Positions 1 to 64,000 of a stretch of 64,000 nt of DNA are shown here, piece after piece. Below the pieces are notes generated by a model, which was not told the DNA's origin, searched no databases, and was given only the letters and a program-made list of their open reading frames with translations. Position 1 is the first letter of the stretch, and each line of letters starts with the position of its first letter. The translations under genes and the position numbers were made by a program. The stretch is from Clostridia bacterium (lineage in GTDB: Bacteria; Bacillota; Clostridia; Oscillospirales; CAG-272): contig JAFVTI010000035.1 in NCBI GenBank assembly GCA_017503325.1, positions 62,001 to 126,000 on the forward strand, in the 5' to 3' direction.

Positions 1-2
1 CC

Positions 3-2027
3 CAAGAACCTACCCCGGAGGATACTACCGTGACCGATGAAACCATCACCTCTGCTGAGACCGAACCCGAAATCGAGCTTTTCAAGCCCGATCCCGAACG
101 CGCTGTCCCCAAGTACGACGCTTTGATGAGCAACCTGGATGCCTTCCCCCTGTGCTTTAAGTACGGTAAGACCGAGTACAACGGTTTTGCGGGCTTTGCC
201 TTGGAGTCCGAGAATTATGAGAACGTGGATCGCGGTGTGAAGTCCACCCTGGTGCTGCGCCATCCCGAGATCCCCGCCGCCTTCAAGCTGGTGGCTACGG
301 TCTACCCACAGGAGTCCGCCTACGAGTACGTGGTCTATATCACCAATGACGGACAGACAAATACCGAGATCATCTCCGACCTTTGCTTTTCCATTCGGTT
401 TGAAGGCGAGAATCCCGTGATCAGCGGCATCAATGGTGATGCAGGCGGTGTCAATTATACTCCCTACGAGCATGATCTGTCCTCCCGCTCCCGCTATAAA
501 GATCGTTCCACCTCGGGACGTCCCTCCCACGGTGTGTTCCCCTACTACAACCTTTCCTATGGCAACGGCGGCACCTTCATCGCAATCGGCTGGCCGGGTA
601 CCTGGTACGCGAATTACAGCTACAATAAATCCGCCAAGGTGACCACCCTGGAGGCAGGCCAAGGTGACGTCGCTACCTACATTGCCCCCGGTGAGACCCT
701 CCGCACCCCTCTCATGGGCTTTGTGGAGTATGAGGGTGTGGATGCCGACGAGCAGGCCAATATGTGGCGTCGCTACTACATCAACGATGTCATGCGCAAG
801 ATCGACGGCGAGTTGACCCCTACCTATGTGGGCGTAGCCAATATGTCTCAGGGTATGACCACCAAAAAGGAGCTGCTCATGCTGAACGCCTACAAGGCTC
901 ACGGCATTGTTCCTGATGTCATATGGATGGATGCGGGCTGGTATACGGGTGCTGACGGTGAGTCCGTCGCCTGGTCCCAGACCGGCTCCATGGACATCGA
1001 CTATACACGATTCCCCGACGGCATGGCATCCATCGGTGAGTTTGCCGAGAAGAACGACGCCATGTTCCTCCTCTGGTTCGAGCCGGAAAATATGAGACTG
1101 GACACCGAGGCGTTCCTCGCCGGTCAGGAGGGCTTCAAGGAGGAATGGCTGCTGTCTACCGTGGCAGAAGGAAGCTGGCTCCAAAGTCGCATCATCAACC
1201 TTGGCGATCCCGAGTGCCGTGAGTGGATCTTTGCCAAGATCAGCAAGGTCATCGAAACTGCGGGTGTCACGGGCTACCGTCAGGACTTTAACAACGATCC
1301 CGCCCCCGCTTGGGCAGCCGCCGACGAAAGCGACCGCAAGGGCATGACCGAAAACCAGTACGTCCAGGGCTATCTGGCTCTGTGGGATGCCATCATTGAG
1401 AAGTACGGCATCTTTATTGATTCCTGCGCCTCGGGCGGCGGCCGCAACGATCTGGAATCCATGAAGCGCGGCGTTCCCCTCCATTACACCGACTGGTTTG
1501 ATGGCAACCACGAGGACTATGACATGAAGGGCAAGAATACCCAAGTCCTCTTTAAGTGGTTCCCCTATTTCAAGAACGAGGTCTACCAGAACAGCCTCTA
1601 TAAGCTCCGCATGAACTATGCGCCCTTCTGCTTGCTCAAGGTGGAGTCCGCGCTGGATAAGGATACCGATTGGGGGCTTCTCAAGCAGGCATACGACGAG
1701 TACGACCTCATCCGCAAGTACTTCTATGGCAATTACTACACCCTCACAGAGTGGACGGCGAACGCCGACCGCTGGGACGGACGGATGTTCTTTGATCCCG
1801 AGCTGGACGAGGGCTTCGCCTCCATCGCTTGCCAGGAGACATCCTCCAAGCTGACCAATACGATTTGCCTCAAGGGTCTTGATCCCGAGAAGCAGTATCA
1901 CATCACAGACTTTGACGGGCTCGTGGATGTGACGGCGAAGGGCGCAGATCTTATGGAGCATGGAATTACCGTGACGGTACCCGAGCAGCCTTATGCGGTT
2001 ATTCTGCTGATCAAGCCTGCTCAATAA
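3..2027 (+). CDS. GH36-type alpha-galactosidase, 5' end cut by window edge
   Basis: Clan-D retaining glycoside hydrolase that should release terminal alpha-galactose. Counting from the in-frame GTG at 30, the barrel motifs are IWMDAGWY (~298-305), LWFEPENM (~348-355), GYRQDFNND (~415-423, Asp419 the likely nucleophile), DSCASGGGRNDLE (~464-476) and HYTDWFDG (~485-492, Asp488 the likely acid/base). An N-terminal beta-sandwich precedes the barrel. The frame stays open through GTG30 to the left edge, and residues before it (QEPTPEDTT) continue the Thr/Glu/Pro-rich stretch TDETITSAETEPE. That composition is a linker, like those behind lipoprotein signals elsewhere in the window, so the real start probably lies outside and the enzyme is probably exported or surface-anchored (inference). 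A GGAG at 17-20 could serve GTG30, so a cytoplasmic form remains possible. The family assignment is firm; the exact substrate is not. Confidence 0.85.
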   Translation, partial: QEPTPEDTTVTDETITSAETEPEIELFKPDPERAVPKYDALMSNLDAFPLCFKYGKTEYNGFAGFALESENYENVDRGVKSTLVLRHPEIPAAFKLVATVYPQESAYEYVVYITNDGQTNTEIISDLCFSIRFEGENPVISGINGDAGGVNYTPYEHDLSSRSRYKDRSTSGRPSHGVFPYYNLSYGNGGTFIAIGWPGTWYANYSYNKSAKVTTLEAGQGDVATYIAPGETLRTPLMGFVEYEGVDADEQANMWRRYYINDVMRKIDGELTPTYVGVANMSQGMTTKKELLMLNAYKAHGIVPDVIWMDAGWYTGADGESVAWSQTGSMDIDYTRFPDGMASIGEFAEKNDAMFLLWFEPENMRLDTEAFLAGQEGFKEEWLLSTVAEGSWLQSRIINLGDPECREWIFAKISKVIETAGVTGYRQDFNNDPAPAWAAADESDRKGMTENQYVQGYLALWDAIIEKYGIFIDSCASGGGRNDLESMKRGVPLHYTDWFDGNHEDYDMKGKNTQVLFKWFPYFKNEVYQNSLYKLRMNYAPFCLLKVESALDKDTDWGLLKQAYDEYDLIRKYFYGNYYTLTEWTANADRWDGRMFFDPELDEGFASIACQETSSKLTNTICLKGLDPEKQYHITDFDGLVDVTAKGADLMEHGITVTVPEQPYAVILLIKPAQ

Positions 2028-2046
2028 GCGAAGCGCATATACGCAT

Positions 2047-2590
2047 AGCCGAACGGGAGTCGAACCAAATTGGTTTTGACGTGCAGATTTGTCCGATCCC
2101 TTCATCTTTTCCCTTGGACATATTGCCTATATGCCCTGCGGGAAAAGCTTTTGGGCTCAAAAAAATCTGCTGCGTCAAAACTGCTTGCACCCGCCGGCGA
2201 ATGAATTTTTGATAGATTTTGGGGCGATTTTGCGAAGTAGCATAACCGAAGAAAGTCAAATCCATACGGTTTTGAGTGACAAATATCCGCATTTGCTGCA
2301 GATAAAATTCTCGCAATATGATATATTGGTTCGCATTTTCTCTTTGCATCTGCATAATATTTGCTCACTCAAAACTGCGAAGCACCCTCCGGCGTTGCAA
2401 TTTTTGATGGATTTTGTCGAAGCAAGATACGCATCTTGCAAGGCGAGTTTCGGCACAAGACACGAAAATTGCTCGTCGCAGGGCGTATGATTTGACTTTC
2501 TTCGGTTATGACCATCTTGCGAGTGAAAGCGCGCCGAAAGATGCGAAAATGCATCGTCGTCGGGCAATTCGGTTCGATTCCCGTTCGGCT
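2047..2590. repeat. tRNA-arm-ended palindromic element, nested pair (copy A)
   Basis: Fills most of the gap after the GH36 gene, starting 19 nt past its stop. Outer arms are AGCCGAACGGGAGTCGAACC (2047-2066) and its complement at 2571-2590 with one mismatch. A second element is nested inside at 2241-2510, with its own perfect arms ATAACCGAAGAAAGTCAAAT (2242-2261) and 2490-2509. Each copy contains a long internal hairpin: 2073-2090 pairs with 2163-2181 in the outer copy and 2269-2279 pairs with 2365-2375 in the inner one. Without the insert the outer copy is about 274 bp, close to the 279-bp copy at 46252. There is no credible ORF. Confidence 0.85.
2241..2510. repeat. inner nested copy of the palindromic element
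   Basis: A 270-bp diverged copy of the outer element, inserted near the tip of the outer copy's right-hand hairpin. Its arms aligned with the outer arms share CCGAA and the following GGTTTTGA, but the central bases differ on both sides in a matching way. Internal stems also differ: GTTTTGAGTGA at 2269-2279 with TCACTCAAAAC at 2365-2375, where the outer copy has GTTTTGACG with CGTCAAAAC. Confidence 0.75.
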
Positions 2591-2624
2591 AACTCTTTTA
2601 CTTTTGTAATAACAGTTAACTAAT

Positions 2625-2679
2625 GGGAGCCTCTAAATATTCTGCCGATTCGCTGTGCGCAGAATATTCAGAGGCTCCC
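2625..2679 (-). terminator. 21-bp stem hairpin beyond the hydrolase gene
   Basis: Arms 2625-2645 and 2659-2679 pair at 20 of 21 positions around a 13-nt loop. It lies 40 nt past the 3' end of the minus-strand hydrolase at 2720. No U-run follows on either strand, so it is a strong hairpin and only a tentative terminator. Confidence 0.4.
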
Positions 2680-2719
2680 TTATGTATATACAATGGTATG
2701 TTCATCGACAATGAAAACA

Positions 2720-3445
2720 TCAACCATATGTTTTTACTAAATCTATTATGAATTTGCAGTATTCCGTAAACGCATCCGGATGGCTTTCAATATCGCAGTG
2801 ATTCATTCCTTCCTCGATGCGAAGTGTATAGGATAACTTCTCTTTTTCCATTTTCTCAATCAGTGGCGGCATATGATTCTCGGTGAAGTAAGAATCGTTT
2901 CCTCCATAAACGAAATAATACGGAATTTTCGGCATAAGCTCACAAAAATCCACCGGAGAATACCGTTTCATAACGGATAAAAGATCCTCATCCTCTTCGA
3001 TATGAGCCGAAAGTATCGCGCGTCTGAAATCCGGTATGTCGGAAAATACTCTTTTCATATCCGTAACGGCACAGTTGACAGCGCAGCCTACAGCTTTTCT
3101 TTTTCCGTACACAAGATAATTCAAAGCGGTAAGCCCACCCATACTTCCTCCGCTTACGATAAGCGGAATGTTTTCATAGGCTCCGAGTCTTTCGTAAACC
3201 GCATCAATCACCTGCTCATTAAATTCGCTCGAATTTTTACTCATCCACGCCCAGACGCTATAGTAAGGAAACACCCAGGCAATTCCCGCTTCTCCTAAAG
3301 TCTTGGCGATTTTGGGGCTCTCTTGATACATAGTCGCATCGGTGTATCCGTGAAAGCAAACGCATATAGCACGGAGAGGGGATACGAGAGTATCTTGGTT
3401 CAAAAAAGCATAATCGTATAAATTATCTTTGTTTATGTACTTCAT
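2720..3445 (-). CDS. alpha/beta-hydrolase (serine esterase/peptidase-like)
   Basis: A 241-aa single-domain alpha/beta-hydrolase, probably cytoplasmic since no signal peptide is seen. The oxyanion region is CVCFHGYTD (~29-37), the nucleophile elbow is SGGSMGG (~98-104, Ser101), the acid is in YGGNDSYF (~175-182) and the histidine is in EGMNHCDIE (~212-220). Known relatives include dienelactone-hydrolase and prolyl-oligopeptidase-like esterases; the substrate cannot be read from sequence. The ATG has GGAG 10 nt upstream, and a promoter (TTTACA-17-TATAAT) lies at 3478-3506. The gene is convergent to the GH36 gene and stands alone. Its codons are visibly AT-richer than the neighbouring glycosidase genes, which may mean separate acquisition (visual impression, not measured). 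Confidence 0.75.
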   Translation of the reverse strand: MKYINKDNLYDYAFLNQDTLVSPLRAICVCFHGYTDATMYQESPKIAKTLGEAGIAWVFPYYSVWAWMSKNSSEFNEQVIDAVYERLGAYENIPLIVSGGSMGGLTALNYLVYGKRKAVGCAVNCAVTDMKRVFSDIPDFRRAILSAHIEEDEDLLSVMKRYSPVDFCELMPKIPYYFVYGGNDSYFTENHMPPLIEKMEKEKLSYTLRIEEGMNHCDIESHPDAFTEYCKFIIDLVKTYG

Positions 3446-3477
3446 AAAACTTGCTCCATCATAATTTTGACTTTTTT

Positions 3478-3506
3478 ATTATAGCATAAAAATCGGTTTT
3501 TGTAAA
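3478..3506 (-). promoter_or_regulatory. promoter of the alpha/beta-hydrolase gene
   Basis: Minus strand TTTACA, 17-nt spacer, TATAAT, with a TGC extended -10. The -10 box ends 33 nt before the start codon. Confidence 0.75.
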
Positions 3507-3533
3507 GGTAAAAAAAACAGGAGCACGGAGAGT

Positions 3534-3569
3534 AGCCGAACGGGAATCGAACCGAATTGCCGTTCGGCT
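3534..3569. repeat. solo end of the palindromic element
   Basis: 36 bp. The first 28 bases are the reverse complement of the right end of copy A (AGCCGAACGGGAATCGAACC, then GAATTGCC), closed directly by GTTCGGCT. It looks like an element whose interior has been lost. Confidence 0.6.
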
Positions 3570-3794
3570 AGCCCTTGAAATGGATCCACAAAAACTGCCA
3601 GGCAGAGGATCGGCTGCAGTAACCAATGTTTGCGCTTGCGAGCAACATCAAACTTATTAGCATATATCATGTACAAGAAATTTGGGAGTAATAAAGATAT
3701 TCATGACAATTTGCTTCCTTGGAAAGCATTGAGTGGCGATTTAACGGAATTTTCAGAAGTGCGTAACAAGTGGATTTATGCATGATGTAAAAAC
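3570..3794. other. AT-rich intergenic DNA, nothing recognised
   Basis: Between the solo element end and the tandem hairpins there is AT-rich sequence. The short reading frame crossing it has no ribosome site and no recognisable protein features. Confidence 0.5.
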
Positions 3795-3823
3795 AAAAGG
3801 TGGCAGAACCTCTGCCACCTTTT
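3795..3823 (-). terminator. perfect 13-bp hairpin behind tRNA-Glu
   Basis: Arms 3795-3807 and 3811-3823 pair perfectly around a 3-nt loop. On the minus strand TTTTGTTTTTAC follows, so it can back up the terminator nearer the tRNA. Confidence 0.5.
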
Positions 3824-3862
3824 GCCCATACAAATATTAAACTCATAAAGAATAATTATAGT

Positions 3863-3910
3863 AAAAAACAAATCCGAACCAATTTCGATTTACGAAATAG
3901 TTCGGATTTG
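3863..3910 (-). terminator. intrinsic terminator of tRNA-Glu
   Basis: On the minus strand CAAATCCGAAC (3910-3900) pairs perfectly with 3879-3869 and six Ts follow. It starts 8 nt after the tRNA CCA end. Confidence 0.8.
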
Positions 3911-3917
3911 TTACGTT

Positions 3918-3992
3918 TGGTGACCCGTACGGGAATCGAACCCATGTTTCCAGCGTGAGAGGCTAGCGTCTTGACCGCTTGACCAACGGGCC
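3918..3992 (-). tRNA. tRNA-Glu (anticodon CTC)
   Basis: 75 nt including an encoded CCA. The acceptor strand GGCCCGT pairs with ACGGGTC (one G-U). The D-arm contains GGTCAAGCGGTCAAGAC. The anticodon stem CTAGC/GCTGG encloses the loop CTCTCAC with anticodon CTC, and the T-loop is GGTTCGATTCC. It reads GAG codons. It stands alone between its own promoter (4011-4039) and an intrinsic terminator. Confidence 0.93.
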
Positions 3993-4010
3993 GTCGTTTG
4001 CGACTTGCTT

Positions 4011-4039
4011 ATTATAGCACATTCTTTTTGAAAATGCAA
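4011..4039 (-). promoter_or_regulatory. promoter of tRNA-Glu
   Basis: Minus strand TTGCAT, 17-nt spacer, TATAAT (TGC before the -10), ending 18 nt upstream of the tRNA 5' end. Confidence 0.75.
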
Positions 4040-4182
4040 CCCCTTTTTGAAAAAAAGTTCAAAAAATTTTTCACTTTTTTTCAGGCAGCGTTTTCGGGGG
4101 AAAAATCAATTGAAAATCCTGTTTGAATTGTTCAAAAAGCACGTGTGTTCCCTGTCTTTTTTACTAAATTATCCGCTCTCTC

Positions 4183-4211
4183 TTGCAATTTCAAAAATTA
4201 TCCTTTATAAT
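4183..4211 (+). promoter_or_regulatory. promoter of the GH106-like gene
   Basis: TTGCAA at 4183, 17-nt spacer, TATAAT at 4206. The predicted transcript starts near 4218, so an upstream in-frame start at 4183 would not be on the message. Confidence 0.8.
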
Positions 4212-4251
4212 AAAATCAATGAATTTGATTCTGATATTCAAGGAGGTACAC

Positions 4252-7200
4252 ATGATCTACGACAAAAACAGACAGACCCCCGAGCTTGACCGTGAGCTTT
4301 TCAAAAATCCGACGGCACAATATCGCGGCACGCCCTTCTGGGCCTGGAACTGCGATCTGCAGAAGGATGAGCTTTTGCGTCAGATCGACGTTTTCAAGCA
4401 GATGGGCCTGGGCGGATTCCACATGCATTGCCGCGACGGTATGTCCACCACCTATCTCTCGGACGACTTTATGGACCTGGTCAAGGCCTGCACCGATCAC
4501 GCAGAGAAAAACGAGATGCTGGCGTGGCTGTACGACGAGGACAAGTGGCCCTCCGGCTTTGCGGGCGGCTACGTGACCAAGGATCCCGCCTTCCGTCAGA
4601 GATTCCTTTGCTTTACCAGCAATCCCGGCTATATCACATGTGACAGCTCGGTTCTGATCGCCAAATTTGACGTCGTGCTTGGCGAGGACAAGTGCCTGAA
4701 ATCCTACCGCAAGGTCAAGGACGGCGACCAGATCGAGGGCACGCTTTGGACGGTATGGCGCGAGATCGCAGGCAACTCGCCCTGGTACAACAACCAGTCC
4801 TACGTGGACACGCTCAACAAGGCAGCCATTGAAAAATTCATTGAGGTCACACACGAGCGTTATTTTGAGACCGTGGGCGATCGCTTTGGCTCCACCGTTC
4901 CCGCCATCTTTACCGACGAGCCGCAGTTTATGCGCAAGGGCACGCTCGCCTTTGCAGACAGCAAGCAGGACGTGCACCTGCCCTGGACCGACGACCTGGA
5001 GGACACCTTCAAGGCAGCCTACGGCGACTCCCTGGTGGATCATTTGCCCGAGCTGCTCTGGGATCTCCCGGGTGGCGAGATCTCGCTGACAAGATACCAC
5101 TACCACGACCACGTTTCCGAGCGCTTTGCCAAAGCGTTTGCCGACACCTGCGGCGACTGGTGCGACGCGCACAACATTGCGCTGACCGGCCACATGATGG
5201 AAGAGCCTACCCTGCACTCCCAGACCGCTGCGATCGGCGACTGTATGCGCTCTTACCGCGCGTTCGGCATTCCCGGCATTGATATGCTGTGCGCAAAATT
5301 TGAATTTACCACCGCAAAGCAATGCCAGTCCTCGGTGCACCAGTACGGTCGTCCCGGCATGATGAGCGAGCTTTACGGCGTGACCGGCTGGGATTTCGAC
5401 TTCCGCGGCCACAAGCTGCACGGCGACTGGCAGGCAGCCCTTGGCGTAACCGTGCGCGTTCAGCACCTTTCCTGGGTCTCCATGAAGGGTACGGCCAAGC
5501 GCGACTATCCTGCATCCATTTCTTATCAGTCCCCCTGGTACGGCGAATACAGCTACGTGGAGGATCACTTCGGTCGAGTCAATACCGCGCTGACCCGCGG
5601 CACACCGCTGGTCAAGGTAGGCGTTGTGCACCCCGTGGAAAGCTACTGGCTGCATTGGGGGCCCAACGAGCAGACGCAGCTGGTGCGCGACAAGCTGGAC
5701 GGCAACTTCCAAAACGTGACAAGCTGGCTGCTGCGCGGCAATATTGACTTTGACTTTATTTGCGAATCCACGCTGCCCGATCTCTGCCCCGAGGGTGGAA
5801 ATCCCCTGCAGGTGGGCAAGATGGCATACGACGTGGTCATCGTGCCCGAGTGCGAAACGCTGCGTTCGACCACGCTTGCACGCCTGGAGGCCTTCTGCGC
5901 TGCGGGCGGTAAGCTGGTCTTTATGGGTGATGCCCCCAAGTATGAGGACGCAAAGCCCTCCGTGCGCGGCAAGCAGCTGTTCGATCAGGCTGAACAGATC
6001 GCCTTCTCGCGCGGCGCGTTGCTTGAGGCGCTTTACGACGACCGCACGGTCGAGATCCGAAATTTCAACGGTGCGTACACCGACAATCTGATCCACCAGA
6101 TCAGACGCGATACCAATGGCGTATGGCTGTTCATCTCGCATTGCACCGAGCCCTACAACAAGGACGTTGCCCGCTCTCAGGGCATCCACGTCTACATCAA
6201 GGGAAAATACAAGGCACAGCTGTGGGATACCGTCACGGGCGAGATCAAGCCCGTCCGCTACAGCAATCGCACGGGCGGCAAAACGCACGTGATCATGAAA
6301 CTGCACGACTACGACTCGGCACTTCTCTACCTTGAGGATACGGACGAAGACAGCGGCTACGAGCCCGCCCCCGAGGCAGCTCCCACACCGATCAGCATCG
6401 TTCGCATGAACGTGGGCTACGGTGCATGGGCCGAGCAAGGTGCCTCTACCGATCCCGTGGCATGCGTCCCTGCTACCGTTTCCTACACCTTGAGCGAGCC
6501 CAACGTGCTGCTCTTGGACACCGCAAGATACGCGCTGGACGGCGAGGAGCTTGCAGGTCCCGAGGAGATCTTGCGCATCGACGCGGCCGTGCGCCGCAGA
6601 CTTGGCTTCCCTGCCGGCAAGGCACAGCCCTGGGTGATCGAAAACAAGCCTGCAGAGCATACTGTGACGCTGGAATACACCATTCACAGCGAAATTGACT
6701 ACGAGCAGCCTTATCTTGCGCTGGAGGAGGCAGATCTTGCAAAGATCGAATGGAACGGGCATCCCGTTTGCGCAAAACCGGAGGGCTATTACGTGGACCT
6801 CTCGATCAAAAAGGTGGCGCTGCCGCCTCTTTGCAAGGGCGAGAACACCTTGCGCGTGACCATTCCCTTTGCAGAGCGCTCCAATTGCGAGGCGATGTAT
6901 CTGCTTGGTATGTTCGGCGTCAAGGTCGCGGGCAGACAGCTGACGGTCACCGCCCTTCCCGAAACGCTCGGATTCTCGGATCTGACCTATCAAGGCCTGC
7001 CCTTCTACGGCGGTGCGGTCTCCTACCACATCCCCGTAGCGTGCGAGCAGGATTGGGAGGCAATCATCCGCGTACCGCACTACACAGCAGCCGTCAACAC
7101 AGTCGAGGTGGACGGAGAAAAGCGCGCCGTGATCGCTTATCCCCCCTACGTAGCTGACCTTGGCAAGCTTTCCGCAGGCAAGCACACGATCAGCGTGACC

Positions 7201-7365
7201 TCCTACATCTCGCGCCGCAACTGCTTTGGCGACGTTCACAACGCCGACGAAACCTTCTTCTGGCAAGGCCCCTCTGCCTGGGTTACCAGCGGCAGCGAAT
7301 GGACCTACGAATACCGCCTGCGCCGCACCGGCGTGCTCTCTACACCCGAGATTCTTAAAAAATAA
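4252..7365 (+). CDS. GH106-like giant glycoside hydrolase (alpha-L-rhamnosidase superfamily)
   Basis: A 1037-aa protein without an evident signal peptide. The N-terminal signature FWAWNCDLQKDEL (~25-37), GGFHMHCRDGM (~50-60) and LAWLYDEDKWPSGFAGG (~87-103) is typical of the GH106/'glycosyl hydrolase' family, whose characterised members remove alpha-L-rhamnose from plant pectin side chains and glycosides. Further barrel motifs are FTDEPQFMR and TGHMMEEPTL, supplying acidic residues for catalysis. The C-terminal third is a beta-sandwich resembling GH2 sugar-binding domains (VEVDGEKRAVIAYPPYVADL). ATG4252 is chosen because AAGGAGGT sits just upstream and the promoter's -10 ends at 4211. It is followed by a terminator and separately promoted membrane and lipoprotein genes. 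Substrate specificity within the superfamily is inferred, not shown. Confidence 0.8.
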   Translation: MIYDKNRQTPELDRELFKNPTAQYRGTPFWAWNCDLQKDELLRQIDVFKQMGLGGFHMHCRDGMSTTYLSDDFMDLVKACTDHAEKNEMLAWLYDEDKWPSGFAGGYVTKDPAFRQRFLCFTSNPGYITCDSSVLIAKFDVVLGEDKCLKSYRKVKDGDQIEGTLWTVWREIAGNSPWYNNQSYVDTLNKAAIEKFIEVTHERYFETVGDRFGSTVPAIFTDEPQFMRKGTLAFADSKQDVHLPWTDDLEDTFKAAYGDSLVDHLPELLWDLPGGEISLTRYHYHDHVSERFAKAFADTCGDWCDAHNIALTGHMMEEPTLHSQTAAIGDCMRSYRAFGIPGIDMLCAKFEFTTAKQCQSSVHQYGRPGMMSELYGVTGWDFDFRGHKLHGDWQAALGVTVRVQHLSWVSMKGTAKRDYPASISYQSPWYGEYSYVEDHFGRVNTALTRGTPLVKVGVVHPVESYWLHWGPNEQTQLVRDKLDGNFQNVTSWLLRGNIDFDFICESTLPDLCPEGGNPLQVGKMAYDVVIVPECETLRSTTLARLEAFCAAGGKLVFMGDAPKYEDAKPSVRGKQLFDQAEQIAFSRGALLEALYDDRTVEIRNFNGAYTDNLIHQIRRDTNGVWLFISHCTEPYNKDVARSQGIHVYIKGKYKAQLWDTVTGEIKPVRYSNRTGGKTHVIMKLHDYDSALLYLEDTDEDSGYEPAPEAAPTPISIVRMNVGYGAWAEQGASTDPVACVPATVSYTLSEPNVLLLDTARYALDGEELAGPEEILRIDAAVRRRLGFPAGKAQPWVIENKPAEHTVTLEYTIHSEIDYEQPYLALEEADLAKIEWNGHPVCAKPEGYYVDLSIKKVALPPLCKGENTLRVTIPFAERSNCEAMYLLGMFGVKVAGRQLTVTALPETLGFSDLTYQGLPFYGGAVSYHIPVACEQDWEAIIRVPHYTAAVNTVEVDGEKRAVIAYPPYVADLGKLSAGKHTISVTSYISRRNCFGDVHNADETFFWQGPSAWVTSGSEWTYEYRLRRTGVLSTPEILKK

Positions 7366-7380
7366 TATCGCATGACCCAT

Positions 7381-7424
7381 GGGCGGCAAATCTTAATTTT
7401 TATGAAGATTTGCCGCCCTCTCTT
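7381..7424 (+). terminator. terminator after the GH106-like gene
   Basis: Perfect 14-bp stem (7381-7394 with 7405-7418), then TCTCTT. It lies 15 nt past the stop and just before the next promoter. Confidence 0.7.
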
Positions 7425-7451
7425 GACCTAGGAGCCGGCAAAACGTATAAT
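7423..7451 (+). promoter_or_regulatory. promoter of the YwaF-like gene
   Basis: TTGACC, 17-nt spacer, TATAAT. The -10 ends 29 nt upstream of ATG7481. Confidence 0.8.
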
Positions 7452-7480
7452 GGAGTCAGAAATTTTTGCGAGGTCACGTG

Positions 7481-8281
7481 ATGCAAAACTTACTGTATAC
7501 TCTACAAAACTTCTTTACGCACAAGGACTTTTTGGAGCACTACAATTTGGTCGGCATGCTGTTCTCTCCTCTGCATCTCTGCCTGTCCGCACTTTTGCTG
7601 GTGCTCATCGTCTTTCTTGCCGTCAAGCTGCGCAGGTGCGATCATAAGACCGTGCGCAACATCATGGCGGTGCTGTGGGCGACCATGACGATCTGGGAGA
7701 TTGTCAAGATCACCTGGGAAAGCGTAGGCGGCAATGAGGTAAGCTTTGAGTGGGGCGGTATTCTGCCGCTTTACCCCTGCAGCATCTTTATGTATGCCAT
7801 GCCCTTTGCACTCTGGGGCAACCAATACATGAAAAAGGCTGGCTGCGGATATCTTTGCACGCTGGGTCTTCTGGGCGCAGCCATCAACTTCTTCTACCCC
7901 GCCAACGTGCTCTCCAACTACTCCTGCCTTTCCTTTGCAGGCGCACACACCATGCTTTTCCACGGCGTCATGCTGTTCTGCTGCATGCTCATGCAGACCT
8001 CGGGCTACCACCGCTACACGCACATGAACAAGCCATGGGAAATGCTGCTCCCCGCCATTCCGACCATGATCGTATCCATCCCCGCCAATCTCGTCAACTA
8101 TTCCCCCATCGGCTCGGATTACATGTTTTTCAAGTGCAATTCCTTCTTCCTGCCCGCCGTATTCGGTTGGCTCGAGGACTGGCAATCCACCGTCATTCTG
8201 TACGTGCTCTACCTGCTCTTACCCGTGGTATTCTACCTGCCGGGTATGCTGTATCGGAAAAAGCACGCCAAAACCCTATAA
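7481..8281 (+). CDS. YwaF/TIGR02206-like integral membrane protein
   Basis: A 266-aa polytopic membrane protein with about seven hydrophobic segments: LCLSALLLVLIVFLAV, a segment around ILPLYPCSIFMYAMPFAL, then GYLCTLGLLGAAINF, MLFHGVMLFCCMLM, MLLPAIPTMIVSIPANLV and VILYVLYLLLPVVFYL. Length, topology and the LYPCS/HG signatures match the conserved YwaF family, whose function is unknown. ATG7481 is preferred over the in-frame TTG at 7466 because GCGAGG ends 7 nt before it. It has its own promoter and terminator and lies between two glycan-related genes. A part in sugar or lipid handling would be a guess from context only. Confidence 0.65.
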   Translation: MQNLLYTLQNFFTHKDFLEHYNLVGMLFSPLHLCLSALLLVLIVFLAVKLRRCDHKTVRNIMAVLWATMTIWEIVKITWESVGGNEVSFEWGGILPLYPCSIFMYAMPFALWGNQYMKKAGCGYLCTLGLLGAAINFFYPANVLSNYSCLSFAGAHTMLFHGVMLFCCMLMQTSGYHRYTHMNKPWEMLLPAIPTMIVSIPANLVNYSPIGSDYMFFKCNSFFLPAVFGWLEDWQSTVILYVLYLLLPVVFYLPGMLYRKKHAKTL

Positions 8282-8287
8282 GTATTT

Positions 8288-8319
8288 GCAGCGACCGCAC
8301 ACGGTCGCTGCTTCTTTTT
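8288..8319 (+). terminator. intrinsic terminator after the YwaF-like gene
   Basis: Perfect 10-bp stem 8288-8297/8302-8311 with a CACA loop, followed by TTCTTTTTG. Confidence 0.85.
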
Positions 8320-8379
8320 GCATATTGGCTGAAAAATGCCTTTGGTTTTCATGTAGAACGCCAAAAATACCCAAGATGC

Positions 8380-8409
8380 TTGACTATCCATTACTTTCTA
8401 TGGTAAAAT
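8380..8409 (+). promoter_or_regulatory. promoter of the large lipoprotein gene
   Basis: TTGACT, 18-nt spacer, TAAAAT. The start codon is at 8443. Confidence 0.7.
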
Positions 8410-8442
8410 AAATCAATTCCAAAACAATTGCGAGGTGCAGAG

Positions 8443-11400
8443 ATGAAAAAGAAAATTCTGTCCGCTCTGGCGCTTCTGCTGCTTGTTTCCATGCTTGCAG
8501 GCACGCTTGCCGCATGCAAGGATCAGCCGCAGGACGATCCCGAGCAAACCACCGACGATCAAGAATCGACCACACCACCCGAGGAGGAGATCGTACACGA
8601 ATCCATTCTGACGGGTGAATACGCCTCCTTGGTGGAAAACGCATATTGGCTTTCCAACGGCGTAAATGCGTACTTTACCAATCCAAGCCGCAATGCATAT
8701 GCGGTTGAAAACCAGAAAATGAAGCTGACTTACAGCTTTGACCCCCAACAGCCTCAGCAGGTCACCGCACTGACCACACCCGGCGGCAAGCCCTACATCC
8801 AAGACACCATGGACGTTTACGTCAAGATGGATGATGGACACACCTACTACGCATCCGAAAGCTCTGCCGCAGGTACTGCCAACATCTACCGCTTTGGCTA
8901 TTACTACTACGACGTTCACCTTGCCGATCAGAACTTTACCAACGAGGTAAAGTTCACCGGAGACAGGGATCTGAACCTCGAAGCCCTGCGTCAATGCCGT
9001 GATACGACAGAACCGGTGGTGACCGACGGCGTGCTGACCACCACCATTACAAGCTCGGTTGACCCTTACATTTACGGTAACGTCAAGTTCCGCACCAATG
9101 AAGTCAACAATCTGCAGCTGACCATGCGTACCACAAGCGTCGCCGAGATCCAGCTTTATATCAAGATCGGCTCGGATGACTTTTCAAATGCTCGTTGGGT
9201 CGTACTCCCCGTCATCAACGACGGCGAGTGGCACACCTACAACTTCGCGCTCAACGATCTGACCATCGAGGACTACTCCGGCATGGTCAACGCCATTCGT
9301 CTTGACTTTATCGGTTCACCCGGTGACAAAGTAGAGATCAAGGATCTCAAGGTCAACAGAATGGTCACCGACAACGCGCCCCCTCTGTATCTTGACAGAA
9401 CGCTGCACGTATATTCCGATAAAATGAACCACGTCGTGCGCATCTGTGCCATGATGGACACCTCCGGCATTGCAGAGATCGGCCAGATTACCGATATCGC
9501 AGCAGATACCGTAGATAAGCTGATCGTCAAGGACGCACAGGGCGAGCACACCTCGCTTGACGGTGTGGACTGGGCTACGGCCGAATATATCGCTTTTGAC
9601 GTCAAGGACGTTGGTATCTTCGGCTACATTCTGCTCAAGGATGCATCCAGCGGCAGCATGAAGGTGACCTTGGAGGACGGCAAATACCGCATCGTGCAGT
9701 ACATCACGCCCAAGGACGGTACCATTCTTGCTCCTCAGGGCAGCACCGAGAACGATTTCTACATGGGTCAGCGCATCTACACCGACCTGACGCATGATTT
9801 TGAGGCCTTCCGCCGTGCGGCTTACGAGGAAAGAAATCCCCTTTCCCCCGAGAACATCAAGGTTGACACCGAGAAGGCACCCATGGCAGCCTATGCAGGA
9901 TATGACGCGATCCGCGGTGCTTACAAGTTCACCATGGAGCCCGAGTCCAGCTTCAACACACCCTACTACGAGGTCTGGAACAAGCACTACAATCTTGTCT
10001 TTGATATTAAGGGTGACGACCGAGACCGCAATATTTACGTCATGACCTACGCGCACGGCACTTGCCTTGAGAACGGCGTGCTGCTGGGCGAGGGTGATAT
10101 GCTCCTGCCCGTCCCGCTTGAGGTTTGCAAGAACTTTGCGCACGAGCACGAGGAGCCGCTTTACGATAACGGAGACGATCGCTACAGCGAGACCTACTTC
10201 CCCATGACCGTCAAGGCAGGAGAGACCGATCACTATTCGGTGCTCAACCTGTATCAGAACTGGGGCAACTTCCCGCTCAAGCAGATCTCCTCGATCCAAT
10301 TCTTCGCTCCCTACTACCACCTCTCCACAGGCGTTTCCGAGTCCAACTGTATCGCCCCCTATTACGTATACAACAAGGATCTGCAAACCCTGCCCGACCA
10401 CCGTGCTATGTCTGCTCCTCTGTGGAGTGAAATGGAAAACCCCGAAAGCGGCAAGCAGCCGCAGCATACCAGCGGCGGTTATCACTATTTCCTGCAGTAC
10501 ACCGATGCAGACGGCAACCACTATGCAACAGACAATACAAAGAACGTCATCAATTCCTACGGTCCGACCTACGCGGACATTGACATGAGCTACATCACGG
10601 ACGACGGAAAGATCAAGGTAACCTACAACCACATGGAAATGCCGCAGACCGATGAAAACCGCACCTACTATCAGATGACCTACGAGGTACTTGAGGACGT
10701 TTCCTTCGAAAACCTCAAGCGCGACTTCTCCTTCTACTCGGTTCGCGGCTTGCTTGGCGACTATTCCAAGCTGGGCTATCTCAATTCTGACAATCAGCCC
10801 GCCTACGCAGACCTGGCGACCGGCTCCGAGGCCGTCTACTACACGCTGGGTGACAGGTACCCCTACTTTGATATGTTCAAGATGGTCACGGGCCACGTGA
10901 ACGACTACGTGAACATTTCCTTTTTGATCAAGGACGCCAAGTTTATCATTGGCGGACAGGAAACAAACGTGCCCTTTGTGATCAAGAATGAAAGCCTCAA
11001 AGCCTACCTGACGCTGGATCTGGAGCAGGTCACCTTCAAGAAGGGTGACAAATTCACCATCAATGCGATCATCATGCCCTGGGGCTCTCAGCTGACCGAC
11101 TATAATGCAGCCAATCCCGACAAGAACGTGCTTGACGTGCGCGAGAACTCTCTGCTTGATCCCGTCACGCTTGACGTAGTCACAGGCGAGGACGTAAGCA
11201 GCCCCTTCCTGCCCATGGTCAAGGCAAAGGACAACAAGGCGGAATTTACCGTCAGCGGCGGCGAGAACAACATTGCCCTGCGCGTGTTCGGATTTGACAC
11301 GCTGACCGTTCCCAAGATCTACGAAAAGATTGACGGTGAATGGGTAGAGTACAAGCTGAGCTCGCTGGGCTCGCCCGACAACAAGGGCTACGAGCACTAC

Positions 11401-12138
11401 TACGACGGCTACATGGTATACTATGACGGCGACGGCACCTTCTCCTATTCCTTCGTGGTTGCTATGGCTGACAAGGCGCGCACCTTCAAGGTCGAGCTTG
11501 ACACCGAGTTTGCAGGCTGGCCCGATGATCCCATTCCCGGTGCAAATCAGCCCCCTGCTCCCGAAGCTCCCTTGAACGTCTATTTCACCCCCGCTCAGCT
11601 CAAGGATGCATCGACTACAAGCAATGGCTTTGGCGAAATCATGCTAGCAGATGACGGCTCTTATCTGCGTCTCTTTGGCAACAATTCCGCTCCCGAGGCA
11701 TACTTCACGCTGTTCACGGGCGGCAATGTGGGCGAGACCGGTCAGTACGTTGCCATTCGCTACCGCACCGTCGTTGCGGCAGAGCCGCAGTTTGGCAACA
11801 TCGAGTTCTTCTCGGCCACCAAGGGCTCAGCTCCCAGCGGCAATAAGGACTACGCCTACACGCCCGGTCTGATCGAGGACGGTGAGTGGCACGTGATGGT
11901 CTTTGACCTGGCCACCTATCTGTCCGAGACCTTCCTGCCCGCCGCGGACGGCACCTACAGTGCCCAATACCTGCGACTGGACGCCTTTGGCAAGGTCATG
12001 AGCACTGATGCCTACATGGACATCGCCTGGGTCGGCATGGATCCTTCTTTGGATGAGATCAAGGCTGAGTGTCAGGATCTTAGCGAGATCCAACTGGTCA
12101 CGGGCTACGCTCAGATCGAGCTTGTTCCGACCAAGTAA
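8443..12138 (+). CDS. 1231-aa surface lipoprotein with two jelly-roll-like modules
   Basis: Unrecognised function. The N-terminus MKKKILSALALLLLVSML leads to lipobox LAAC (Cys at ~24) and a Gln/Asp/Glu/Thr/Pro-rich linker, so this is a membrane-anchored extracytoplasmic lipoprotein. Two similar modules are visible. One near residues 190-305 contains NDGEWHTYNFAL and VEIKDLKVNR. One at the C-terminus, ~1045-1210, contains YVAIRYRT, EDGEWHVMVFDL and MDIAWVGMD. The latter resembles a module in the surface protein at 48335-49921. The ~700-residue middle is beta-rich with many Tyr/Asp/Asn and no catalytic motif I know. ATG8443 has GAGG 9 nt upstream; the ATG at 8428 is rejected as it lacks one. 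A glycan-binding or surface scaffold role is inferred from the modules and glycosidase neighbours. Confidence 0.65.
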   Translation: MKKKILSALALLLLVSMLAGTLAACKDQPQDDPEQTTDDQESTTPPEEEIVHESILTGEYASLVENAYWLSNGVNAYFTNPSRNAYAVENQKMKLTYSFDPQQPQQVTALTTPGGKPYIQDTMDVYVKMDDGHTYYASESSAAGTANIYRFGYYYYDVHLADQNFTNEVKFTGDRDLNLEALRQCRDTTEPVVTDGVLTTTITSSVDPYIYGNVKFRTNEVNNLQLTMRTTSVAEIQLYIKIGSDDFSNARWVVLPVINDGEWHTYNFALNDLTIEDYSGMVNAIRLDFIGSPGDKVEIKDLKVNRMVTDNAPPLYLDRTLHVYSDKMNHVVRICAMMDTSGIAEIGQITDIAADTVDKLIVKDAQGEHTSLDGVDWATAEYIAFDVKDVGIFGYILLKDASSGSMKVTLEDGKYRIVQYITPKDGTILAPQGSTENDFYMGQRIYTDLTHDFEAFRRAAYEERNPLSPENIKVDTEKAPMAAYAGYDAIRGAYKFTMEPESSFNTPYYEVWNKHYNLVFDIKGDDRDRNIYVMTYAHGTCLENGVLLGEGDMLLPVPLEVCKNFAHEHEEPLYDNGDDRYSETYFPMTVKAGETDHYSVLNLYQNWGNFPLKQISSIQFFAPYYHLSTGVSESNCIAPYYVYNKDLQTLPDHRAMSAPLWSEMENPESGKQPQHTSGGYHYFLQYTDADGNHYATDNTKNVINSYGPTYADIDMSYITDDGKIKVTYNHMEMPQTDENRTYYQMTYEVLEDVSFENLKRDFSFYSVRGLLGDYSKLGYLNSDNQPAYADLATGSEAVYYTLGDRYPYFDMFKMVTGHVNDYVNISFLIKDAKFIIGGQETNVPFVIKNESLKAYLTLDLEQVTFKKGDKFTINAIIMPWGSQLTDYNAANPDKNVLDVRENSLLDPVTLDVVTGEDVSSPFLPMVKAKDNKAEFTVSGGENNIALRVFGFDTLTVPKIYEKIDGEWVEYKLSSLGSPDNKGYEHYYDGYMVYYDGDGTFSYSFVVAMADKARTFKVELDTEFAGWPDDPIPGANQPPAPEAPLNVYFTPAQLKDASTTSNGFGEIMLADDGSYLRLFGNNSAPEAYFTLFTGGNVGETGQYVAIRYRTVVAAEPQFGNIEFFSATKGSAPSGNKDYAYTPGLIEDGEWHVMVFDLATYLSETFLPAADGTYSAQYLRLDAFGKVMSTDAYMDIAWVGMDPSLDEIKAECQDLSEIQLVTGYAQIELVPTK

Positions 12139-12155
12139 AAGATAAAAACGAAAAG

Positions 12156-12190
12156 AAGCACCTGCTTGCAAAAGCAGGTGCTTTATTTGT
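12156..12190 (+). terminator. intrinsic terminator after the lipoprotein gene
   Basis: 12-bp stem AAGCACCTGCTT with its complement around a GCAA loop, then TATTTG. It starts 18 nt past the stop. Confidence 0.85.
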
Positions 12191-12199
12191 TCGGGAATT

Positions 12200-12352
12200 G
12201 TTTCCGTTCTTTCTTTGAGCAAGTAGGCACAAAGAAAGAACCAAAGAAATGCCGTTGGGAGAATTTCGCCTCTGCGGAGGCGACCAAGGGCGCTGCCCTT
12301 GGAGCCCGCAAACTTTTGAAAAAGTTTGATCAAAACTTTCGTGAGTTTGGGG
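12200..12352 (+). repeat. multi-hairpin intergenic repeat, copy 1
   Basis: Modules in order: TTTCCGTTCTTT and its complementary AAAGAAAGAACC around GAGCAAGTAGGCAC; the hairpin CGCCTCTGCGGAGGCG; the hairpin CCAAGGGC-GCT-GCCCTTGG; then AAACTTTTGAAAAAGTTT and the tail GATCAAAACTTTC. It ends 10 nt before the 3' end of thiI. The same order recurs at 18186, 26132 and 40520, and inverted at 18011 and 25889. Confidence 0.8.
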
Positions 12353-12362
12353 CGTTGAATTT

Positions 12363-13541
12363 TTAATACCTCGCCTTGATCTGCACGCGGTACATGCCTG
12401 CGAGTGCTTCCTCAACCAGCTCGTCGAAGGGCAGCTTCTGCTCTTCTCTCTCGACCTTATAAAGCTCGGGTCTGGTTCTCGGATGCTTGGGCGTAAACAC
12501 GGTGCAGCAATCCTCAAACGGCTGGATGGACGTTTCAAACGTGCCGATCTTATGCGAGATCTGCACGATCTCCTCCTTATCCATACCGATGCAAGGACGG
12601 AATACGGGCAAATCGGTCATGCAATTGGTCACGTTCAGAGCCTCCATGGTCTGAGACGCCACCTGGCCAAGGCTCTCGCCCGTAATCAGCGCGCCGCACT
12701 TGAACTTGCGTGCGGCCTTATCTGCAATCGCCATCATATATCTGCGCAAAAGCAGCGTGAAGTAATCTTCATCGCAAGATTTAACCAGCTCCTCCTGGAT
12801 ATGCGTCAAAGACACCACGTGCACGTTGATATCGCCCGCATAGGCCGACACCAACCCAGCCAACTCCAGCACCTTCTCTCTGGCGCGCTCGCTGGTATAC
12901 GGGAAGGATTCAAAGTGGATGGCCTCGATTCTGACGCCTCTCTTTGCCATCATATAGCCTGCAACGGGAGAATCGATACCGCCCGAGAGCAGCAAAAGTC
13001 CCGTACCGTTGGAGCCGACGGGCATACCGCCCGCGCCCTTGAACTGGCCTGCATGCACGTATGCATAATGCTCGCGCACCTCGACCTTGACCACGATCTC
13101 GGGATGATGCACGTCCACACGAATGGGCTGGCAGCAGGAAAGCAGCTCGCCGCCCACCTCCATGGCGATCTCCATGGAGTTCTTGCAGAACATCTTATCC
13201 GATCTCTTTCCTTCTACCTTGAAGGTGCGCTTACCCACCAAAAACTGCGGGATATACTCGCGCGCGGTCTGCAGAATGCTATCCATATTCTTTTCGCACA
13301 CGGCGGCTCTTGCAATGGCCACGATACCGAACGCCTTGCGTGCCGACTCAAACATGCCGTCCATATCGCAGAACTCGTCCTTGGGCTCGATATAGATGGT
13401 GCTCTGTGCGCGGGATATCTCAAAATCACCGTAATTGGCTGCACGGCGGCGCAGCTCACGGCACAGCATGTCCTCAAAGTAACGCTTATTTGCGCCCTTG
13501 AGCACGATCTCGCCGTATTTACAAAGAAAAACTTCCTTCAT
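12363..13541 (-). CDS. thiI: tRNA 4-thiouridine synthetase ThiI (tRNA sulfurtransferase)
   Basis: A 392-aa cytoplasmic enzyme that activates U8 of tRNA with ATP and inserts sulfur; it also supplies sulfur for the thiamine thiazole ring in some bacteria. Seen: an N-terminal ferredoxin-like/THUMP region (~1-165, with KYGEIVLKGANKRYFE) and the PP-loop LLLLSGGIDSP (~182-192) of the adenylation domain. The Firmicute-type signature EDCCTVFTPKHPRT is near the C-terminus. Length matches ThiI without the C-terminal rhodanese domain, so sulfur must come from a desulfurase or another carrier, not seen here. The start lies 3 nt past the DUF2007 stop, with GGAGAGG overlapping that gene's end, so it is the third gene of an exonuclease-DUF2007-thiI operon. 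Confidence 0.93.
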   Translation of the reverse strand: MKEVFLCKYGEIVLKGANKRYFEDMLCRELRRRAANYGDFEISRAQSTIYIEPKDEFCDMDGMFESARKAFGIVAIARAAVCEKNMDSILQTAREYIPQFLVGKRTFKVEGKRSDKMFCKNSMEIAMEVGGELLSCCQPIRVDVHHPEIVVKVEVREHYAYVHAGQFKGAGGMPVGSNGTGLLLLSGGIDSPVAGYMMAKRGVRIEAIHFESFPYTSERAREKVLELAGLVSAYAGDINVHVVSLTHIQEELVKSCDEDYFTLLLRRYMMAIADKAARKFKCGALITGESLGQVASQTMEALNVTNCMTDLPVFRPCIGMDKEEIVQISHKIGTFETSIQPFEDCCTVFTPKHPRTRPELYKVEREEQKLPFDELVEEALAGMYRVQIKARY

Positions 13542-13544
13542 TTC

Positions 13545-13844
13545 TTATGCCTCTCCGTCTTCCTCAAGGAATTCGACCTCTTCGCCAAGCAGCGCAGCGA
13601 TCGCGTCGGTTGCCTTTTCCAAAACGCTTGCGGGAACGTACACGTCAGAGCCGAACGAGGAAACGCCCATGACGATCTTGACGGCACTTCCGCTACCGCG
13701 CTCACGGATCAGATAAGGAATGCTTTCTGCCTCCAAAAGGCTGCGCACCATACTCAGCTCCACGTTGTCATACACCGTGACCAGCAGCGCAGTACCCTCG
13801 TCTGCGGGCTTGGGATCGTCCAGTCCAAATAATTTATCAAACAT
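13545..13844 (-). CDS. DUF2007-family small protein
   Basis: A 99-aa soluble protein. ALLVTVYDNVELSMVRSLLEAESIPYLI followed by GSDVYVPASVLEKATDAI is the signature of the DUF2007 'putative signal transducing protein' fold, a small alpha/beta domain related to the regulatory domain of PII-like proteins. Its biochemical role is not known. It sits between the exonuclease (20 nt) and thiI (3 nt) and is very probably cotranscribed. The Glu/Asp-rich C-terminal tail (EEVEFLEEDGEA) is acidic and probably disordered. AAGGTAGG precedes the ATG. The family call rests on motif resemblance only. Confidence 0.75.
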   Translation of the reverse strand: MFDKLFGLDDPKPADEGTALLVTVYDNVELSMVRSLLEAESIPYLIRERGSGSAVKIVMGVSSFGSDVYVPASVLEKATDAIAALLGEEVEFLEEDGEA

Positions 13845-13864
13845 GATATATACCTACCTTATAC

Positions 13865-14956
13865 TTACTCGCCAAGATAATAGTGGGGGAACAGCGCATC
13901 CCAGACCTTCTGGCATGCAATGGTATCAGCAATAGAGGTATGCGGAATGCCATCCCAGGCAATGCCCAGAGTTTCCATGGCATCCACCAGCGAGGCATGC
14001 ACCACGTCGGGGCGGTGCTCATGAATATATCTGACAAACTCGTTGGCGCAGCAGCGGGTCTTATCATGCAAGGCCTCGCGCTCGGCAGCGGTTGCGTAGA
14101 TGTACTTGATATGGCTGTAGTCGGTGGAAACGCCGTAAGCGATCAGATTGTCGCACTCGGCAAAGATCTCCTTGATGCGCGGGATCAGCTCGTCCAGGGT
14201 GGGCGCGTCCTGCACCATTTCGGGGGTGATGCCGTGGATCTTCTCTGTTCTCTTCCACTTCTTGTTGCGAACAGGCTTGACCAAGGTATCCATGATCACC
14301 TCGCCAAGCGCGTTGGTGATCGAGATCGAGATGATCTCGTCGTGATCGTACACGCCCGTCAGCTCAAGGTCAAAGAACAGCACGCGGTCGCGGCGATAGC
14401 CGTAGGACGCATTTCTGTGCGCGTCGCCCTCAGCGCGGCGAATAGCCATTTCTTCCTCGTAGCAAGCCACGCAAAGCTTACGCTTATAGCGGATATCCTT
14501 GCCGCACTTGACGCAGCTCAGCGGCAGACGAACCGCCGTTTTTTTGTCGTAGAAGTACATGATCGATTTGTCGTTGCGAACGGTGTACGCAACCGGCTCC
14601 TCGATGACCTCATAGTGCATCTGGAACAGTCTTTCCTTGGTGTAATAACCGTAGGTTGCTGCGCGCTTGATGCTCATGCGCTCGATCACCGTGCCGCTCT
14701 CCAGCGTCATGGGATCGTTCTTTGCCGTGGGATGATACCACAGCTCCGGGGGTGCTTCGACCACACGGGTGGGATCGAAATAGTAAACGATGCTGCCGTC
14801 ATCGTTCTGCTCGTACGCGCAAGGGTCGCCAGAGGGCATCAGATGCATCTGAGTCAGGACGTTGCGCGTCAAATAATTCTTTGCGTCGGCTTCCTTGCGC
14901 GTCACCTCACGGATGACCGCACCCGAGCGCAGCTTCATGGTGTTTCTCAAAACCAT
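13865..14956 (-). CDS. DEDDh 3'-5' exonuclease (DnaQ/RNase T-like) with N-terminal zinc-ribbon region
   Basis: About 360 aa. The C-terminal domain carries the three exonuclease motifs: RVLFFDLELTG (Asp and Glu metal ligands), LIAYGVSTDYSHI (Asp), and PHTSIADTIA (His-x4-Asp, the DEDDh class). It should remove 3'-terminal nucleotides from DNA or RNA with two metal ions. Ahead of it is a ~150-aa region of unknown function and a likely zinc ribbon, CVKCGKDIRYKRKLCVAC. Start choice is open: GGAGGA directly abuts ATG14956 and is better spaced for the in-frame TTG at 14950, while ATG14938 is a third option; the longer ATG at 15088 lies in repeat DNA and overlaps the transcript start. It is first in the operon with DUF2007 and thiI, so an RNA-processing role is plausible but inferred. 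Confidence 0.8.
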   Translation of the reverse strand: MVLRNTMKLRSGAVIREVTRKEADAKNYLTRNVLTQMHLMPSGDPCAYEQNDDGSIVYYFDPTRVVEAPPELWYHPTAKNDPMTLESGTVIERMSIKRAATYGYYTKERLFQMHYEVIEEPVAYTVRNDKSIMYFYDKKTAVRLPLSCVKCGKDIRYKRKLCVACYEEEMAIRRAEGDAHRNASYGYRRDRVLFFDLELTGVYDHDEIISISITNALGEVIMDTLVKPVRNKKWKRTEKIHGITPEMVQDAPTLDELIPRIKEIFAECDNLIAYGVSTDYSHIKYIYATAAEREALHDKTRCCANEFVRYIHEHRPDVVHASLVDAMETLGIAWDGIPHTSIADTIACQKVWDALFPHYYLGE

Positions 14957-14971
14957 TCCTCCATATATACA

Positions 14972-15082
14972 AGTCCGCGGGAGCGTCCCGGGACGAAAGT
15001 TACATATCTTGCGAATAAAAGCACGCCGAAAAATGCGAAAATGAATCGCCCTCGGGCAATTCGGTTCGGCTCCCGTGCAGCT
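14972..15082. repeat. reduced copy of the palindromic element in an operon leader
   Basis: The right 80 bp (about 15003-15082) match the right end of the copies at 2047 and 46252 (AAAATGCGAAAATG, CGGGCAATTCGGTTCG, CTCCCGTGCAGCT). The left end (14972-14995) keeps only GGGAGC of the opposite arm. The operon promoter ends at 15096, so the whole element would be transcribed as 5' leader of the exonuclease-DUF2007-thiI message. Confidence 0.65.
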
Positions 15083-15095
15083 ACACAATCATATC

Positions 15096-15124
15096 ATTAT
15101 AACATAGATTTTCAAGATAATCAA
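15096..15124 (-). promoter_or_regulatory. promoter of the exonuclease-DUF2007-thiI operon
   Basis: Minus strand TTGATT, 17-nt spacer, TATAAT. The predicted start near 15089 gives a leader of about 130 nt. Confidence 0.65.
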
Positions 15125-15199
15125 TAGAAAATTTGCCAAAATTCCGCCAAATTGGAAAACAAATGTGTAAACAATGATTGAATACCCTTCCCCGCATGC

Positions 15200-15232
15200 A
15201 AAAATGCCGGGCTGCGCTATGCGCAGCCCGGC
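15200..15232 (-). terminator. terminator of citrate synthase gene
   Basis: Perfect 12-bp GC-rich stem 15206-15217/15221-15232, followed on the minus strand by ATTTTGC. It begins 11 nt past the stop. Confidence 0.75.
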
Positions 15233-15243
15233 GTAATTCATGA

Positions 15244-16617
15244 TTATCTTTGATCCATCGGCACGTATTCCTTGCTCTTGGAGATGCAACGGTACGCGGG
15301 ACGGATGATCTTGTTGGCGGTGATGTACTCCTCCATTCTGTGTGCGCACCAGCCCGCAGCGCGGGCAATGGCAAACAGAGGCGTATACATTTCCACGGGG
15401 ATATCCAGCATGCGGTACACAAGCCCCGAATACATATCGAGATTTGCACACATGGGGCGATCCACTCCCTTGTATTCGCAAAAGATCTGCGGAGTCAGGC
15501 GTTCCACCTTTTCCAGCAGCTCAAAGTCCTTTCCGTAGCCCTTTTCATACGCCAGCTCCTTTGCATAACGCTTCAAGATCACGGCTCTGGGGTCGGATAA
15601 GGTATAGACCGCGTGGCCCATGCCGTAAATCAGACCCGAGTGGTCGTACACCTCTTTGTTGAGTGCCTTGACCAAGAAATCGGTCAGCTGGCCGTCATCC
15701 CAAGGGTCTGCCACGGTTTCCTTGATGCAATCGAACATGCCCTGCACCTTGATATTCGCGCCGCCGTGTCTGGGGCCCTTGAGTGCACCAATTCCGCTTG
15801 CGATGGCGGAATACGTATCCGTGCCCGAGGAGGACAGCACGCGCGTTGCAAAGGTGGAGCAGTTACCGCCGCCATGCTCTGCATGCACGACCAGCGCAAC
15901 GTCCAGAAGTCTTGCCTCCTTCTCGGTATAGGACGAGTCCGGACGCAGCACGCGCAAAAAGTTCTCCGCGGTCGAAAGGCCATCCACGGGATTGTGAATA
16001 TTCAAGCTCTCGTCATGGAACGCGCTGCGATAGACCGCATATGACTGCGCTGCGATCACGGGCAATCTTGCCGTGATCTCCATGCTCTGACGCATCATAT
16101 TATCCAGCGAGGTATCGTCGGGATTGGGATCGTAGGAATACAGCGACAGCACCGCGGTGGCCATTTTGTTCATGATCGAGGGGCTGGGGGCTTTGAGCAG
16201 GATATCCTCGGTAAAGCGAGGCGGCAGGCGACGATAGGCAGAGATGACGTCGTTGAACTCAGCAAGCTCTGCATCGGTGGGCAGGTGGCCGAAGAACAGA
16301 AGGAAAATACATTCCTCAAAGCCAAAGCGGCCGTCTGCTATGAAATTATTGATCAGATCGTTGACGTCAAAGCCGCGATAGCGCAAAACGCCCTCTGCGG
16401 CCTCCTTTTCGCCCTCGTTGACCACGTAGCCGTGCGCGTTACCGATCTTGGTGACGCCTGCGGTAACGCCCGTGCCGTCCACCTCACGCAAGCCACGCTT
16501 GACGCGGTGGTTATCAAAGGCCTCTTTGGGAATCTTATATGCGCTTCTGGAGGTTTCCAGAAGCTCGTTCATTTCGTTGATGATTTTGGTCTGATTGTCG
16601 GGATTGATGTAGGGCAT
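15244..16617 (-). CDS. gltA: citrate synthase
   Basis: 457 aa; condenses acetyl-CoA and oxaloacetate to citrate. In anaerobic Clostridia this usually feeds 2-oxoglutarate and glutamate synthesis through a partial TCA pathway. Catalytic motifs seen: HAEHGGGNCSTF and IYGMGHAVYTLSDPRA (the two histidines), and CANLDMYSG (aspartate). The N-terminus has the ~40-aa extension common in Firmicute enzymes. ATG16617 is preferred over the in-frame GTG at 16626 because GGAAAGGGG then has normal spacing. It is monocistronic: own promoter, own terminator. The palindrome at 16651-16680 overlaps the -10 box and may be an operator. Methylcitrate synthase cannot be fully excluded, but no propionate genes are nearby. 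Confidence 0.92.
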   Translation of the reverse strand: MPYINPDNQTKIINEMNELLETSRSAYKIPKEAFDNHRVKRGLREVDGTGVTAGVTKIGNAHGYVVNEGEKEAAEGVLRYRGFDVNDLINNFIADGRFGFEECIFLLFFGHLPTDAELAEFNDVISAYRRLPPRFTEDILLKAPSPSIMNKMATAVLSLYSYDPNPDDTSLDNMMRQSMEITARLPVIAAQSYAVYRSAFHDESLNIHNPVDGLSTAENFLRVLRPDSSYTEKEARLLDVALVVHAEHGGGNCSTFATRVLSSSGTDTYSAIASGIGALKGPRHGGANIKVQGMFDCIKETVADPWDDGQLTDFLVKALNKEVYDHSGLIYGMGHAVYTLSDPRAVILKRYAKELAYEKGYGKDFELLEKVERLTPQIFCEYKGVDRPMCANLDMYSGLVYRMLDIPVEMYTPLFAIARAAGWCAHRMEEYITANKIIRPAYRCISKSKEYVPMDQR

Positions 16618-16650
16618 CGAATACACCCCTTTCCGGTAATAAAAGAATAA

Positions 16651-16680
16651 AGCAGGGATAGTATAGCATACTTCCCTGCT
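16651..16680 (-). promoter_or_regulatory. palindrome over the gltA -10 box, candidate operator
   Basis: Arms AGCAGGGA (16651-16658) and TCCCTGCT (16673-16680), extended by AGTAT/ATACT inside after a 1-nt bulge. It covers the -10 box and most of the spacer. Confidence 0.45.
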
Positions 16681-16688
16681 TTTTGCAA
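16660..16688 (-). promoter_or_regulatory. gltA promoter
   Basis: Minus strand TTGCAA, 17-nt spacer, TATACT. The predicted start near 16652 gives a leader of about 35 nt. Confidence 0.75.
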
Positions 16689-16794
16689 TAGGTTTTGCAA
16701 TATTTTATTTGTAAACTTTCATAATTTGGGATATTTGCAGACAAAAGGTGTCGTATTCTGCAAGATTTTTTTACTATGCTGCAAACAGATACCG

Positions 16795-17979
16795 TTATTG
16801 TCTGTCCACCGTGAGCACGGCAAAATGCGTTCCCTCCCAGGATGCAAGGCCTGCGGCTACCTTTTGCTTGATCTCGGCATCGCTGAGCTTGCACTCAAAG
16901 GGTGCTTCAATATCAAAGATCAGATTGGTATGCGAGGGTCCCGAAACGACACGGAAATCGTGCATGGAAAGTCGCTCGTCAATGCTGCAAAGCAGCATTG
17001 ACGTACGCTCGCGCAGCGCGTTGACCGTTTCGTCGTTGGTCACGATGGGGTCCATGTGAATGGTGGCAATGATGCCAAGCTCCTCATGCAGGCGTTTTTC
17101 GATATTGTCAATGACGTCGTGCGTGTGGAACACGTCCGCGCTGCCGTCCACCTCCACGTGCAAGGACGCGATATGGTGACCGGGGCCGTAGCTGTGCACC
17201 ATCATGTCGTGAATCCCGAGTGCCTCGGGATACTCGTCCACAAGTGCCTTGATGCTCTCTACCACGTCATCTGCCGGTGCTTCACCGAGAATGGAATTCT
17301 TGGTCTCGCCCAGCACGCGGATGCCCGCAATGATGATCAGCACCGAGATACCGATGCCCACCGCGCTGTCCAGCCAGGGCCAGCCCAGATATGCAGCCAC
17401 GATCTGCGCTGCAAGCACGCCAAGCGTTGCGCCTGCGTCCGAGATACAGTCGGTGGCGGTGGCGCGCATGACCGAGGAATCGATCTTTTTGGCAATTTTG
17501 CTGTTAAAGAAGAACATCCACAGCTTGACCGCAATCGAGACGCCAAGAACTGCGTAGGTAAGCCATGTCGCACTTGCGACCTCGGCAGGCTCGGTGCTTT
17601 GCAAAAGTGCGATCAGGGTCTCCAAGGAGTCGCGGAACAGCGTCCAGCCGACCAGGATGATGATAACCGAGACCAACAGCGAGGCCACGTATTCAATTCT
17701 GGCATGCCCGAAGGGATGCTCGCGGTCGGCGGGCTTGGCCGCCATGCGGAAGCTGATCAGCGAGACCAGCGAAGAGCCCGCATCCGAGAGATTATTCATA
17801 CCGTCAGCCATGATCGAGATCGCGCCGAACAGCGCACCGACGGCAATTTTCCCTGCTGCAACGAGTAAATTGAGCACGATGCAGACAATACTAACCATAG
17901 TGCCGTATGCCGAGCGCACGCGCACGTCACTCACGGCATCGGGATTTTTGATAAAAAGCTTTGTCAGTAGGGTAGTCAA
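16795..17979 (-). CDS. cation diffusion facilitator (CDF) metal/proton antiporter
   Basis: A 394-aa membrane exporter of divalent metal. Six transmembrane segments occupy ~25-235, with ADGMNNLSDAGSSLVSL in TM2, HPFGHARIEYVASL in the loop before TM3, and ATATDCISDAGATLG in TM5. The paired NxxxD (NNLSD) and DxxxD (DCISD) metal site resembles the manganese-type CDF pattern more than the zinc HxxxD pattern, so Mn2+ is a reasonable guess. A cytoplasmic ferredoxin-like domain follows (~235-310, GPGHHIASLHVEVD, THDVIDNIEK), and there is an extra ~80-aa C-terminal domain with SGPSHTNLIFDIE. The start codon is TTG with GGAGG 6 nt upstream; no ATG occurs before residue 28. No metal regulator lies nearby. 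Confidence 0.88.
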   Translation of the reverse strand: MTTLLTKLFIKNPDAVSDVRVRSAYGTMVSIVCIVLNLLVAAGKIAVGALFGAISIMADGMNNLSDAGSSLVSLISFRMAAKPADREHPFGHARIEYVASLLVSVIIILVGWTLFRDSLETLIALLQSTEPAEVASATWLTYAVLGVSIAVKLWMFFFNSKIAKKIDSSVMRATATDCISDAGATLGVLAAQIVAAYLGWPWLDSAVGIGISVLIIIAGIRVLGETKNSILGEAPADDVVESIKALVDEYPEALGIHDMMVHSYGPGHHIASLHVEVDGSADVFHTHDVIDNIEKRLHEELGIIATIHMDPIVTNDETVNALRERTSMLLCSIDERLSMHDFRVVSGPSHTNLIFDIEAPFECKLSDAEIKQKVAAGLASWEGTHFAVLTVDRQ

Positions 17980-18010
17980 AAGATGCCTCCAAATTCAAGT
18001 TAAGTAAAAC

Positions 18011-18130
18011 AGGATGAAAGTTTTTTCGTCGCTTTTTACAAAAAGCGACCGGGGTTCGGGGCGGCGCCCCGAAATACGCCGTTCTTTTTGGTACTTTTTC
18101 TTGCGGCTACATAGCCAAGAAAAAGTACGG
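18011..18130 (-). repeat. multi-hairpin intergenic repeat, copy 2 (inverted)
   Basis: The same module order as copy 1 read on the minus strand: a GTACTTTTTCTTGGCTATGT arm with its complement, GGGGCGCCGCCCC, then GTCGCTTTTTG/CAAAAAGCGAC and GAAAAAACTTTCATCC. It faces copy 3, giving an inverted pair upstream of the CDF gene. Confidence 0.75.
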
Positions 18131-18185
18131 AAAAAATTAGTTCAATGTAAAAAATAATCGGTTGTTGGAATGTTACGTGAGCAAA

Positions 18186-18418
18186 CCGTTTCCGTTCTTT
18201 TTGAGCAAAGAGGCCCAAAAAGAACCAAAAAGGCCGAGAATTGTTTCGCCTCTGCGGAGGCGACTTGGGGCTCTGCCCCAAGACCCCGCCGCCTTTTGAA
18301 AAAGGCGGGCGAAAACTTTTATCCTGTGAGTGTGATCCGTTCGGGTGGCGGCGGGCGAAAACTTTTATCCTGTGAGTGTGATCCGTTCGGGTGACGGCGG
18401 GCAAAAACTTTCATCCGT
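18186..18418 (+). repeat. multi-hairpin intergenic repeat, copy 3, with tandem tail
   Basis: CCGTTCTTTTTGAGCAAAGA arm, CGCCTCTGCGGAGGCG hairpin, TTGGGGCTCTGCCCCAA hairpin, and CCGCC-TTTTGAAAAA-GGCGG. The tail 18305-18415 is a direct tandem of 46-bp units (GCGGGCGAAAACTTTTATCC, then TGTGAGTGTGATCCGTTCGG and GTG/A), about 2.4 copies. It ends 18 nt from the 3' end of comM. Confidence 0.85.
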
Positions 18419-18436
18419 AGCAACCGTATGGCAGCG

Positions 18437-19978
18437 TTATGCGCCCCAGTATTTTTTATCCAGGCTGCGCAGCTGGATGGCTTCCGCGATATGGACGTCC
18501 CGGATGATCTCGCTTGCGTCCAGATCCGCAATCGTGCGCGCTACACGCATGACTCTGTCGTATCCTCTTGCCGAAAGTCCCATCGAATCATATGCCATGC
18601 GCAACAGCTGCCCTGCGCCCTCGTCGGTCTTGCAATACTTGCGAATGCCCGCTGCATCCAGCTGCGCGTTACACGTGGTCTTATCATCCCCCATACGCGC
18701 TCTGGCAAACGCTCTTGCAGCAATCACGCGCTCACGCACGGTCGCCGAGGTCTCTGCCTTCTCGTTGCTTGCTGATATCTCATCATAGGACAAGGACGGC
18801 AGCTCGATCTGAATATCCATTCTGTCAAGCATGGGGCCGCTGATGCGCGAAATGTATCGCTGCACCTCGCCTTCCCTGCAGGTGCAGGGTCTTGTGGGAT
18901 GGCCGAAATAGCCGCAGCGGCAGGGATTCATTGCCCCCACCAGCATAAACGAGCACGGGAAGGTCACGCGTCCGCTGGCACGCGAAATGGTCACGCGGCG
19001 ATCCTCCAGGGGCTGACGCAGTGCGTCGGTGACCTGCTTGGGAAATTCGGGAAATTCATCCAAGAACAGCACGCCGTGATTTGCCAAGGATACCTCACCC
19101 GGACGCGGATTTGCTCCGCCGCCCACAAGGGCAACGGCTGACATAGTATGGTGCGGTGCACGGAAGGGTCTTGTCGAGAGTAGCGACGTGCCGTCCGGCA
19201 GCGTGCCCGTGACCGAATGCACCTTGGTCGTTTCGATCGCTTCGTCAAAGGTCAGAGGCGGCAGGATGGTGGCAAGCCTTTTTGCAAGCATGCTCTTACC
19301 CGTGCCGGGAGGGCCGATCAACAGAATATTATGTCCGCCCGCAGCAGCGATCTCCATGGCGCGCTTGGCAAGGGATTGCCCCTTGACGTCCGCAAAATCA
19401 ATGCCGTAGTCCACGTTTGCATCACTGAGCGCAGTATCGTCCGGCTGGGTGGGCTGCAGCTGCTTGGTGCCGTTGAGGTGATCGATAAACTCACGCATGG
19501 TATGCACGCCGTACACCGTAATGCCGTGCACGGCAGCAGCCTCACGGGCATTCTGCACAGGCACGTAAAACTCGGTAAAGCCCGCGTCTCTGGCCGCGAC
19601 ACACATGCTCAGCACGCCGCGCACGGCTCTCCACGCGCCCGAAAGCGAAAGCTCACCCACGATGCACTTATTTCGCATCGTGGTCTCACGGTTGATCACA
19701 CCCGCGCAGCGCAAAATGCCCGTCAGAATGGCCACGTCAAATTGCGAGCCCTCCTTTTTTCGGTCGGCAGGCGCAAGGTTGACCATAAACGACATGCCCG
19801 GAAAACGATAGCCGCTGTTCTCACAGGCGGTACGCACGCGCTCCTTGGCCTCCTTGACCGCAAGGTCTGGCAAGCCTACCAGCTCGAAATTGGGCATTCT
19901 GGGCTGACCGTCTGCCTCTACCGTCACAATAAAGCCATCAATGCCGTATAGCCCTGCACTAAAGATCTCAGATAACAT
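18437..19978 (-). CDS. comM: YifB/ComM-family AAA+ ATPase
   Basis: 513 aa. In naturally competent bacteria ComM is a hexameric helicase that drives branch migration during integration of imported DNA; it is also widely kept in other species. Domains: an N-terminal Lon-protease-like fold (~1-175, FELVGLPDLAVKEAKERV, FMVNLAPAD), the Mg-chelatase-type AAA+ core with Walker A GPPGTGKS (~222-229) and Walker B GVLFLDEFPEF, and a Cys cluster MNPCRCGYFGHPTRPCTC typical of the family. The C-terminal lid carries LSARGYDRVMRVARTIADL. Length is normal. It is transcribed divergently from malQ, with overlapping regulatory space of 120 bp. The other competence-named gene here, comF, is 32 kb away. Confidence 0.92.
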   Translation of the reverse strand: MLSEIFSAGLYGIDGFIVTVEADGQPRMPNFELVGLPDLAVKEAKERVRTACENSGYRFPGMSFMVNLAPADRKKEGSQFDVAILTGILRCAGVINRETTMRNKCIVGELSLSGAWRAVRGVLSMCVAARDAGFTEFYVPVQNAREAAAVHGITVYGVHTMREFIDHLNGTKQLQPTQPDDTALSDANVDYGIDFADVKGQSLAKRAMEIAAAGGHNILLIGPPGTGKSMLAKRLATILPPLTFDEAIETTKVHSVTGTLPDGTSLLSTRPFRAPHHTMSAVALVGGGANPRPGEVSLANHGVLFLDEFPEFPKQVTDALRQPLEDRRVTISRASGRVTFPCSFMLVGAMNPCRCGYFGHPTRPCTCREGEVQRYISRISGPMLDRMDIQIELPSLSYDEISASNEKAETSATVRERVIAARAFARARMGDDKTTCNAQLDAAGIRKYCKTDEGAGQLLRMAYDSMGLSARGYDRVMRVARTIADLDASEIIRDVHIAEAIQLRSLDKKYWGA

Positions 19979-20007
19979 GTCGCTCCTCCGAATTGTTTGA
20001 TGCCTTT

Positions 20008-20036
20008 AGTGTAGCACGATTTCGCAAAAAAGTCAA
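20008..20036 (-). promoter_or_regulatory. comM promoter
   Basis: Minus strand TTGACT, 17-nt spacer, TACACT (TGC before the -10). It is only 7 bp from the divergent malQ promoter's -35 box. Confidence 0.75.
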
Positions 20037-20043
20037 TATTTGC

Positions 20044-20072
20044 TTTACAAAACGCTTGTTTTATGCTATAAT
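20044..20072 (+). promoter_or_regulatory. malQ promoter
   Basis: TTTACA, 17-nt spacer with TGC extended -10, TATAAT. The start codon is at 20101. Confidence 0.8.
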
Positions 20073-20100
20073 ATAACAGATAAATGCAACGGAGGTTCGT

Positions 20101-21567
20101 ATGAAAAAAGCCGGTATTCTTCTCCCGCTTTCCTCTCTCCCCTCACCCTACGGCATCGGCACGATGGGTAAGGAGGCTTACAGATTTATTGATTTTCTCA
20201 AGGAAAGCAATCAGGTCATCTGGCAGCTGCTCCCCATTCATCAGACCAGCTACGGTGACTCCCCCTATCAGTCCCCCTCCGCCTTTGCGGGCAATCCTTA
20301 TTTTATTGACCTCGATACGCTGATCGAGGAAGGCCTTTTGACCAAAAAGGACCTCAAGGATCAGCCTCCCTCCACCGAGTACGTGGACTACGCACACGTG
20401 TACTACGCGCGCTATCCCCTCTTGCGCCGTGCGTTTGCTCGCTTTGACGCCAAGAATTACCCCGATTACGACGCGTTTTGCCAAAAGAATGCCTTTTGGC
20501 TGGAGGATTATGCAGCGTTCATGACCATCAAGGGCACTTATCATTTCGAAGGACGCAGCACCTGGGCACCCGCTGACCGACGCAAGGACACGCTGCCCCG
20601 GGACAAGATCATTGACCAAAACGAATGCAACTTCTGGAAATTTTTGCAATACGAGTACTTTACCCAATGGGAACGCATGCACGATTATGCAAGATCACAA
20701 GGCATTTCGCTGGTTGGTGACATGCCGATCTACGTGGCTGACGACAGCGCTGACGTTTGGGCAAACCCCACCATGTTCTGTCTCAACGCCAAGGGGCTGC
20801 CAAAAACGGTTGCGGGTGTACCGCCGGATTACTTCTCTGCTACCGGTCAGCTGTGGGGCAATCCCCTTTACGACTGGAAGGTCATGAAGGAGGACAACTT
20901 TAACTGGTGGTATGAGCGTCTTCGCGTGGCGTTCTCGCTGTTCGACATCGTACGCATCGACCACTTCCGCGGCTTCTGCAACTACTGGTCGATTCCTGCA
21001 GGCGAGGAGACCGCCATCAACGGAAAATGGAAGAACGGCCCGGGTGCCGCTATGTTTGCCGAGCTGGAAAAGAGATTTGGCGGCAAAATGTCCTTGATCG
21101 CAGAGGATCTGGGCGACCTGGACGCCAAGGTCCACACCATGCTTGGCAAGGTTGGATATCCCGGCATGAAGGTGCTGCAATTTGCATTTGACAGCGATGA
21201 CAGCGACTATCTGCCCAAGAATTATACCGAAAACTGTGTGGTCTACACCGGCACGCACGACAATCGCACCACGCTTGGCTGGCTGAACGATCGCAACTAC
21301 GACCAGCGTGTGCGCTTTGAGCGCAACGTGCCTGCCTATAGAGGAGCCAAGGACCTTGACCGTCTGATACGCTTTGCTCTGGACAGCTGCGCCGATTATT
21401 GCATCATTCCCATGCAGGATTATCTCGGTCTTGACGACGTAGCGCGCATCAATACCCCCGGTACGTTGGGCGACAACTGGAAATGGAGACTTGCCAAGAA
21501 TTACGACAAGGCATCCGTCAAAAATCACATCCGCAAGCTGACCGAGGCAAGCGGCAGAAATCAATAA
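20101..21567 (+). CDS. malQ: 4-alpha-glucanotransferase (amylomaltase, GH77)
   Basis: A 488-aa cytoplasmic enzyme that transfers alpha-1,4-glucan segments between maltodextrins, freeing glucose and making longer chains for phosphorylase. GH77 signatures: GILLPLSSLPSPYGIGTMG at the start, DSPYQSPSAFAGNPYFIDL, GDMPIYVADDSADVW, the nucleophile in FDIVRIDHFRGF (Asp), the acid/base in SLIAEDLGDL (Glu) and the transition-state stabiliser in YTGTHDNRTTLGW (Asp). Length is normal for the compact bacterial type. ATG20101 has CGGAGGT 7 nt upstream. It is monocistronic, with its own promoter and a terminator shared with the convergent binding-protein gene. No glycogen or maltose genes adjoin it. Confidence 0.95.
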   Translation: MKKAGILLPLSSLPSPYGIGTMGKEAYRFIDFLKESNQVIWQLLPIHQTSYGDSPYQSPSAFAGNPYFIDLDTLIEEGLLTKKDLKDQPPSTEYVDYAHVYYARYPLLRRAFARFDAKNYPDYDAFCQKNAFWLEDYAAFMTIKGTYHFEGRSTWAPADRRKDTLPRDKIIDQNECNFWKFLQYEYFTQWERMHDYARSQGISLVGDMPIYVADDSADVWANPTMFCLNAKGLPKTVAGVPPDYFSATGQLWGNPLYDWKVMKEDNFNWWYERLRVAFSLFDIVRIDHFRGFCNYWSIPAGEETAINGKWKNGPGAAMFAELEKRFGGKMSLIAEDLGDLDAKVHTMLGKVGYPGMKVLQFAFDSDDSDYLPKNYTENCVVYTGTHDNRTTLGWLNDRNYDQRVRFERNVPAYRGAKDLDRLIRFALDSCADYCIIPMQDYLGLDDVARINTPGTLGDNWKWRLAKNYDKASVKNHIRKLTEASGRNQ

Positions 21568-21577
21568 TTCAAACACA

Positions 21578-21606
21578 AAAGGGTTGGCCCAAGCCAACCC
21601 TTTATT
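21578..21606 (+). terminator. bidirectional terminator, malQ / binding-protein gene
   Basis: AAAGGGTTGGC and GCCAACCCTTT around a short loop, followed by TATTTG on + and flanked by TTTTGTG on the minus strand. It lies between convergent genes. Confidence 0.8.
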
Positions 21607-21621
21607 TGATTTGATTCGGGA

Positions 21622-23130
21622 TCAGTACTCAAGATCTGCCAGGTAGTCGTTGATCTTGCCAAGTGCCTTGTCTGCACCCTTCTGCCACTTGGTCAGCGTG
21701 GAGCCGAGCTTGGTGGACTTGCCGGAGAACAGAGGACGCAGCTGGTCGCGGATGGACTGGCCGCCGTTGTTCGCAATGATGTTGGAGCATGCGCCTACAA
21801 AGTCAAAGGTCAGAGAATTGTAGATCAGATCCAGCATTTCCTTGGACTCGGGGTTCTGCAGATACTGGTAAGAAAGCGCGGTGGAATAGTATGCATCCAC
21901 AACGGTTGCATAGCTTTCGGATGCCATGCATTCCAGCACTGCACCCATCATAGCCATGGTATCCTCGTCCGAGATTGAGCTGGAAACACCGATACCGGTT
22001 ACCTGGTCCTGCACGTAGGTTGCATAGTTTTCCTGATTTTCGTCAAACTTGGGCATGGGAGCGATACCGTAGTCAAATTCTGCCAGGTCACCAACGTTGG
22101 TCTCCAGAGCAAATACCTGCACGGTTGCCATCATGCTCTTGCTTGATGCGAATGCCTCAACAATATTGGTCAGACCGGTATCGTCAAGAGTTGCACCCTT
22201 GAATACGTAGGTAGACGCGTTATTATAGAGCGCCTGCACCTTCTCGCAAAGGTCAACCGTTCTTGCAAACTGATCGGTGTTATAGTACCACTCGCCGTCC
22301 TCGTTCTTGCTGACCAGCTGAATGTCTGCCGCCACACAGTAGGGGTCAACACTGACCGTGTCACCCGTGATCAGGCCGTACATATCGCGGTCATCCTTCT
22401 TGTTAACGGTCGTGCCGCTGTCCTGGTATCTGTCTGCAATAATCTGATTCTGATAATCCAGCGTCCACTCACCGTTGTTGACCACCTCGTAAAGGTCGGT
22501 CTCGCCAAGGTCGTTGAACACTTCTCTGTTATAAACGGTGACGAACATGTAACGGAACATGGAGATCGCAAGCGCACCGGATGCTAAGTACTGCTTATTG
22601 TTTTCGCCGAACGAAACGATATCGTTATAGCCCTGCGTCCAGTAATACTTGTCAAGATCCACGTACTGAAGGTCGCGCAGATTGAGGAACTCGCCCTTGA
22701 GCACGGCTTGAATAATGATGTAGGTAGAGTCGGCTACGATATCATAATCCGAGGAGCCACCCTTGACCGCCGTGCTGTGCTTAGCTGTCGGGTCGGTATC
22801 ATCCATCAGCATTTCCAGCGAAATGCCCAGTCTGTCTTCAATTGCAATATTTCTGGTATACACAGCGTGCGCAACCACGTCACTCTGCGTATCGGTGTTG
22901 GATTCTGCATAGAATTCGTCGTTTACACCAAACTTGTCTCTGGAGAGAATGGTTACGGTCTCGTCACCGAAATCCAGCTCCGGCACGTTATCACTGTAAT
23001 TGGGGTCGCCTGTTTCCACCTCGGACTGCGCGCCTTGCGTTTCACCCTCGGGCTCGTTTGTATTCGCACAAGCAACGAGCATGGATGCAAGCATCAGAAG
23101 CGCAAGCAGCAGGCTAAGCATCTTTTTCAT
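21622..23130 (-). CDS. extracellular solute-binding lipoprotein (ABC sugar-binding type)
   Basis: A 502-aa lipoprotein with signal MKKMLSLLLALLMLASML, lipobox LVAC (Cys21) and an acidic Thr/Glu linker (~22-45). The body has the two-lobe periplasmic-binding fold pattern of family-1 binding proteins: TVTILSRDKF, SSDYDIVADST, NREVFNDLG, NGEWTLDYQNQIIADRYQDSG and YGIAPMPKFDENQENYATY. Such proteins deliver oligosaccharides to ABC permeases. No permease or ATPase gene lies within the window, so this is an orphan or the partner genes are elsewhere; it may also act as a surface binder. RBS GGAGG precedes the ATG. It has its own promoter at 23189-23217 and shares a terminator with malQ, which hints at, but does not show, a maltodextrin-related ligand. 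Confidence 0.85.
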   Translation of the reverse strand: MKKMLSLLLALLMLASMLVACANTNEPEGETQGAQSEVETGDPNYSDNVPELDFGDETVTILSRDKFGVNDEFYAESNTDTQSDVVAHAVYTRNIAIEDRLGISLEMLMDDTDPTAKHSTAVKGGSSDYDIVADSTYIIIQAVLKGEFLNLRDLQYVDLDKYYWTQGYNDIVSFGENNKQYLASGALAISMFRYMFVTVYNREVFNDLGETDLYEVVNNGEWTLDYQNQIIADRYQDSGTTVNKKDDRDMYGLITGDTVSVDPYCVAADIQLVSKNEDGEWYYNTDQFARTVDLCEKVQALYNNASTYVFKGATLDDTGLTNIVEAFASSKSMMATVQVFALETNVGDLAEFDYGIAPMPKFDENQENYATYVQDQVTGIGVSSSISDEDTMAMMGAVLECMASESYATVVDAYYSTALSYQYLQNPESKEMLDLIYNSLTFDFVGACSNIIANNGGQSIRDQLRPLFSGKSTKLGSTLTKWQKGADKALGKINDYLADLEY

Positions 23131-23188
23131 ATCAATATACCTCCGAAATATTCAAATCCGGGCATACCTCGCCCATCTTGCACCCTTC

Positions 23189-23217
23189 ATTTTACACTAC
23201 ATTTTCCGTTATGTCAA
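23189..23217 (-). promoter_or_regulatory. promoter of the solute-binding lipoprotein gene
   Basis: Minus strand TTGACA, 17-nt spacer, TAAAAT, with a leader of about 50 nt. Confidence 0.8.
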
Positions 23218-23253
23218 GAGGATTTCCAATTCCTTCAAGCTTTTTGTGCAAAA

Positions 23254-23289
23254 TGCCAAGCCGCCGCAAGCAGAGCTGCTTGCGGCGGC
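23254..23289 (-). terminator. terminator of the mreB-pepD operon
   Basis: GC-rich stem GCCGCCGCAAGCAG with its complement, then GGCATTTTGC on the minus strand. It begins 15 nt past the pepD stop. Confidence 0.6.
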
Positions 23290-23303
23290 GATTCTGATTT
23301 GAT

Positions 23304-24737
23304 TTACTGTGCCATGATCTTGGCGATGACCTGCCAGAAGCGTTCGCAGGAGGCAAGGTCAAGTCTCTCTGCGGGAGAGTGGATGCCGCGCATGTTGGGG
23401 CCTACCGAGATCATATCCATTTCGGGCAGCTTGGAGCGGATGATGCCGCACTCCAGTCCCGCATGGATCACGCTGACCTCGGGAGTCTTGCCAAACAGCT
23501 CGGTATAGGCTGCCAGGTATTGGTCGCGCAAGGGAGATTCCACCGCGTAGCTCCAGCCGGGATAGCGGGAGTGATGGCGCGTGCTTCCGCCGCAGAGGCT
23601 TGCAAGTGCGTCCAGATCGTCGATCGAAGCATCCAGCTGACTCTCGATAGCCGAGCGGGAGGAAAGCGTGAGGTGCACGCTGCCCTGCTCTGTGCGCACG
23701 ATACCCAGATTACGGGAATACTCCACAAGACCTTCAATATTGTTACTCATGGCAAGCACACCGTTTGCCACCGTGCCCATGGCACAAATGACGCGCGCGG
23801 TGCTATCCTGATCCATACAGGTCTCGGGGGCCTTCAGCGTCCTGCACTGCATGAAAAATCCCGCATCGGCAGCACAAAGCTCCGCCTTGATCTCATTGGT
23901 CAGCTTGGCAACTTTGGCGGGCATGGTCATAAGACCCTTGCCGCACACTACGGCCGTACACTCACGCGGAATGGCGTTATCCTTGCTGCCACCCTCGATA
24001 GAGCAAAGACCGAATTCAAACTCCTTGGAAAGCGCGAGCAGCATTCTGCCCATCATCTTGTTTGCATTGGCTCTGCCAAGGTGCACGTCACCGCCCGAGT
24101 GACCGCCGGCAAGACCGCCCAGTCTGATCTCGACAGCCGTGCCCTTCGCGTCCTCGTAGCAAACGGGAATGGTCAGATCGGTGCGCAAGCCGCCTGCGCA
24201 GCCTGCAGTCACGTAAGATTCGTCCTCGCTGTCCATATTGATCATGCGAGTCGCGCTGACAAGCGAATAGTCAAAGCTCTCGGCTCCCAGAAGGCCGACC
24301 TCTTCCTCTACCGTGAACAGGCATTCCACGGCAGGGTGCGGCATCTCGCCGCCCAGAATGGCCAGCATCATGGCAACGGCAATGCCGTCGTCACCGCCCA
24401 GCGTAGTGCCCTTTGCGCCAAGCCAGCCGTCCTCGACGAACAGCGAAAGACCGTCGCGCAGAAAATCGTGCACGGTATCGTTGTTCTTCTCGCACACCAT
24501 ATCGGTGTGTCCCTGCAAAAGAATAGCGGGGCGATCCTCAAGACCCTGTGTGGCAGGTGCTTTGATAAAAACGTTATTGACGCGGTCGCGATGGTATTCC
24601 AGGCCGCGCGACATGGCAAACGCAACCAAATAATCCGCAATGGCCGCCTCGTTGCCCGAGCCGTGCGGAATGGCGCAAATGTCCTCGAAGTATTCAAAAA
24701 GCTTTTTGGGCCGGTAGCCCTTGACGATGTATTCCAT
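23304..24737 (-). CDS. pepD: aminoacyl-histidine dipeptidase (M20C)
   Basis: A 477-aa cytoplasmic zinc dipeptidase cleaving Xaa-His and other dipeptides (carnosinase type). Zinc ligands and catalytic residues of the M20 fold: LLQGHTDMVC (His), LGGDDGIAVA (bridging Asp), LFTVEEEVGLLGAE (catalytic Glu and ligand Glu), INMDSEDE (Asp), and the C-terminal IHAGLECGII (His). The inserted dimerisation domain (~200-390) carries GGLAGGHSGGDVHLGRANA, typical of PepD. Length is normal. It starts 10 nt past the mreB stop, so the two form an operon, which is an unusual pairing. Peptide use fits the M18, PepF and asparaginase genes further on. Confidence 0.93.
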   Translation of the reverse strand: MEYIVKGYRPKKLFEYFEDICAIPHGSGNEAAIADYLVAFAMSRGLEYHRDRVNNVFIKAPATQGLEDRPAILLQGHTDMVCEKNNDTVHDFLRDGLSLFVEDGWLGAKGTTLGGDDGIAVAMMLAILGGEMPHPAVECLFTVEEEVGLLGAESFDYSLVSATRMINMDSEDESYVTAGCAGGLRTDLTIPVCYEDAKGTAVEIRLGGLAGGHSGGDVHLGRANANKMMGRMLLALSKEFEFGLCSIEGGSKDNAIPRECTAVVCGKGLMTMPAKVAKLTNEIKAELCAADAGFFMQCRTLKAPETCMDQDSTARVICAMGTVANGVLAMSNNIEGLVEYSRNLGIVRTEQGSVHLTLSSRSAIESQLDASIDDLDALASLCGGSTRHHSRYPGWSYAVESPLRDQYLAAYTELFGKTPEVSVIHAGLECGIIRSKLPEMDMISVGPNMRGIHSPAERLDLASCERFWQVIAKIMAQ

Positions 24738-24747
24738 AGTAAACCTT

Positions 24748-25809
24748 TTATTGTTTCTTGTTGTTCGGCTTTGTGTCCGCGTCGCGTGTCAGTCCACCCG
24801 CCACGTCACGGAACTGGCTGATGCCCGAGAGGTACTTGCCCGTACCCATGGCAACGCAGGAGATGGGATTCTTGGCAACCGTGGTCCTGATACCGGTCAC
24901 GCGCGTGATCAGCTTGTCAAGGCCGTAAAGCAAGCTGCCGCCGCCTGCCATATAAATGCCGTTTTTGAGGATGTCACCCAACAGATCCGGGGGCGTGCGC
25001 TCAATGATGGCGCAAACCGAATCCAGGATCGCTGTCACGGGCTCGATCATAGCCTCCATCATTTCCTTGGAGGAAAGCGTGATGACGCGAGGCATGCCGG
25101 TACCCAGATCACGACCCTTGACCTGCACGGTCTTGGCTTCGCCGTGGTCGTAGACCGCGCCGATCTGAATTTTGATGGCCTCAGCGGTGCGCTCTCCGAT
25201 CAGAAGATTATACTGACGGCGCACGTACTGCATGATGGCAAGGTCAAACTTGTCTCCCGCGATCTTGACCGACTCGGAGACCACGATACCGCCCATGGCA
25301 ACCACGGCAATATCGGTCGTGCCACCGCCGACGTCGATGATCATGTTACCGATGGGAGAATTGATATCCACGCCCGCGCCCATCAAAGCCGCCTTAGGCT
25401 CCTCGATCAGAAAGGTCTTGCGTGCGCCCGCCTCGGCAGCAGCGTCCAGCACGGCACGCTCCTCGACCTCGGTAATACCGGTAGGCACACCGATCATGAC
25501 ACGGGGACGGAACACGGTATTGCCGCAGGCGCGGCGAATAAAGTACTGGAGCATATGCAGCGTGACGTCATACTGACTGATCACGCCGTTTTTGAGGGGT
25601 CGCATGGTAGTGATATGGTCGGGGGTTCTGCCGATCATGGCAAGGGCCTCCTTACCAACCTTGACGACCTTGTCGGTGGTGGTATCCATAGCGACAACGC
25701 TGGGCTCGTTGAGCACGATGCCCTTGCCGTCGACGTGGACCAGCACGGTACAAGTACCCAGGTCGATACCGATATCGCGACTCAGATTCAGGTTCAATTT
25801 CTCAAGCAC
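24748..25809 (-). CDS. mreB: MreB/Mbl-type actin-like cell-shape protein
   Basis: A 353-aa actin homologue that polymerises under the membrane and guides elongasome peptidoglycan synthesis, so the cell is likely rod-shaped. Motifs: phosphate-1 IGIDLGTCTVLV, connect-1 NGVISQYDVTLHML, phosphate-2 IIDVGGGTTDIAVV and the adenosine site YMAGGGSLLYGLDKLI. The start is taken at GTG25809: GGAGG lies 8 nt upstream, while the ATG at 25839 falls almost on the predicted transcription start and has no leader for ribosome binding. The C-terminal tail (DADTKPNNKKQ) is polar. No mreC or mreD follows; pepD does, so this is more likely an Mbl/MreBH-type paralogue than the mreBCD-operon copy (inference). Confidence 0.92.
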   Translation of the reverse strand: MLEKLNLNLSRDIGIDLGTCTVLVHVDGKGIVLNEPSVVAMDTTTDKVVKVGKEALAMIGRTPDHITTMRPLKNGVISQYDVTLHMLQYFIRRACGNTVFRPRVMIGVPTGITEVEERAVLDAAAEAGARKTFLIEEPKAALMGAGVDINSPIGNMIIDVGGGTTDIAVVAMGGIVVSESVKIAGDKFDLAIMQYVRRQYNLLIGERTAEAIKIQIGAVYDHGEAKTVQVKGRDLGTGMPRVITLSSKEMMEAMIEPVTAILDSVCAIIERTPPDLLGDILKNGIYMAGGGSLLYGLDKLITRVTGIRTTVAKNPISCVAMGTGKYLSGISQFRDVAGGLTRDADTKPNNKKQ

Positions 25810-25847
25810 TTCTATGTCCTCCAAAGTGTATACAAACATCCAAGATA

Positions 25848-25876
25848 ATTATACTACAAGGAGGAAGGAAAGTCAA
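25848..25876 (-). promoter_or_regulatory. mreB-pepD promoter
   Basis: Minus strand TTGACT, 17-nt spacer, TATAAT. The predicted start is near 25841, which supports GTG25809 as the start codon. Confidence 0.8.
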
Positions 25877-25888
25877 GCCATACGGACC

Positions 25889-26035
25889 CCCAAGCGATGA
25901 AAAGTTTTCGCAGCGCGCCACCCCAACGGACCGCCCCCGCAGAATAAAAGTTTTCGCCCGCCTTTTTCAAAAGGCGGCGCAGGTCGAGGGCGCGAAGCCC
26001 TCGTCGCGCTCCGCAGAGCGCGAAACTCCTTTATC
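25889..26035 (-). repeat. multi-hairpin intergenic repeat, copy 4 (inverted)
   Basis: Read on the minus strand: CGCGCTCTGCGGAGCGCG, GAGGGCTTCGCGCCCTC, CCGCCTTTTGAAAAAGGCGG, then two GCGAAAACTTTT tail units about 48 bp apart. It forms an inverted pair with copy 5. Confidence 0.75.
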
Positions 26036-26131
26036 GTTCGAAAGCGCCCGAAAAAGGGTGAATTTTTCGTCGTAGACGAAAAAGAGGGAGAAAACCACAA
26101 GTGGGGTTTTCTCCCTGATTCTTATACATTG
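26036..26131. other. hairpin-rich DNA between the two repeat copies
   Basis: Holds TTTTTCGTC-GTA-GACGAAAAA (about 26061-26085) and GGGAGAAAACCACA facing TGGGGTTTTCTCCC (about 26087-26117). No gene is visible. Confidence 0.5.
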
Positions 26132-26335
26132 AGGCAATTCTCTCCGTTCTTTTTCTTGGCTATGTAGCCGCAAGAAAAAGAACCAAAAAGAACGGCGGTA
26201 GAAGTGTTTCGCGCCTGCGGGCGCGACCAAGGGCTCTGCCCTTGGAGCCCGCGACCTTTTTGAAAAAAGGTCGATCAAAAACTTTCATCCTGTGGGGTGA
26301 TCCGTTTGGGTGATGACGGGCGAAAACTTTCATGA
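26132..26335 (+). repeat. multi-hairpin intergenic repeat, copy 5
   Basis: GTTCTTTTTCTTGGCTATGT facing ACATAGCC-like AGCCGCAAGAAAAAGAACC, CGCGCCTGCGGGCGCG, CCAAGGGCTCTGCCCTTGG, GACCTTTTTGAAAAAAGGTC, then about 1.4 tail units (ACTTTCATCCTGTG, GTGATCCGTTTGGGTG). It ends 18 nt from the 3' end of cdd. Confidence 0.8.
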
Positions 26336-26353
26336 GGTTTGCTTGCGCGTCAC

Positions 26354-26764
26354 TTACTTCATAAAATCCGGCCCAAAGCCGTAAGGCAGCAGCTCGGACA
26401 GCGTGACCGCTTTGTATGCGTTGCCCTTATCGATCAGGTACACCTTGAACGCGTCCGGATTGCAAAACTCACGCAGCACCTGTCTGCACACGCCGCAGGG
26501 CGGGAAGCTGCCTTCAATCTCTTCTTTGTTTCCGCCGCAGACCGCGATGGCCTCGAATTCCTTCTCGCCCTCGCTGACCGCCTTGAAAACCGCCACGCGC
26601 TCTGCGCACACGGTGGGCGTATACGACGCATTTTCAATATTGCATCCCAAATACACCTTGCCGGATTTTGCCAGCAGCGCAGCACCCACGCGGTAGCCCG
26701 AATAGGGCGCGTAGGCCGATTTTCTTGCTTCAATTGCCATTTCTATCAGCTTTTCGGGTGTCAT
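26354..26764 (-). CDS. cdd: cytidine deaminase
   Basis: 136 aa; the small tetrameric zinc enzyme that converts cytidine and deoxycytidine to uridine forms for salvage. Seen: SAYAPYSGYRVGAALL (substrate loop), GCNIENASYTPTVCAERVAVFKA (Cys zinc ligand and catalytic Glu in the CAE motif) and PPCGVCRQVLREF (second and third Cys ligands). The length is canonical. It is last in the HD-deoD-deoB-cdd operon, starting 1 nt past the deoB stop. RBS AGGAGG lies inside the deoB end. The operon's enzymes together recycle ribo- and deoxyribonucleosides to bases and pentose-5-phosphate. Confidence 0.96.
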   Translation of the reverse strand: MTPEKLIEMAIEARKSAYAPYSGYRVGAALLAKSGKVYLGCNIENASYTPTVCAERVAVFKAVSEGEKEFEAIAVCGGNKEEIEGSFPPCGVCRQVLREFCNPDAFKVYLIDKGNAYKAVTLSELLPYGFGPDFMK

Positions 26765-26765
26765 A

Positions 26766-27920
26766 TTAACCTCCTAAAACCTGACCGCTCATGTTTTGCA
26801 CGCCAAACTCGGCAGCAACCGTTGCAGCCACGGCATCAAATCCGTAAACCGTACCAAAATCGCGGCTCTTCATGCCCTTTTTGTACATCAGCAGCGGCAC
26901 GTATTCTCTTGTATGGTCGGTGGTCTTGGCATATCCCGGGTCGCAGCCGTGGTCGGCCGTGATCATGAGCAGGTCGTCCTCTCTCATGCCGGGGATAAAG
27001 GTATTCAGAAATTCGTCAAATGCGCTGAGCGCCTTGGCGTATCCCACCGCGTCGCGGCGGTGGCCGTACACCATATCAAAATCCACCAGATTCACAAAGC
27101 AAAGGCCCTCAAAGTCCTTGCCCTGCAGCTCCAGCGCCTTTTGCATGCCTGCGCCGTTATTCGGCGTATAATACGACTCGGTAATGCCGCTGCCCGCAAA
27201 AATATCCTTGATCTTGCCGACCGCCAGCACGTCGTAACCCGCGTCCTTCATGCGATCCAGCAGCGTGGGCTTGGGGGGCACGAGCGAATAGTCGTGTCTG
27301 CCGCTTGAGCGCACGTAGTTCGGATACTCCCCTTCAAACGGGCGCGCGATCACGCGGCCGACGCCGTGCTTGCCCACAAGCAAACTTCTTGCGATCTCGC
27401 AGTATTCGTAAAGCTGCGAAAGGGGCACGATGCTCTGATGCGCCGCGATCTGGAACACGCTGTCCGCCGAGGTATAGACGATCAGATCCCCCGTGGCAAG
27501 ATGCTCCCTGCCATAGTCGCGGATGACGTCGGTGCCCGAGTAGGGCTGATTGCACAGCACTCCCCTGCCGGTCTTGGCACGGAAAGGCGCGAGCAATTCC
27601 TCGGGAAAGCCCTCGGGATAGGTGGGTAAGGGGCTTTCGGACACAAGACCCGTCAGCTCCCAATGGCCGATGGTGGTGTCCTTGCCTGCCGATTTTTCGC
27701 GCAGCCTTGCATACGAGCCGATGGGTGCGTCCACACCGGGCAGGCACTCCACACCCTCGATATTGCCAAGACCAAGCGCAAGCATATTGGGAACGTGCAA
27801 AGCATCGGTCTTACACACAGTGCCCAGCGTGTTGACGCCCTCGTCACCAAACGCAGGGCTGTCCGGACACTGGCCGATCCCGAAGCTGTCCAGCACGATC
27901 AGAAATACTCTCTTGCTCAT
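26766..27920 (-). CDS. deoB: phosphopentomutase
   Basis: 384 aa; interconverts (deoxy)ribose-1-phosphate and -5-phosphate with two Mn2+, linking nucleoside phosphorolysis to central metabolism. Alkaline-phosphatase superfamily motifs: RVFLIVLDSFGIGQCPD (metal Asp), SAGKDTTIGHWEL (the phosphorylated Thr region), YTSADSVFQIAAHQ, FVNLVDFDMVYGHRRD, LLMITADHGCDP and TDHTREYVPLL (metal His/Asp). MSKRVF is chosen: its ATG overlaps the deoD stop by 4 nt (ATGA), and the longer frame upstream is deoD sequence read out of frame. Third gene of the operon. Confidence 0.96.
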   Translation of the reverse strand: MSKRVFLIVLDSFGIGQCPDSPAFGDEGVNTLGTVCKTDALHVPNMLALGLGNIEGVECLPGVDAPIGSYARLREKSAGKDTTIGHWELTGLVSESPLPTYPEGFPEELLAPFRAKTGRGVLCNQPYSGTDVIRDYGREHLATGDLIVYTSADSVFQIAAHQSIVPLSQLYEYCEIARSLLVGKHGVGRVIARPFEGEYPNYVRSSGRHDYSLVPPKPTLLDRMKDAGYDVLAVGKIKDIFAGSGITESYYTPNNGAGMQKALELQGKDFEGLCFVNLVDFDMVYGHRRDAVGYAKALSAFDEFLNTFIPGMREDDLLMITADHGCDPGYAKTTDHTREYVPLLMYKKGMKSRDFGTVYGFDAVAATVAAEFGVQNMSGQVLGG

Positions 27921-28651
27921 TTTTTCGCCATCTCCACAGCGGTATCCAGCGCGATCTCCATCATCTGCGTAAAGGTGTTCTGTCGCTCCTCTGCGGTGGT
28001 GACCTCGTGCGTCACAAGGCTGTCCGAGATGGTGCAGATGCACAGTCCGCGCTTGCCTGCGCGCGCTGCGTTCATATAAAGCGCGGCGGCCTCCATTTCC
28101 ACGGCCATCACGCCCATCTTTGCCCACTTCATGGTATCGGTGGGGTCGTCGTTATAGAACATATCCGAGGACAGAATATTGCCCACGTGATAATTCACGC
28201 CCTGCTTTTGCGCCTGCTCGATGGCGGTGGACAGCAGCGTATAGTCTGCGATAGGGGCAATATTGCCGGGCAGATGATACTGCGCCGCAAAGCCGCCCTG
28301 GAAGCACGCGCCCTGGCCAAACACCACGTCACGCACGTGGATATGCGGCTGCAGAGAGCCTGCAGAGCCGACGCGGATAATGTTATCCACGTCAAAGAAA
28401 TTGAACAGCTCGTAAGAATAGATGCCAATGGCAGGCATACCCATGCCGCTTGCCATGACCGATACGGGCGTACCCTTATACGTACCGGTATAGCCGTGCA
28501 CGCCGCGCACGTCGTTGACCAGTACGGGGTTTTCCAGGAAGGTCTTTGCGATAAATTCGCTTCTCTTGGGGTCGCCGGGCATCAGCACGGTCTTTGCAAA
28601 GTCCTCGGGCTTTGCATTTATATGAGGGGTCGGATAAGGCTTGTTAGACAT
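27917..28651 (-). CDS. deoD: purine-nucleoside phosphorylase, DeoD type
   Basis: 244 aa; the hexameric enzyme that phosphorolyses purine (deoxy)nucleosides to base and pentose-1-phosphate. Motifs: TPHINAKPEDFAKTVLMPGDPKRSEFIA cut here as PGDPKR (phosphate site), IRVGSAGSLQ, VMAVEMEAAALY (ribose site) and CTISDSLVTHE (catalytic Asp). The start MSNKPYPTPHI has AAGGAG 8 nt upstream; a longer upstream frame lacks this. It overlaps deoB by 4 nt and follows the HD gene by 29 nt, placing it second in the salvage operon. Confidence 0.96.
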   Translation of the reverse strand: MSNKPYPTPHINAKPEDFAKTVLMPGDPKRSEFIAKTFLENPVLVNDVRGVHGYTGTYKGTPVSVMASGMGMPAIGIYSYELFNFFDVDNIIRVGSAGSLQPHIHVRDVVFGQGACFQGGFAAQYHLPGNIAPIADYTLLSTAIEQAQKQGVNYHVGNILSSDMFYNDDPTDTMKWAKMGVMAVEMEAAALYMNAARAGKRGLCICTISDSLVTHEVTTAEERQNTFTQMMEIALDTAVEMAKK

Positions 28652-28680
28652 AATCTCGTCTCCTTTATATTTCATATTTT

Positions 28681-29283
28681 TTATTTCTTTTCGGGGCTGC
28701 CCTCCATGAAGTACGCAGCCTCCATGTCGGCCATGCAAAGGGCGTATGCAAGCGGGAACATTTCAAGTGCTTTGCCTACGTTACCGGGGTCCTCGGTGCC
28801 CGAAAAGCCCATGTGATAACGAATGGCAAACGCCTCGTCGCGGGTCAGCTTCATGTAGCCGGATACGATGTAGACCGACTTTTCGCCATGACCGTAAGGC
28901 AAATTGTCCTCAATGGTATAGTATGGCACGCTCTCCCACTTGCCAAACTCGTTTTTGACATTGCGGAACGAGGTCTTATAGAAATTGACCTTGCAGACGT
29001 CGTGCAAAAGTGCCGCAATGGCAATGCTCTCCTCCGAGTAGGAAATGCCGTACAGATCTTTCATACGCGGGCGGTTGAGAATATCGTGCAGGCATTCGTA
29101 GACGTTGAGGCTGTGACGCAACAGTCCGCCTTCAAAGTTGCCGTGATATCGCGTGCTTGCGGGAGCTGTGAAAAAGTCGCTTGCGTCCGAGTCAAGAAAC
29201 GCCAGCAGCTTGTCCGCGCCCTCGCGCTTGATGTATTTGTTATAGATCTCCAAAAATCTCTGTTTATCCTCGTGCAGTTGCAT
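28681..29283 (-). CDS. HD-domain hydrolase leading the nucleoside-salvage operon
   Basis: A 200-aa cytoplasmic protein with an HD metal-phosphohydrolase core: FEGGLLRHSLNVYE (first His), ALLHDVCKVNFYK (the HD pair) and, further on, YALCMADMEAAY (final Asp). HD enzymes hydrolyse phosphates from nucleotides, cyclic nucleotides or (p)ppGpp. The specific substrate is not evident, but its position ahead of deoD-deoB-cdd suggests a nucleotide or nucleoside monophosphate, feeding nucleosides to the enzymes behind it (inference). ATG29283 has TTGGAGGT 7 nt upstream. Promoter at 29316-29344. Confidence 0.8.
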   Translation of the reverse strand: MQLHEDKQRFLEIYNKYIKREGADKLLAFLDSDASDFFTAPASTRYHGNFEGGLLRHSLNVYECLHDILNRPRMKDLYGISYSEESIAIAALLHDVCKVNFYKTSFRNVKNEFGKWESVPYYTIEDNLPYGHGEKSVYIVSGYMKLTRDEAFAIRYHMGFSGTEDPGNVGKALEMFPLAYALCMADMEAAYFMEGSPEKK

Positions 29284-29315
29284 TTCGCACCTCCAAAGCA
29301 TTGTATTCCATATTC

Positions 29316-29344
29316 ATTTTACCATGTTTTTGCAAAATTGTAAA
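29316..29344 (-). promoter_or_regulatory. promoter of the HD-deoD-deoB-cdd operon
   Basis: Minus strand TTTACA, 17-nt spacer, TAAAAT. The leader is about 25 nt, and no operator palindrome is obvious. Confidence 0.75.
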
Positions 29345-29363
29345 GAGGATTTACGCGATCGGA

Positions 29364-29390
29364 CAAAAAAACCCGCCGAAGCGGGTTTTT
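29364..29390 (-). terminator. intrinsic terminator of the XRE-TPR regulator gene
   Basis: AAACCCGC/GCGGGTTT with a tetraloop, then TTTTGTCC on the minus strand. It starts 12 nt past the stop and insulates the salvage operon. Confidence 0.85.
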
Positions 29391-29401
29391 GAGTAATTTT
29401 T

Positions 29402-30556
29402 TCATTCACCTTTTTCAAAAGCTTGTGCTGCAGCAAACAATACCTTAAACCGTTCGGTGTCGCGAATCGGATCAAAGAGCTTCCATGAAAGCGTGGGCAG
29501 CAGCAAATTGGTTCTGTCATAAACATTCGCGGTATAACGGAATTCCAGGTCAGGCAAAAATGGCAAGGAGCTTTTTGTTACCACATTATAATTTTTCACA
29601 ACAAAGCGTTGGTGAGCAATCATTTTTTCCAGCCATTCCATGGCTTCATCATATCGCCCGAGACGCATACACATCTCGGCACAATCCTCATAGTTTACAT
29701 TCAGACAAAACGGCAGCTCTTCTTGCACTTCCCCCATCATACAGTCATAAAAATCACAGTATAGCTTGAAGCAGGAATATGCCTGTTCATACTTTGCATC
29801 AGATCTCCACGAATACCCCAGCATTGCCAACTGATGATGCAGATAATCCAATGCCTTATTGATATTGTTTCCATACTGTTTTCTGCTTTGCTCTTTTTTA
29901 CCCAAACAATCGTACACGTCTGCCAACCAGGCACCGCCCTCTTCATACTGATTAAAGACGTCAATTTTTCTTGCATGCTCTTCGGCCTTTTCAAAATTTC
30001 GCATTCTCCTGTATAGCACTGTCAGCCATTTATTAGCAGCGTTCAAGTAACGGCTGTCAGTACAGTGCGCAAGTATCACATTGGCCTGACGAATACATTC
30101 ATTTTCCCAAAATTGACGCTCAGCTTTTTTACCTTCCGCATCCGGATCCCAATAATACTGATCCACTAAACAGCAGATATTTCCGATTGAATAAGCCAAA
30201 AGCTCATAGTTGTTGGGGTAGATTTTCAAGACAGCAAGCACGTCCTCACAGCACTCTCTTCGATTTTCAAGAACGTTGAGATTTTTCGGCGGATTGCACA
30301 GTCTATCCTCTGCTTTGGCCATACACTCGTCAATTTCCTTTTGACAATCGGTATCCTCCTTACCAAATAATACGTCAGTGGACACGCCAAAAACATTGGC
30401 TAAGGGCACGATTTGGGAAATATCCGGCATACCCGTATTGTTTTCCCAACGACTGACCGCTTGATACGTAATATTCAGTTGTTCGGCAAGCTCTTCCTGC
30501 GTCAATCCGCGCTCCTTACGCAAACTGCGGATAATTTGCCCCATTGATTTGCTCAT
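29402..30556 (-). CDS. XRE-family regulator with helical-repeat C-terminus
   Basis: 384 aa. The N-terminal helix-turn-helix (~7-62: IIRSLRKERGLTQEELAEQL, then NITYQAVSRWENNTGMPDIS) binds DNA. The remaining ~310 aa are alpha-helical with spaced Tyr/Ala/Leu/Trp pairs (YLNAANKWLTVLYRRMRNFEKAEEHARK, seen as paired helices) resembling TPR repeats, as in peptide- or metabolite-sensing Firmicute regulators. The Cys count is high, with ten or more (e.g. NICCLV, CVYDCL-like stretches), suggesting a redox- or metal-sensitive protein, though no ordered metal motif is seen. AAAGGAG precedes the ATG and a promoter lies at 30598-30626. Its DNA is AT-rich compared with its neighbours. Target genes are unknown. 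Confidence 0.8.
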   Translation of the reverse strand: MSKSMGQIIRSLRKERGLTQEELAEQLNITYQAVSRWENNTGMPDISQIVPLANVFGVSTDVLFGKEDTDCQKEIDECMAKAEDRLCNPPKNLNVLENRRECCEDVLAVLKIYPNNYELLAYSIGNICCLVDQYYWDPDAEGKKAERQFWENECIRQANVILAHCTDSRYLNAANKWLTVLYRRMRNFEKAEEHARKIDVFNQYEEGGAWLADVYDCLGKKEQSRKQYGNNINKALDYLHHQLAMLGYSWRSDAKYEQAYSCFKLYCDFYDCMMGEVQEELPFCLNVNYEDCAEMCMRLGRYDEAMEWLEKMIAHQRFVVKNYNVVTKSSLPFLPDLEFRYTANVYDRTNLLLPTLSWKLFDPIRDTERFKVLFAAAQAFEKGE

Positions 30557-30597
30557 GATTTATCTCCTTTGGATAGAATTCCGGTACCGTTGTTCTC

Positions 30598-30626
30598 ATT
30601 ATAGCAGATAACTTCCTTCTTGTAAA
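30598..30626 (-). promoter_or_regulatory. promoter of the XRE-TPR regulator gene
   Basis: Minus strand TTTACA, 17-nt spacer with TGC, TATAAT, about 40 nt before the start codon. Confidence 0.75.
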
Positions 30627-30695
30627 GCGATGTAAATATGAGCGTTTCTCAAGTATGCATTGAGTTAACAAACACAAAAAAACATAAGATGTAAA

Positions 30696-30955
30696 AGAGC
30701 ATCCGTACGGTGAACCTCATCCACCGCAACCGCGTCGCTGTTTCGCTCTGCGAAATACGCTCCGCTGCGGTCCCCCTTCCCCAGCGGGGAAGGCTCATCA
30801 TAGCAGCCTTTCACGGATAACCGGATAAGACGGATGCACACAAAAGCCCTCTCCGCCGGAGAGGGGGGACCGCAGCGGAGCGAAATTTCAAAGCAAATTG
30901 CTTTGAAATGAGAGAAGCGATTGTGGTGGGTGAGATTCATCCTACGGACGCTCCT
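30696..30955. repeat. 260-bp MITE-like element with long terminal inverted repeats
   Basis: The ends are imperfect complements over about 38 bp: left AGAGCATCCGTACGGTGAAC and its continuation, right GTGGGTGAGATTCATCCTAC and GGACGCTCCT. Inside, GCTCCGCTGCGGTCCCCC (30760-30777) faces its complement (30866-30884), with two further hairpins (CCTTCCCCAGCGGGGAAGG and CCCTCTCCGCCGGAGAGGG). No ORF. It is the non-autonomous, foldback type of repeat. Confidence 0.75.
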
Positions 30956-30973
30956 TCACATCACCCAAAACGC

Positions 30974-31012
30974 ACCCGCTTTGCGGCAGGAGCAAGCCCC
31001 TGCCCTACGTAG
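30974..31012. repeat. half-copy of a GC-rich intergenic repeat
   Basis: GCGGCAGGAGCAAGCCCCTG and CCCTACGTAG resemble one arm of the inverted repeat at 32633-32704. Confidence 0.5.
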
Positions 31013-31014
31013 AC

Positions 31015-31046
31015 AAAAAACGCACCCGCTGTAGAGCAGGTGCGTT
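31015..31046 (-). terminator. intrinsic terminator of the MATE gene
   Basis: On the minus strand ACGCACCTGCT, loop, AGCGGGTGCGT, then TTTTTTGTC, 11 nt past the stop. Confidence 0.8.
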
Positions 31047-31057
31047 CATTTTTCGAT

Positions 31058-32518
31058 TTATGCCTGCACGGCAGCCTCTTGCAAAGAAGCATTGGCCGCC
31101 TCTTCCCTTTTGAGCTTGCGCACGCGGTAGGTCCAGGTGACGATACAGCAGATCAGATGCACGCCCGCGGTCAGGATCCAGGAGATGGGATACGAGATAT
31201 ACAGCGTTTGGATCGGCTCGGGGAATCCGGGGCAAAGCAAAATGATCCATACGATACGGAACACGCAAGAGCCGATCAGCGAGACCATCATGGGCAAGAA
31301 CGATTTACCCATGCCGCGCATGATACCGCTGAACACGTCCATAATGCCGCAAAGGAAGTAGGTCATAGCAATAATCTGCAAGCGTCGGATACCCGCATCA
31401 TGTACCAGCTCTTGACCGGGACGGTAAATATTCAGCAAGGACTTTCCGATTCCAAACTCTGCAACTCCGATCGGGATACCCATGCCCAAGCCGATGATGG
31501 TAACCAGCCCCAAGCAGATCAGGCTGGCGCGCAGCACGCGGTCGTATTTTTTCGCGCCCGTATTCTGCCCGATAAAGGTCAGCGCAGCATGATAGCATGC
31601 GTTCATGGAGATATAGATAAATCCTTCAATATTGCCTGCGGTGGTATTGCCTGCCATGACTTCGGTAGGATACGTATTCACGGTACTTTGAATCAGTACA
31701 TTAGACAAGGAGAAGAACGTGCCCTGCAGACCCGCGGGGATGCCGATGCGCAGCATCTTTTTCAGCGAATCCTTGTCCACGGCAAGCTTTTTGAAATCAA
31801 GATGGCAGTCGTCGTCCAGCTTAGCCATATGATAAAGCACCATGCCCATGGCAATGTACTGCGAAACGGCGGTTGCGATACCGACACCGATCGCCCCCAT
31901 ATGGAACACGCACACAAAGATCAGATTGAGGAATACGTTGGCAAGACCCGAAAGCGTCAGGAAGATCAAGGGATTCTTGGAGTCGCCCTTGGAGCGCAGG
32001 ATGCTTGCCGCGTGGTTATACACCATGGACGCGGGAATGCCCACGAAATACGCGCTCATATAAGGCGCAGCCTCTGCCAGCACGTCATCGTTGGTGCCCA
32101 TCAGCACAAGCAAGGGCTTTGCCATAAAGAAGCCGAAAATGCCCACGGCAATTCCCGTAAAGACCGAGGTCAGAATGGCAGTATGTACCACCTTTTGCAC
32201 GCCGTCACGGTCACCTGCACCAATTCTCTGTGCAACCACGACACCCGCGCCGACCGACAGACCCATGAAAAGGTTGACGATCAGATTGATCAGCGCACCG
32301 CACGCGCCAACCGCCGCCACGGCCGCATCCGCATTATCCGCCCAGTTACCCACGACCACCATATCGGCTGCGTTATACAGCAGCTGAATGATGCCCGTAA
32401 ACATGACAGGCAGCATAAACAGGATGATATTGCCGAGCATTGGTCCCTCGGTGTAATCCTTTTTCTTTTCATGACCGTAAACACGGAAATTTCTCATTCT
32501 TCCGCCCGATTTCAGCAT
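31058..32518 (-). CDS. MATE-family multidrug/organic-cation exporter
   Basis: A 486-aa polytopic membrane protein with about 12 transmembrane segments in two homologous halves. Each half opens with a MATE signature: PMLGNIILFMLPVMFTGIIQ, YNAADMVVVGNW and GLSVGAGVVVAQRIGA in the first; AGLQGTFFSLSNVLIQSTVN and IGQNTGAKKYDRV in the second. It is of the DinF/NorM-like branch common in Clostridia, using a sodium or proton gradient to expel organic cations or unknown solutes. ATG32518 has AAGGAG 8 nt upstream; the in-frame GTG at 32527 abuts that site and is rejected. Promoter at 32567-32595, terminator directly behind. Substrate unknown. Confidence 0.92.
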   Translation of the reverse strand: MLKSGGRMRNFRVYGHEKKKDYTEGPMLGNIILFMLPVMFTGIIQLLYNAADMVVVGNWADNADAAVAAVGACGALINLIVNLFMGLSVGAGVVVAQRIGAGDRDGVQKVVHTAILTSVFTGIAVGIFGFFMAKPLLVLMGTNDDVLAEAAPYMSAYFVGIPASMVYNHAASILRSKGDSKNPLIFLTLSGLANVFLNLIFVCVFHMGAIGVGIATAVSQYIAMGMVLYHMAKLDDDCHLDFKKLAVDKDSLKKMLRIGIPAGLQGTFFSLSNVLIQSTVNTYPTEVMAGNTTAGNIEGFIYISMNACYHAALTFIGQNTGAKKYDRVLRASLICLGLVTIIGLGMGIPIGVAEFGIGKSLLNIYRPGQELVHDAGIRRLQIIAMTYFLCGIMDVFSGIMRGMGKSFLPMMVSLIGSCVFRIVWIILLCPGFPEPIQTLYISYPISWILTAGVHLICCIVTWTYRVRKLKREEAANASLQEAAVQA

Positions 32519-32566
32519 TTTTCTCACTCCTTTGACAGCACTCTACGAAAATCACATACAAAGGAT

Positions 32567-32595
32567 ATTATATTACATTTCGGGCAAAGAGTCAA
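32567..32595 (-). promoter_or_regulatory. MATE gene promoter
   Basis: Minus strand TTGACT, 17-nt spacer, TATAAT, about 50 nt before the start codon. Confidence 0.8.
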
Positions 32596-32632
32596 GAGAT
32601 AAGGGAGAGAAAATGCGAAAAGCAAAACACGT

Positions 32633-32704
32633 AGGGCGGGGGCTTGCTCCCGCCACGCTCAGGATGTCTCTTGAGAGAACGCGGCGGGAGCAAGCCCCCG
32701 CCCT
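32633..32704. repeat. perfect 22-bp inverted repeat between MATE and ligA
   Basis: Arms 32633-32654 and 32683-32704 (core GGGCTTGCTCCCGCC) pair exactly around 28 nt. A run of near-identical heptamers TCCGCAC/TCCGCAT follows at 32711-32732, just upstream of the ligA promoter. Confidence 0.75.
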
Positions 32705-32748
32705 TCGTATTCCGCACTCCGCATTCCGCATTTTCTTGTCCGTTTCCG

Positions 32749-32777
32749 TTGACATCACACAATAATTTTGGTATAAT
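32749..32777 (+). promoter_or_regulatory. ligA promoter (full consensus)
   Basis: TTGACA, 17-nt spacer, TATAAT. The start codon is at 32812. Confidence 0.85.
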
Positions 32778-32796
32778 AATTATGTATGTATTTTGA

Positions 32797-34809
<2,013 letters not shown>

Positions 34810-34842
34810 TACCGAACGATTAGATTGCGTGAAACACTATCC

Positions 34843-34945
34843 GTAGGGGGCGACGTCCTCGACGCCCCGTCCTACTTTAACTAACTTTTTACAACTTTCA
34901 TATTTATTCGTACCTGCCCGGGGCGTCGAGGACGTCGCCCCCTAC
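34843..34945. repeat. perfect 27-bp inverted repeat between ligA and amidase gene
   Basis: Arms 34843-34869 and 34919-34945 (core GGCGACGTCCTCGACGCCCC) are exact complements with a 49-nt AT-rich spacer, between convergent genes. It could fold into a large hairpin in either transcript. It is related in style to the hairpin at 46196-46225. Confidence 0.75.
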
Positions 34946-35002
34946 CGACAGACGGTTTGCGCATCCACATGACTTTTGCCGCTTATGACATCGGACGCAG
35001 AA

Positions 35003-35566
35003 TCATACCCCCGTATAATTCTTGATCCCCTGATAGATCCCCTGCGCGAAAAGCCCGGGATTCTCGTTCATCAGAGCCGCATCGCCCGGATTGGTGATAA
35101 ATCCCATCTCAAGCAGTACCGCGGGCATGGCGCTCTTGCGCAGCACGTAAAGCCCCGAGCGCACGAACGTGCCGCGATTGGGCAGACCCGTAACTCCCGA
35201 AACACCCGCAACCACGTCTCGGGCCAGATCAAATGCCGCACTGTCGCGCGAATAGACAAAGGCCTCGGTGCCCGTGGCTGACGTGATCTCGGAGGCGTTG
35301 GTGTGCAGGCTGATAAAGTAATCAGCCCCCCAGGCGTTTGCGTCCTGCACTCTTGCCCGCAGACTGGAATTGAGTGAATTCCCCAACTGCGTTTGTGCAC
35401 TCGGCCGCGACAGCCGCACCTCGTAATCGGGATCGGCTTCCAAAAGCTCTGCCAGCTCTATCCCTATGCGATAGGTGATATTCTGCTCGCGCAAGCCGTT
35501 TCCCTCCGCGCCCGCATTGGGATTGACGGGATTGTGCCCCTGATCTATGTAAATCTTGATCGCCAT
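35003..35566 (-). CDS. N-acetylmuramoyl-L-alanine amidase (Amidase_3), no signal peptide
   Basis: 187 aa, a single zinc amidase domain cleaving the peptide stem from muramic acid in peptidoglycan. Zinc/catalytic residues: IYIDQGHNP (His11), GNGLREQNI (Glu27), YFISLHTNA (His) and AVLLEMGFITN (catalytic Glu). There is neither a signal sequence nor a cell-wall-binding repeat, as in CwlC/CwlV-type mother-cell lysis amidases and some phage endolysins; a sporulation or lysis role is therefore possible but inferred, since no spore or phage genes adjoin. AAGGGGG sits 6 nt before the ATG. It is divergent from rsmI with 57 bp between. Confidence 0.88.
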   Translation of the reverse strand: MAIKIYIDQGHNPVNPNAGAEGNGLREQNITYRIGIELAELLEADPDYEVRLSRPSAQTQLGNSLNSSLRARVQDANAWGADYFISLHTNASEITSATGTEAFVYSRDSAAFDLARDVVAGVSGVTGLPNRGTFVRSGLYVLRKSAMPAVLLEMGFITNPGDAALMNENPGLFAQGIYQGIKNYTGV

Positions 35567-35623
35567 ATATTGCCCCCTTACAAAGTTTTACTCTTATTCT
35601 ATGACAATCGAAAGGAATTTGTG

Positions 35624-36526
35624 ATGAGTTCCATCAAATCAAACGAATACCGCGAGGAAAAGAACGCCATCGTGGGCGGCATGCTTTATCTGGTAGCCAC
35701 GCCCATCGGCAACCTCGCCGATCTTTCCGAGCGTGCCGTCAAGGTGCTCTCCGAAGTGGATTTTATTGCCGCCGAGGATACGCGCAACACGCAAAAGCTG
35801 CTTTCCATCTTAGGAATCTCCAAGCCCATGGTGTCCTATTTTGAGCACAACAAGCGCGAGCGAGGCGAGCAGATCATCGAAAGACTGCAAGCAGGCGAAT
35901 CCTGCGCGCTGGTGACCGACGCCGGCACTCCCGCTGTCTCCGACCCGGGAGCTGACCTTGTGGTGCTGTGCGCCGAGAGAGGCGTGAGCGTGACAAGCAT
36001 TCCCGGCTGCTGCGCAGCCATCACAGCCCTCACGCTTTCCGCCCTGCCCACGGGTCGCTTTACCTTTGAAGGCTTTCTTTCCACCAATAAGGCCGAGCGT
36101 CGCGAGCATCTGGACGATTTAAAGCAGGAAAAGCGCACCATGATCCTGCACGAAGCACCGCACAAGCTTCGCACCACGCTGCAGGATCTTGCCGTTGCCT
36201 TTGGCAAAGAACGCCGCATTTCCCTGTGCCGCGAGCTGACCAAGCTCAACGAGGAGGTTGTGCGCACCACGCTTGGGGGCGCGATCGCGCTTTACGAGCA
36301 AAAAGAGCCGCGCGGTGAATACGTGCTGGTCATTGAGGGCATGACCCAAGACCGTGCGCAAGAGGGTGCGTTCTGGCAGAATATGACCGTGCCCGAGCAC
36401 GTGCAATTCCACGTGGACGCGGGCATGAGTCAAAAGGACGCCATCAAGGCAGCCGCCCGTGAGCGCGGCGTGCACAAAAATGAGGTCTACTCGCAGATGG
36501 TGGAGCAGAAAAATTCCGCAAAGTGA
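35624..36526 (+). CDS. rsmI: 16S rRNA (cytidine1402-2'-O)-methyltransferase
   Basis: 300 aa; methylates the ribose of C1402 in the 30S decoding centre with SAM. Tetrapyrrole-methylase fold signatures: GMLYLVATPIGNLADLSERAV (first 20 residues of the domain), VDFIAAEDTRNTQKLL, LVTDAGTPAVSDPGADLV and FEGFLSTNKAERR. The C-terminal tail KDAIKAAARERGVHKNEVYSQM matches the RsmI helix-turn-helix extension. Start MSSIKSNEY: ATG35624 has AAAGGA upstream; the longer frame runs back through the amidase gene. It is divergent from the amidase gene and upstream of separately promoted asd. Confidence 0.95.
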   Translation: MSSIKSNEYREEKNAIVGGMLYLVATPIGNLADLSERAVKVLSEVDFIAAEDTRNTQKLLSILGISKPMVSYFEHNKRERGEQIIERLQAGESCALVTDAGTPAVSDPGADLVVLCAERGVSVTSIPGCCAAITALTLSALPTGRFTFEGFLSTNKAERREHLDDLKQEKRTMILHEAPHKLRTTLQDLAVAFGKERRISLCRELTKLNEEVVRTTLGGAIALYEQKEPRGEYVLVIEGMTQDRAQEGAFWQNMTVPEHVQFHVDAGMSQKDAIKAAARERGVHKNEVYSQMVEQKNSAK

Positions 36527-36629
36527 AATTTTTCATTGTTTAATTGCACAAAATCCCCGTCACACCCAATGATATCCCAAACTTATTGCACAATTTTGCA
36601 GTTTATATAATTTTTCTTGCAAAAAACTG

Positions 36630-36658
36630 TTGCACTCGGGGCACTTGTGTGATATGAT
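36630..36658 (+). promoter_or_regulatory. asd promoter
   Basis: TTGCAC, 17-nt spacer, TATGAT, about 40 nt upstream of the ATG. Confidence 0.7.
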
Positions 36659-36697
36659 ATTAGTATATTTCAGTCCTACCAAACAGGAGTCTACGTT

Positions 36698-37774
36698 ATG
36701 GAAAAATGTAAAGTCGGCGTCATTGGCGCAACAGGTATGGTTGGTCAGCGTTTTCTGACCCTGCTTGAAAATCACCCTTATTTTGAAGTCACCGCTCTGG
36801 TCGCATCTCCCCGCAACGCGGGCAAGACTTACGAGCAGGCACTGGACGGCAGATGGAAGATGACCACTCCCCTGCCCGAAAAATACAAGAATATGACCAT
36901 CATCAGCTCCCAGGACATCGAAACGGTCAAGAGCCTTGTTTCGTTTGTGTTCTGCGCGGTCAACATGAAAAAGGATGAGGTCAAGGCACTCGAAGAGGCT
37001 TACGCCAAGGCCGAGATCCCGGTCGTTTCCAACAACAGCGCACACCGCTGGACGCCCGACGTGCCCATGATCATTCCCGAGGTCAACGCAGAACATCTGG
37101 CAGTCATCGAGGCACAGAAAAAGAGACTTGGCACCAAGCGCGGCTTTATCGCGGTCAAGCCCAACTGCTCGATCCAGGGCTACGTGCCCGCTCTGACCGC
37201 CTTGAAGGATTTCGGCATCAAGGAAATGGTGGTCACCACCTATCAGGCAATCTCGGGCGCAGGCAAGACCTTCAACGAGTGGCCCGAAATGATCGACAAC
37301 ATCATTCCCTTCATCGGTGGCGAGGAAGAAAAATCCGAGCAGGAGCCCCTGCGCATCTGGGGTAAGGTGGAAAACGGCGAGATCGTCAAGGCAGAAGGCC
37401 CCGTGATCACCTCGCAGTGCATCCGCGTGCCCGTGACCGACGGCCATATGGCCGCTGTGTTTGTCAAGTTTGAAAACAAGCCTGACAAGGACGTCATTCT
37501 GGAGCGTTGGAAGAGCTTCTCCGGCAAGCCCCAGGAGCTTGGATTGCCCAGTGCACCCGCACAGTTCATTACCTACATGGAAGAGGACAACCGTCCGCAG
37601 ACCAAGCTGGACCGGGATATTTACGGCGGCATGGGCGTCACGGTCGGCAGACTGCGCGAGGACACCATTTACGACTACAAGTTCGTGGCCCTTGCCCACA
37701 ACACGCTGCGCGGCGCAGCAGGCGGCGCGCTGCTGAGCGCAGAGCTGCTTTATAAGCTGGGGTATTTTAATTAA
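36698..37774 (+). CDS. asd: aspartate-semialdehyde dehydrogenase (archaeal/fungal-like subtype)
   Basis: 358 aa; NADP-dependent reduction of aspartyl-4-phosphate to the semialdehyde, the branch point to lysine/diaminopimelate, threonine and methionine. The N-terminal Rossmann motif VGVIGATGMVGQRFL, SNNSAHRW, the catalytic cysteine in AVKPNCSIQGYV, the TYQAISGAGK loop and CIRVPVTDGHMAAVFV are seen. Length and the KPNCSIQ signature match the subtype first known from archaea and yeast rather than the E. coli-like enzyme; such forms occur in some Clostridia. AGGAG lies 10 nt before the ATG. It is monocistronic, with no lysine or threonine genes adjacent and no lysine riboswitch visible in the 35-nt leader. 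Confidence 0.93.
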   Translation: MEKCKVGVIGATGMVGQRFLTLLENHPYFEVTALVASPRNAGKTYEQALDGRWKMTTPLPEKYKNMTIISSQDIETVKSLVSFVFCAVNMKKDEVKALEEAYAKAEIPVVSNNSAHRWTPDVPMIIPEVNAEHLAVIEAQKKRLGTKRGFIAVKPNCSIQGYVPALTALKDFGIKEMVVTTYQAISGAGKTFNEWPEMIDNIIPFIGGEEEKSEQEPLRIWGKVENGEIVKAEGPVITSQCIRVPVTDGHMAAVFVKFENKPDKDVILERWKSFSGKPQELGLPSAPAQFITYMEEDNRPQTKLDRDIYGGMGVTVGRLREDTIYDYKFVALAHNTLRGAAGGALLSAELLYKLGYFN

Positions 37775-37785
37775 ATTTTGCAAAA

Positions 37786-37824
37786 GTAAAGGACAGAGGT
37801 ACATAATACCTCTGTCCTTTTGTT
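37786..37824 (+). terminator. bidirectional terminator, asd / small XRE gene
   Basis: AAAGGACAGAGGT (37788-37800) pairs with ACCTCTGTCCTTT (37808-37820), then TTGTT. It abuts the stop codon of the convergent XRE gene. Confidence 0.75.
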
Positions 37825-38032
37825 ATACAAGATCCTTGAACATTAAATCATCCATACTCACACCCAATTTCATGGCAATCAATAGTACCATCTGAATATC
37901 CGGTACTGCTTCTCCTCTTTCCCATTTTGAGACTGCTTGAGGTGTGACATGTAACATATTTGCCAACCGGGCTTGTGTCATCCTCTGCTCCTGCCGCAAG
38001 CTGCGAATATTCCGCGCAATCTGACTCAGCAT
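37823..38032 (-). CDS. minimal XRE-family DNA-binding protein
   Basis: A 69-aa protein consisting only of an HTH_3 domain: ARNIRSLRQEQRMTQARLAN, HVTPQAVSKWERGEAVPDIQ and LGVSMDDLMF cover the full five-helix fold. There is no effector or dimerisation domain, so it may act as a small repressor or antitoxin-like regulator. Its start overlaps the 3' end of the AraC-type gene by 7 nt, so the two are translationally coupled and probably act in one circuit. No separate promoter is visible. DNA is AT-rich like the AraC gene. Confidence 0.82.
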   Translation of the reverse strand: MLSQIARNIRSLRQEQRMTQARLANMLHVTPQAVSKWERGEAVPDIQMVLLIAMKLGVSMDDLMFKDLV

Positions 38033-38928
38033 TTCTTTTCGATCGGAAGCCAGAGCTCACAGTATCTTTGGTGTTGCATCTCGCCTTCATACCAATGTGT
38101 AAGCAAAAGCTCCGGGGCATTGGCAAGCTGATATTCAGAACTTGGCAACCATTCACTCACAATTCTCTTTCGCAAATCCAAAAAGACTGCCGTAGGAAAT
38201 CTGCATCGCTCGGTTTCAAAAATTGCATACGTGACTTTTGGAATGGTGACATTTTCAAAATACTTTGCACATTCTTCACCAAGTATGCCTCTCTTATTCA
38301 AATTGTTGCGACAGTATTCGTTGAGTTGACTTGCAATATAGAAATCATAGCCGTCATCATCAATATTGGTGACTATATCAAACGTATTGACCACGTCTCC
38401 GGAAAGCCCCTGAAGGATATACTGTAGGGGTCTTGTAGTAACGTACATTTCTTCCTCTTGCTTAAAGCGTTCACCCGGAACACCGGTAAAGCGACGCTTA
38501 TACCCGGTCAAAATCATTTGTTCTTTTTCTTCAATTCTGTAATTCATGACACTACCGCCTTCCAATGATATTTTGATAGACAGGCGAGAAAAGGATTTGA
38601 GCGTTTTTCCGTTTGTACGCGCTTCGGACGGCGACATGCCGTGAAACGCGCGAAATGCCTTCGCAAAGCTATCGGGACTATCGTATCCGTATTTTAAGGC
38701 CACATCAATGACCTTTTTCTTACCATCTGCCAGCTCCGCACCTGCAAGCGTTAACCGTCGCATACGAATATACTCGCCAAGTGTATAACCACAGAGGATA
38801 CTGAACACTCTTGCAAAGTGATAACTTGATGAAAAGCTCTCTGCAGCGACCTTTTCATAGTCAATCTCCTCGGTCAAATGCGCCTCGATGTAGTCAATTG
38901 CCCGTTGCATTCCCACGATCCAATCCAT
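38026..38928 (-). CDS. AraC-family regulator with GyrI-like effector domain
   Basis: 300 aa. The N-terminal AraC/XylS double helix-turn-helix (~5-105: AIDYIEAHLTEEIDYEKVA, SFSSSYHFARVFSILCGYTL, DVALKYGYDSPDSFAKAFRA) is followed by a GyrI/Rob-like small-molecule domain (~125-300, MILTGYKRRFTGVPGERF, FPTAVFLDLRKRIVSEWLPS, HWYEGEM). This layout (Rob, SoxS-like with SOUL/GyrI fold) senses hydrophobic or cationic compounds and usually activates exporters. ATG38928 is chosen because GGGAGGG lies 8 nt upstream. It is coupled to the small XRE gene. The MATE exporter 6 kb away is a conceivable but unproven target. Confidence 0.88.
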   Translation of the reverse strand: MDWIVGMQRAIDYIEAHLTEEIDYEKVAAESFSSSYHFARVFSILCGYTLGEYIRMRRLTLAGAELADGKKKVIDVALKYGYDSPDSFAKAFRAFHGMSPSEARTNGKTLKSFSRLSIKISLEGGSVMNYRIEEKEQMILTGYKRRFTGVPGERFKQEEEMYVTTRPLQYILQGLSGDVVNTFDIVTNIDDDGYDFYIASQLNEYCRNNLNKRGILGEECAKYFENVTIPKVTYAIFETERCRFPTAVFLDLRKRIVSEWLPSSEYQLANAPELLLTHWYEGEMQHQRYCELWLPIEKKC

Positions 38929-38970
38929 CTCTTTATCCCTCCCATCCGGCAATATTCTATCATAAGCGAT

Positions 38971-39010
38971 AAGAAAAATCCCGACATTTTCTGCGTTTCG
39001 ATGTCGGGAT
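38971..39010 (-). terminator. terminator of the CBM9-HAD gene pair
   Basis: ATCCCGACAT/ATGTCGGGAT stem with a 13-nt loop, then TTTTTCTTATC on the minus strand, just upstream of the AraC gene. Confidence 0.7.
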
Positions 39011-39045
39011 CATTCATTTGTTCAGGCCGCCGTAGCACCAACCTT

Positions 39046-39798
39046 TTATAAATACTCCTCAATCAACGCCGCCACGCTCTTTGTGGTACGGCTGACGCGC
39101 TCCAGCACCACGGGCATGGCACTTTGCATGGCATAGCCGCAAAAATCGGGTGCTTCGAGCATGGCAAGGTCGTTATCGCCGTCGCCCACGGTGAGAATGA
39201 TCTCTGCATCGATGCCGCGCAGCTCCATAAGGTGACGAATGCCTTCTGCTTTATTGACGTCAGCACGGTTGAAATCGATGCTTTGGATCGTGGGCATCTT
39301 GCCTTTGATGTGATCGCCTAACACCTTAGCGCACGCATCACGCAAAGCCACAGCATCCTCAGGGCACAGCAAAGTGGCCGAGATCTGCGTCACGTGCTCA
39401 ATACATGTGCCATCCACAAACAACGCATGACTTTCTGCATGCACCTTGCTGTCCGGCTTGACGGTCAGATAAGTCTTTCCAAACGAGATCGAAATATGAT
39501 GCAGCGAGTATTTTCTGATTTCATCCAGCAAAGCCTTTGCCTTGTGCGGCATGATACAGGAGCGATACACAACCTCCCCTTGCCCGTTTGTTATAACTGC
39601 TCCATTGTTGGCAATCAGATAATCGTAGGACGCTCCATCCTTGTCCAGTCGGTTGCGAATCGAGTCCAGATACCTGCCGCTGACCATGCCGAACAGATTG
39701 CCTGCGGCACGCCATTTTTGAATGGCATCCATATTTTCTTTGCTGACCGTGCCGCCCACGTTGAGCGTGCCGTCATAATCACATGCCAAGATCTTCAT
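39046..39798 (-). CDS. HAD-superfamily (Cof-type) sugar/nucleotide phosphatase
   Basis: 250 aa. Motif I ACDYDGTLN (nucleophile Asp and acid/base Asp), motif II GMVSGR (Ser), motif III Lys in NKAEGIRHL and motif IV LTVGDGDNDLAML identify a Cof/IIB HAD phosphatase, with the alpha/beta cap between motifs II and III (~85-185). Such enzymes dephosphorylate sugar phosphates, FMN or pyridoxal phosphate; the substrate is not readable. Its ATG overlaps the stop of the CBM9-like gene (TGATG), so the two are coupled. A terminator follows. Confidence 0.9.
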   Translation of the reverse strand: MKILACDYDGTLNVGGTVSKENMDAIQKWRAAGNLFGMVSGRYLDSIRNRLDKDGASYDYLIANNGAVITNGQGEVVYRSCIMPHKAKALLDEIRKYSLHHISISFGKTYLTVKPDSKVHAESHALFVDGTCIEHVTQISATLLCPEDAVALRDACAKVLGDHIKGKMPTIQSIDFNRADVNKAEGIRHLMELRGIDAEIILTVGDGDNDLAMLEAPDFCGYAMQSAMPVVLERVSRTTKSVAALIEEYL

Positions 39799-40412
39799 CA
39801 GTCAATTACCAGAGCTCCAAAGTATTCGGGACGGTGAAAATCGGGAGTTTTGGTCTTCACGCGACTCCACGAGCCGTAATGCGCCACCTCCGTCTCGTCA
39901 CCGCACTTATAAAAGTTGCCACGGAAGGCATATCCGGGCACGAATTGCTCGGCGCGGATACCGTAAACCGCATCCAGGATCGAAAACGGAATCTCTGCCA
40001 CAACGCCCCATTCCTCATCGGTTGCAAAAGGCGTAACGGTGGGAAGCTTGCCGCCCGTCAGATTGATCAGCGGCGTGCGGTTCTCTCTTCCCACGCCGCA
40101 AAAGGATAGCAGCGTGCCTTTGGCATTCATTTCCATATTGATATACCTGCCCGATTCGTGATCGAAGATTGCAAAGAATTCCAGGCAGGAATCGGTATAG
40201 ACGGGCTGGTTATGCTCCTCATACACCGCGCGGGGATTGGTCTCCTTGCACGTCATGCGTAAAACAAAGCCAAAGGACGGGATCATGATCAACTGTCCGT
40301 AGGCCAGCGGCATATATTCCTTGCTCCATGCATACTGATCGATCAGCGCGCGAGGTACATCCGACCAATCCTCGGGCATTTTGGCGTATGTATATACTTT
40401 GTATTCTTGCAT
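39798..40412 (-). CDS. CBM9-like beta-sandwich protein
   Basis: 204 aa, no signal peptide. The pattern YGQLIMIPSFGFVLRMTCKETNPRA, VYTDSCLEFFAIF, YINMEMNAKGTLL and WGVVAEIPFSIL (in parts) is that of carbohydrate-binding family 9-like domains, which in stand-alone form occur next to sugar-related genes and have no settled function. ATG40412 has GGAGGT 4 nt upstream; the earlier ATG at 40424 is less well placed. Consensus promoter at 40448-40476; its stop overlaps the HAD gene's start. Since it appears cytoplasmic, true glycan binding at the surface is doubtful. Confidence 0.7.
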   Translation of the reverse strand: MQEYKVYTYAKMPEDWSDVPRALIDQYAWSKEYMPLAYGQLIMIPSFGFVLRMTCKETNPRAVYEEHNQPVYTDSCLEFFAIFDHESGRYINMEMNAKGTLLSFCGVGRENRTPLINLTGGKLPTVTPFATDEEWGVVAEIPFSILDAVYGIRAEQFVPGYAFRGNFYKCGDETEVAHYGSWSRVKTKTPDFHRPEYFGALVID

Positions 40413-40447
40413 ATGAACCTCCAAAACACAGCTCGTATTCTGTTTTT

Positions 40448-40476
40448 ATTATAGCAGAAATGCGTGGGGTTGTCAA
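40448..40476 (-). promoter_or_regulatory. promoter of the CBM9-HAD gene pair (full consensus)
   Basis: Minus strand TTGACA, 17-nt spacer with TGC, TATAAT, about 35 nt before the start codon. Confidence 0.82.
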
Positions 40477-40519
40477 TATTGGGGCTCATTCCTCTGCAAG
40501 CATAATGATATTACATTGA

Positions 40520-40735
40520 AGAAATCGCTTCCGTTCTTTTTTTGAGCAAGTAGCCGCAAAAAAATGAACCAGTAATTCGCTGCGCGAATTGAAACGGCGA
40601 GAAAAGTATTTCGCCTCTGCGGAGGCGACGAGGGCTTCGCGCCCTCGACCTGCGCAAACTTTTGAAAAAGTTTGATCAAAACTTCTAAAAAGGGTGATCA
40701 AAAACTTCTAAAAAGGGCGATCAAAACTTTCAATA
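40520..40735 (+). repeat. multi-hairpin intergenic repeat, copy 6, with 22-bp tandem tail
   Basis: TTCCGTTCTTTTTTTGAGCA arm with CAAAAAAATGAAC, an AATTCGCTGCGCGAATT hairpin, CGCCTCTGCGGAGGCG, GAGGGCTTCGCGCCCTC and AAACTTTTGAAAAAGTTT. The tail has three GATCAAAA-CTTCTAAAAAGGG units at about 22-bp spacing (40674, 40696, 40719), unlike the 46-bp units of copy 3. Confidence 0.8.
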
Positions 40736-40745
40736 TTTTTGCAAA

Positions 40746-40775
40746 GCAAAAAGACGGCATTTCTGCCGTCTTTTT
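40746..40775 (-). terminator. terminator of the DUF1846-ansA-M18 operon
   Basis: AAAAGACGGCA/TGCCGTCTTTT around a short loop, T-rich on both strands, 5 nt past the M18 stop. Confidence 0.75.
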
Positions 40776-40779
40776 CACA

Positions 40780-42075
40780 TCAGATATGATAGTTTCCGTC
40801 TGCGTCAAGCTTGATCGCGGTCTCGAAGAAAGCGCGCGATGCGTTGACCACGTGCGCGTTATCCGCGCACGCTGCGGTTTCATAGGACGAGTGCATAGCC
40901 AACTGCGCCATACCGATATCCACCGTGTTCATAGGCAACAGCGTATCCGCAATGCTGCCCAAGGTAGAGCCGCCGGGGCTATCCGAGCGATTGGCAAAGG
41001 ACTGCGTGGGAACGCCTGCCTTTTTGCAGATCTCGGAGAAGATGGCGCAGGAGATGCCGTCGGTTGCGTAGCTTTGCGATGCGTTGGCCTTGATAACCAC
41101 GCCGCCGCCCATGCGCGGAGCGTTCTGCGCGTCCGAAAGCTCGGGATGATTGGGATGCTTGGCATGCGCGTTATCTGCCGAGAGCATCATGGATGCGGGC
41201 AATACGCGGCGCAGATCCGTGCCGCAGCCCTCGCACACACGCTCCAAGGTGTCGCGCATCCAAAGTGCACCCGCGCCCTGCTTGGTGCGGCTGCCGGTCT
41301 CCTCGTTATCAAAGCAAGCCCATACCTGCAGCGTGTTTTGTGCCGCTGCCGACTGCAAAAAGCCTTGCAGCGTGCCGTACGCGCACATCAGATTATCAAT
41401 GCGAGGAGCCGAGAAAAACGCGTTGTCAGCGCCCCAGATGGTTGCAGGGGTGCGGTTATACAGATACAGATCCGAGCCTACGACGTCCTCAGCCTTGACG
41501 CCTGCGGCCTCTGCCACGGTTGCCATCAGACTTCCCTTAGCGGAAGACATGCCGTAAAGCGGCATCATATCGGTCTGCGCGTTGAATGCAAATCCGTCGT
41601 TATGCTTTCTGTTCTGATGAATGGCCACGTTGGGGATCAGCACAAGGTCGCGATCCACCTTGACGCTCACCGTCTTGATGCCCTGCTCCCCCTTGACCAC
41701 CAGTCTGCCCGCCAAGGACAGGGGCTTATCCAGCCAGGTGGACAGAATCATGCCGCCGTAACGCTCGGTGTTAAGCTTGACGTAATCGCCCGTATCCGCC
41801 TCACAGACTGCTTTGAGCTTAAAGGTAGGCGAATCGCTGTGACTTGCCGCCAGCATGACCGAATCGATCTTGCCTGCGGGCATACGGAACGCGATGATCG
41901 AGGTACCGTTCTGCACCGTATAGTAGCCCTTGCCTGCTTCAAGCTCCCACGCGTCCTGCGCACCAAGGCGCACAAAGCCCTGCTCGTCAAGGATTTTTGC
42001 AGACGAGTCAACCGCCTGATAAGCCGTAGGGCTGTTTTCAATAAATTCCAAAAGCTGTTTTGTATAGACGTGCAT
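40780..42075 (-). CDS. M18-family aspartyl/leucyl aminopeptidase
   Basis: A 431-aa cytoplasmic zinc aminopeptidase (tetrahedral M18 type) removing N-terminal acidic or neutral residues from peptides. Metal and catalytic motifs: LAASHSDSPTFKLK (His), ACFDNEETGSRTKQGA (Asp, Glu pair), SADNAHAKHPNHPE (Asp), and MAQLAMHSSYETA (final His). Length is normal. Its start is 12 nt past the ansA stop, so it is third in an operon with DUF1846 and asparaginase. That setting suggests coordinated release and deamidation of amino acids, with Asp as a shared product (inference). Confidence 0.93.
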   Translation of the reverse strand: MHVYTKQLLEFIENSPTAYQAVDSSAKILDEQGFVRLGAQDAWELEAGKGYYTVQNGTSIIAFRMPAGKIDSVMLAASHSDSPTFKLKAVCEADTGDYVKLNTERYGGMILSTWLDKPLSLAGRLVVKGEQGIKTVSVKVDRDLVLIPNVAIHQNRKHNDGFAFNAQTDMMPLYGMSSAKGSLMATVAEAAGVKAEDVVGSDLYLYNRTPATIWGADNAFFSAPRIDNLMCAYGTLQGFLQSAAAQNTLQVWACFDNEETGSRTKQGAGALWMRDTLERVCEGCGTDLRRVLPASMMLSADNAHAKHPNHPELSDAQNAPRMGGGVVIKANASQSYATDGISCAIFSEICKKAGVPTQSFANRSDSPGGSTLGSIADTLLPMNTVDIGMAQLAMHSSYETAACADNAHVVNASRAFFETAIKLDADGNYHI

Positions 42076-42087
42076 AATAAACTCCTC

Positions 42088-43080
42088 TCATGATACCTTA
42101 TCCGCTCCCACCGCCTGCGTAAACAGCGCGCGGAAGCCTGCATCGTCGGTACTGTTGCCCAGCGCCCACATGGTCTTGGCAAACGCTGCCTCGGTGGTCA
42201 TGTCGTATGCCTCAAGCAAATTAAATCGCTGCTTGATGGTAAAGCCCACGCGGTAAACCTCCATATCGCTGCCCTCGTGCGCAACCTGGGTCTTGATAAT
42301 GACCTTGGTATCCCGCTCGGTCAGCATCTGGATCTTATCCGCAAATGCCTCGCTGTCGTAGACGGGAATGCCGCCCACGCCAAAGCTTTCAATGATCACG
42401 GCACGATACGTGTCCGCCAGATAGTCGAAAATACCGGGCTGGATGCCGGGAGTCAGCTTGAGCACGAACACGCGCGGGTCAAGCGACTCGTAAAACACGG
42501 GGCCGTCCGCCTTTGGCTTGCAGATATAGTGCAGCACCCTACCGCCGCGCACCACCGCAACCTCGGGATAATCCATGCTGGAAAACGCCGAATAGCTCTT
42601 GGTGCGGGTCTTGGTCGCGCGCGTGCCCTCGATCACCTTGCCGTCAAACACGATATGCACGCCCTGTGCACCGTCGTCCGCAGCATAAATAAAGGCGTTG
42701 AGCAAATTCTCTCGCGCGTCTGTATCACGCTGCGAGATTGAGCGCTGCGCGCCCGTCAGCACGACAGGCTTGGGGCTCTTTTGGATCAGATACGAAAGCA
42801 CGGCTGCGCCGTACGCCATGGTATCGGTGCCGTGCGTGATCAGAAATCCGTCGTACTGCTCATATTTTTCACGTATGGTTTTGGCAATCTCCAACCATTG
42901 CACGTGGCACATATTGGTGCTGTCCAGATTGAACAGCTGAAGTGTATCAATGTCGCATACGTGCGCAAGCTCGGGTACGGTTTCCAAAAGCTCCCGGGAA
43001 CAAAGCCCGGGAGCAAGACCCGATTCGGTTGGCATAGAGGCAATGGTGCCTCCCGTTGCGATCAACAAAATCTTTTTCAT
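42088..43080 (-). CDS. ansA: L-asparaginase, type I
   Basis: A 330-aa cytoplasmic enzyme hydrolysing asparagine to aspartate and ammonia. Motifs: ILLIATGGTIAS (nucleophile Thr), LDSTNM, GFLITHGTDTMAYGAAVL (second catalytic Thr, Asp), and VLTGAQRSISQRDTDARENL in the Lys/Arg region. No signal peptide, matching the low-affinity AnsA type. The start ATG overlaps the DUF1846 stop by 4 nt (ATGA), giving translational coupling. The neighbouring M18 aminopeptidase may supply free Asn and Asp. Confidence 0.95.
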   Translation of the reverse strand: MKKILLIATGGTIASMPTESGLAPGLCSRELLETVPELAHVCDIDTLQLFNLDSTNMCHVQWLEIAKTIREKYEQYDGFLITHGTDTMAYGAAVLSYLIQKSPKPVVLTGAQRSISQRDTDARENLLNAFIYAADDGAQGVHIVFDGKVIEGTRATKTRTKSYSAFSSMDYPEVAVVRGGRVLHYICKPKADGPVFYESLDPRVFVLKLTPGIQPGIFDYLADTYRAVIIESFGVGGIPVYDSEAFADKIQMLTERDTKVIIKTQVAHEGSDMEVYRVGFTIKQRFNLLEAYDMTTEAAFAKTMWALGNSTDDAGFRALFTQAVGADKVS

Positions 43081-44561
43081 AATTTCACTTTTGCCTTTTT
43101 TCCACCCGCCACCGGTTCGCAGGTGACGTTAATTCCCAATCTCTTGTAGGTGCGCTCGTCCACGGGCGAGAGAATGACCGAGAAATGCGCGTCGCAGCAG
43201 CGCAGCTTGTCCAGCTGTGCCAGCGCGAGTGCCGCATTTTCATGCGTGCCCGAGCTGATGGAAAGCGCAATCAGCACCTCATCCGAATGGAGTCTTGGGT
43301 TACTTTGACGCAAATATTCGGTTTTGAGTCTGCAGATCGGCTCAAGCGCATCCGCGCTGATGATTTCTTCCTCCTTGGAAATGCCCGCCAACCGCTTGAG
43401 TGCGTTAAGCAGAAGCGCTGCGGAGGGGCCAAGCAGCGAGGAGGTCTTACCCGTAACGACAGAACCGTCCGGCAGCACCATTGCGCCCGCGGGATTTGCC
43501 GTTTGCTCGGCACGCGCCAGCGCGGCTGCCACGGCGGGATTATAATCGGTGCTCACGCCCGCCTGCTGCATCAGAATCTTCATCTTGGCCGTCAGCGTGC
43601 CGTCGCTTCCCTTCTGCTTTTCGGAAACCGCGGTCTGATAATATCTGCGCAGCACTTCTTTGCGTGCCGCCTCGCAGACCACTTGGTCATCCTCAATGCA
43701 AAAGCCGACCATATTGACGCCCATATCGGTGGGCGACTGATAAGGAGACGTGCCCTGAATGCCTGTCAGCATGGCGCGCAGCACGGGGAAAATCTCCACG
43801 TCGCGGTTATAATTGACGGTAGTCTGACCGTACGCCTCCAGGTGGAAGGGGTCGATCATATTGACGTCGTCCAGATCCACGGTTGCAGCCTCGTAAGCAA
43901 GGTTGACGGGATGGCGCAAAGGAAGATTCCAGATGGGGAAGGTCTCAAACTTTGCATAACCCGCGCGCACGCCGTTGCGGTGCTCGTGGTACAGCTGGGA
44001 CAGGCAGGTCGCCATCTTGCCGCTGCCCGGACCGGGCGCGGTGACCACCACCAGCGGCTTGGTGGTTTTGACAAACTCGTTTTTGCCAAATCCGGCGGGG
44101 CTGACGATGCGCTCCACGTCCGAGGGATAGCCCTCGATCTTATAATGCAAATAGCTGTTGACACCGCGGTCAGCCAGCTTGCGGCGAAAATCGTCGGCCG
44201 CCTGCTGCCCTGCATAGCAGGTAATGACAACGCTGTCCACGGTAAAGGACAGGTCACGGAAAATATCGATCAGGCGCAGCGCGTCCTGGTCGTAGGTAAT
44301 ACCGAGGTCGGCACGCATCTTGTTTTTGGCAATGTCCTCCGCGTTGACCACCAGAATAATCTCCGCCTGGTCGCGCAGACTCAACAGCATACGCAGCTTG
44401 CTGTCAGGCGCAAATCCGGGAAGCACGCGCGCTGCGTGATAATCGTCGAACAGTTTCCCTCCGAATTCCAGGTAAAGCTTTCCGCCGAATTGGTCAATGC
44501 GCTTTTTGATCTGCTCGGATTGCAATTTCAAGTATTTGTCATTGTCAAAACCGATCTTCAT
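43077..44561 (-). CDS. DUF1846 (UPF0371) family protein
   Basis: 494 aa, full family length. KIGFDNDKYLKLQSEQIKKRI at the start (in parts), FGGKLFDDYHAARVLPGF, VTAPGPGSGKMATCLSQLYHE (P-loop-like glycine-rich stretch), TFPIWNLPLRHPVNLAYEAATVDL and YQSPTDMGVNM are family landmarks. Structures of members show nucleotide-type folds, but the reaction is not established. ATG44561 is used as the upstream ATG at 44585 lies before the GAGGG site. It heads the operon with ansA and the M18 peptidase, which argues for a role in amino-acid or peptide metabolism. Promoter at 44599-44627. Confidence 0.9.
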   Translation of the reverse strand: MKIGFDNDKYLKLQSEQIKKRIDQFGGKLYLEFGGKLFDDYHAARVLPGFAPDSKLRMLLSLRDQAEIILVVNAEDIAKNKMRADLGITYDQDALRLIDIFRDLSFTVDSVVITCYAGQQAADDFRRKLADRGVNSYLHYKIEGYPSDVERIVSPAGFGKNEFVKTTKPLVVVTAPGPGSGKMATCLSQLYHEHRNGVRAGYAKFETFPIWNLPLRHPVNLAYEAATVDLDDVNMIDPFHLEAYGQTTVNYNRDVEIFPVLRAMLTGIQGTSPYQSPTDMGVNMVGFCIEDDQVVCEAARKEVLRRYYQTAVSEKQKGSDGTLTAKMKILMQQAGVSTDYNPAVAAALARAEQTANPAGAMVLPDGSVVTGKTSSLLGPSAALLLNALKRLAGISKEEEIISADALEPICRLKTEYLRQSNPRLHSDEVLIALSISSGTHENAALALAQLDKLRCCDAHFSVILSPVDERTYKRLGINVTCEPVAGGKKAKVKL

Positions 44562-44598
44562 GTCCCCATCCCTCTTTTCTATCACAAGAATACTCTAT

Positions 44599-44627
44599 AT
44601 TGTAACACAATTCTGCGCGAATGTAAA
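44599..44627 (-). promoter_or_regulatory. promoter of the DUF1846-ansA-M18 operon
   Basis: Minus strand TTTACA, 17-nt spacer, TACAAT. Confidence 0.75.
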
Positions 44628-44653
44628 TAGACCGTGAAAAATTTGTCAAAATT

Positions 44654-46096
44654 TTAGCCGATCAGGATGCCTGCCGCAGGGCTCAGGCTTTCATACGCGC
44701 GCGAAAATTCCGCATAGGTGCGCAGCTTTTCACGATTCCATGTATTTTCGGAGAGTGCCGCCATGCGCTCGGCAACCAATCTGCGCTCCTCGGCAATCCC
44801 CTCTGCAACCGTGGGGAAGTTTGTGGGAATGGTGTCGCCCCATGCCAGCAGCTGACCGCCAAGTACGTTGTCGTTGGCGGGAATCTCAATCGTCACGCCG
44901 CGGTAAGGAGAATCGGGATGCACGGGAGTCCAGCGGTAAATGCTCCAGTCATACACCTCTTTTTGAGACCAATATGCTGCGGGAGTGACCACGTACATGG
45001 GTCTCCAGGAGCTGTTGATGATCCGGAATCCGCCCTCGAGCAGTTGCGGGGTGGTCTGGTAGTAGTTTTCCCAGCTGTGCATGATGATATCCTTGGACAC
45101 AAACTCGTTGACCGAGGGAGCAAAGCCCTCCCAGGCCATGACCTTTTTGCCCTTTGCAATCACCGCATCCGCCATTTTCTGCACGAAGTTGGCAAGCATT
45201 CTCTCGGCAAGATATCTCTTGTCCTCGCAGTCAAAATCAATGCCGCACTCGGTTGCATACGCGCGGCAAGCCTCGTTGGTGGTCCACTTGGCAATATCCG
45301 CCTCGTCGCCGCCCACGTGTACGTATTCGGCACTCGGGAACATATCGCAAAGCTCCGAGAACAGCGCCTGCATCGCCTTCATGGCCTCCCCTGTCTGCGG
45401 GATAATGTTATCCGTGCCAAAAATTTCGGGATATGCCAGGCAGAGCTGCGTGCAATGGCCGGGCACGTCGATCTCGGGGATGAGCGAAATACCGCGCTCG
45501 GCAGCGTACTTGTTCAGATACGCAATATCCTCGGGGCTGTACGAGCGTCCCTCGGTGGCCAGATCCGGATAGATGGCGCTGGGCAGCGTATAGCTCTGAT
45601 CGTCGGTAAAGTGCAGGTGCAGTCTGCTGACCTTGTAAAACCAGCACAGATCCACGTAAGAGAGCAGATAATCAAAGGGATGCCAGTTGCGCGCCAGGTC
45701 GATCATGACGCAGCGGTGCTCACAATCGGGCAGATCGCGCACCTCGCAAACAGGCAGGCTGACGCGGCCGTCTGCCACGCGCAAAAGCTGACCCAGAGTC
45801 GCCAGCGCATACTGCATGCCCTGCTCGTCTGCGGCAGAGAGCACCACGCGGGCAGTCTGCACGCGCAGAGAATATTCCCCCTTTTGCATATCGGGATCGG
45901 CGCGCAGTACCACCGACGCACCGCGTCCCTCGGTAAAGCGCACGCCCACAAGTCTCTGCGCATAGCCCGCAAATGCCTTTGCAGGGCGGGCAAATATGGG
46001 GTCACAGATCTCCATAATCGGCATGATGGCAAGGGATTCCTGTCTGCATGTGATATATTTGGGATAAGGAATCAAAGCAAGCGTAGTGTTTTCCAT
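44654..46096 (-). CDS. GH20 beta-N-acetylhexosaminidase
   Basis: 480 aa; releases terminal GlcNAc or GalNAc by substrate-assisted catalysis. N-terminal alpha/beta GH20b domain (~1-125), then the barrel: HRCVMIDLARNWHPFDYLL, LHLHFTDDQSYTLPS, LIPEIDVPGHC, the catalytic Asp-Glu pair in YVHVGGDEADIAKW (~255-268), VMAWEGF and the Trp-lined SWENYYQTTP. There is no signal peptide, so it acts in the cytoplasm on imported amino-sugar oligosaccharides, or export is by another route. Monocistronic with promoter at 46139-46167. Host mucin or chitin fragments are likely sources (inference from family). Confidence 0.92.
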   Translation of the reverse strand: MENTTLALIPYPKYITCRQESLAIMPIMEICDPIFARPAKAFAGYAQRLVGVRFTEGRGASVVLRADPDMQKGEYSLRVQTARVVLSAADEQGMQYALATLGQLLRVADGRVSLPVCEVRDLPDCEHRCVMIDLARNWHPFDYLLSYVDLCWFYKVSRLHLHFTDDQSYTLPSAIYPDLATEGRSYSPEDIAYLNKYAAERGISLIPEIDVPGHCTQLCLAYPEIFGTDNIIPQTGEAMKAMQALFSELCDMFPSAEYVHVGGDEADIAKWTTNEACRAYATECGIDFDCEDKRYLAERMLANFVQKMADAVIAKGKKVMAWEGFAPSVNEFVSKDIIMHSWENYYQTTPQLLEGGFRIINSSWRPMYVVTPAAYWSQKEVYDWSIYRWTPVHPDSPYRGVTIEIPANDNVLGGQLLAWGDTIPTNFPTVAEGIAEERRLVAERMAALSENTWNREKLRTYAEFSRAYESLSPAAGILIG

Positions 46097-46138
46097 GATG
46101 TATCCTTTCTCTCCGCGCGGGAGTGCTCATATATATCC

Positions 46139-46167
46139 ATTGTAGCATAGTTCGTAGTATTTTGCAA
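46139..46167 (-). promoter_or_regulatory. GH20 gene promoter
   Basis: Minus strand TTGCAA, 17-nt spacer with TGC, TACAAT, about 40 nt before the ATG. Confidence 0.75.
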
Positions 46168-46195
46168 TAAAATCGCGAAATTTTTGCGCAAAAAA

Positions 46196-46225
46196 CGTAG
46201 GGGCGATCAGTGATCGCCCGCTACA
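46196..46225. repeat. short GTAGGGGCGATC-type hairpin repeat
   Basis: GTAGGGGCGATCA and TGATCGCCCGCTAC form a stem of about 13 bp with few mismatches. It is a single-hairpin intergenic repeat, similar in sequence style to the 34843-34945 arms. Confidence 0.55.
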
Positions 46226-46251
46226 AATTATGATAGGTTTCATATACGCTT

Positions 46252-46530
46252 AGCCGAACGGGAGTCGAACCAAATTGGTTTTGACGGGCAGATTTGTCCG
46301 ATCCCTTCATCTTTCCCCTTGGACATATTGCCTATATGCCCTGCGGGAAAAGCTTTTGGGCTCGAAAAAATCTGCTATGTCAAAACTGCATAGCACCCGC
46401 CGGCGAATGCATTTTTGATAGATTTTGGTGTGATTTTGCGCAGCAAGATACAAATCTTGCAAGCGAAAGCACGCCTAAAGATGCGAAAATGCATCGTCGT
46501 CGGGCAATTCGGTTCGACTCCCGTTCGGCT
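46252..46530. repeat. tRNA-arm-ended palindromic element, intact copy B
   Basis: 279 bp. The ends AGCCGAACGGGAGTCGAACC (46252-46271) and 46511-46530 are perfect 20-bp complements. Internal stems: GTTTTGAC with GTCAAAAC (46278-46285/46379-46386), GCAGATTT with AAATCTGC, CTTTCCCC-like with GGGAAAAG, GCAAGAT-acaa-ATCTTGC and ATGCGAAAATGCAT. It ends 8 nt past the pepF stop. About 85 percent or more of it matches the outer copy at 2047 by eye. Confidence 0.85.
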
Positions 46531-46538
46531 ATACAAGA

Positions 46539-48218
46539 TCACAGCGCCTTCGCAATCTCTGCAGCCTTATCGGCAAGGATCTCAAGAGCGCCGTCCTTGA
46601 AGGGAGACGCAAGGCCTGCATCCTCGATCAGCTGCTCAAAGGCCTTGGTTCCGCCACACTTGGCAAAGCCGATGTAACGCTCAAGTGCTGCGTCGTAATC
46701 CTCGCAGGAAGCAACCAGGAAACCGATCGCAACCGTCTGTGCCAGGCAATAGTCGATATAATAGAAGGGGCTTTCGTAGATGTGCATCTGATACTGCCAT
46801 CTGGTTCCCTCTTCAATGTAAGGAATGCCCGCAAGATTCATGTAAGGACGGTACTTTGCTTCAAGTGTCAGATACGTCTGCTTACGCTGCTCGGGGGTCA
46901 TGTCGGGGTTTTCGTACATCAGGTGCTGGAATTCGTCCACGATCACGCCGTAAGGAATAAAGCTCAGAGCCTCGAGAAGGTGACGCTTCTTGTAGCGCGG
47001 TGCCATATCGCCAAAGAATTTGTCCATATACTTCCAGCAAAGGAATTCCATGCTCATGGAGTGGCACTCTGCGGTCTCCATACCGCCCACGTCCAGCTCG
47101 AAGTTGTTCTGATCGCAAGCAAATTTTGCAGCCAGCGCGTGACCGAATTCGTGCGTCATGACGTCCACGTCGCCGCAGGAACCGTTGAAGTTAGCCAGAA
47201 TGAAGGGCTGCTTGTATCTGGGGAAGCAGGTGCAGTAGCCACCGCCGAACTTGCCGTCGCGCGCCTCTACATCAAACGCCTCAGCCTCTTGCATGGTGCG
47301 CATAAAGTCACCGATCACGGGATTCATCGCGTCATACATTTCCTGCGCTGCGGCAAAAATGCCGTCCTTGTCCATCATGGGCTTGGGCTGCTCGCCTGCC
47401 ATGTAGATCGCGTCGTCGTAGAACATGATCTGATCAAGTCCCAGCTCCTCTGCCAGCCCCGCCTTGATGGCAGCAACGCGAGGCACCAGGGATTCCTTGA
47501 CGTTGTCGCGGAATTTGCGCACCATTTCTGCGTCGTAATCCAGTCTGCCCATGCGGTAGTAGCCAAGCTCAACAAAGTTTGCATAGCCCAGCTTGGTGGC
47601 AATGGTGTGGCGCACCTTGACCAGTCTGTCATAAATATCATCCAGCTGTGCAGCGTTTGCCTGCAGGCCGCGACCGATCGCCTCGGCGCACTCGCGTCTT
47701 GTTTCGCGGTCACCGTCCTCCAGATTGCCGCGCAAAGCCGAGAGAGGCATGGTCTTGCCGCGGAATTCAAACTGCATCTTGGACATGAACTTGGAATACT
47801 CGGTCACGATGCTGTTTTCCAGCTGCATATCCTCAACGATGCAGGGATCAAAGCACTTCATACCGATCTCCAGCTGCTTGAAAATACGGGGATTGAGCTG
47901 CTTTTCCAGATCTGCGCGGTAAGGAGAGGTCAGAAGCAGCTTGCCGTATTCTGCCTGCATGCCCGAGATGTGCGGGCCGATCTCGTCGTAATACTCCACC
48001 TCAGCACCATAGAACTCGTCGGTGGTGTTAAGCGTAAAGCGGCAGTTTGCCAAGGAAGCCTGGGTCGCATAATCGATCATGCTCTCCATGAGCACGTCCT
48101 TTGCAGCGATCACGTCTGCTGCGCACGTAGCGGCAGCGTTGGCCTTGCAGAACGCCTCAAAGGCGGCCTGCGCCTCTTCCAGCGTATATCTCTTGTAAGG
48201 AATTTGTGAAACCTTCAT
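46539..48218 (-). CDS. pepF: M3-family oligoendopeptidase (PepF-like)
   Basis: A 559-aa cytoplasmic zinc metallopeptidase degrading oligopeptides of roughly 6-20 residues. The active site is DVMTHEFGHALAAKF (HExxH with Glu), and the third ligand Glu is in GGMETAECHSMSMEFL. Upstream FCTCFPRY-type and the helical channel domains (~1-330) match the family. The length is slightly below classical PepF (about 600), as in the M3 oligoendopeptidase subgroup of Clostridia. The ATG has GGGGGA upstream; promoter at 48250-48278. The palindromic element B lies 8 nt past its stop. It works with the M18 and PepD peptidases of this window in peptide use. Confidence 0.9.
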   Translation of the reverse strand: MKVSQIPYKRYTLEEAQAAFEAFCKANAAATCAADVIAAKDVLMESMIDYATQASLANCRFTLNTTDEFYGAEVEYYDEIGPHISGMQAEYGKLLLTSPYRADLEKQLNPRIFKQLEIGMKCFDPCIVEDMQLENSIVTEYSKFMSKMQFEFRGKTMPLSALRGNLEDGDRETRRECAEAIGRGLQANAAQLDDIYDRLVKVRHTIATKLGYANFVELGYYRMGRLDYDAEMVRKFRDNVKESLVPRVAAIKAGLAEELGLDQIMFYDDAIYMAGEQPKPMMDKDGIFAAAQEMYDAMNPVIGDFMRTMQEAEAFDVEARDGKFGGGYCTCFPRYKQPFILANFNGSCGDVDVMTHEFGHALAAKFACDQNNFELDVGGMETAECHSMSMEFLCWKYMDKFFGDMAPRYKKRHLLEALSFIPYGVIVDEFQHLMYENPDMTPEQRKQTYLTLEAKYRPYMNLAGIPYIEEGTRWQYQMHIYESPFYYIDYCLAQTVAIGFLVASCEDYDAALERYIGFAKCGGTKAFEQLIEDAGLASPFKDGALEILADKAAEIAKAL

Positions 48219-48249
48219 ATCAGTTCCCCCTTTTGTAAGTATTACGCTT

Positions 48250-48278
48250 ATTATATCACACGGATTTGATTTTGTCTA
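48250..48278 (-). promoter_or_regulatory. pepF promoter
   Basis: Minus strand TAGACA, 17-nt spacer, TATAAT. Confidence 0.72.
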
Positions 48279-48290
48279 CCGCTATGCACA

Positions 48291-48319
48291 AAAAAGGGGC
48301 GTTGCGAATGCAACGCCCC
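48291..48319 (-). terminator. terminator of the surface-protein gene
   Basis: GGGGCGTTGC/GCAACGCCCC with a GAAT-type loop, then TTTTTTGTG on the minus strand. Confidence 0.82.
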
Positions 48320-48334
48320 ATAAAGGCTATTTGA

Positions 48335-49921
48335 TTAGTCCTTCTTCTTGAGCACGATTGCGGTGCCGAGTACTGCAACGAGAGCAAGTACGCCTGCGCC
48401 AACAACGCCGCCGCAGCCGCCCTTTTCAGCCTCTGGCTCGGTGGTTACTTCAGCCTCGGGAGCCTGGGTTGCAGCCTCAGAGCCTGCAGGAGCATCGGTG
48501 GTCTCCTCGGGAGCCTTGGTGGTCTCGGGCTCGGTGGGCAGATACTGCTCGAACAGATCGTAAGGATCGTAGTTGTAGCACTTGACCCAAGCGATGTCCA
48601 GAGTGGAGCCTGCAACGCCCTCTTCATCATAGAAGGGAGCAAAGCCCATGGTCTGGATGTAGTCCATCCATCTTGCTTCACCGTTCAGGTCAAGCAGCAG
48701 ATAGTTCCAGTTGCCATCGGTTACCATGTAATCATAGTAGCACTCGTCGATGTGGAAATCGGGATCCTGTCTGGTCTTCCAGAGCAGACCGCACTCTTCT
48801 GCCTTTTCGGAAGCGGTACGGTACTTGATAACCAGGTATCTGACGTCGGAGAGCAGGTTTCTGGGGTATGCGGTGCTGTAAACGTAGCAGCCGTCAGCCT
48901 CAGCGGTGATACGCATGAAGGTGTCCGCACCCTCGGTGATCTGCTCAACCTTAGCGCCTTCGCCAACCATGGTGTTCATCACGTTTGCCTCGGAGAAGTC
49001 GATTGCCTCGCGCAGCTCGTATTCCATATCTTCCTCAGAAATGGAGGGCAGCGCGCCTGCTTCGATCTGAACGTCATCGGGCTTGCCTTCAAAGGTGATG
49101 CGAGCAAAGTAATCGTTGACCTTCATGGAGTACTGACCGCCGATACCCTGGCAGAACAGAACCTGTGCGTTGGTGGTGGAATCGTTTGCACCTGCAATTT
49201 CAAGAACGAACGCGAAGTTGATCTGGTCGCCGTTCTCGGGGTACTTTTCCCAACCGAACGCCTGCTGCAGGTCAATTCTCAGCTCGTAGGTAACTCTCTT
49301 GGTAGCCTCGTCGTATGCACCGACGAAATCGTCCTCGCCGGACTGGTACTGGCCGGGGCCGGGAGTCCAGGAGAAGGTGATGTCTCTTTGATTGATGTTG
49401 TCATAGCCAAAGCCCAGCTCGGTATAGGAGGGGTCCTTGCCTACTGCGTCTACGTCAGCAAAGCCGATCTGCAGGCAGTTGTAAGCAAACAGCATAACGT
49501 CCTGGTCGGGAGTGCAGTAGTAGTCGTCAATGCAGTCGATGTTGAACGCCATGTACATGTACTTGCCGTCCCAGCACCAGTATGCATCAAAGAAGCCGCC
49601 TGCAACCTTTTCGTACAGAGCGTCAGCAGCATCTGCACCGTAGCTGGTGGTGGTTGCGAGGGTGATGTAGTCCTCAAAGTTTTCAAAGCGAGCGTACTCG
49701 TCCTTGTTGATCACACCGTCAAGCACGGGAGTGATTGCCTGGTAAGGCACGTTCCACTTCATGGAAGCCTCACCTGCTTCGCCTGCAAGAATTTCATCAT
49801 TCTTTTCAGCGGAGTACTCGTAGTAGCCTGCAACCTCAGTGCGATCTGCAGCAGCTGCGGGCATGACGCAGATAGCGGCGATCATGAGAGCGGCTACGAT
49901 CAAAGCCAGTGTTCTTTTCAT
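48335..49921 (-). CDS. exported, C-terminally membrane-anchored surface protein with glycan-binding-like domains
   Basis: 528 aa. Signal peptide MKRTLALIVAALMIAAICVM then PAAAA-D cleavage (~25). Domain 1 (~50-280) resembles CBM9/DOMON sandwiches (ITPVLDGVINKDEY, WDGKYMYMAFNI, TYELRIDLQQAFGW). Domain 2 (~315-460) carries YLVIKYRT, TDGNWNYLLLDL and LDIAWVKCY, like the C-terminal module of the lipoprotein at 8443. A Thr/Glu/Pro/Ala linker (~465-500) leads to KGGCGG, a hydrophobic helix (VVGAGVLALVAVLGTAIVL) and KKKD, so it is tethered with a Cys motif at the membrane face. Probable glycan display or capture role; not matched to a named family. It has a consensus promoter and its own terminator. 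Confidence 0.7.
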   Translation of the reverse strand: MKRTLALIVAALMIAAICVMPAAAADRTEVAGYYEYSAEKNDEILAGEAGEASMKWNVPYQAITPVLDGVINKDEYARFENFEDYITLATTTSYGADAADALYEKVAGGFFDAYWCWDGKYMYMAFNIDCIDDYYCTPDQDVMLFAYNCLQIGFADVDAVGKDPSYTELGFGYDNINQRDITFSWTPGPGQYQSGEDDFVGAYDEATKRVTYELRIDLQQAFGWEKYPENGDQINFAFVLEIAGANDSTTNAQVLFCQGIGGQYSMKVNDYFARITFEGKPDDVQIEAGALPSISEEDMEYELREAIDFSEANVMNTMVGEGAKVEQITEGADTFMRITAEADGCYVYSTAYPRNLLSDVRYLVIKYRTASEKAEECGLLWKTRQDPDFHIDECYYDYMVTDGNWNYLLLDLNGEARWMDYIQTMGFAPFYDEEGVAGSTLDIAWVKCYNYDPYDLFEQYLPTEPETTKAPEETTDAPAGSEAATQAPEAEVTTEPEAEKGGCGGVVGAGVLALVAVLGTAIVLKKKD

Positions 49922-49982
49922 GTTACACCTCTTATAAAAAAGTATTCATAAGTGACGACACACTCGCCATCTTACTAACCAT

Positions 49983-50011
49983 ATTATAGCGAGAAATCCA
50001 CCTCGTGTCAA
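49983..50011 (-). promoter_or_regulatory. surface-protein gene promoter (full consensus)
   Basis: Minus strand TTGACA, 17-nt spacer, TATAAT, giving a leader of about 55 nt. Confidence 0.82.
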
Positions 50012-50050
50012 GAGTCTTTGGAATTTTTTCACACAACAGCCAAAATCCGA

Positions 50051-50079
50051 TTGCATATTTTGTCCACTTGTGCTATAAT
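50051..50079 (+). promoter_or_regulatory. esterase gene promoter
   Basis: TTGCAT, 17-nt spacer with TGC, TATAAT. ATG50111 follows 31 nt later, which excludes the earlier in-frame ATG at 50018. Confidence 0.78.
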
Positions 50080-50110
50080 AAAGTCAAATCATGGAAAGGA
50101 CTTATCCGTT

Positions 50111-50929
50111 ATGAAGCACTTTACTCTTTGCCCCTTCCCCGAATATCCCGATTGCACGCTGATCGCTTATCTGCACGACAAGAGCCCCGAGCTCAACATC
50201 GGCGCGCGCCGCACGGTCATCGTTTGTCCCGGCGGCGGCTATGCCTTCCTTTCTGACCGCGAGGCAGAACCCATTGCGCTGCAGTTTTTGGCGCAGGGCT
50301 TCAACGTATTCATTCTGCGTTATTCGATCTGCGAAAACGCCGCAAACCGCCGTCCCCTGCTTCAGGCATGCAAGACGGTCAAGCTTTTGCGCGAGCACGC
50401 CGAGGAATACGACGTTGACCCCAATTACATTTTTATCAACGGCTACAGCGCGGGTGGCCATCTTTCGGCTTCTTGCGGCACCATGTTTGATCTGCCCGAG
50501 ATCCGTGAAGCGGTGGGATGCACGGATAACGACCTGCACCGCCCCACGGGCACGGTGCTTGGTTACCCTGTGATTGCAAGCAACCACTACGGTCACGCAG
50601 GCTCGTTCAATATGCTGTGCGGCTCTGCAGAGGCGACCGCCGAGGAGCGCGCTTACTATTCGGTAGAGAAGCACGTAAACGCCAAGACCGCCCCTGCCTT
50701 TATCTGGCACACGGCCGAGGATCAAGGCGTTCCCGTTCAGAATTCGCTGCTCTACGCACACGCATTGGCCGATCACGGCATCTCGTTTGAGCTGCACGTT
50801 TACCCCCACGGTCCTCACGGCTTAGCACTTTGCAACAGAGAGACCTCGTACGGACAGCCCCTTCTCGAGCGCCCCGAATGCGAGAGATGGATTCTGGACG
50901 CCGGTAGATGGATGATGAATTTCCAATAA
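50111..50929 (+). CDS. alpha/beta-hydrolase esterase (Aes/acetyl-esterase-like)
   Basis: A 272-aa cytoplasmic esterase. VIVCPGGGYAFLSDREAEPIA (oxyanion glycines, ~38-46), INGYSAGGHLSAS (nucleophile Ser in GYSAGG, ~117-122), WHTAEDQGVPVQNS (Asp) and VYPHGPHGLAL (His) form the triad. The pattern matches COG0657/BD-FAE-type acetyl- and feruloyl-esterases that trim acylated sugars. The start follows from the promoter position and a GGAAAGGA site. Its neighbours are the surface protein (divergent) and a GNAT gene (convergent, shared terminator). The sugar-ester substrate is an inference. Confidence 0.85.
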   Translation: MKHFTLCPFPEYPDCTLIAYLHDKSPELNIGARRTVIVCPGGGYAFLSDREAEPIALQFLAQGFNVFILRYSICENAANRRPLLQACKTVKLLREHAEEYDVDPNYIFINGYSAGGHLSASCGTMFDLPEIREAVGCTDNDLHRPTGTVLGYPVIASNHYGHAGSFNMLCGSAEATAEERAYYSVEKHVNAKTAPAFIWHTAEDQGVPVQNSLLYAHALADHGISFELHVYPHGPHGLALCNRETSYGQPLLERPECERWILDAGRWMMNFQ

Positions 50930-50944
50930 GATCTGCGCAACAGA

Positions 50945-50988
50945 AAAGCCGATACGGATTTCGTTCCGTATCGGCTCTTTTTATTTTG
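50945..50988 (+). terminator. bidirectional terminator, esterase / GNAT genes
   Basis: AGCCGATACGGA with TCCGTATCGGCT around 6 nt, then CTTTTTATTTT on +. It overlaps the end of the convergent GNAT gene. Confidence 0.82.
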
Positions 50989-51508
50989 CTTGGATTTTTT
51001 CAAATATCCGCGTCCATCTCTCCCGAAAATCCTCGGTAGAGAGATCCGGCTCAAACCCGATGCGCAGGTAACTTTTGATGGCGGGAATGCGCCAATCATC
51101 GGTGGTGAGATAGGCGGTCTCCATCCCCTCTTGCCTGAGCGTGGCGTTGACGATGCGATTGAGCAGCGTGCCGTATCCCTTTCCGCGCGCAGACTCACGA
51201 CAGGCGACCATATGAACGTAGCCCTCCCGCTTGTGATAATCGCAGATCACGGTCGCGGTGGCAACTGCTCTCCTGTCCTCCAGGACAAAAAAGCACTTGT
51301 CCTCCCGATACATGGGGAGCGCAGTCATGGTGCCATGATAAAAGGCCGCGTCCTGCTTGCCCTCTGACAATCCGTACTGCACGATATCCAGCCATTGTTC
51401 TATGGCCTGCTCAAGCTGCAAAAAATTGACGATCTGACAGCCCTTTGGCACCTGTATGGCTTCGGCCTCCCTGCCGTCATTTTTCCAACGCATGATTAAC
51501 TGTTCCAT
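50981..51508 (-). CDS. GNAT-family N-acetyltransferase
   Basis: 175 aa. The acetyl-CoA-binding loop is VACRESARGKGYGTLL (motif A, R-x2-x-G-x-G, ~103-118), preceded by strand FFVLEDRRAVATATVICD and followed by TTDDWRIPAIKSYLRIGFEPD (motif B, cut here in reading). Acceptor unknown. It starts 24 nt past the comF stop and is the last gene of the long minus-strand run beginning at the FMN riboswitch, though it could be a separate unit. RBS GGAG precedes the ATG. Confidence 0.85.
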   Translation of the reverse strand: MEQLIMRWKNDGREAEAIQVPKGCQIVNFLQLEQAIEQWLDIVQYGLSEGKQDAAFYHGTMTALPMYREDKCFFVLEDRRAVATATVICDYHKREGYVHMVACRESARGKGYGTLLNRIVNATLRQEGMETAYLTTDDWRIPAIKSYLRIGFEPDLSTEDFRERWTRIFEKIQAK

Positions 51509-51532
51509 ATTCGTATTCTCCGCACGTATTTT

Positions 51533-52300
51533 TTAAGTCTGATTGTTTTGCGGCGCATCGGTGGCAACGCATACGCCGATCACGGTTGCCGGCTTATAGG
51601 GCCTGAGCTTTGCGGCGCATGCCGACAGCGTCGAGCCCGTGGTGACCACGTCGTCGACTAAGATTACGCACTTCCCTTTCAGATCGGCACAATGCTCGGG
51701 CACAGCCTCAAAGGCGGAAAACGCATTCTGCCTTCTCTGCTCCTCGCCAAGCATTTTTTGCACGCGACCGCCCGTGCGGCGGATCATCTTCACGGGCTTT
51801 TGCATCCCAAGCTCGTGCGAAAGAGCCATGCAAAGCCCCCTTGATTGGTCAAATCCGCGCGCCCGCTCTGCTTTTTTCGAGCGCGGCGCCCATACAAGCA
51901 CGGCATTCTCGGGCGTCTGCCCCAGTTCGACCAACTGCTTGTAGATCGCAGGTGCCAGCTCTGCCGCCAAAAAGGCCTGCAGCTCGGCACTTTCTTTATC
52001 CTTGAGCTTGAAGATGACGCGGTTTCCCACGCCCCCGCGCTTTTGCGGCTCGTATTCCACCAGCTTGATCAAAGCATCGATGCCATGCCTAGGCATGGCG
52101 TTGACCGGACGCTTGCAATCGGCCACCGGCTCTCCACAGCAATGACAAAGTGCCTCCTTCTGCGCGTCCCATTTGACAAGGCAAGCTGCGCAGAGTGCCC
52201 GCGGTGCGGCAGAAAACGCGTCGTCCAAAAGCACGCCGCAGGCGGCGCATTTCGGAGGAAACAGCAATCTGCGCAGCATTCTGAAGCTCTTTTTCATCAT
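51533..52300 (-). CDS. comF: ComF-family phosphoribosyltransferase-like protein
   Basis: 255 aa. The N-terminal zinc finger has two CxxC pairs: CAACGVLL (~18-25) and CHCCGE (~52-57), with another Cys in LCAACLV. The C-terminal PRTase-type domain has the phosphoribosyl loop CVILVDDVVTTGSTLS (~212-227) and RARGFDQSRGL, the ComF signature. ComF takes part in DNA uptake in competent species, perhaps handling single-stranded DNA or nucleotides. Its start overlaps the recD2 stop (4 nt), so it is coupled with the helicase; comM also occurs in this window. Other competence genes are not visible. Confidence 0.93.
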   Translation of the reverse strand: MMKKSFRMLRRLLFPPKCAACGVLLDDAFSAAPRALCAACLVKWDAQKEALCHCCGEPVADCKRPVNAMPRHGIDALIKLVEYEPQKRGGVGNRVIFKLKDKESAELQAFLAAELAPAIYKQLVELGQTPENAVLVWAPRSKKAERARGFDQSRGLCMALSHELGMQKPVKMIRRTGGRVQKMLGEEQRRQNAFSAFEAVPEHCADLKGKCVILVDDVVTTGSTLSACAAKLRPYKPATVIGVCVATDAPQNNQT

Positions 52301-54552
52301 TCCACCTCGGTGCGCAGGCGTTGCGCAAGTCCCGTATAGCGCATGGACTGGCGGTTATTGCTCACCATTTGCGCCACGACCTCTTCTCTGCCCACAAAGA
52401 TTACCATGTTCTGCGCACGCGTGACCGCGGTGTACAGCAAGTTTCGCGTCAGCAGCATGGGCGGTGCGGAATACATGGGCACAATCACGATGGGATACTC
52501 ACTACCCTGGCTCTTATGTACCGTGATGGCGTACGCATGCTCCAGATCCTCCAGCGAGGAAAACTCATATTCTACCAAGCGGTCGTCAAATTCGATCTCC
52601 ATGATGCGATCTGAGGGATGAATGCGACGGATCACACCCATATCGCCGTTGAAAATACCGCTTCCCTGCGTGCCGTCGGTCTTTTCCCAGGTCACGTCGT
52701 AGTTGTTTCTGACCTGCATGACGCGATCCCCCTCGCGGAACACAGTATCGCGGAAGGTATACTCCCGCTTGCCCTTTTCGGGCGGATTCATACGGCTTTG
52801 CAAGAGCAGATTGAGATGGTCGGTGCCGCCCTCACCGCGCCGCGAGGGCGTGATAATCTGCGTGCCGGTGCGCGCCATCTCCCCGTACGTGCGGGGCAGG
52901 CGGATCTGATACAGGTCTGCCACTGTCGCGGCGATCTGCGCGTCGCTTTGGCGCGGCAGGAAGAAAAAGTCGTTGTCCTTGACCGACAGATCGGGCATAA
53001 GGCCCTTATTGATGGCGTGCGCGTTGGTGACGATCAGCGATTTCTGCGCCTGGCGGAAGATCTCGTCCAGACACACCGTGGAAAAGCGGCCGCTTTCGAT
53101 CAGATCGTGCAGCACGTAGCCCGCGCCAACGCTGGGCAGCTGATCCGCGTCGCCGATCAAGATAAATCTCGCGCCCGGCTTGACCGCCTTGAGCAAATGG
53201 CACATCAGCGCGTTGTCCACCATGGACGCCTCGTCCACAATGATCACGTTTTCGTCCAGCAGATCCTGTTGGTTCTTGCGGAACTTGCCGCCGTCCGCGT
53301 CATCACCCGAAAATTCCATTTCCAGCAGTCTGTGAATGGTCTTTGCCTCGGTCTGCGTGGACTCGGACAGTCTTTTTGCAGCTCTGCCCGTGGGTGCTGC
53401 AAGTGCGACCTTGTGCCCCATTGCGTCAAAAATATCGATCAACGCGCGCACGACCGTGGTTTTACCCGTACCCGGGCCACCCGTCAATATCATCACACCG
53501 CTCTCCAGCGCTGCGTAAATGGCCTTTTTCTGCATATTCGCGTACTGCATGCCGTTTTTGCGCTCCTCATTGGCAATAAAGGCGTGCACGTCGCCCGCAT
53601 TGATTGCGGGACAAAGCTTGTCAAGCAGCACTAACTTCTCGGCAATATACACCTCCTGGGCATACACGCGCGAATCATACAGGTACTGCGTGCCGTCAAA
53701 CATGGAATAGCACACGCGGTTGTCGCCAAGCAGGCGGCTGAGTGCCCCGTTGGTTCTCTCCTCGTCGGTGCCAAGCAGCCTTGCAGCCCCCGCAACCAGC
53801 TTATCACGCGGCAGACAAACGTGCCCATTCTGCGCGGCGTTGGAGCGCAGCATATACAAAATGCCGCTCTTGATACGCTCCTCGTGGTCTGACGCAATGC
53901 CAAGGCTTTGCGCCATGGCGTCCGCGCGCTCAAAGCCGATGCCCTCAACCTCGTTGCAGAGCCTGTACGGGTTGGCGCGTGCGATATCCACCGCTGCGCT
54001 GCCCCATTGCTTATAGATGCGAACGGTCAGCGCCGCTCCGAAATAATCTCTGAAAAACATCATGGCGCTGCGAATCCCTGACTTCTCATTGAAATCCTTA
54101 CCAATCTCGCGCGCCTTTTTAAGTGTGATACCCGAGATCTCGGCCAGCCACTCGGGGTGCTTTTCCATGATCTCAAGCGTCTCTTCGCCGTATTTTGCCA
54201 CGATCTTTTGCGCGGTCTTGGGGCCGACGCCCTTGATCGCACCCGAGGCCAAATACCGCAGAATGGCAGATGCATCCGCAGGCATTTCACGCTCGTAGGA
54301 TTCCACGCGGAACTGCGTGCCGTACTTGGGGTTATGCACCCACTTGCCGTACGCATTGATGCGGTCGCCCTCGGCAATATACGGCATGGTACCCACAATG
54401 GTGATCAGCTCGTCGTCATCCGTGCCAAAGTCGCAAATGGCATAGCCGTTGTCCTCGTTTGCATAGATCACGTGCTCCACACTGCCCGACAGCTTGACCA
54501 GTCCCCGCTCGTCCGCCTCTTGGCCTTGCATGGATTCTTCATACTCCTGCAT
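52297..54552 (-). CDS. recD2: RecD2-type ATP-dependent 5'-3' DNA helicase
   Basis: 751 aa, SF1B helicase. An N-terminal OB-like domain (~10-90, SGSVEHVIYANEDNGYAICDF), then helix-hairpin-helix repeats (~100-190, GAIKGVGPKTAQKIVAKYG, LAEISGITLKKAREIG), and the motor with Walker A ILTGGPGTGKTT, motif Ia, Walker B VIIVDEASMVD, LIGDADQLPSVGAG and the C-terminal VHKSQGSEYPIVIVP and YTAVTRAQ. It acts in replication-fork and mismatch-type repair in species without RecBCD. MQEYEES is chosen since AAGGAG lies 7 nt before its ATG; the longer frame runs back over the preceding small gene. It overlaps comF. Confidence 0.95.
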   Translation of the reverse strand: MQEYEESMQGQEADERGLVKLSGSVEHVIYANEDNGYAICDFGTDDDELITIVGTMPYIAEGDRINAYGKWVHNPKYGTQFRVESYEREMPADASAILRYLASGAIKGVGPKTAQKIVAKYGEETLEIMEKHPEWLAEISGITLKKAREIGKDFNEKSGIRSAMMFFRDYFGAALTVRIYKQWGSAAVDIARANPYRLCNEVEGIGFERADAMAQSLGIASDHEERIKSGILYMLRSNAAQNGHVCLPRDKLVAGAARLLGTDEERTNGALSRLLGDNRVCYSMFDGTQYLYDSRVYAQEVYIAEKLVLLDKLCPAINAGDVHAFIANEERKNGMQYANMQKKAIYAALESGVMILTGGPGTGKTTVVRALIDIFDAMGHKVALAAPTGRAAKRLSESTQTEAKTIHRLLEMEFSGDDADGGKFRKNQQDLLDENVIIVDEASMVDNALMCHLLKAVKPGARFILIGDADQLPSVGAGYVLHDLIESGRFSTVCLDEIFRQAQKSLIVTNAHAINKGLMPDLSVKDNDFFFLPRQSDAQIAATVADLYQIRLPRTYGEMARTGTQIITPSRRGEGGTDHLNLLLQSRMNPPEKGKREYTFRDTVFREGDRVMQVRNNYDVTWEKTDGTQGSGIFNGDMGVIRRIHPSDRIMEIEFDDRLVEYEFSSLEDLEHAYAITVHKSQGSEYPIVIVPMYSAPPMLLTRNLLYTAVTRAQNMVIFVGREEVVAQMVSNNRQSMRYTGLAQRLRTEVE

Positions 54553-54574
54553 TTTGCATCTCCTTTCCCATAAA

Positions 54575-54904
54575 TTACCGAATGATCCTGTACTCCGCGC
54601 CGTATCTTGCCAGTAATTCCAGCGTCGTTTCAAAAGGAACGCCGTCCCGACCGACACAGCCGTTCATAAGCGAGGCGTCGATCAGCACGATCACGCGCCT
54701 TGCCCCTTTACGAAAAAATGCGGAATGTGCCTCATGCAACAGCACGTCAAGCATTTCCGCATCTTTTTCATTTTTGAGCTCCACGGCTGCCACCACCTGT
54801 CCCGACGAGAAAAACGCCTCGATGGGAAATTTGATGGCACACCACAGCCCGAATACCGACAACAGCGACACAGTCACCGCAAGCACGGTATATATCATAT
54901 CCAT
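54575..54904 (-). CDS. small membrane-anchored protein, unrecognised
   Basis: 109 aa. One N-terminal transmembrane segment (MIYTVLAVTVSLLSVFGLWCAI, ~3-24) then a soluble ~80-aa alpha/beta domain: VVAAVELKNEKDAEMLDVLLHEA, ARRVIVLIDASLMNGC and TLELLARYGAEYRI. The pattern VIVLIDASL followed by a helix looks like a small Rossmann or nucleotide-like half-domain, but I know no family for it. It sits between metK (42 nt) and recD2 (22 nt) and is cotranscribed with them by spacing. Its GGGGGTG ribosome site is inside a hairpin at 54909-54936, so its translation could be modulated. Confidence 0.65.
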   Translation of the reverse strand: MDMIYTVLAVTVSLLSVFGLWCAIKFPIEAFFSSGQVVAAVELKNEKDAEMLDVLLHEAHSAFFRKGARRVIVLIDASLMNGCVGRDGVPFETTLELLARYGAEYRIIR

Positions 54905-54908
54905 TTCA

Positions 54909-54936
54909 TCACCCCCGCACAGTATATGCAGGGTGA
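54909..54936 (-). promoter_or_regulatory. hairpin covering the ribosome site of the small membrane protein
   Basis: On the minus strand TCACCC (54936-54931) pairs with GGGTGA (54914-54909) and takes in part of the GGGGGTGATGAA leader just upstream of ATG54904. T-run on + strand only, so it is not a minus-strand terminator. Confidence 0.4.
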
Positions 54937-54946
54937 TTTTTTGCCG

Positions 54947-56128
54947 TTACAGCAGCTCCGCAGCCAGTACGGGAGCAAGGTCTCTTGCCTCCCAAGGAGC
55001 GTCCACGTCTTCTCTGCCCATGTGACCGTAAGCGGCAACAGCAGAATAGATAGGTCTGCGCAGATCAAAGCGCTTGATAATGGCAGCGGGACGCAGATCA
55101 ACGTGACGCAGCACCGCCTCGGAGATCTTTTCCTCGTCCACCTTTGCAGTGCCGAAGGTATCGATCATGACGGACACGGGCTTTGCAACGCCGATCGCGT
55201 ATGCAACCTGTACCTCACATTGATCGGCAAGGCCTGCAGCAACTACGTTCTTGGCAATGTATCTTGCAGCGTAGGATGCGGAACGGTCCACCTTGGTGGG
55301 GTCCTTACCCGAGAATGCACCGCCGCCGTGGCGTGCATATCCGCCGTATGTATCTACAATAATCTTTCTGCCAGTAAGTCCTGTGTCACCTGCAGGGCCG
55401 CCGATGACGAATCTGCCGGTGGGATTGACGTAGATCTTGGTGTCCGCGTCGATCAGGTGTGCGGGCACGATGGGCTCGATGACGTGCTTGATCATATCTG
55501 CACGGATCTGCTCCACCTCTACCTCGGGGCTGTGCTGGGTGGAAATAACCAGCGCATCCACGCGAACAGGCTTGCCGTCGTGATATTCCACAGTCACCTG
55601 GGTCTTGCCGTCGGGACGCAGATAGGTCAGCATACCGTTCTTGCGCACTTCGGTCAATCTCATTGCCATCTTGTGTGCAAGAGAGATGGGCAGAGGCATC
55701 AGCTCCTCAGTCTCGTTGCACGCATAACCGAACATCAGGCCCTGGTCGCCGGCACCGGTGTCCAGGCCGTCGGTATCCACGCCCGCCTTGGCCTCCAGAG
55801 ACTTATCAACGCCCATTGCAATATCGGGGCTCTGCTCGTGGATCGAGTTGATCACGGCGCAGCTGTCACAGTCAAAGCCATACTTTGCGCGGTCGTAGCC
55901 GATCTCGCGTACAGTCTCTCTGACGATGGTCTGAATGTCTACGTATGCGGAGGTGGTGATCTCACCCATGACGCATACAAGACCGGTGGTAACAAAGGTC
56001 TCGCAGGCTACGCGAGCCATCGGGTCGGCTGCCAGCATGCTGTCCAGTACAGCGTCCGAGATCTTGTCACAAATTTTATCGGGATGTCCTTCGGTTACGG
56101 ATTCGCTTGTAAACAGTACTTTTTTCAT
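54947..56128 (-). CDS. metK: S-adenosylmethionine synthetase
   Basis: A 393-aa cytoplasmic enzyme making SAM from ATP and methionine. Motifs: [20 protein letters not shown], seen in part as GHPDK (ATP site), [48 protein letters not shown] and [17 protein letters not shown] (the P-loop). Length is normal. No SAM riboswitch (S-box) can be fitted in the 45-nt leader, so control of metK differs from the usual Firmicute scheme, or comes from the long run headed by the FMN riboswitch. It feeds SAM to methylases such as RsmI in this window. Confidence 0.97.
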
Positions 56129-56173
56129 GTCAATTCCCTCTTTTTGTATATCTTATATATCTATTCTTTATTT

Positions 56174-56698
56174 TCAGATCAAAATGCTCAGCCATTCAAT
56201 GCCGCTGGCAACGCCAAAGCAGAGCAAGGACACGACAACGCCCGCGATCATCACGCCAAGCAATGCCGAGAGCATAGCCTTCCAGAAGTTCATGCGGATT
56301 GTGGCAGCCACCAGCGAGCCTGTCCATGCGCCTGTCATGGGCAGCGGGATGGCAACAAACAGACACACGCCCCAAAAGCCGTAGCGTTGGATCTTGTCCG
56401 TGTTTTTCTCCGCCTTGCGTCTGATCCATGCAGCCACAGCACGCACGAATCTGACAGGCACTTTCTCCATCAGATCAAGTACCTGACGGATCAGCAGCAG
56501 GATAAACGGCACGGGGATCATGTTGCCCACGACTGCCAACAGATAAGTCAGCCACCAGGGCGTTTGCGGATCGGTAAACCAACCCAGCGGGATCGCGCCG
56601 CGCAGCTCAATGACCGGCACCATGGAGCACAGCACGATACCCAGCTCCTTGCCGCCGCTCATGAGAAAACCCACGAGCGCTTGTTTGATTTCTTCCAT
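56174..56698 (-). CDS. small multidrug-export-like membrane protein (COG2426)
   Basis: 174 aa, five or so transmembrane segments (GIVLCSMVPVIELRGAIPLG, LTYLLAVVGNMIPVPFILLLI, GVCLFVAIPLPMTGAWTGSL, SALLGVMIAGVVVSLLCFG). The ELRGAIP and PLPMTGAWTG signatures match the COG2426/Sm_multidrug_ex family. The export label comes from database naming; the real substrate is not known, and the fold is related to DedA-type proteins. ATG56698 has TTGGAG upstream; the longer frame is not used. It lies 31 nt behind ribU and 45 nt ahead of metK. Confidence 0.85.
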   Translation of the reverse strand: MEEIKQALVGFLMSGGKELGIVLCSMVPVIELRGAIPLGWFTDPQTPWWLTYLLAVVGNMIPVPFILLLIRQVLDLMEKVPVRFVRAVAAWIRRKAEKNTDKIQRYGFWGVCLFVAIPLPMTGAWTGSLVAATIRMNFWKAMLSALLGVMIAGVVVSLLCFGVASGIEWLSILI

Positions 56699-56729
56699 AT
56701 TTACTCCAATATTGATTCCAAATACAGGA

Positions 56730-57449
56730 TTATTCCGCCCACAGATCCACGAACCACTCAGCTTCTCCGCCCAGGATGACAAAGAACAGAATCAGCGAAG
56801 CGGCCACCAATGCCAGGCCTGCTACCGTGATCAGCAGATTGGTTTTCTTATCTGCGGCAATTTTGGTTTCCATGCTCGCCCCAGCGATCTTGACACGCGC
56901 ATAGCGCAGCGCGACGGAAACCGGTTTATAAAGGATCATGACCAGCGCGGCATTGAGCACCGCCTTGGTCAGATTAAAAGGCAAAATTAAGGTGGGAAGC
57001 ATTGCCATAACTGCTTCTCGAGTATACACCTCGGGAGCAAACAGCGGTGCAACAATCAAATTCATGCCAAGCATGAACGCTGTCATGCTCAGCACGGCAG
57101 CCAAAAGGCCAACGACAGCTCCCAAAAGGTCGCGGCGGAAGCGATAGATCAGCGCAGCAACCACCGCAAAGGATGCCGAGGACACAAAATCCATCAAAAG
57201 CCCGTACACGCCGGTGTCGCCGATCGTCAAAAATTCAAGCAGAGCCGTTACCGCAGAAATAACAACTGCGGCCAAGGGCCCGAACAAAAGTCCGCCTATT
57301 GTGATGATGGCGTCCTTGATATCAAAGGTCAAAAAAACCACGTTGATACGGAAAAGCGGCATGACCGCAAACGCAAGTGCGCAAAACAGCGCGATCATGA
57401 CCATGCGCAAAATACGTTCCTTTGCGCTCGTTCTGATGTTATTCTTCAT
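56730..57449 (-). CDS. ribU: riboflavin ECF-transporter S component (RibU-like)
   Basis: 239 aa, a six-helix S component that binds riboflavin/FMN and joins a shared EcfA-EcfT module (not in this window). MIALFCALAFAVMPLFRIN, KDAIITIGGLLFGPLAAVV, SAVTALLEFLTIG and GLLMDFVSSASFAVVAALIY are typical. The assignment is strengthened by the FMN riboswitch 60 nt upstream on the same strand. A C-terminal extra segment (~195-239) adds a further transmembrane helix (LLITVAGLALVAASLILFFVIL) not found in the minimal family, perhaps an added tail. Start MKNNIRTS has GGGGGA in the riboswitch hairpin. Confidence 0.9.
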   Translation of the reverse strand: MKNNIRTSAKERILRMVMIALFCALAFAVMPLFRINVVFLTFDIKDAIITIGGLLFGPLAAVVISAVTALLEFLTIGDTGVYGLLMDFVSSASFAVVAALIYRFRRDLLGAVVGLLAAVLSMTAFMLGMNLIVAPLFAPEVYTREAVMAMLPTLILPFNLTKAVLNAALVMILYKPVSVALRYARVKIAGASMETKIAADKKTNLLITVAGLALVAASLILFFVILGGEAEWFVDLWAE

Positions 57450-57450
57450 A

Positions 57451-57477
57451 AAAAATCCCCCTTTTATGTGTGGGGGA
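57451..57477 (-). terminator. FMN-riboswitch expression platform hairpin
   Basis: On the minus strand TCCCCC (57477-57472) pairs with GGGGGA (57461-57456), followed by six Ts and the ribU ATG. The right arm is the ribosome site, so this hairpin could both stop transcription and hide the site. Confidence 0.6.
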
Positions 57478-57508
57478 AAGGACAATTTCGCCCGCGCACG
57501 GGCTTGCT

Positions 57509-57662
57509 TATTCTTTCCCATCCGGACTTTCTCGCGTAAGCGAAAGCTTGCGCGTATACCGTCGGTCAAGGAATCTCACCTTGTCGGCCCTTGCCTTTGC
57601 AAGAGTTTGCAGACTCTCCGTTTTCGGACTCACTGCCGGTATGGAATCTCACCAATTCTCAA
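57509..57662 (-). ncRNA. FMN riboswitch (RFN element)
   Basis: Conserved RFN boxes on the minus strand in order: GGTGAGATTCC then ACCGGCAGTGAGTCCG; GGTGAGATTCC-TTGACCGACGGTATA; and AGTCCGGATGGGAAAGAA. Two GGTGAGATTCC-type segments with the ACCGRCRGT pair are diagnostic of the aptamer. The variable arm (GCGCAAGCTTTCGCTTACGCG) is a hairpin. It controls ribU, and by spacing possibly the six genes behind it, and should turn them off when FMN is plentiful. Confidence 0.93.
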
Positions 57663-57671
57663 AAATAATCA

Positions 57672-57714
57672 AAACAAAATGGGGGGATGGGATGAAGCTC
57701 ATCCCATCCCCCGA
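57672..57714 (-). terminator. terminator of the tuf end of the str operon
   Basis: GGGGGATGGGATGA facing TCATCCCATCCCCC, then ATTTTGTTTTG on the minus strand, just upstream of the FMN riboswitch. Confidence 0.72.
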
Positions 57715-57742
57715 AAATTTTACGTCAAATTATGAGCGCAAA

Positions 57743-58948
57743 TTACTCGATGATAGCGGAAACGACGCCGGAACCAACGGTTCTGCCACCCTCACGGATA
57801 GCGAAACGCAGACCCTCTTCGCAAGCGATGGGGGTGATCAGCTCAACGGTCATGTCAACGTTGTCACCGGGGCGGCACATCTCAACGCCTGCAGGCAGGG
57901 AGATAACGCCGGTAACGTCGGTGGTTCTGAAGTAGAACTGAGGTCTGTAACCAGCCAGGAAGGGCTTCTTACGGCCGCCTTCCTTCTCAGTCAGAACGTA
58001 TACGTGGCCAACGAACTTGGTGTGGGGGTTAACGGAACCGGGCTTAGCCAGAACCTGACCTCTTTCGATGCCGTCCTTAGCAATGCCACGGAGCAGAGCA
58101 CCAATGTTGTCACCAGCCTCTGCCTGGGGCAGCAGCTTGTGGAACATCTCAACACCGGTAACGGTGGTGGAAGTTCTCTCGTCGGACAGACCAACGATCT
58201 CAACAACGTCACCAACCTTGATGGTACCTCTCTCAACTCTACCGGTAGCAACAGTACCACGGCCGGAGATGGAGAATACGTCCTCAACGGGCATCAGGAA
58301 GGGCTTGTCGGACTGACGCTCGGGAGTGGGGATATACTCGTCAACCTGCTCCATCAGCTCGAGAATGCAAGCATACTCGGGAGCGGAGAGGTCGGTGTTG
58401 GAAGACTCAAGAGCCTCACGAGCGGAACCGCGAACGATCGGAATGTCGTCGCCGGGGAACTCGTACTGAGACAGCAGATCACGGATCTCCATCTCTACCA
58501 GGTCGAGCAGCTCATCGTCGTCAACCAGGTCGGTCTTGTTCATGAATACTACGATTGCGGGAACGCCTACCTGACGAGCAAGCAGAACGTGCTCTCTGGT
58601 CTGCTGGAGAGGACCGTCAGTACCTGCAACAACCAGGATAGCGCCGTCCATCTGTGCAGCACCGGTGATCATGTTCTTAACGTAGGCGGCGTGGCCGGCG
58701 CAGTTAACGTGAGCGTAGTGACGGTTCTCAGTCTCGTACTCAACGTGTCTGGTGTTGATTGTGATACCTCTTGCTCTTTCCTCGGGAGCGTTGTCGATCT
58801 GGTCGTATGCCATGAACTCAACGTTACCATGGCTCAGGGACAGAGTCTTGGTGATAGCAGCGGTCAGAGTGGTCTTACCGTGGTCAACGTGACCGATGGT
58901 ACCAATGTTAACGTGGGGCTTGGTTCTTTCAAATGTTTGCTTTGCCAT
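57743..58948 (-). CDS. tuf: elongation factor Tu
   Basis: 401 aa. GTPase that delivers aminoacyl-tRNA to the ribosome. G-motifs: [10 protein letters not shown] (G1), RARGITINT (switch I/G2), DCAGH here as [12 protein letters not shown] (G3, see note), MNKTDLVD (G4) and GSAREALE (G5). The G3 motif normally reads DCPGH; this copy reads NCAGH (VNCAGHAAY), with the aspartate replaced by asparagine and proline by alanine. Domains II and III follow ([27 protein letters not shown]). It is the last gene of the rpsL-rpsG-fusA-tuf operon and lies 53 nt behind fusA. Because the G3 aspartate is usually invariant, the change deserves checking against sequencing error. Confidence 0.95.
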
Positions 58949-59001
58949 TTTGAAAATCCTCCGTAAATATTCTTTCTTTAAATTTTTGTGTTTTTAATGT
59001 C

Positions 59002-61086
59002 TCAGTCGTTCTTCGCGCGACTCTTGACAATGGTTTCCTGAATGGACTTGGGTACCTCAGCGAAGTGGCTGGGCTCCATGGAGTAGATGCCACGGCCCTG
59101 GGTCTTGGAACGCAGGTCGGTAGCATAACCGAACATTTCGGACAGCGGCACGTGTGCGATGATCTCTTCAACGCCACCGGTGCGAGCTTCCATAGTGCTG
59201 ATCTGACCACGACGGGAGTTAAAGTCACCAATAACTTCACCCATGTAGTCCTCGGGAACGATGGTAACGACCTTCATCATAGGCTCGGTGAGCACGGGGT
59301 CTGCCTTACGCATAGCTTCCTTGAATGCCATAGAGCCGGCAATCTTGAATGCCATTTCGGAAGAGTCGACTTCGTGGTAAGAACCGTCGTAAAGGGTTAC
59401 CTTAACGTCAACTACGCTGTAGCCTGCGAGCACACCGCTCTGCATAGCGCCCTGGATACCTGCATCAACTGCGGGGATATATTCCTTCGGGATGGAACCG
59501 CCAACGGTTGCGTTAACGAATTCGTAACCCTTACCGGGCTCATTGGGCTCAACGATGATCTTGACGTGACCGTACTGACCGGAACCACCGGACTGACGCT
59601 TGTACTTGCACTCATGGTCGACCTTCTTACGGATGGTCTCCTTGTATGCAACCTGGGGCTTACCAATGTTTGCCTCAACCTTGAACTCACGCAGCAGTCT
59701 GTCTACGATGATTTCCAGGTGAAGCTCGCCCATACCTGCGATAATGGTCTGGCCGGTTTCTTCATCAGTGTAGGTTCTGAAGGTGGGGTCTTCCTCTGCA
59801 AGCTTTGCAAGTGCAATACCCATCTTCTCCTGGCCTGCTCTGGTCTTAGGCTCGATTGCCTGACGGATAACGGGCTCGGGGAATTCCATGTTTTCAAGGA
59901 TAATGGGCTTCTTTTCGTCGCAGAAGGTATCACCCGTGGTGGAATAACGGATACCGATTGCAGCAGCAATATCACCGCTGTAGCATGCGTCGATGTCCTT
60001 ACGGTCGTTTGCATGCATCTGCAGGATTCTGCCCAGACGCTCGCGCTTACCCTTGGTAGAGTTGTAAACGGTGTCGCCTGCATTGATAATGCCCGAGTAT
60101 ACGCGGAAATAGCAAAGCTTTCCTACGAAGGGGTCGGTCATGATCTTGAATGCCAGAGCACTCATGGGCTCGGTATCGGATGCGTGTCTCTCGTCTTCCT
60201 CATCAGTATCGGGGTTTACACCGGTTACGGGAGGAATATCGAGAGGAGAAGGCATATAATCGATGACTGCATCGAGCAGCTTCTGAACGCCCTTGTTACG
60301 GTAAGAGGTACCGCAAACAACGGGAACGATTCTGTTATCGATGCAAGCCTGGCGCAGAGCGCCCTTAATCTCCTCTTCGGTGAGCTCTTCATCGCAGAGG
60401 AACTTTTCCATCAGCTCGTCGTCCTGCTCTGCAGCTGCCTCTACCATCTTTGCACGGTATTCCTGAGCAAGCTCCAGCATATCCTCGGGGATGGGCTCGA
60501 TTCTGATGTCCTTACCAAGGTCGTCATAGTAAACAACTGCTTCCATCTTGACAAGGTCAATGATGCCGCGGAATGTCATCTCCTTACCGATAGGCAGCTG
60601 GATCGGAACTGCATTGGTGTGCAGTCTCTCCTTCATCATGCCCAGCACGCGGTAGAAGTCCGCGCCGGTGATGTCCATCTTGTTTACATATGCCATTCTC
60701 GGTACACGGTATTTGTCTGCCTGTCTCCAGACAGTTTCGGACTGAGGTTCAACGCCACCCTTAGCGCAGAATACGGTCACTGCGCCGTCGAGAACGCGAA
60801 GAGATCTTTCAACCTCTACGGTAAAGTCAACGTGGCCGGGGGTGTCGATCAGGTTCAGGCGGTGACCCTTCCATACGCAGGTAGTTGCTGCGGATGTAAT
60901 GGTAATACCTCTTTCCTGCTCTTCTTCCATCCAGTCCATCGTTGCGGCGCCTTGGTGTACCTCACCCAGCTTATGAGTCTTACCTGTGTAGAACAGGATT
61001 CTCTCAGAGGTGGTTGTTTTACCGGCATCGATGTGAGCCATGATACCGATATTTCGCGTATTTTCAAGCGAATATTCCCTAGGCAT
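59002..61086 (-). CDS. fusA: elongation factor G
   Basis: 694 aa; GTPase driving translocation of tRNAs and mRNA. Motifs: [17 protein letters not shown] (G1), [11 protein letters not shown] (G2), [11 protein letters not shown] (G3) and [10 protein letters not shown] (G4). Domains II-V follow in order with [49 protein letters not shown] seen as [13 protein letters not shown], and IPEDYMG-type [13 protein letters not shown] near the end. Length is normal. It is the third gene of the str operon, 25 nt behind rpsG and 53 nt ahead of tuf; a good ribosome site precedes the ATG. Confidence 0.98.
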
Positions 61087-61110
61087 ATTCTAACGGTCTC
61101 CTTGATAAAA

Positions 61111-61581
61111 TTAGTATCTGTAGTGTGCGAAAGCCTTGTTGGCTTCTGCCATTCTGTGTGTTTCTTCCTTCTTCTTGAATGCGCCACCGGCATTGTTGAT
61201 AGCGTCCATCATCTCACCAGCGAGACGCTCTGCCATGGTAGCTTCTCCGCGCTTTCTTGCATAAGCAACCAGCCAGCGGAGTCCAAGGGTCTGCTTACGG
61301 TCAGCTCTTACTTCCATCGGTACCTGGTAAGTGGAACCACCTACACGGCGAGCCTTTACTTCAAGCTCAGGCATGATGTTGTCAAGAGCAGCCTGGAATA
61401 CCTCAAGGGGATTCTTGCCCTGCTTTGCTTCGATGATCTCAAATGCATCGTAAACAATCTTCTGAGCAACTCCCTTCTTGCCGTCATACATCACGTTGTT
61501 GATCAGCTTGGTTACAAGCTTGGAATTATACAACGGATCCGGCAATACATCTCTTTTGGATATACGACCTCTTCTCGGCAC
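61111..61581 (-). CDS. rpsG: 30S ribosomal protein S7
   Basis: 156 aa, the usual length. S7 nucleates assembly of the 30S head by binding the 3' major domain of 16S r[18 protein letters not shown] at the start, [36 protein letters not shown] and [16 protein letters not shown] are family blocks. The start is GTG61581: GGAGG lies 8 nt upstream and the product then begins at the canonical PRRG; the longer ATG frame adds only noncanonical residues over the ribosome site. Second gene of the str operon. Confidence 0.97.
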
Positions 61582-61733
61582 TGTACTTCCCTCCTTCATC
61601 AAATTTTCAAAATGAGATCATTGGTACTCAAAAGCAATCTTCTGTTAGCACGCGTCGGTCGTTAGTATAAACATTAAATTTACAGTAACTTCAGACGGTT
61701 CACAAATGCTTAATACCTTTTTTGTCCCCCGAA

Positions 61734-62150
61734 TTACTTCTTCTTGGGAACCTTTGCGCCGTACTTGGAACGGCTCTGTGCACGGTTTGCAACACCCTGG
61801 GCATCCAGAGTACCGCGGATAATGTGGTAACGTACACCAGGCAGGTCTCTTACTCTACCGCCTCTGATAAGGACTACGGAGTGCTCCTGCAGGTTGTGAC
61901 CGATACCGGGGATATACACGGTTGCCTCAAGACCGTTGGTCAGTCTTACTCTTGCGATCTTACGCATTGCAGAGTTAGGCTTCTTAGGGCTTGTCGTGGA
62001 AACCTTTGTGCAAACACCTCTCTTCTGGGGAGATGCCTGGTCTGTGGGAACGTTGTTCAAAGTGTTGAAGCCCTTCTGCAGCACGGGTGCCTTGGACTTA
62101 TACACCTTATCGCTACGACCCTGTCTGACGAGCTGGTTAAAGGTTGGCAT
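61734..62150 (-). CDS. rpsL: 30S ribosomal protein S12
   Basis: 138 aa. S12 sits at the decoding centre and controls accuracy. [11 protein letters not shown] at the start, [19 protein letters not shown] and [31 protein letters not shown] (seen in pieces) are nearly invariant. The PKKPNSA lysine is the wild-type state linked to streptomycin sensitivity. First gene of the str operon, with GGAGGAAGA before the ATG and a consensus promoter at 62277-62305. The 152 nt between rpsL and rpsG hold no other gene. Confidence 0.98.
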
Positions 62151-62276
62151 ACTTCCTTGTCTTCCTCCTTCTTCTGAAATTTAATGTTTATACAGACGCA
62201 GCACGCTGCGAAACTGTCAATTTCACGAATATACGCTGTGTTTTGGGCGCAATTCACCCATGCGCACATTCAACTT

Positions 62277-62305
62277 ATTATAGCACTACCCTCTTTTTTT
62301 GTCAA
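62277..62305 (-). promoter_or_regulatory. str operon promoter (full consensus)
   Basis: Minus strand TTGACA, 17-nt spacer with TGC extended -10, TATAAT. It gives a leader of about 120 nt before rpsL with small hairpins (GCAGCGTGCTGC; TGGGTGAATTGCGCCCA) that could be an autoregulatory site. It lies between rpoC and rpsL, so str genes need not depend on rpoBC transcription. Confidence 0.85.
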
Positions 62306-62427
62306 GATGCAAAAACAGAGTGCGAAATTTTCTACGTTTTGCACAAATATTTTTTCTCATATTTGTGCCGCTTTTTGCTACTTGCATGGGAAAATGGCCA
62401 AAATTCCCTTCTCTTTTACGGCACTTT

Positions 62428-62459
62428 GGGGAAACACGGCATTCTTGCCGTGTTTCCCC
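62428..62459 (-). terminator. strong hairpin behind rpoC
   Basis: GGGGAAACACGGC (62428-62440) pairs perfectly with 62447-62459 around ATTCTT, 26 nt past the rpoC stop. No clear U-run follows on the minus strand; tentative terminator or mRNA-stabilising hairpin. Confidence 0.45.
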
Positions 62460-62485
62460 TGTGTTTTACTTTCAATCAAATGATA

Positions 62486-64000
62486 TCAGATCGCCTGCTC
62501 GGAAGCCTCTGCGCTCTCGGGGTCAACGTGCTGTACGTCGATGTCGTGATAGCAGCGCATACCCGTACCTGCGGGAATCAGCTTACCGATAATGACGTTC
62601 TCCTTCAGACCAAGCAGGTGGTCAACCTTACCGCGGATCGCAGCCTCGGTCAGCACCTTGGTGGTCTCCTGGAAGGATGCAGCGGACAGGAAGGATTCGG
62701 TCTGCAGCGAAGCCTTGGTGATACCAAGCAGCACGGGAGCACCCTCAGCCGGCTTGAGCCAGGTCTCGCCTGCGTTGATTCTGTCGGTCACCTTGTTGTT
62801 CTCTTCCTCGAAGGTGTTGCAATCCACCAACGAGCCGGTCAGCAATTCGGTATCGCCGTTGTCCTCGATGCGGATCTTTCTGGTCATCTGACGTGCAATG
62901 ATCTCGATATGCTTATCGTTGACGTTACACGACTGAGAACGGTAGACCTTCTGAACTTCCTTGATGATATATTCGTAAACAGCATCCAGGCCCAGGATTC
63001 TCATGATATCCGCAGGAGCCTTGGAGCCTTCGGTCAGAGCCTGACCGCGCTCCACGTGTGCACCGTCCACGACAGCCAGACGCATGCCGTAAGGAATGGT
63101 GTACTTATGGAACTCGTTGGTCTCATCAGCAGTGATCGAAACGTCGTGCATACCGGGAACGTCGCCCACAGCAACGTGAACGGTACCGGTCTGCTCTGCC
63201 ATAACGGCAGCCTTCTTGGGCTGACGAGCCTCAAACAGCTCCTCAACACGAGGCAGACCCTGGGTAATGTCGCTACCTGCAACACCGCCCGAGTGGAAGG
63301 TTCTCATGGTCAGCTGCGTACCGGGCTCACCGATCGACTGTGCCGCGATGATACCCACGGCCTCACCGATCTGTACCGGCTTACCGGATGCAAGGTCAGC
63401 ACCGTAGCAGTGTGCGCACACACCGTACTTGGAGTGACACTGAATGACTGTTCTGATATATACCTGCTGGATGCCCGCAGCAGCGATTGCCTTTGCGTGC
63501 TCCTCGGTGATCATGGTATCGTCGTCCACGATGACCTCACCGCTGACGGGATTGACCACGGGACCGATGGTATATCTGCCCACGATTCTGTCAGCCAGAG
63601 GCTCGAGAACGTTCTTATCCTTTTCGTCGATGATCTCGCTGACCCATGCGCCCTTGGTGGTATCACACTTGTCCTCGCGAATGATCATTTCCTGGGATAC
63701 GTCAACCAGACGGCGGGTCAGGTAACCGGAGTCTGCGGTACGCAGTGCGGTATCCGACAGAGACTTACGGGAGGAACGTGCGCCCATGAAGTACTCCATG
63801 ATGTTCAGACCTTCACGGAAGTTGGACTTGATAGGCAGCTCCACGGTCTTACCGTTGGTTGCAAACATCAGACCACGCATACCTGCCAGCTGACGCATCT
63901 GGGTCATAGAACCTCTCGCGCCGGAGTCTGCCATGATCTTGATGGGGTTATAGGTGCTGAAGCTGTTCTGCAGCGCCTTGGTAACGTCGTCGGTGGTCTT
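62486..64000 (-). CDS. rpoC: RNA polymerase beta' subunit, C-terminal part (cut by window edge)
   Basis: The last 504 residues of beta'; the frame is open through 64000 (TTDDVTKALQNSF, before MADSGARGS). Seen: bridge-helix region NPIKIMADSGARGSMTQMRQ (in part), the zinc-site cysteines of CHSKYGVCAHC, the trigger loop GEPGTQLTMRTFHSGG and the C-terminal LLGLKENVIIGKLIPAGTGM. No insertion or truncation is visible here. In Firmicutes rpoB-rpoC precede rpsL-rpsG-fusA-tuf, as here, so rpoB should lie just beyond the right edge. Confidence 0.97.
   Translation of the reverse strand, partial: KTTDDVTKALQNSFSTYNPIKIMADSGARGSMTQMRQLAGMRGLMFATNGKTVELPIKSNFREGLNIMEYFMGARSSRKSLSDTALRTADSGYLTRRLVDVSQEMIIREDKCDTTKGAWVSEIIDEKDKNVLEPLADRIVGRYTIGPVVNPVSGEVIVDDDTMITEEHAKAIAAAGIQQVYIRTVIQCHSKYGVCAHCYGADLASGKPVQIGEAVGIIAAQSIGEPGTQLTMRTFHSGGVAGSDITQGLPRVEELFEARQPKKAAVMAEQTGTVHVAVGDVPGMHDVSITADETNEFHKYTIPYGMRLAVVDGAHVERGQALTEGSKAPADIMRILGLDAVYEYIIKEVQKVYRSQSCNVNDKHIEIIARQMTRKIRIEDNGDTELLTGSLVDCNTFEEENNKVTDRINAGETWLKPAEGAPVLLGITKASLQTESFLSAASFQETTKVLTEAAIRGKVDHLLGLKENVIIGKLIPAGTGMRCYHDIDVQHVDPESAEASEQAI

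What the first reader, a model, noticed from the sequence alone, without database searches (positions are those of the whole stretch)
2047..2590. A nested pair of tRNA-arm-ended palindromic elements with co-varying arms
Outer arms (CCGAACGGGAGTCGAACC type) and inner arms (CCGAAGAAAGTCAAATCC type) differ at many sites, yet each pairs nearly perfectly with its own partner. Internal stems change the same way: GTTTTGACG/CGTCAAAAC outside, GTTTTGAGTGA/TCACTCAAAAC inside. Paired changes in independent copies imply selection on DNA or RNA folding, not mere decay. The right arm reads like a tRNA T-arm plus acceptor strand (GGTTCGATTCCCGTTCGGCT). One element has inserted into the loop region of another, showing that it moves without an encoded transposase. 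Together these point to a structured mobile or regulatory RNA family that I cannot name.
Basis: partly seen in the sequence, partly recalled or inferred. Interest (0 to 1): 0.72.

Follow-up and report, generated by a model that had tools for sequence, protein, structure and literature searches.

The report
Ancient palindromic jumping DNA without transposase
These are two nested copies of a roughly 280-letter non-coding jumping DNA element that inserts at the letters TA, folds into the same two-lobed palindrome in many gut Clostridia although its sequence has changed by about half, and is moved by an enzyme that nobody has yet identified.

Summary
Window 2046-2591 is a ~280-bp palindromic element (type A) with a second, diverged element (type B, 2243-2508) inserted at a TA in the loop of A's apical hairpin. 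A single A copy lies at 46251-46531, a 38-bp remnant at 3533-3570 and a half element at 15001-15083. All are TA-flanked. One A copy has a clean empty site with a single TA in a sister species (97% identity, no gaps). The superfamily spans the bacterial class: 22/345 order-level and 18/393 class-level genomes carry it. Of 57 full copies, 52 are 276-281 bp, with different terminal repeats but the same fold. On 35 sequences at 52% mean identity, 250 compensatory events fall on the predicted pairs, against 7-34 for slid controls. A.C mismatches are about as frequent as G.U, so pairing is kept in DNA rather than in one RNA strand. The tRNA-like end is limited to some subfamilies. No Rfam match, no autonomous partner and no IS630 or DDE_Tnp_1 transposase was found in ten carrier genomes. 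Best reading: a MITE-like non-autonomous TA-target transposon, unusually old and constant in length, mobilised in trans by an unidentified enzyme.

The parts
2046..2591 (+). Outer element, type A, with its flanking TA duplication; interrupted by the type B element
   Evidence: Terminal arms 92% complementary; same composite 95-96% identical at G000:C53:5538 and C9:55656
2046..2242 (+). Type A, left part: TA, terminal repeat, left hairpin lobe, core, first strand of apical hairpin
2243..2508 (+). Inner element, type B (266 bp, 10-bp internal deletion relative to the other B copies), inserted at TA
   Evidence: Arms 100% complementary; CM R1 97.2 bits; alignment; other B copies at G000:C41, C51, C45
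2509..2591 (+). Type A, right part: second strand of apical hairpin, rest of right lobe, right terminal repeat, TA
3533..3570 (+). 38-bp TA-flanked remnant: nearly complete left terminal repeat joined to about 11 bp of the right end
   Evidence: Sequence; exact terminal-repeat match G000:C9:65533
15001..15083 (+). Half element: right half of type A starting at the TA of the apical loop
   Evidence: BLAST match G000:C9:77006-77082, CM R1 35.1 bits, sequence
46251..46531 (+). Complete single type A element (281 bp with TA at both ends), intergenic, just past the stop of an M3 peptidase gene
   Evidence: Arms 96% complementary, CM R1 155 bits, neighbouring genes; G002:C20 lacks the element at the orthologous place
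46251..46277 (+). Left terminal inverted repeat of the single A copy
46505..46531 (+). Right terminal inverted repeat of the single A copy (the tRNA T-arm-like end)
46278..46386 (+). Left hairpin lobe (GGTTTTGACG...GTCAAAAC)
   Evidence: Consensus fold with two-sided changes
46396..46504 (+). Right hairpin lobe with conserved core CACCCnnCGG...ATTTTTGATRGATTTTG
46443..46460 (+). Apical hairpin GCAAGATACAAATCTTGC; its loop TA is where B inserted in the composite

Best explanation
A non-autonomous DNA transposon (MITE-like). Shown: it is a multi-copy, ~280-bp palindrome with TA at both ends, and at one site a single TA of the empty target has become TA-element-TA. Copies sit at many unrelated places, inside one another, and the composite of two elements has itself spread. 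Shown: the base-paired plan (terminal stem plus two hairpin lobes) and the length of 276-281 bp are kept across the class while the sequence, terminal repeats included, has changed by about half. Inferred: an enzyme supplied in trans, probably a TA-duplicating cut-and-paste transposase not present in the searched genomes or not of the searched families, recognises the ends. Inferred: because pairing is kept with no preference for G.U over A.C, what matters is palindromy of the DNA, most likely extrusion of hairpins or a cruciform (or folding of either single strand during replication) that brings the two ends together and is part of what the enzyme recognises, rather than an RNA product.
For: Own genome: 8 single A copies, 3 A(B) composites, 3 single B copies, remnants. 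All 48 elements located by script at the core motif are TA-flanked (the script required TA-bounded arms, and the few where it first chose an inner TA were re-bounded). Clean empty site: copy G000:C43:5386 against G002:C185, 97% over 327 bp, no gap, single TA. Empty orthologous loci, less exact at the junction: the window 46251 copy against G002:C20, the 47-bp mini against G003:C61 and a B copy against G003:C40 with TATATA. Target logo: TA only, at most 0.2 bit elsewhere. Class-wide reach: R1 in 22/345 order genomes and 18/393 class genomes. Independent boundary test: CM hits have TA-ended inverted ends mostly 275-280 bp apart, against 0 of 608 control windows. Lengths: 52 of 57 are 276-281 bp. 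Covariation. DNA rather than RNA.
Against: No autonomous element with these ends was seen in 295 genomes of the family (only the first places per genome are listed) or in G464, which has 42 ends. The usual TA-duplicating family IS630 (PF13358) and PF01609 are absent from ten carrier genomes, so the proposed enzyme is unidentified. Full-length MFE folds lean to one strand (43 of 57, mean -6 kcal/mol; distant members 21 of 31, p = 0.016), which keeps a single-strand role possible. GC of type A is about 0.49, not AT-rich like typical MITEs.
Confidence: 0.8

Rival explanations
1. A structured non-coding RNA (riboregulator or guide RNA, for example a bridge- or omega-RNA-like guide) carried on a mobile element; the pairing is selected in the RNA.
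For: Very strong fold and compensatory changes; strongly conserved unpaired core positions; weak lean of the + strand in MFE.
Against: G.U no commoner than A.C in conserved pairs (75 against 71 cells; 94 against 103 events); no Rfam match, and only a weak sub-threshold one (E = 0.008) to a relative; no promoter- or terminator-like site inside the 46251 copy; no guided target beyond TA.
Confidence: 0.12
2. A mobile palindrome whose arm matching is produced by mutation, not selection: quasipalindrome correction (template switching copies one arm from the other). This can be true together with the best explanation.
For: Equal G.U and A.C intermediates fit copying in DNA; frequent internal deletion remnants show that the palindrome is replicated with difficulty.
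Against: Mismatched and internal-loop positions are conserved across the class rather than erased, lengths of both lobes are constant, and core bases outside pairs are invariant.
Confidence: 0.3
3. A tRNA-derived element (a SINE-like retroelement, or an element that captured a tRNA 3' end).
For: Ends of types A, D and E match the tRNA-Glu 3' end at 16-17 of 20 against a background 99th percentile of 12-13; the tRNA-Glu gene is among the few non-element hits of the end pattern.
Against: ARAGORN finds no tRNA in the element; a complete T stem is not formed in type A; subfamilies with the same fold and length lack the motif; the clean empty site with a single TA and the inverted ends fit DNA transposition, not retrotransposition.
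Confidence: 0.05
4. A REP/RAYT- or attC-like hairpin DNA moved as single strand by a HUH (Y1) transposase or an integron integrase.
For: Palindromic hairpins, no own gene, and a weak strand lean. Y1_Tnp genes exist in 10 of 16 carriers.
Against: Y1_Tnp is absent from G464, G129 and G351, which carry several to many copies; a TA present once in the empty site and on both sides of the filled one is not the IS200/IS605 pattern (general knowledge of that family); both strands are constrained alike.
Confidence: 0.08

Closest known systems
RUP elements of Streptococcus pneumoniae (PMC3049150)
   Same: Short palindromic non-coding repeat with terminal inverted repeats, target duplication and strong fold; pneumococcal repeats are reported inserted into one another (review PMC10969869)
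   Different: RUP is ~107 bp, described from pneumococci and relatives, and has ends like IS630-Spn1; here 276-281 bp, spread over a class, no matching IS found
ERIC and Correia (CREE) elements (review PMC10969869; TA target from general knowledge)
   Same: TA-target, imperfect palindromes in intergenic DNA, folding predicted, many copies
   Different: Different length, sequence and host range; no class-wide two-lobed plan described
bcr1 of the Bacillus cereus group (listed in PMC2267715, citing Okstad 2004)
   Same: Mobile non-coding repeat with a conserved predicted secondary structure
   Different: ~150 bp, Bacillus cereus group only; details not read here
IS630 / Tc1-mariner-derived MITEs
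   Same: TA duplication, inverted terminal repeats
   Different: DDE_3 transposase absent from the ten carriers searched; ends not matched to any IS630 element here

Membership tests
MITE (as characterised in PMC3049150 and PMC10969869) | Terminal inverted repeats | tested here: met
   control
MITE (as characterised in PMC3049150 and PMC10969869) | Target site duplication on insertion | tested here: met
   TA; clean empty site; logo
MITE (as characterised in PMC3049150 and PMC10969869) | Highly base-paired secondary structure | tested here: met
MITE (as characterised in PMC3049150 and PMC10969869) | Small, multi-copy, no own transposase | tested here: met
   276-281 bp; copies; ORFs touching the copies run past their ends or overlap both strands; coding potential was not tested further
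MITE (as characterised in PMC3049150 and PMC10969869) | AT-rich (typical, not defining) | tested here: not met
   GC about 0.47-0.49 for type A
MITE (as characterised in PMC3049150 and PMC10969869) | Derived from or mobilised by a known IS with the same ends (usual, not defining) | tested here: not met
   No long element with these ends found; families PF13358, PF01609 absent
IS630/Tc1-mariner group | TA target duplication | tested here: met
IS630/Tc1-mariner group | DDE_3-type transposase acting on these ends | tested here: not met
   PF13358 absent in 10 of 10 carriers
Structured RNA family (Rfam) | Match to a curated family | tested here: not met
Structured RNA family (Rfam) | G.U tolerated over A.C on one strand | tested here: not met
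Structured RNA family (Rfam) | Expression as a discrete RNA | not testable with these tools
   no RNA data held
tRNA-derived element | Ends homologous to a tRNA in all subfamilies | tested here: not met
   distant ends
REP/RAYT system | Y1 transposase in every carrier | tested here: not met
   absent in 6 of 16 carriers, including G464, G129 and G351

The most novel reading that the evidence does not exclude
An ancient, class-wide lineage of mobile DNA with no genes that evolves as its own replicator: a fixed ~279-bp, two-lobed palindrome recognised mainly by its folded DNA shape and TA ends, moved by a still unknown, possibly host-borne, structure-reading enzyme.
Probability: 0.3. Interest if true: 0.85.

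Novelty: new variant of a known kind. Interest (0 to 1): 0.6.

Why it matters
The prokaryotic MITEs in the papers consulted are mostly confined to a species, genus or family and are usually tied to a known insertion sequence. Here the same gene-less element keeps its length and two-lobed pairing plan across many families of a bacterial class while its sequence, terminal repeats included, drifts to about 50% identity. That means long-term constraint on the folded DNA itself and a mobilising activity present, or repeatedly re-acquired, across the class. It makes a concrete question testable: which enzyme moves it, and does it read shape rather than sequence. The high copy number also breaks MAG assemblies at these elements.

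Tried and rejected
Rfam at gathering and at permissive thresholds: nothing credible (best sub-threshold TD-1, E = 0.008, on a relative). Plasmid and phage collections: no match; the type A/D/E end: 0 hits in IMG/VR; type B: 2 contigs, one with the element between phage structural genes and a melibiase gene, so probably near a prophage edge. Search for a long autonomous partner: pairs found only at ~270-280 bp or mini distances. IS630, DDE_Tnp_1 and Y1 transposases as drivers: first two absent, third patchy. Guided-target idea (bridge RNA): no target consensus beyond TA. Crude ORF-based test of insertion relative to genes: unreliable, because it called both window copies intragenic although they lie between genes, and was discarded. 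Some spacer letters were typed by mistake at the head of the joined-flank query; they do not affect the matches used, which were realigned from the loci. Paper searches for a described relative found none.

Full report
1. Observation. The nest is real. The outer arms 2047-2072/2565-2590 are 92% complementary, the inner arms 2241-2262/2489-2510 100%, and the single copy at 46252-46530 96%. Single-strand folding of the 46251-46531 copy beats 200 dinucleotide shuffles by z = -13.2 (RNA +), -11.8 (ssDNA) and -12.7 (RNA -). ARAGORN and Rfam find nothing in it.

2. Copies. The own genome (2.70 Mb, 54 contigs) holds about 8 single type A copies, three A(B) composites (95-100% identical, with different flanks), three single B copies, and remnants. 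The three composites mean one nesting event followed by spread of the 545-556-bp composite, so the usual 280-bp length is not an absolute limit for movement. Related species have further copies, including a third type (C) inserted into A (G003:C1) and into B (G002:C191). Many MAG contigs end inside an element, as expected for a dispersed repeat.

3. Boundaries and target. In the alignment of copies the boundary is TA|GCC...GGC|TA. Copy G000:C43:5386 has a clean empty site in G002:C185: 97% over 327 bp, no gap, a single TA. The window 46251 copy and the C28 mini have orthologous loci without the element, and a B copy has an empty TATATA locus. Over 60 sites only the TA is conserved, at most 0.2 bit elsewhere; B copies often sit in TATATA. 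B entered A at the TA in the loop of the apical hairpin. The type A half elements in G000 (C4:7365, C9:77006) begin at or near that same loop TA.

4. Reach. A core pattern scan of 84,980 species genomes gave 78 stretches. Where the titles name a source they are ruminant-gut Clostridia/Oscillospiraceae MAGs. A covariance model of the right half (R1) hit 22 of 345 genomes of the order and 18 of 393 of the class, in many families. The ends were not used to choose these distant hits beyond the model's right end, yet most show TA-ended inverted repeats spanning 275-280 bp, with different sequences such as TAGGGTGAGCAATTAAACTTGA, TAAGCATTGGGGAGTCGAACC and TAGCCTAACGCTTCCAATTTAAAC. The same search at displaced places gave one pair with score 16 or more in 608 windows, and none of that length. 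Of 57 full copies 52 are 276-281 bp.

5. Structure and covariation. The consensus fold is a terminal stem, a left lobe, a tiny hairpin and a right lobe. On 26 copies, 55 of 94 pairs have two-sided changes, 96.1% of cells pair, and the covariation score is 0.424 against 0.168 in shuffles and 0.07-0.14 when slid. On a tree there are 64 compensatory branch events against 1-6 for slid partners. On 35 copies thinned below 90% identity (mean identity 0.52) there are 250 against 7-34. The structures were predicted from the same sequences, so part of the excess over slid controls is expected, but not a factor of seven or more.

6. DNA or RNA. If a single RNA strand were selected, G.U should be tolerated far more than A.C (general knowledge). 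It is not: 75 against 71 cells, 37 against 44 events, class-wide 5.0% against 3.8% of cells and 94 against 103 events. The left lobe leans to A.C (3 G.U against 22 A.C events) and the right lobe to G.U (17 against 8), which I cannot explain. Full-element MFE leans to the + strand in 43 of 57; orientation was assigned by the model, so this lean may be partly built in. My reading is constraint on palindromic DNA, with quasipalindrome correction as a serious partial rival.

7. tRNA likeness. Types A, D, E and that of G464 match the tRNA-Glu 3' end at 15-17 of 20, above background, but other subfamilies do not. It is a property of some ends, not of the element. The tRNA set compared was small (6 distinct tRNAs).

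8. Who moves it. No long element with these ends was found in the family search (295 genomes; only the first places per genome are listed) or in G464. IS630 (PF13358) and DDE_Tnp_1 (PF01609) are absent in ten carriers; Y1_Tnp is patchy. MAG incompleteness and other transposase families remain open.

9. Verdict. A MITE-like, TA-target, non-autonomous element: the RNA reading is not supported, while the mobility and covariation are confirmed. New are the class-wide reach, the fixed length with a covarying two-lobed palindrome at about 50% identity, and the missing partner.

Noticed in passing
window ~46198-46225: A short inverted repeat (GTAGGGGCGATCAGTGATCGCCCGCTAC) beside the element; its arm occurs at dozens of places in G001-G003, often as inverted pairs about 75 bp apart: another dispersed palindromic repeat family.
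   Followed up: no
G000:C28:28101-28147, G003:C17:63874, G003:C62:26446, G002:C411:4086, G001:C295:5695: Five 47-bp TA-flanked minis of identical size (both ends joined at a short shared repeat) at different loci in four species: either recurrent deletion at the same short repeat or minis that move themselves.
   Followed up: partly
G000:C51:169089-169367 (L039): A B copy lies directly beside a tRNA-Arg(CCT) gene.
   Followed up: no
L209 7279-7555 (IMG/VR contig): A B copy on a contig with phage portal, head and internal virion genes on one side and a melibiase gene on the other, probably near a prophage edge.
   Followed up: partly
G464 (L241-L250): Several solo or 31-bp remnants of terminal repeats with no partner, suggesting frequent internal deletion of the palindrome.
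   Followed up: partly
window 57506-57670 (-): FMN riboswitch, 78 bits.
   Followed up: no
left and right lobes of the element (e.g. window 46278-46386 and 46396-46504): Opposite wobble lean: left lobe A.C 22 against G.U 3 events, right lobe G.U 17 against A.C 8; unexplained.
   Followed up: partly
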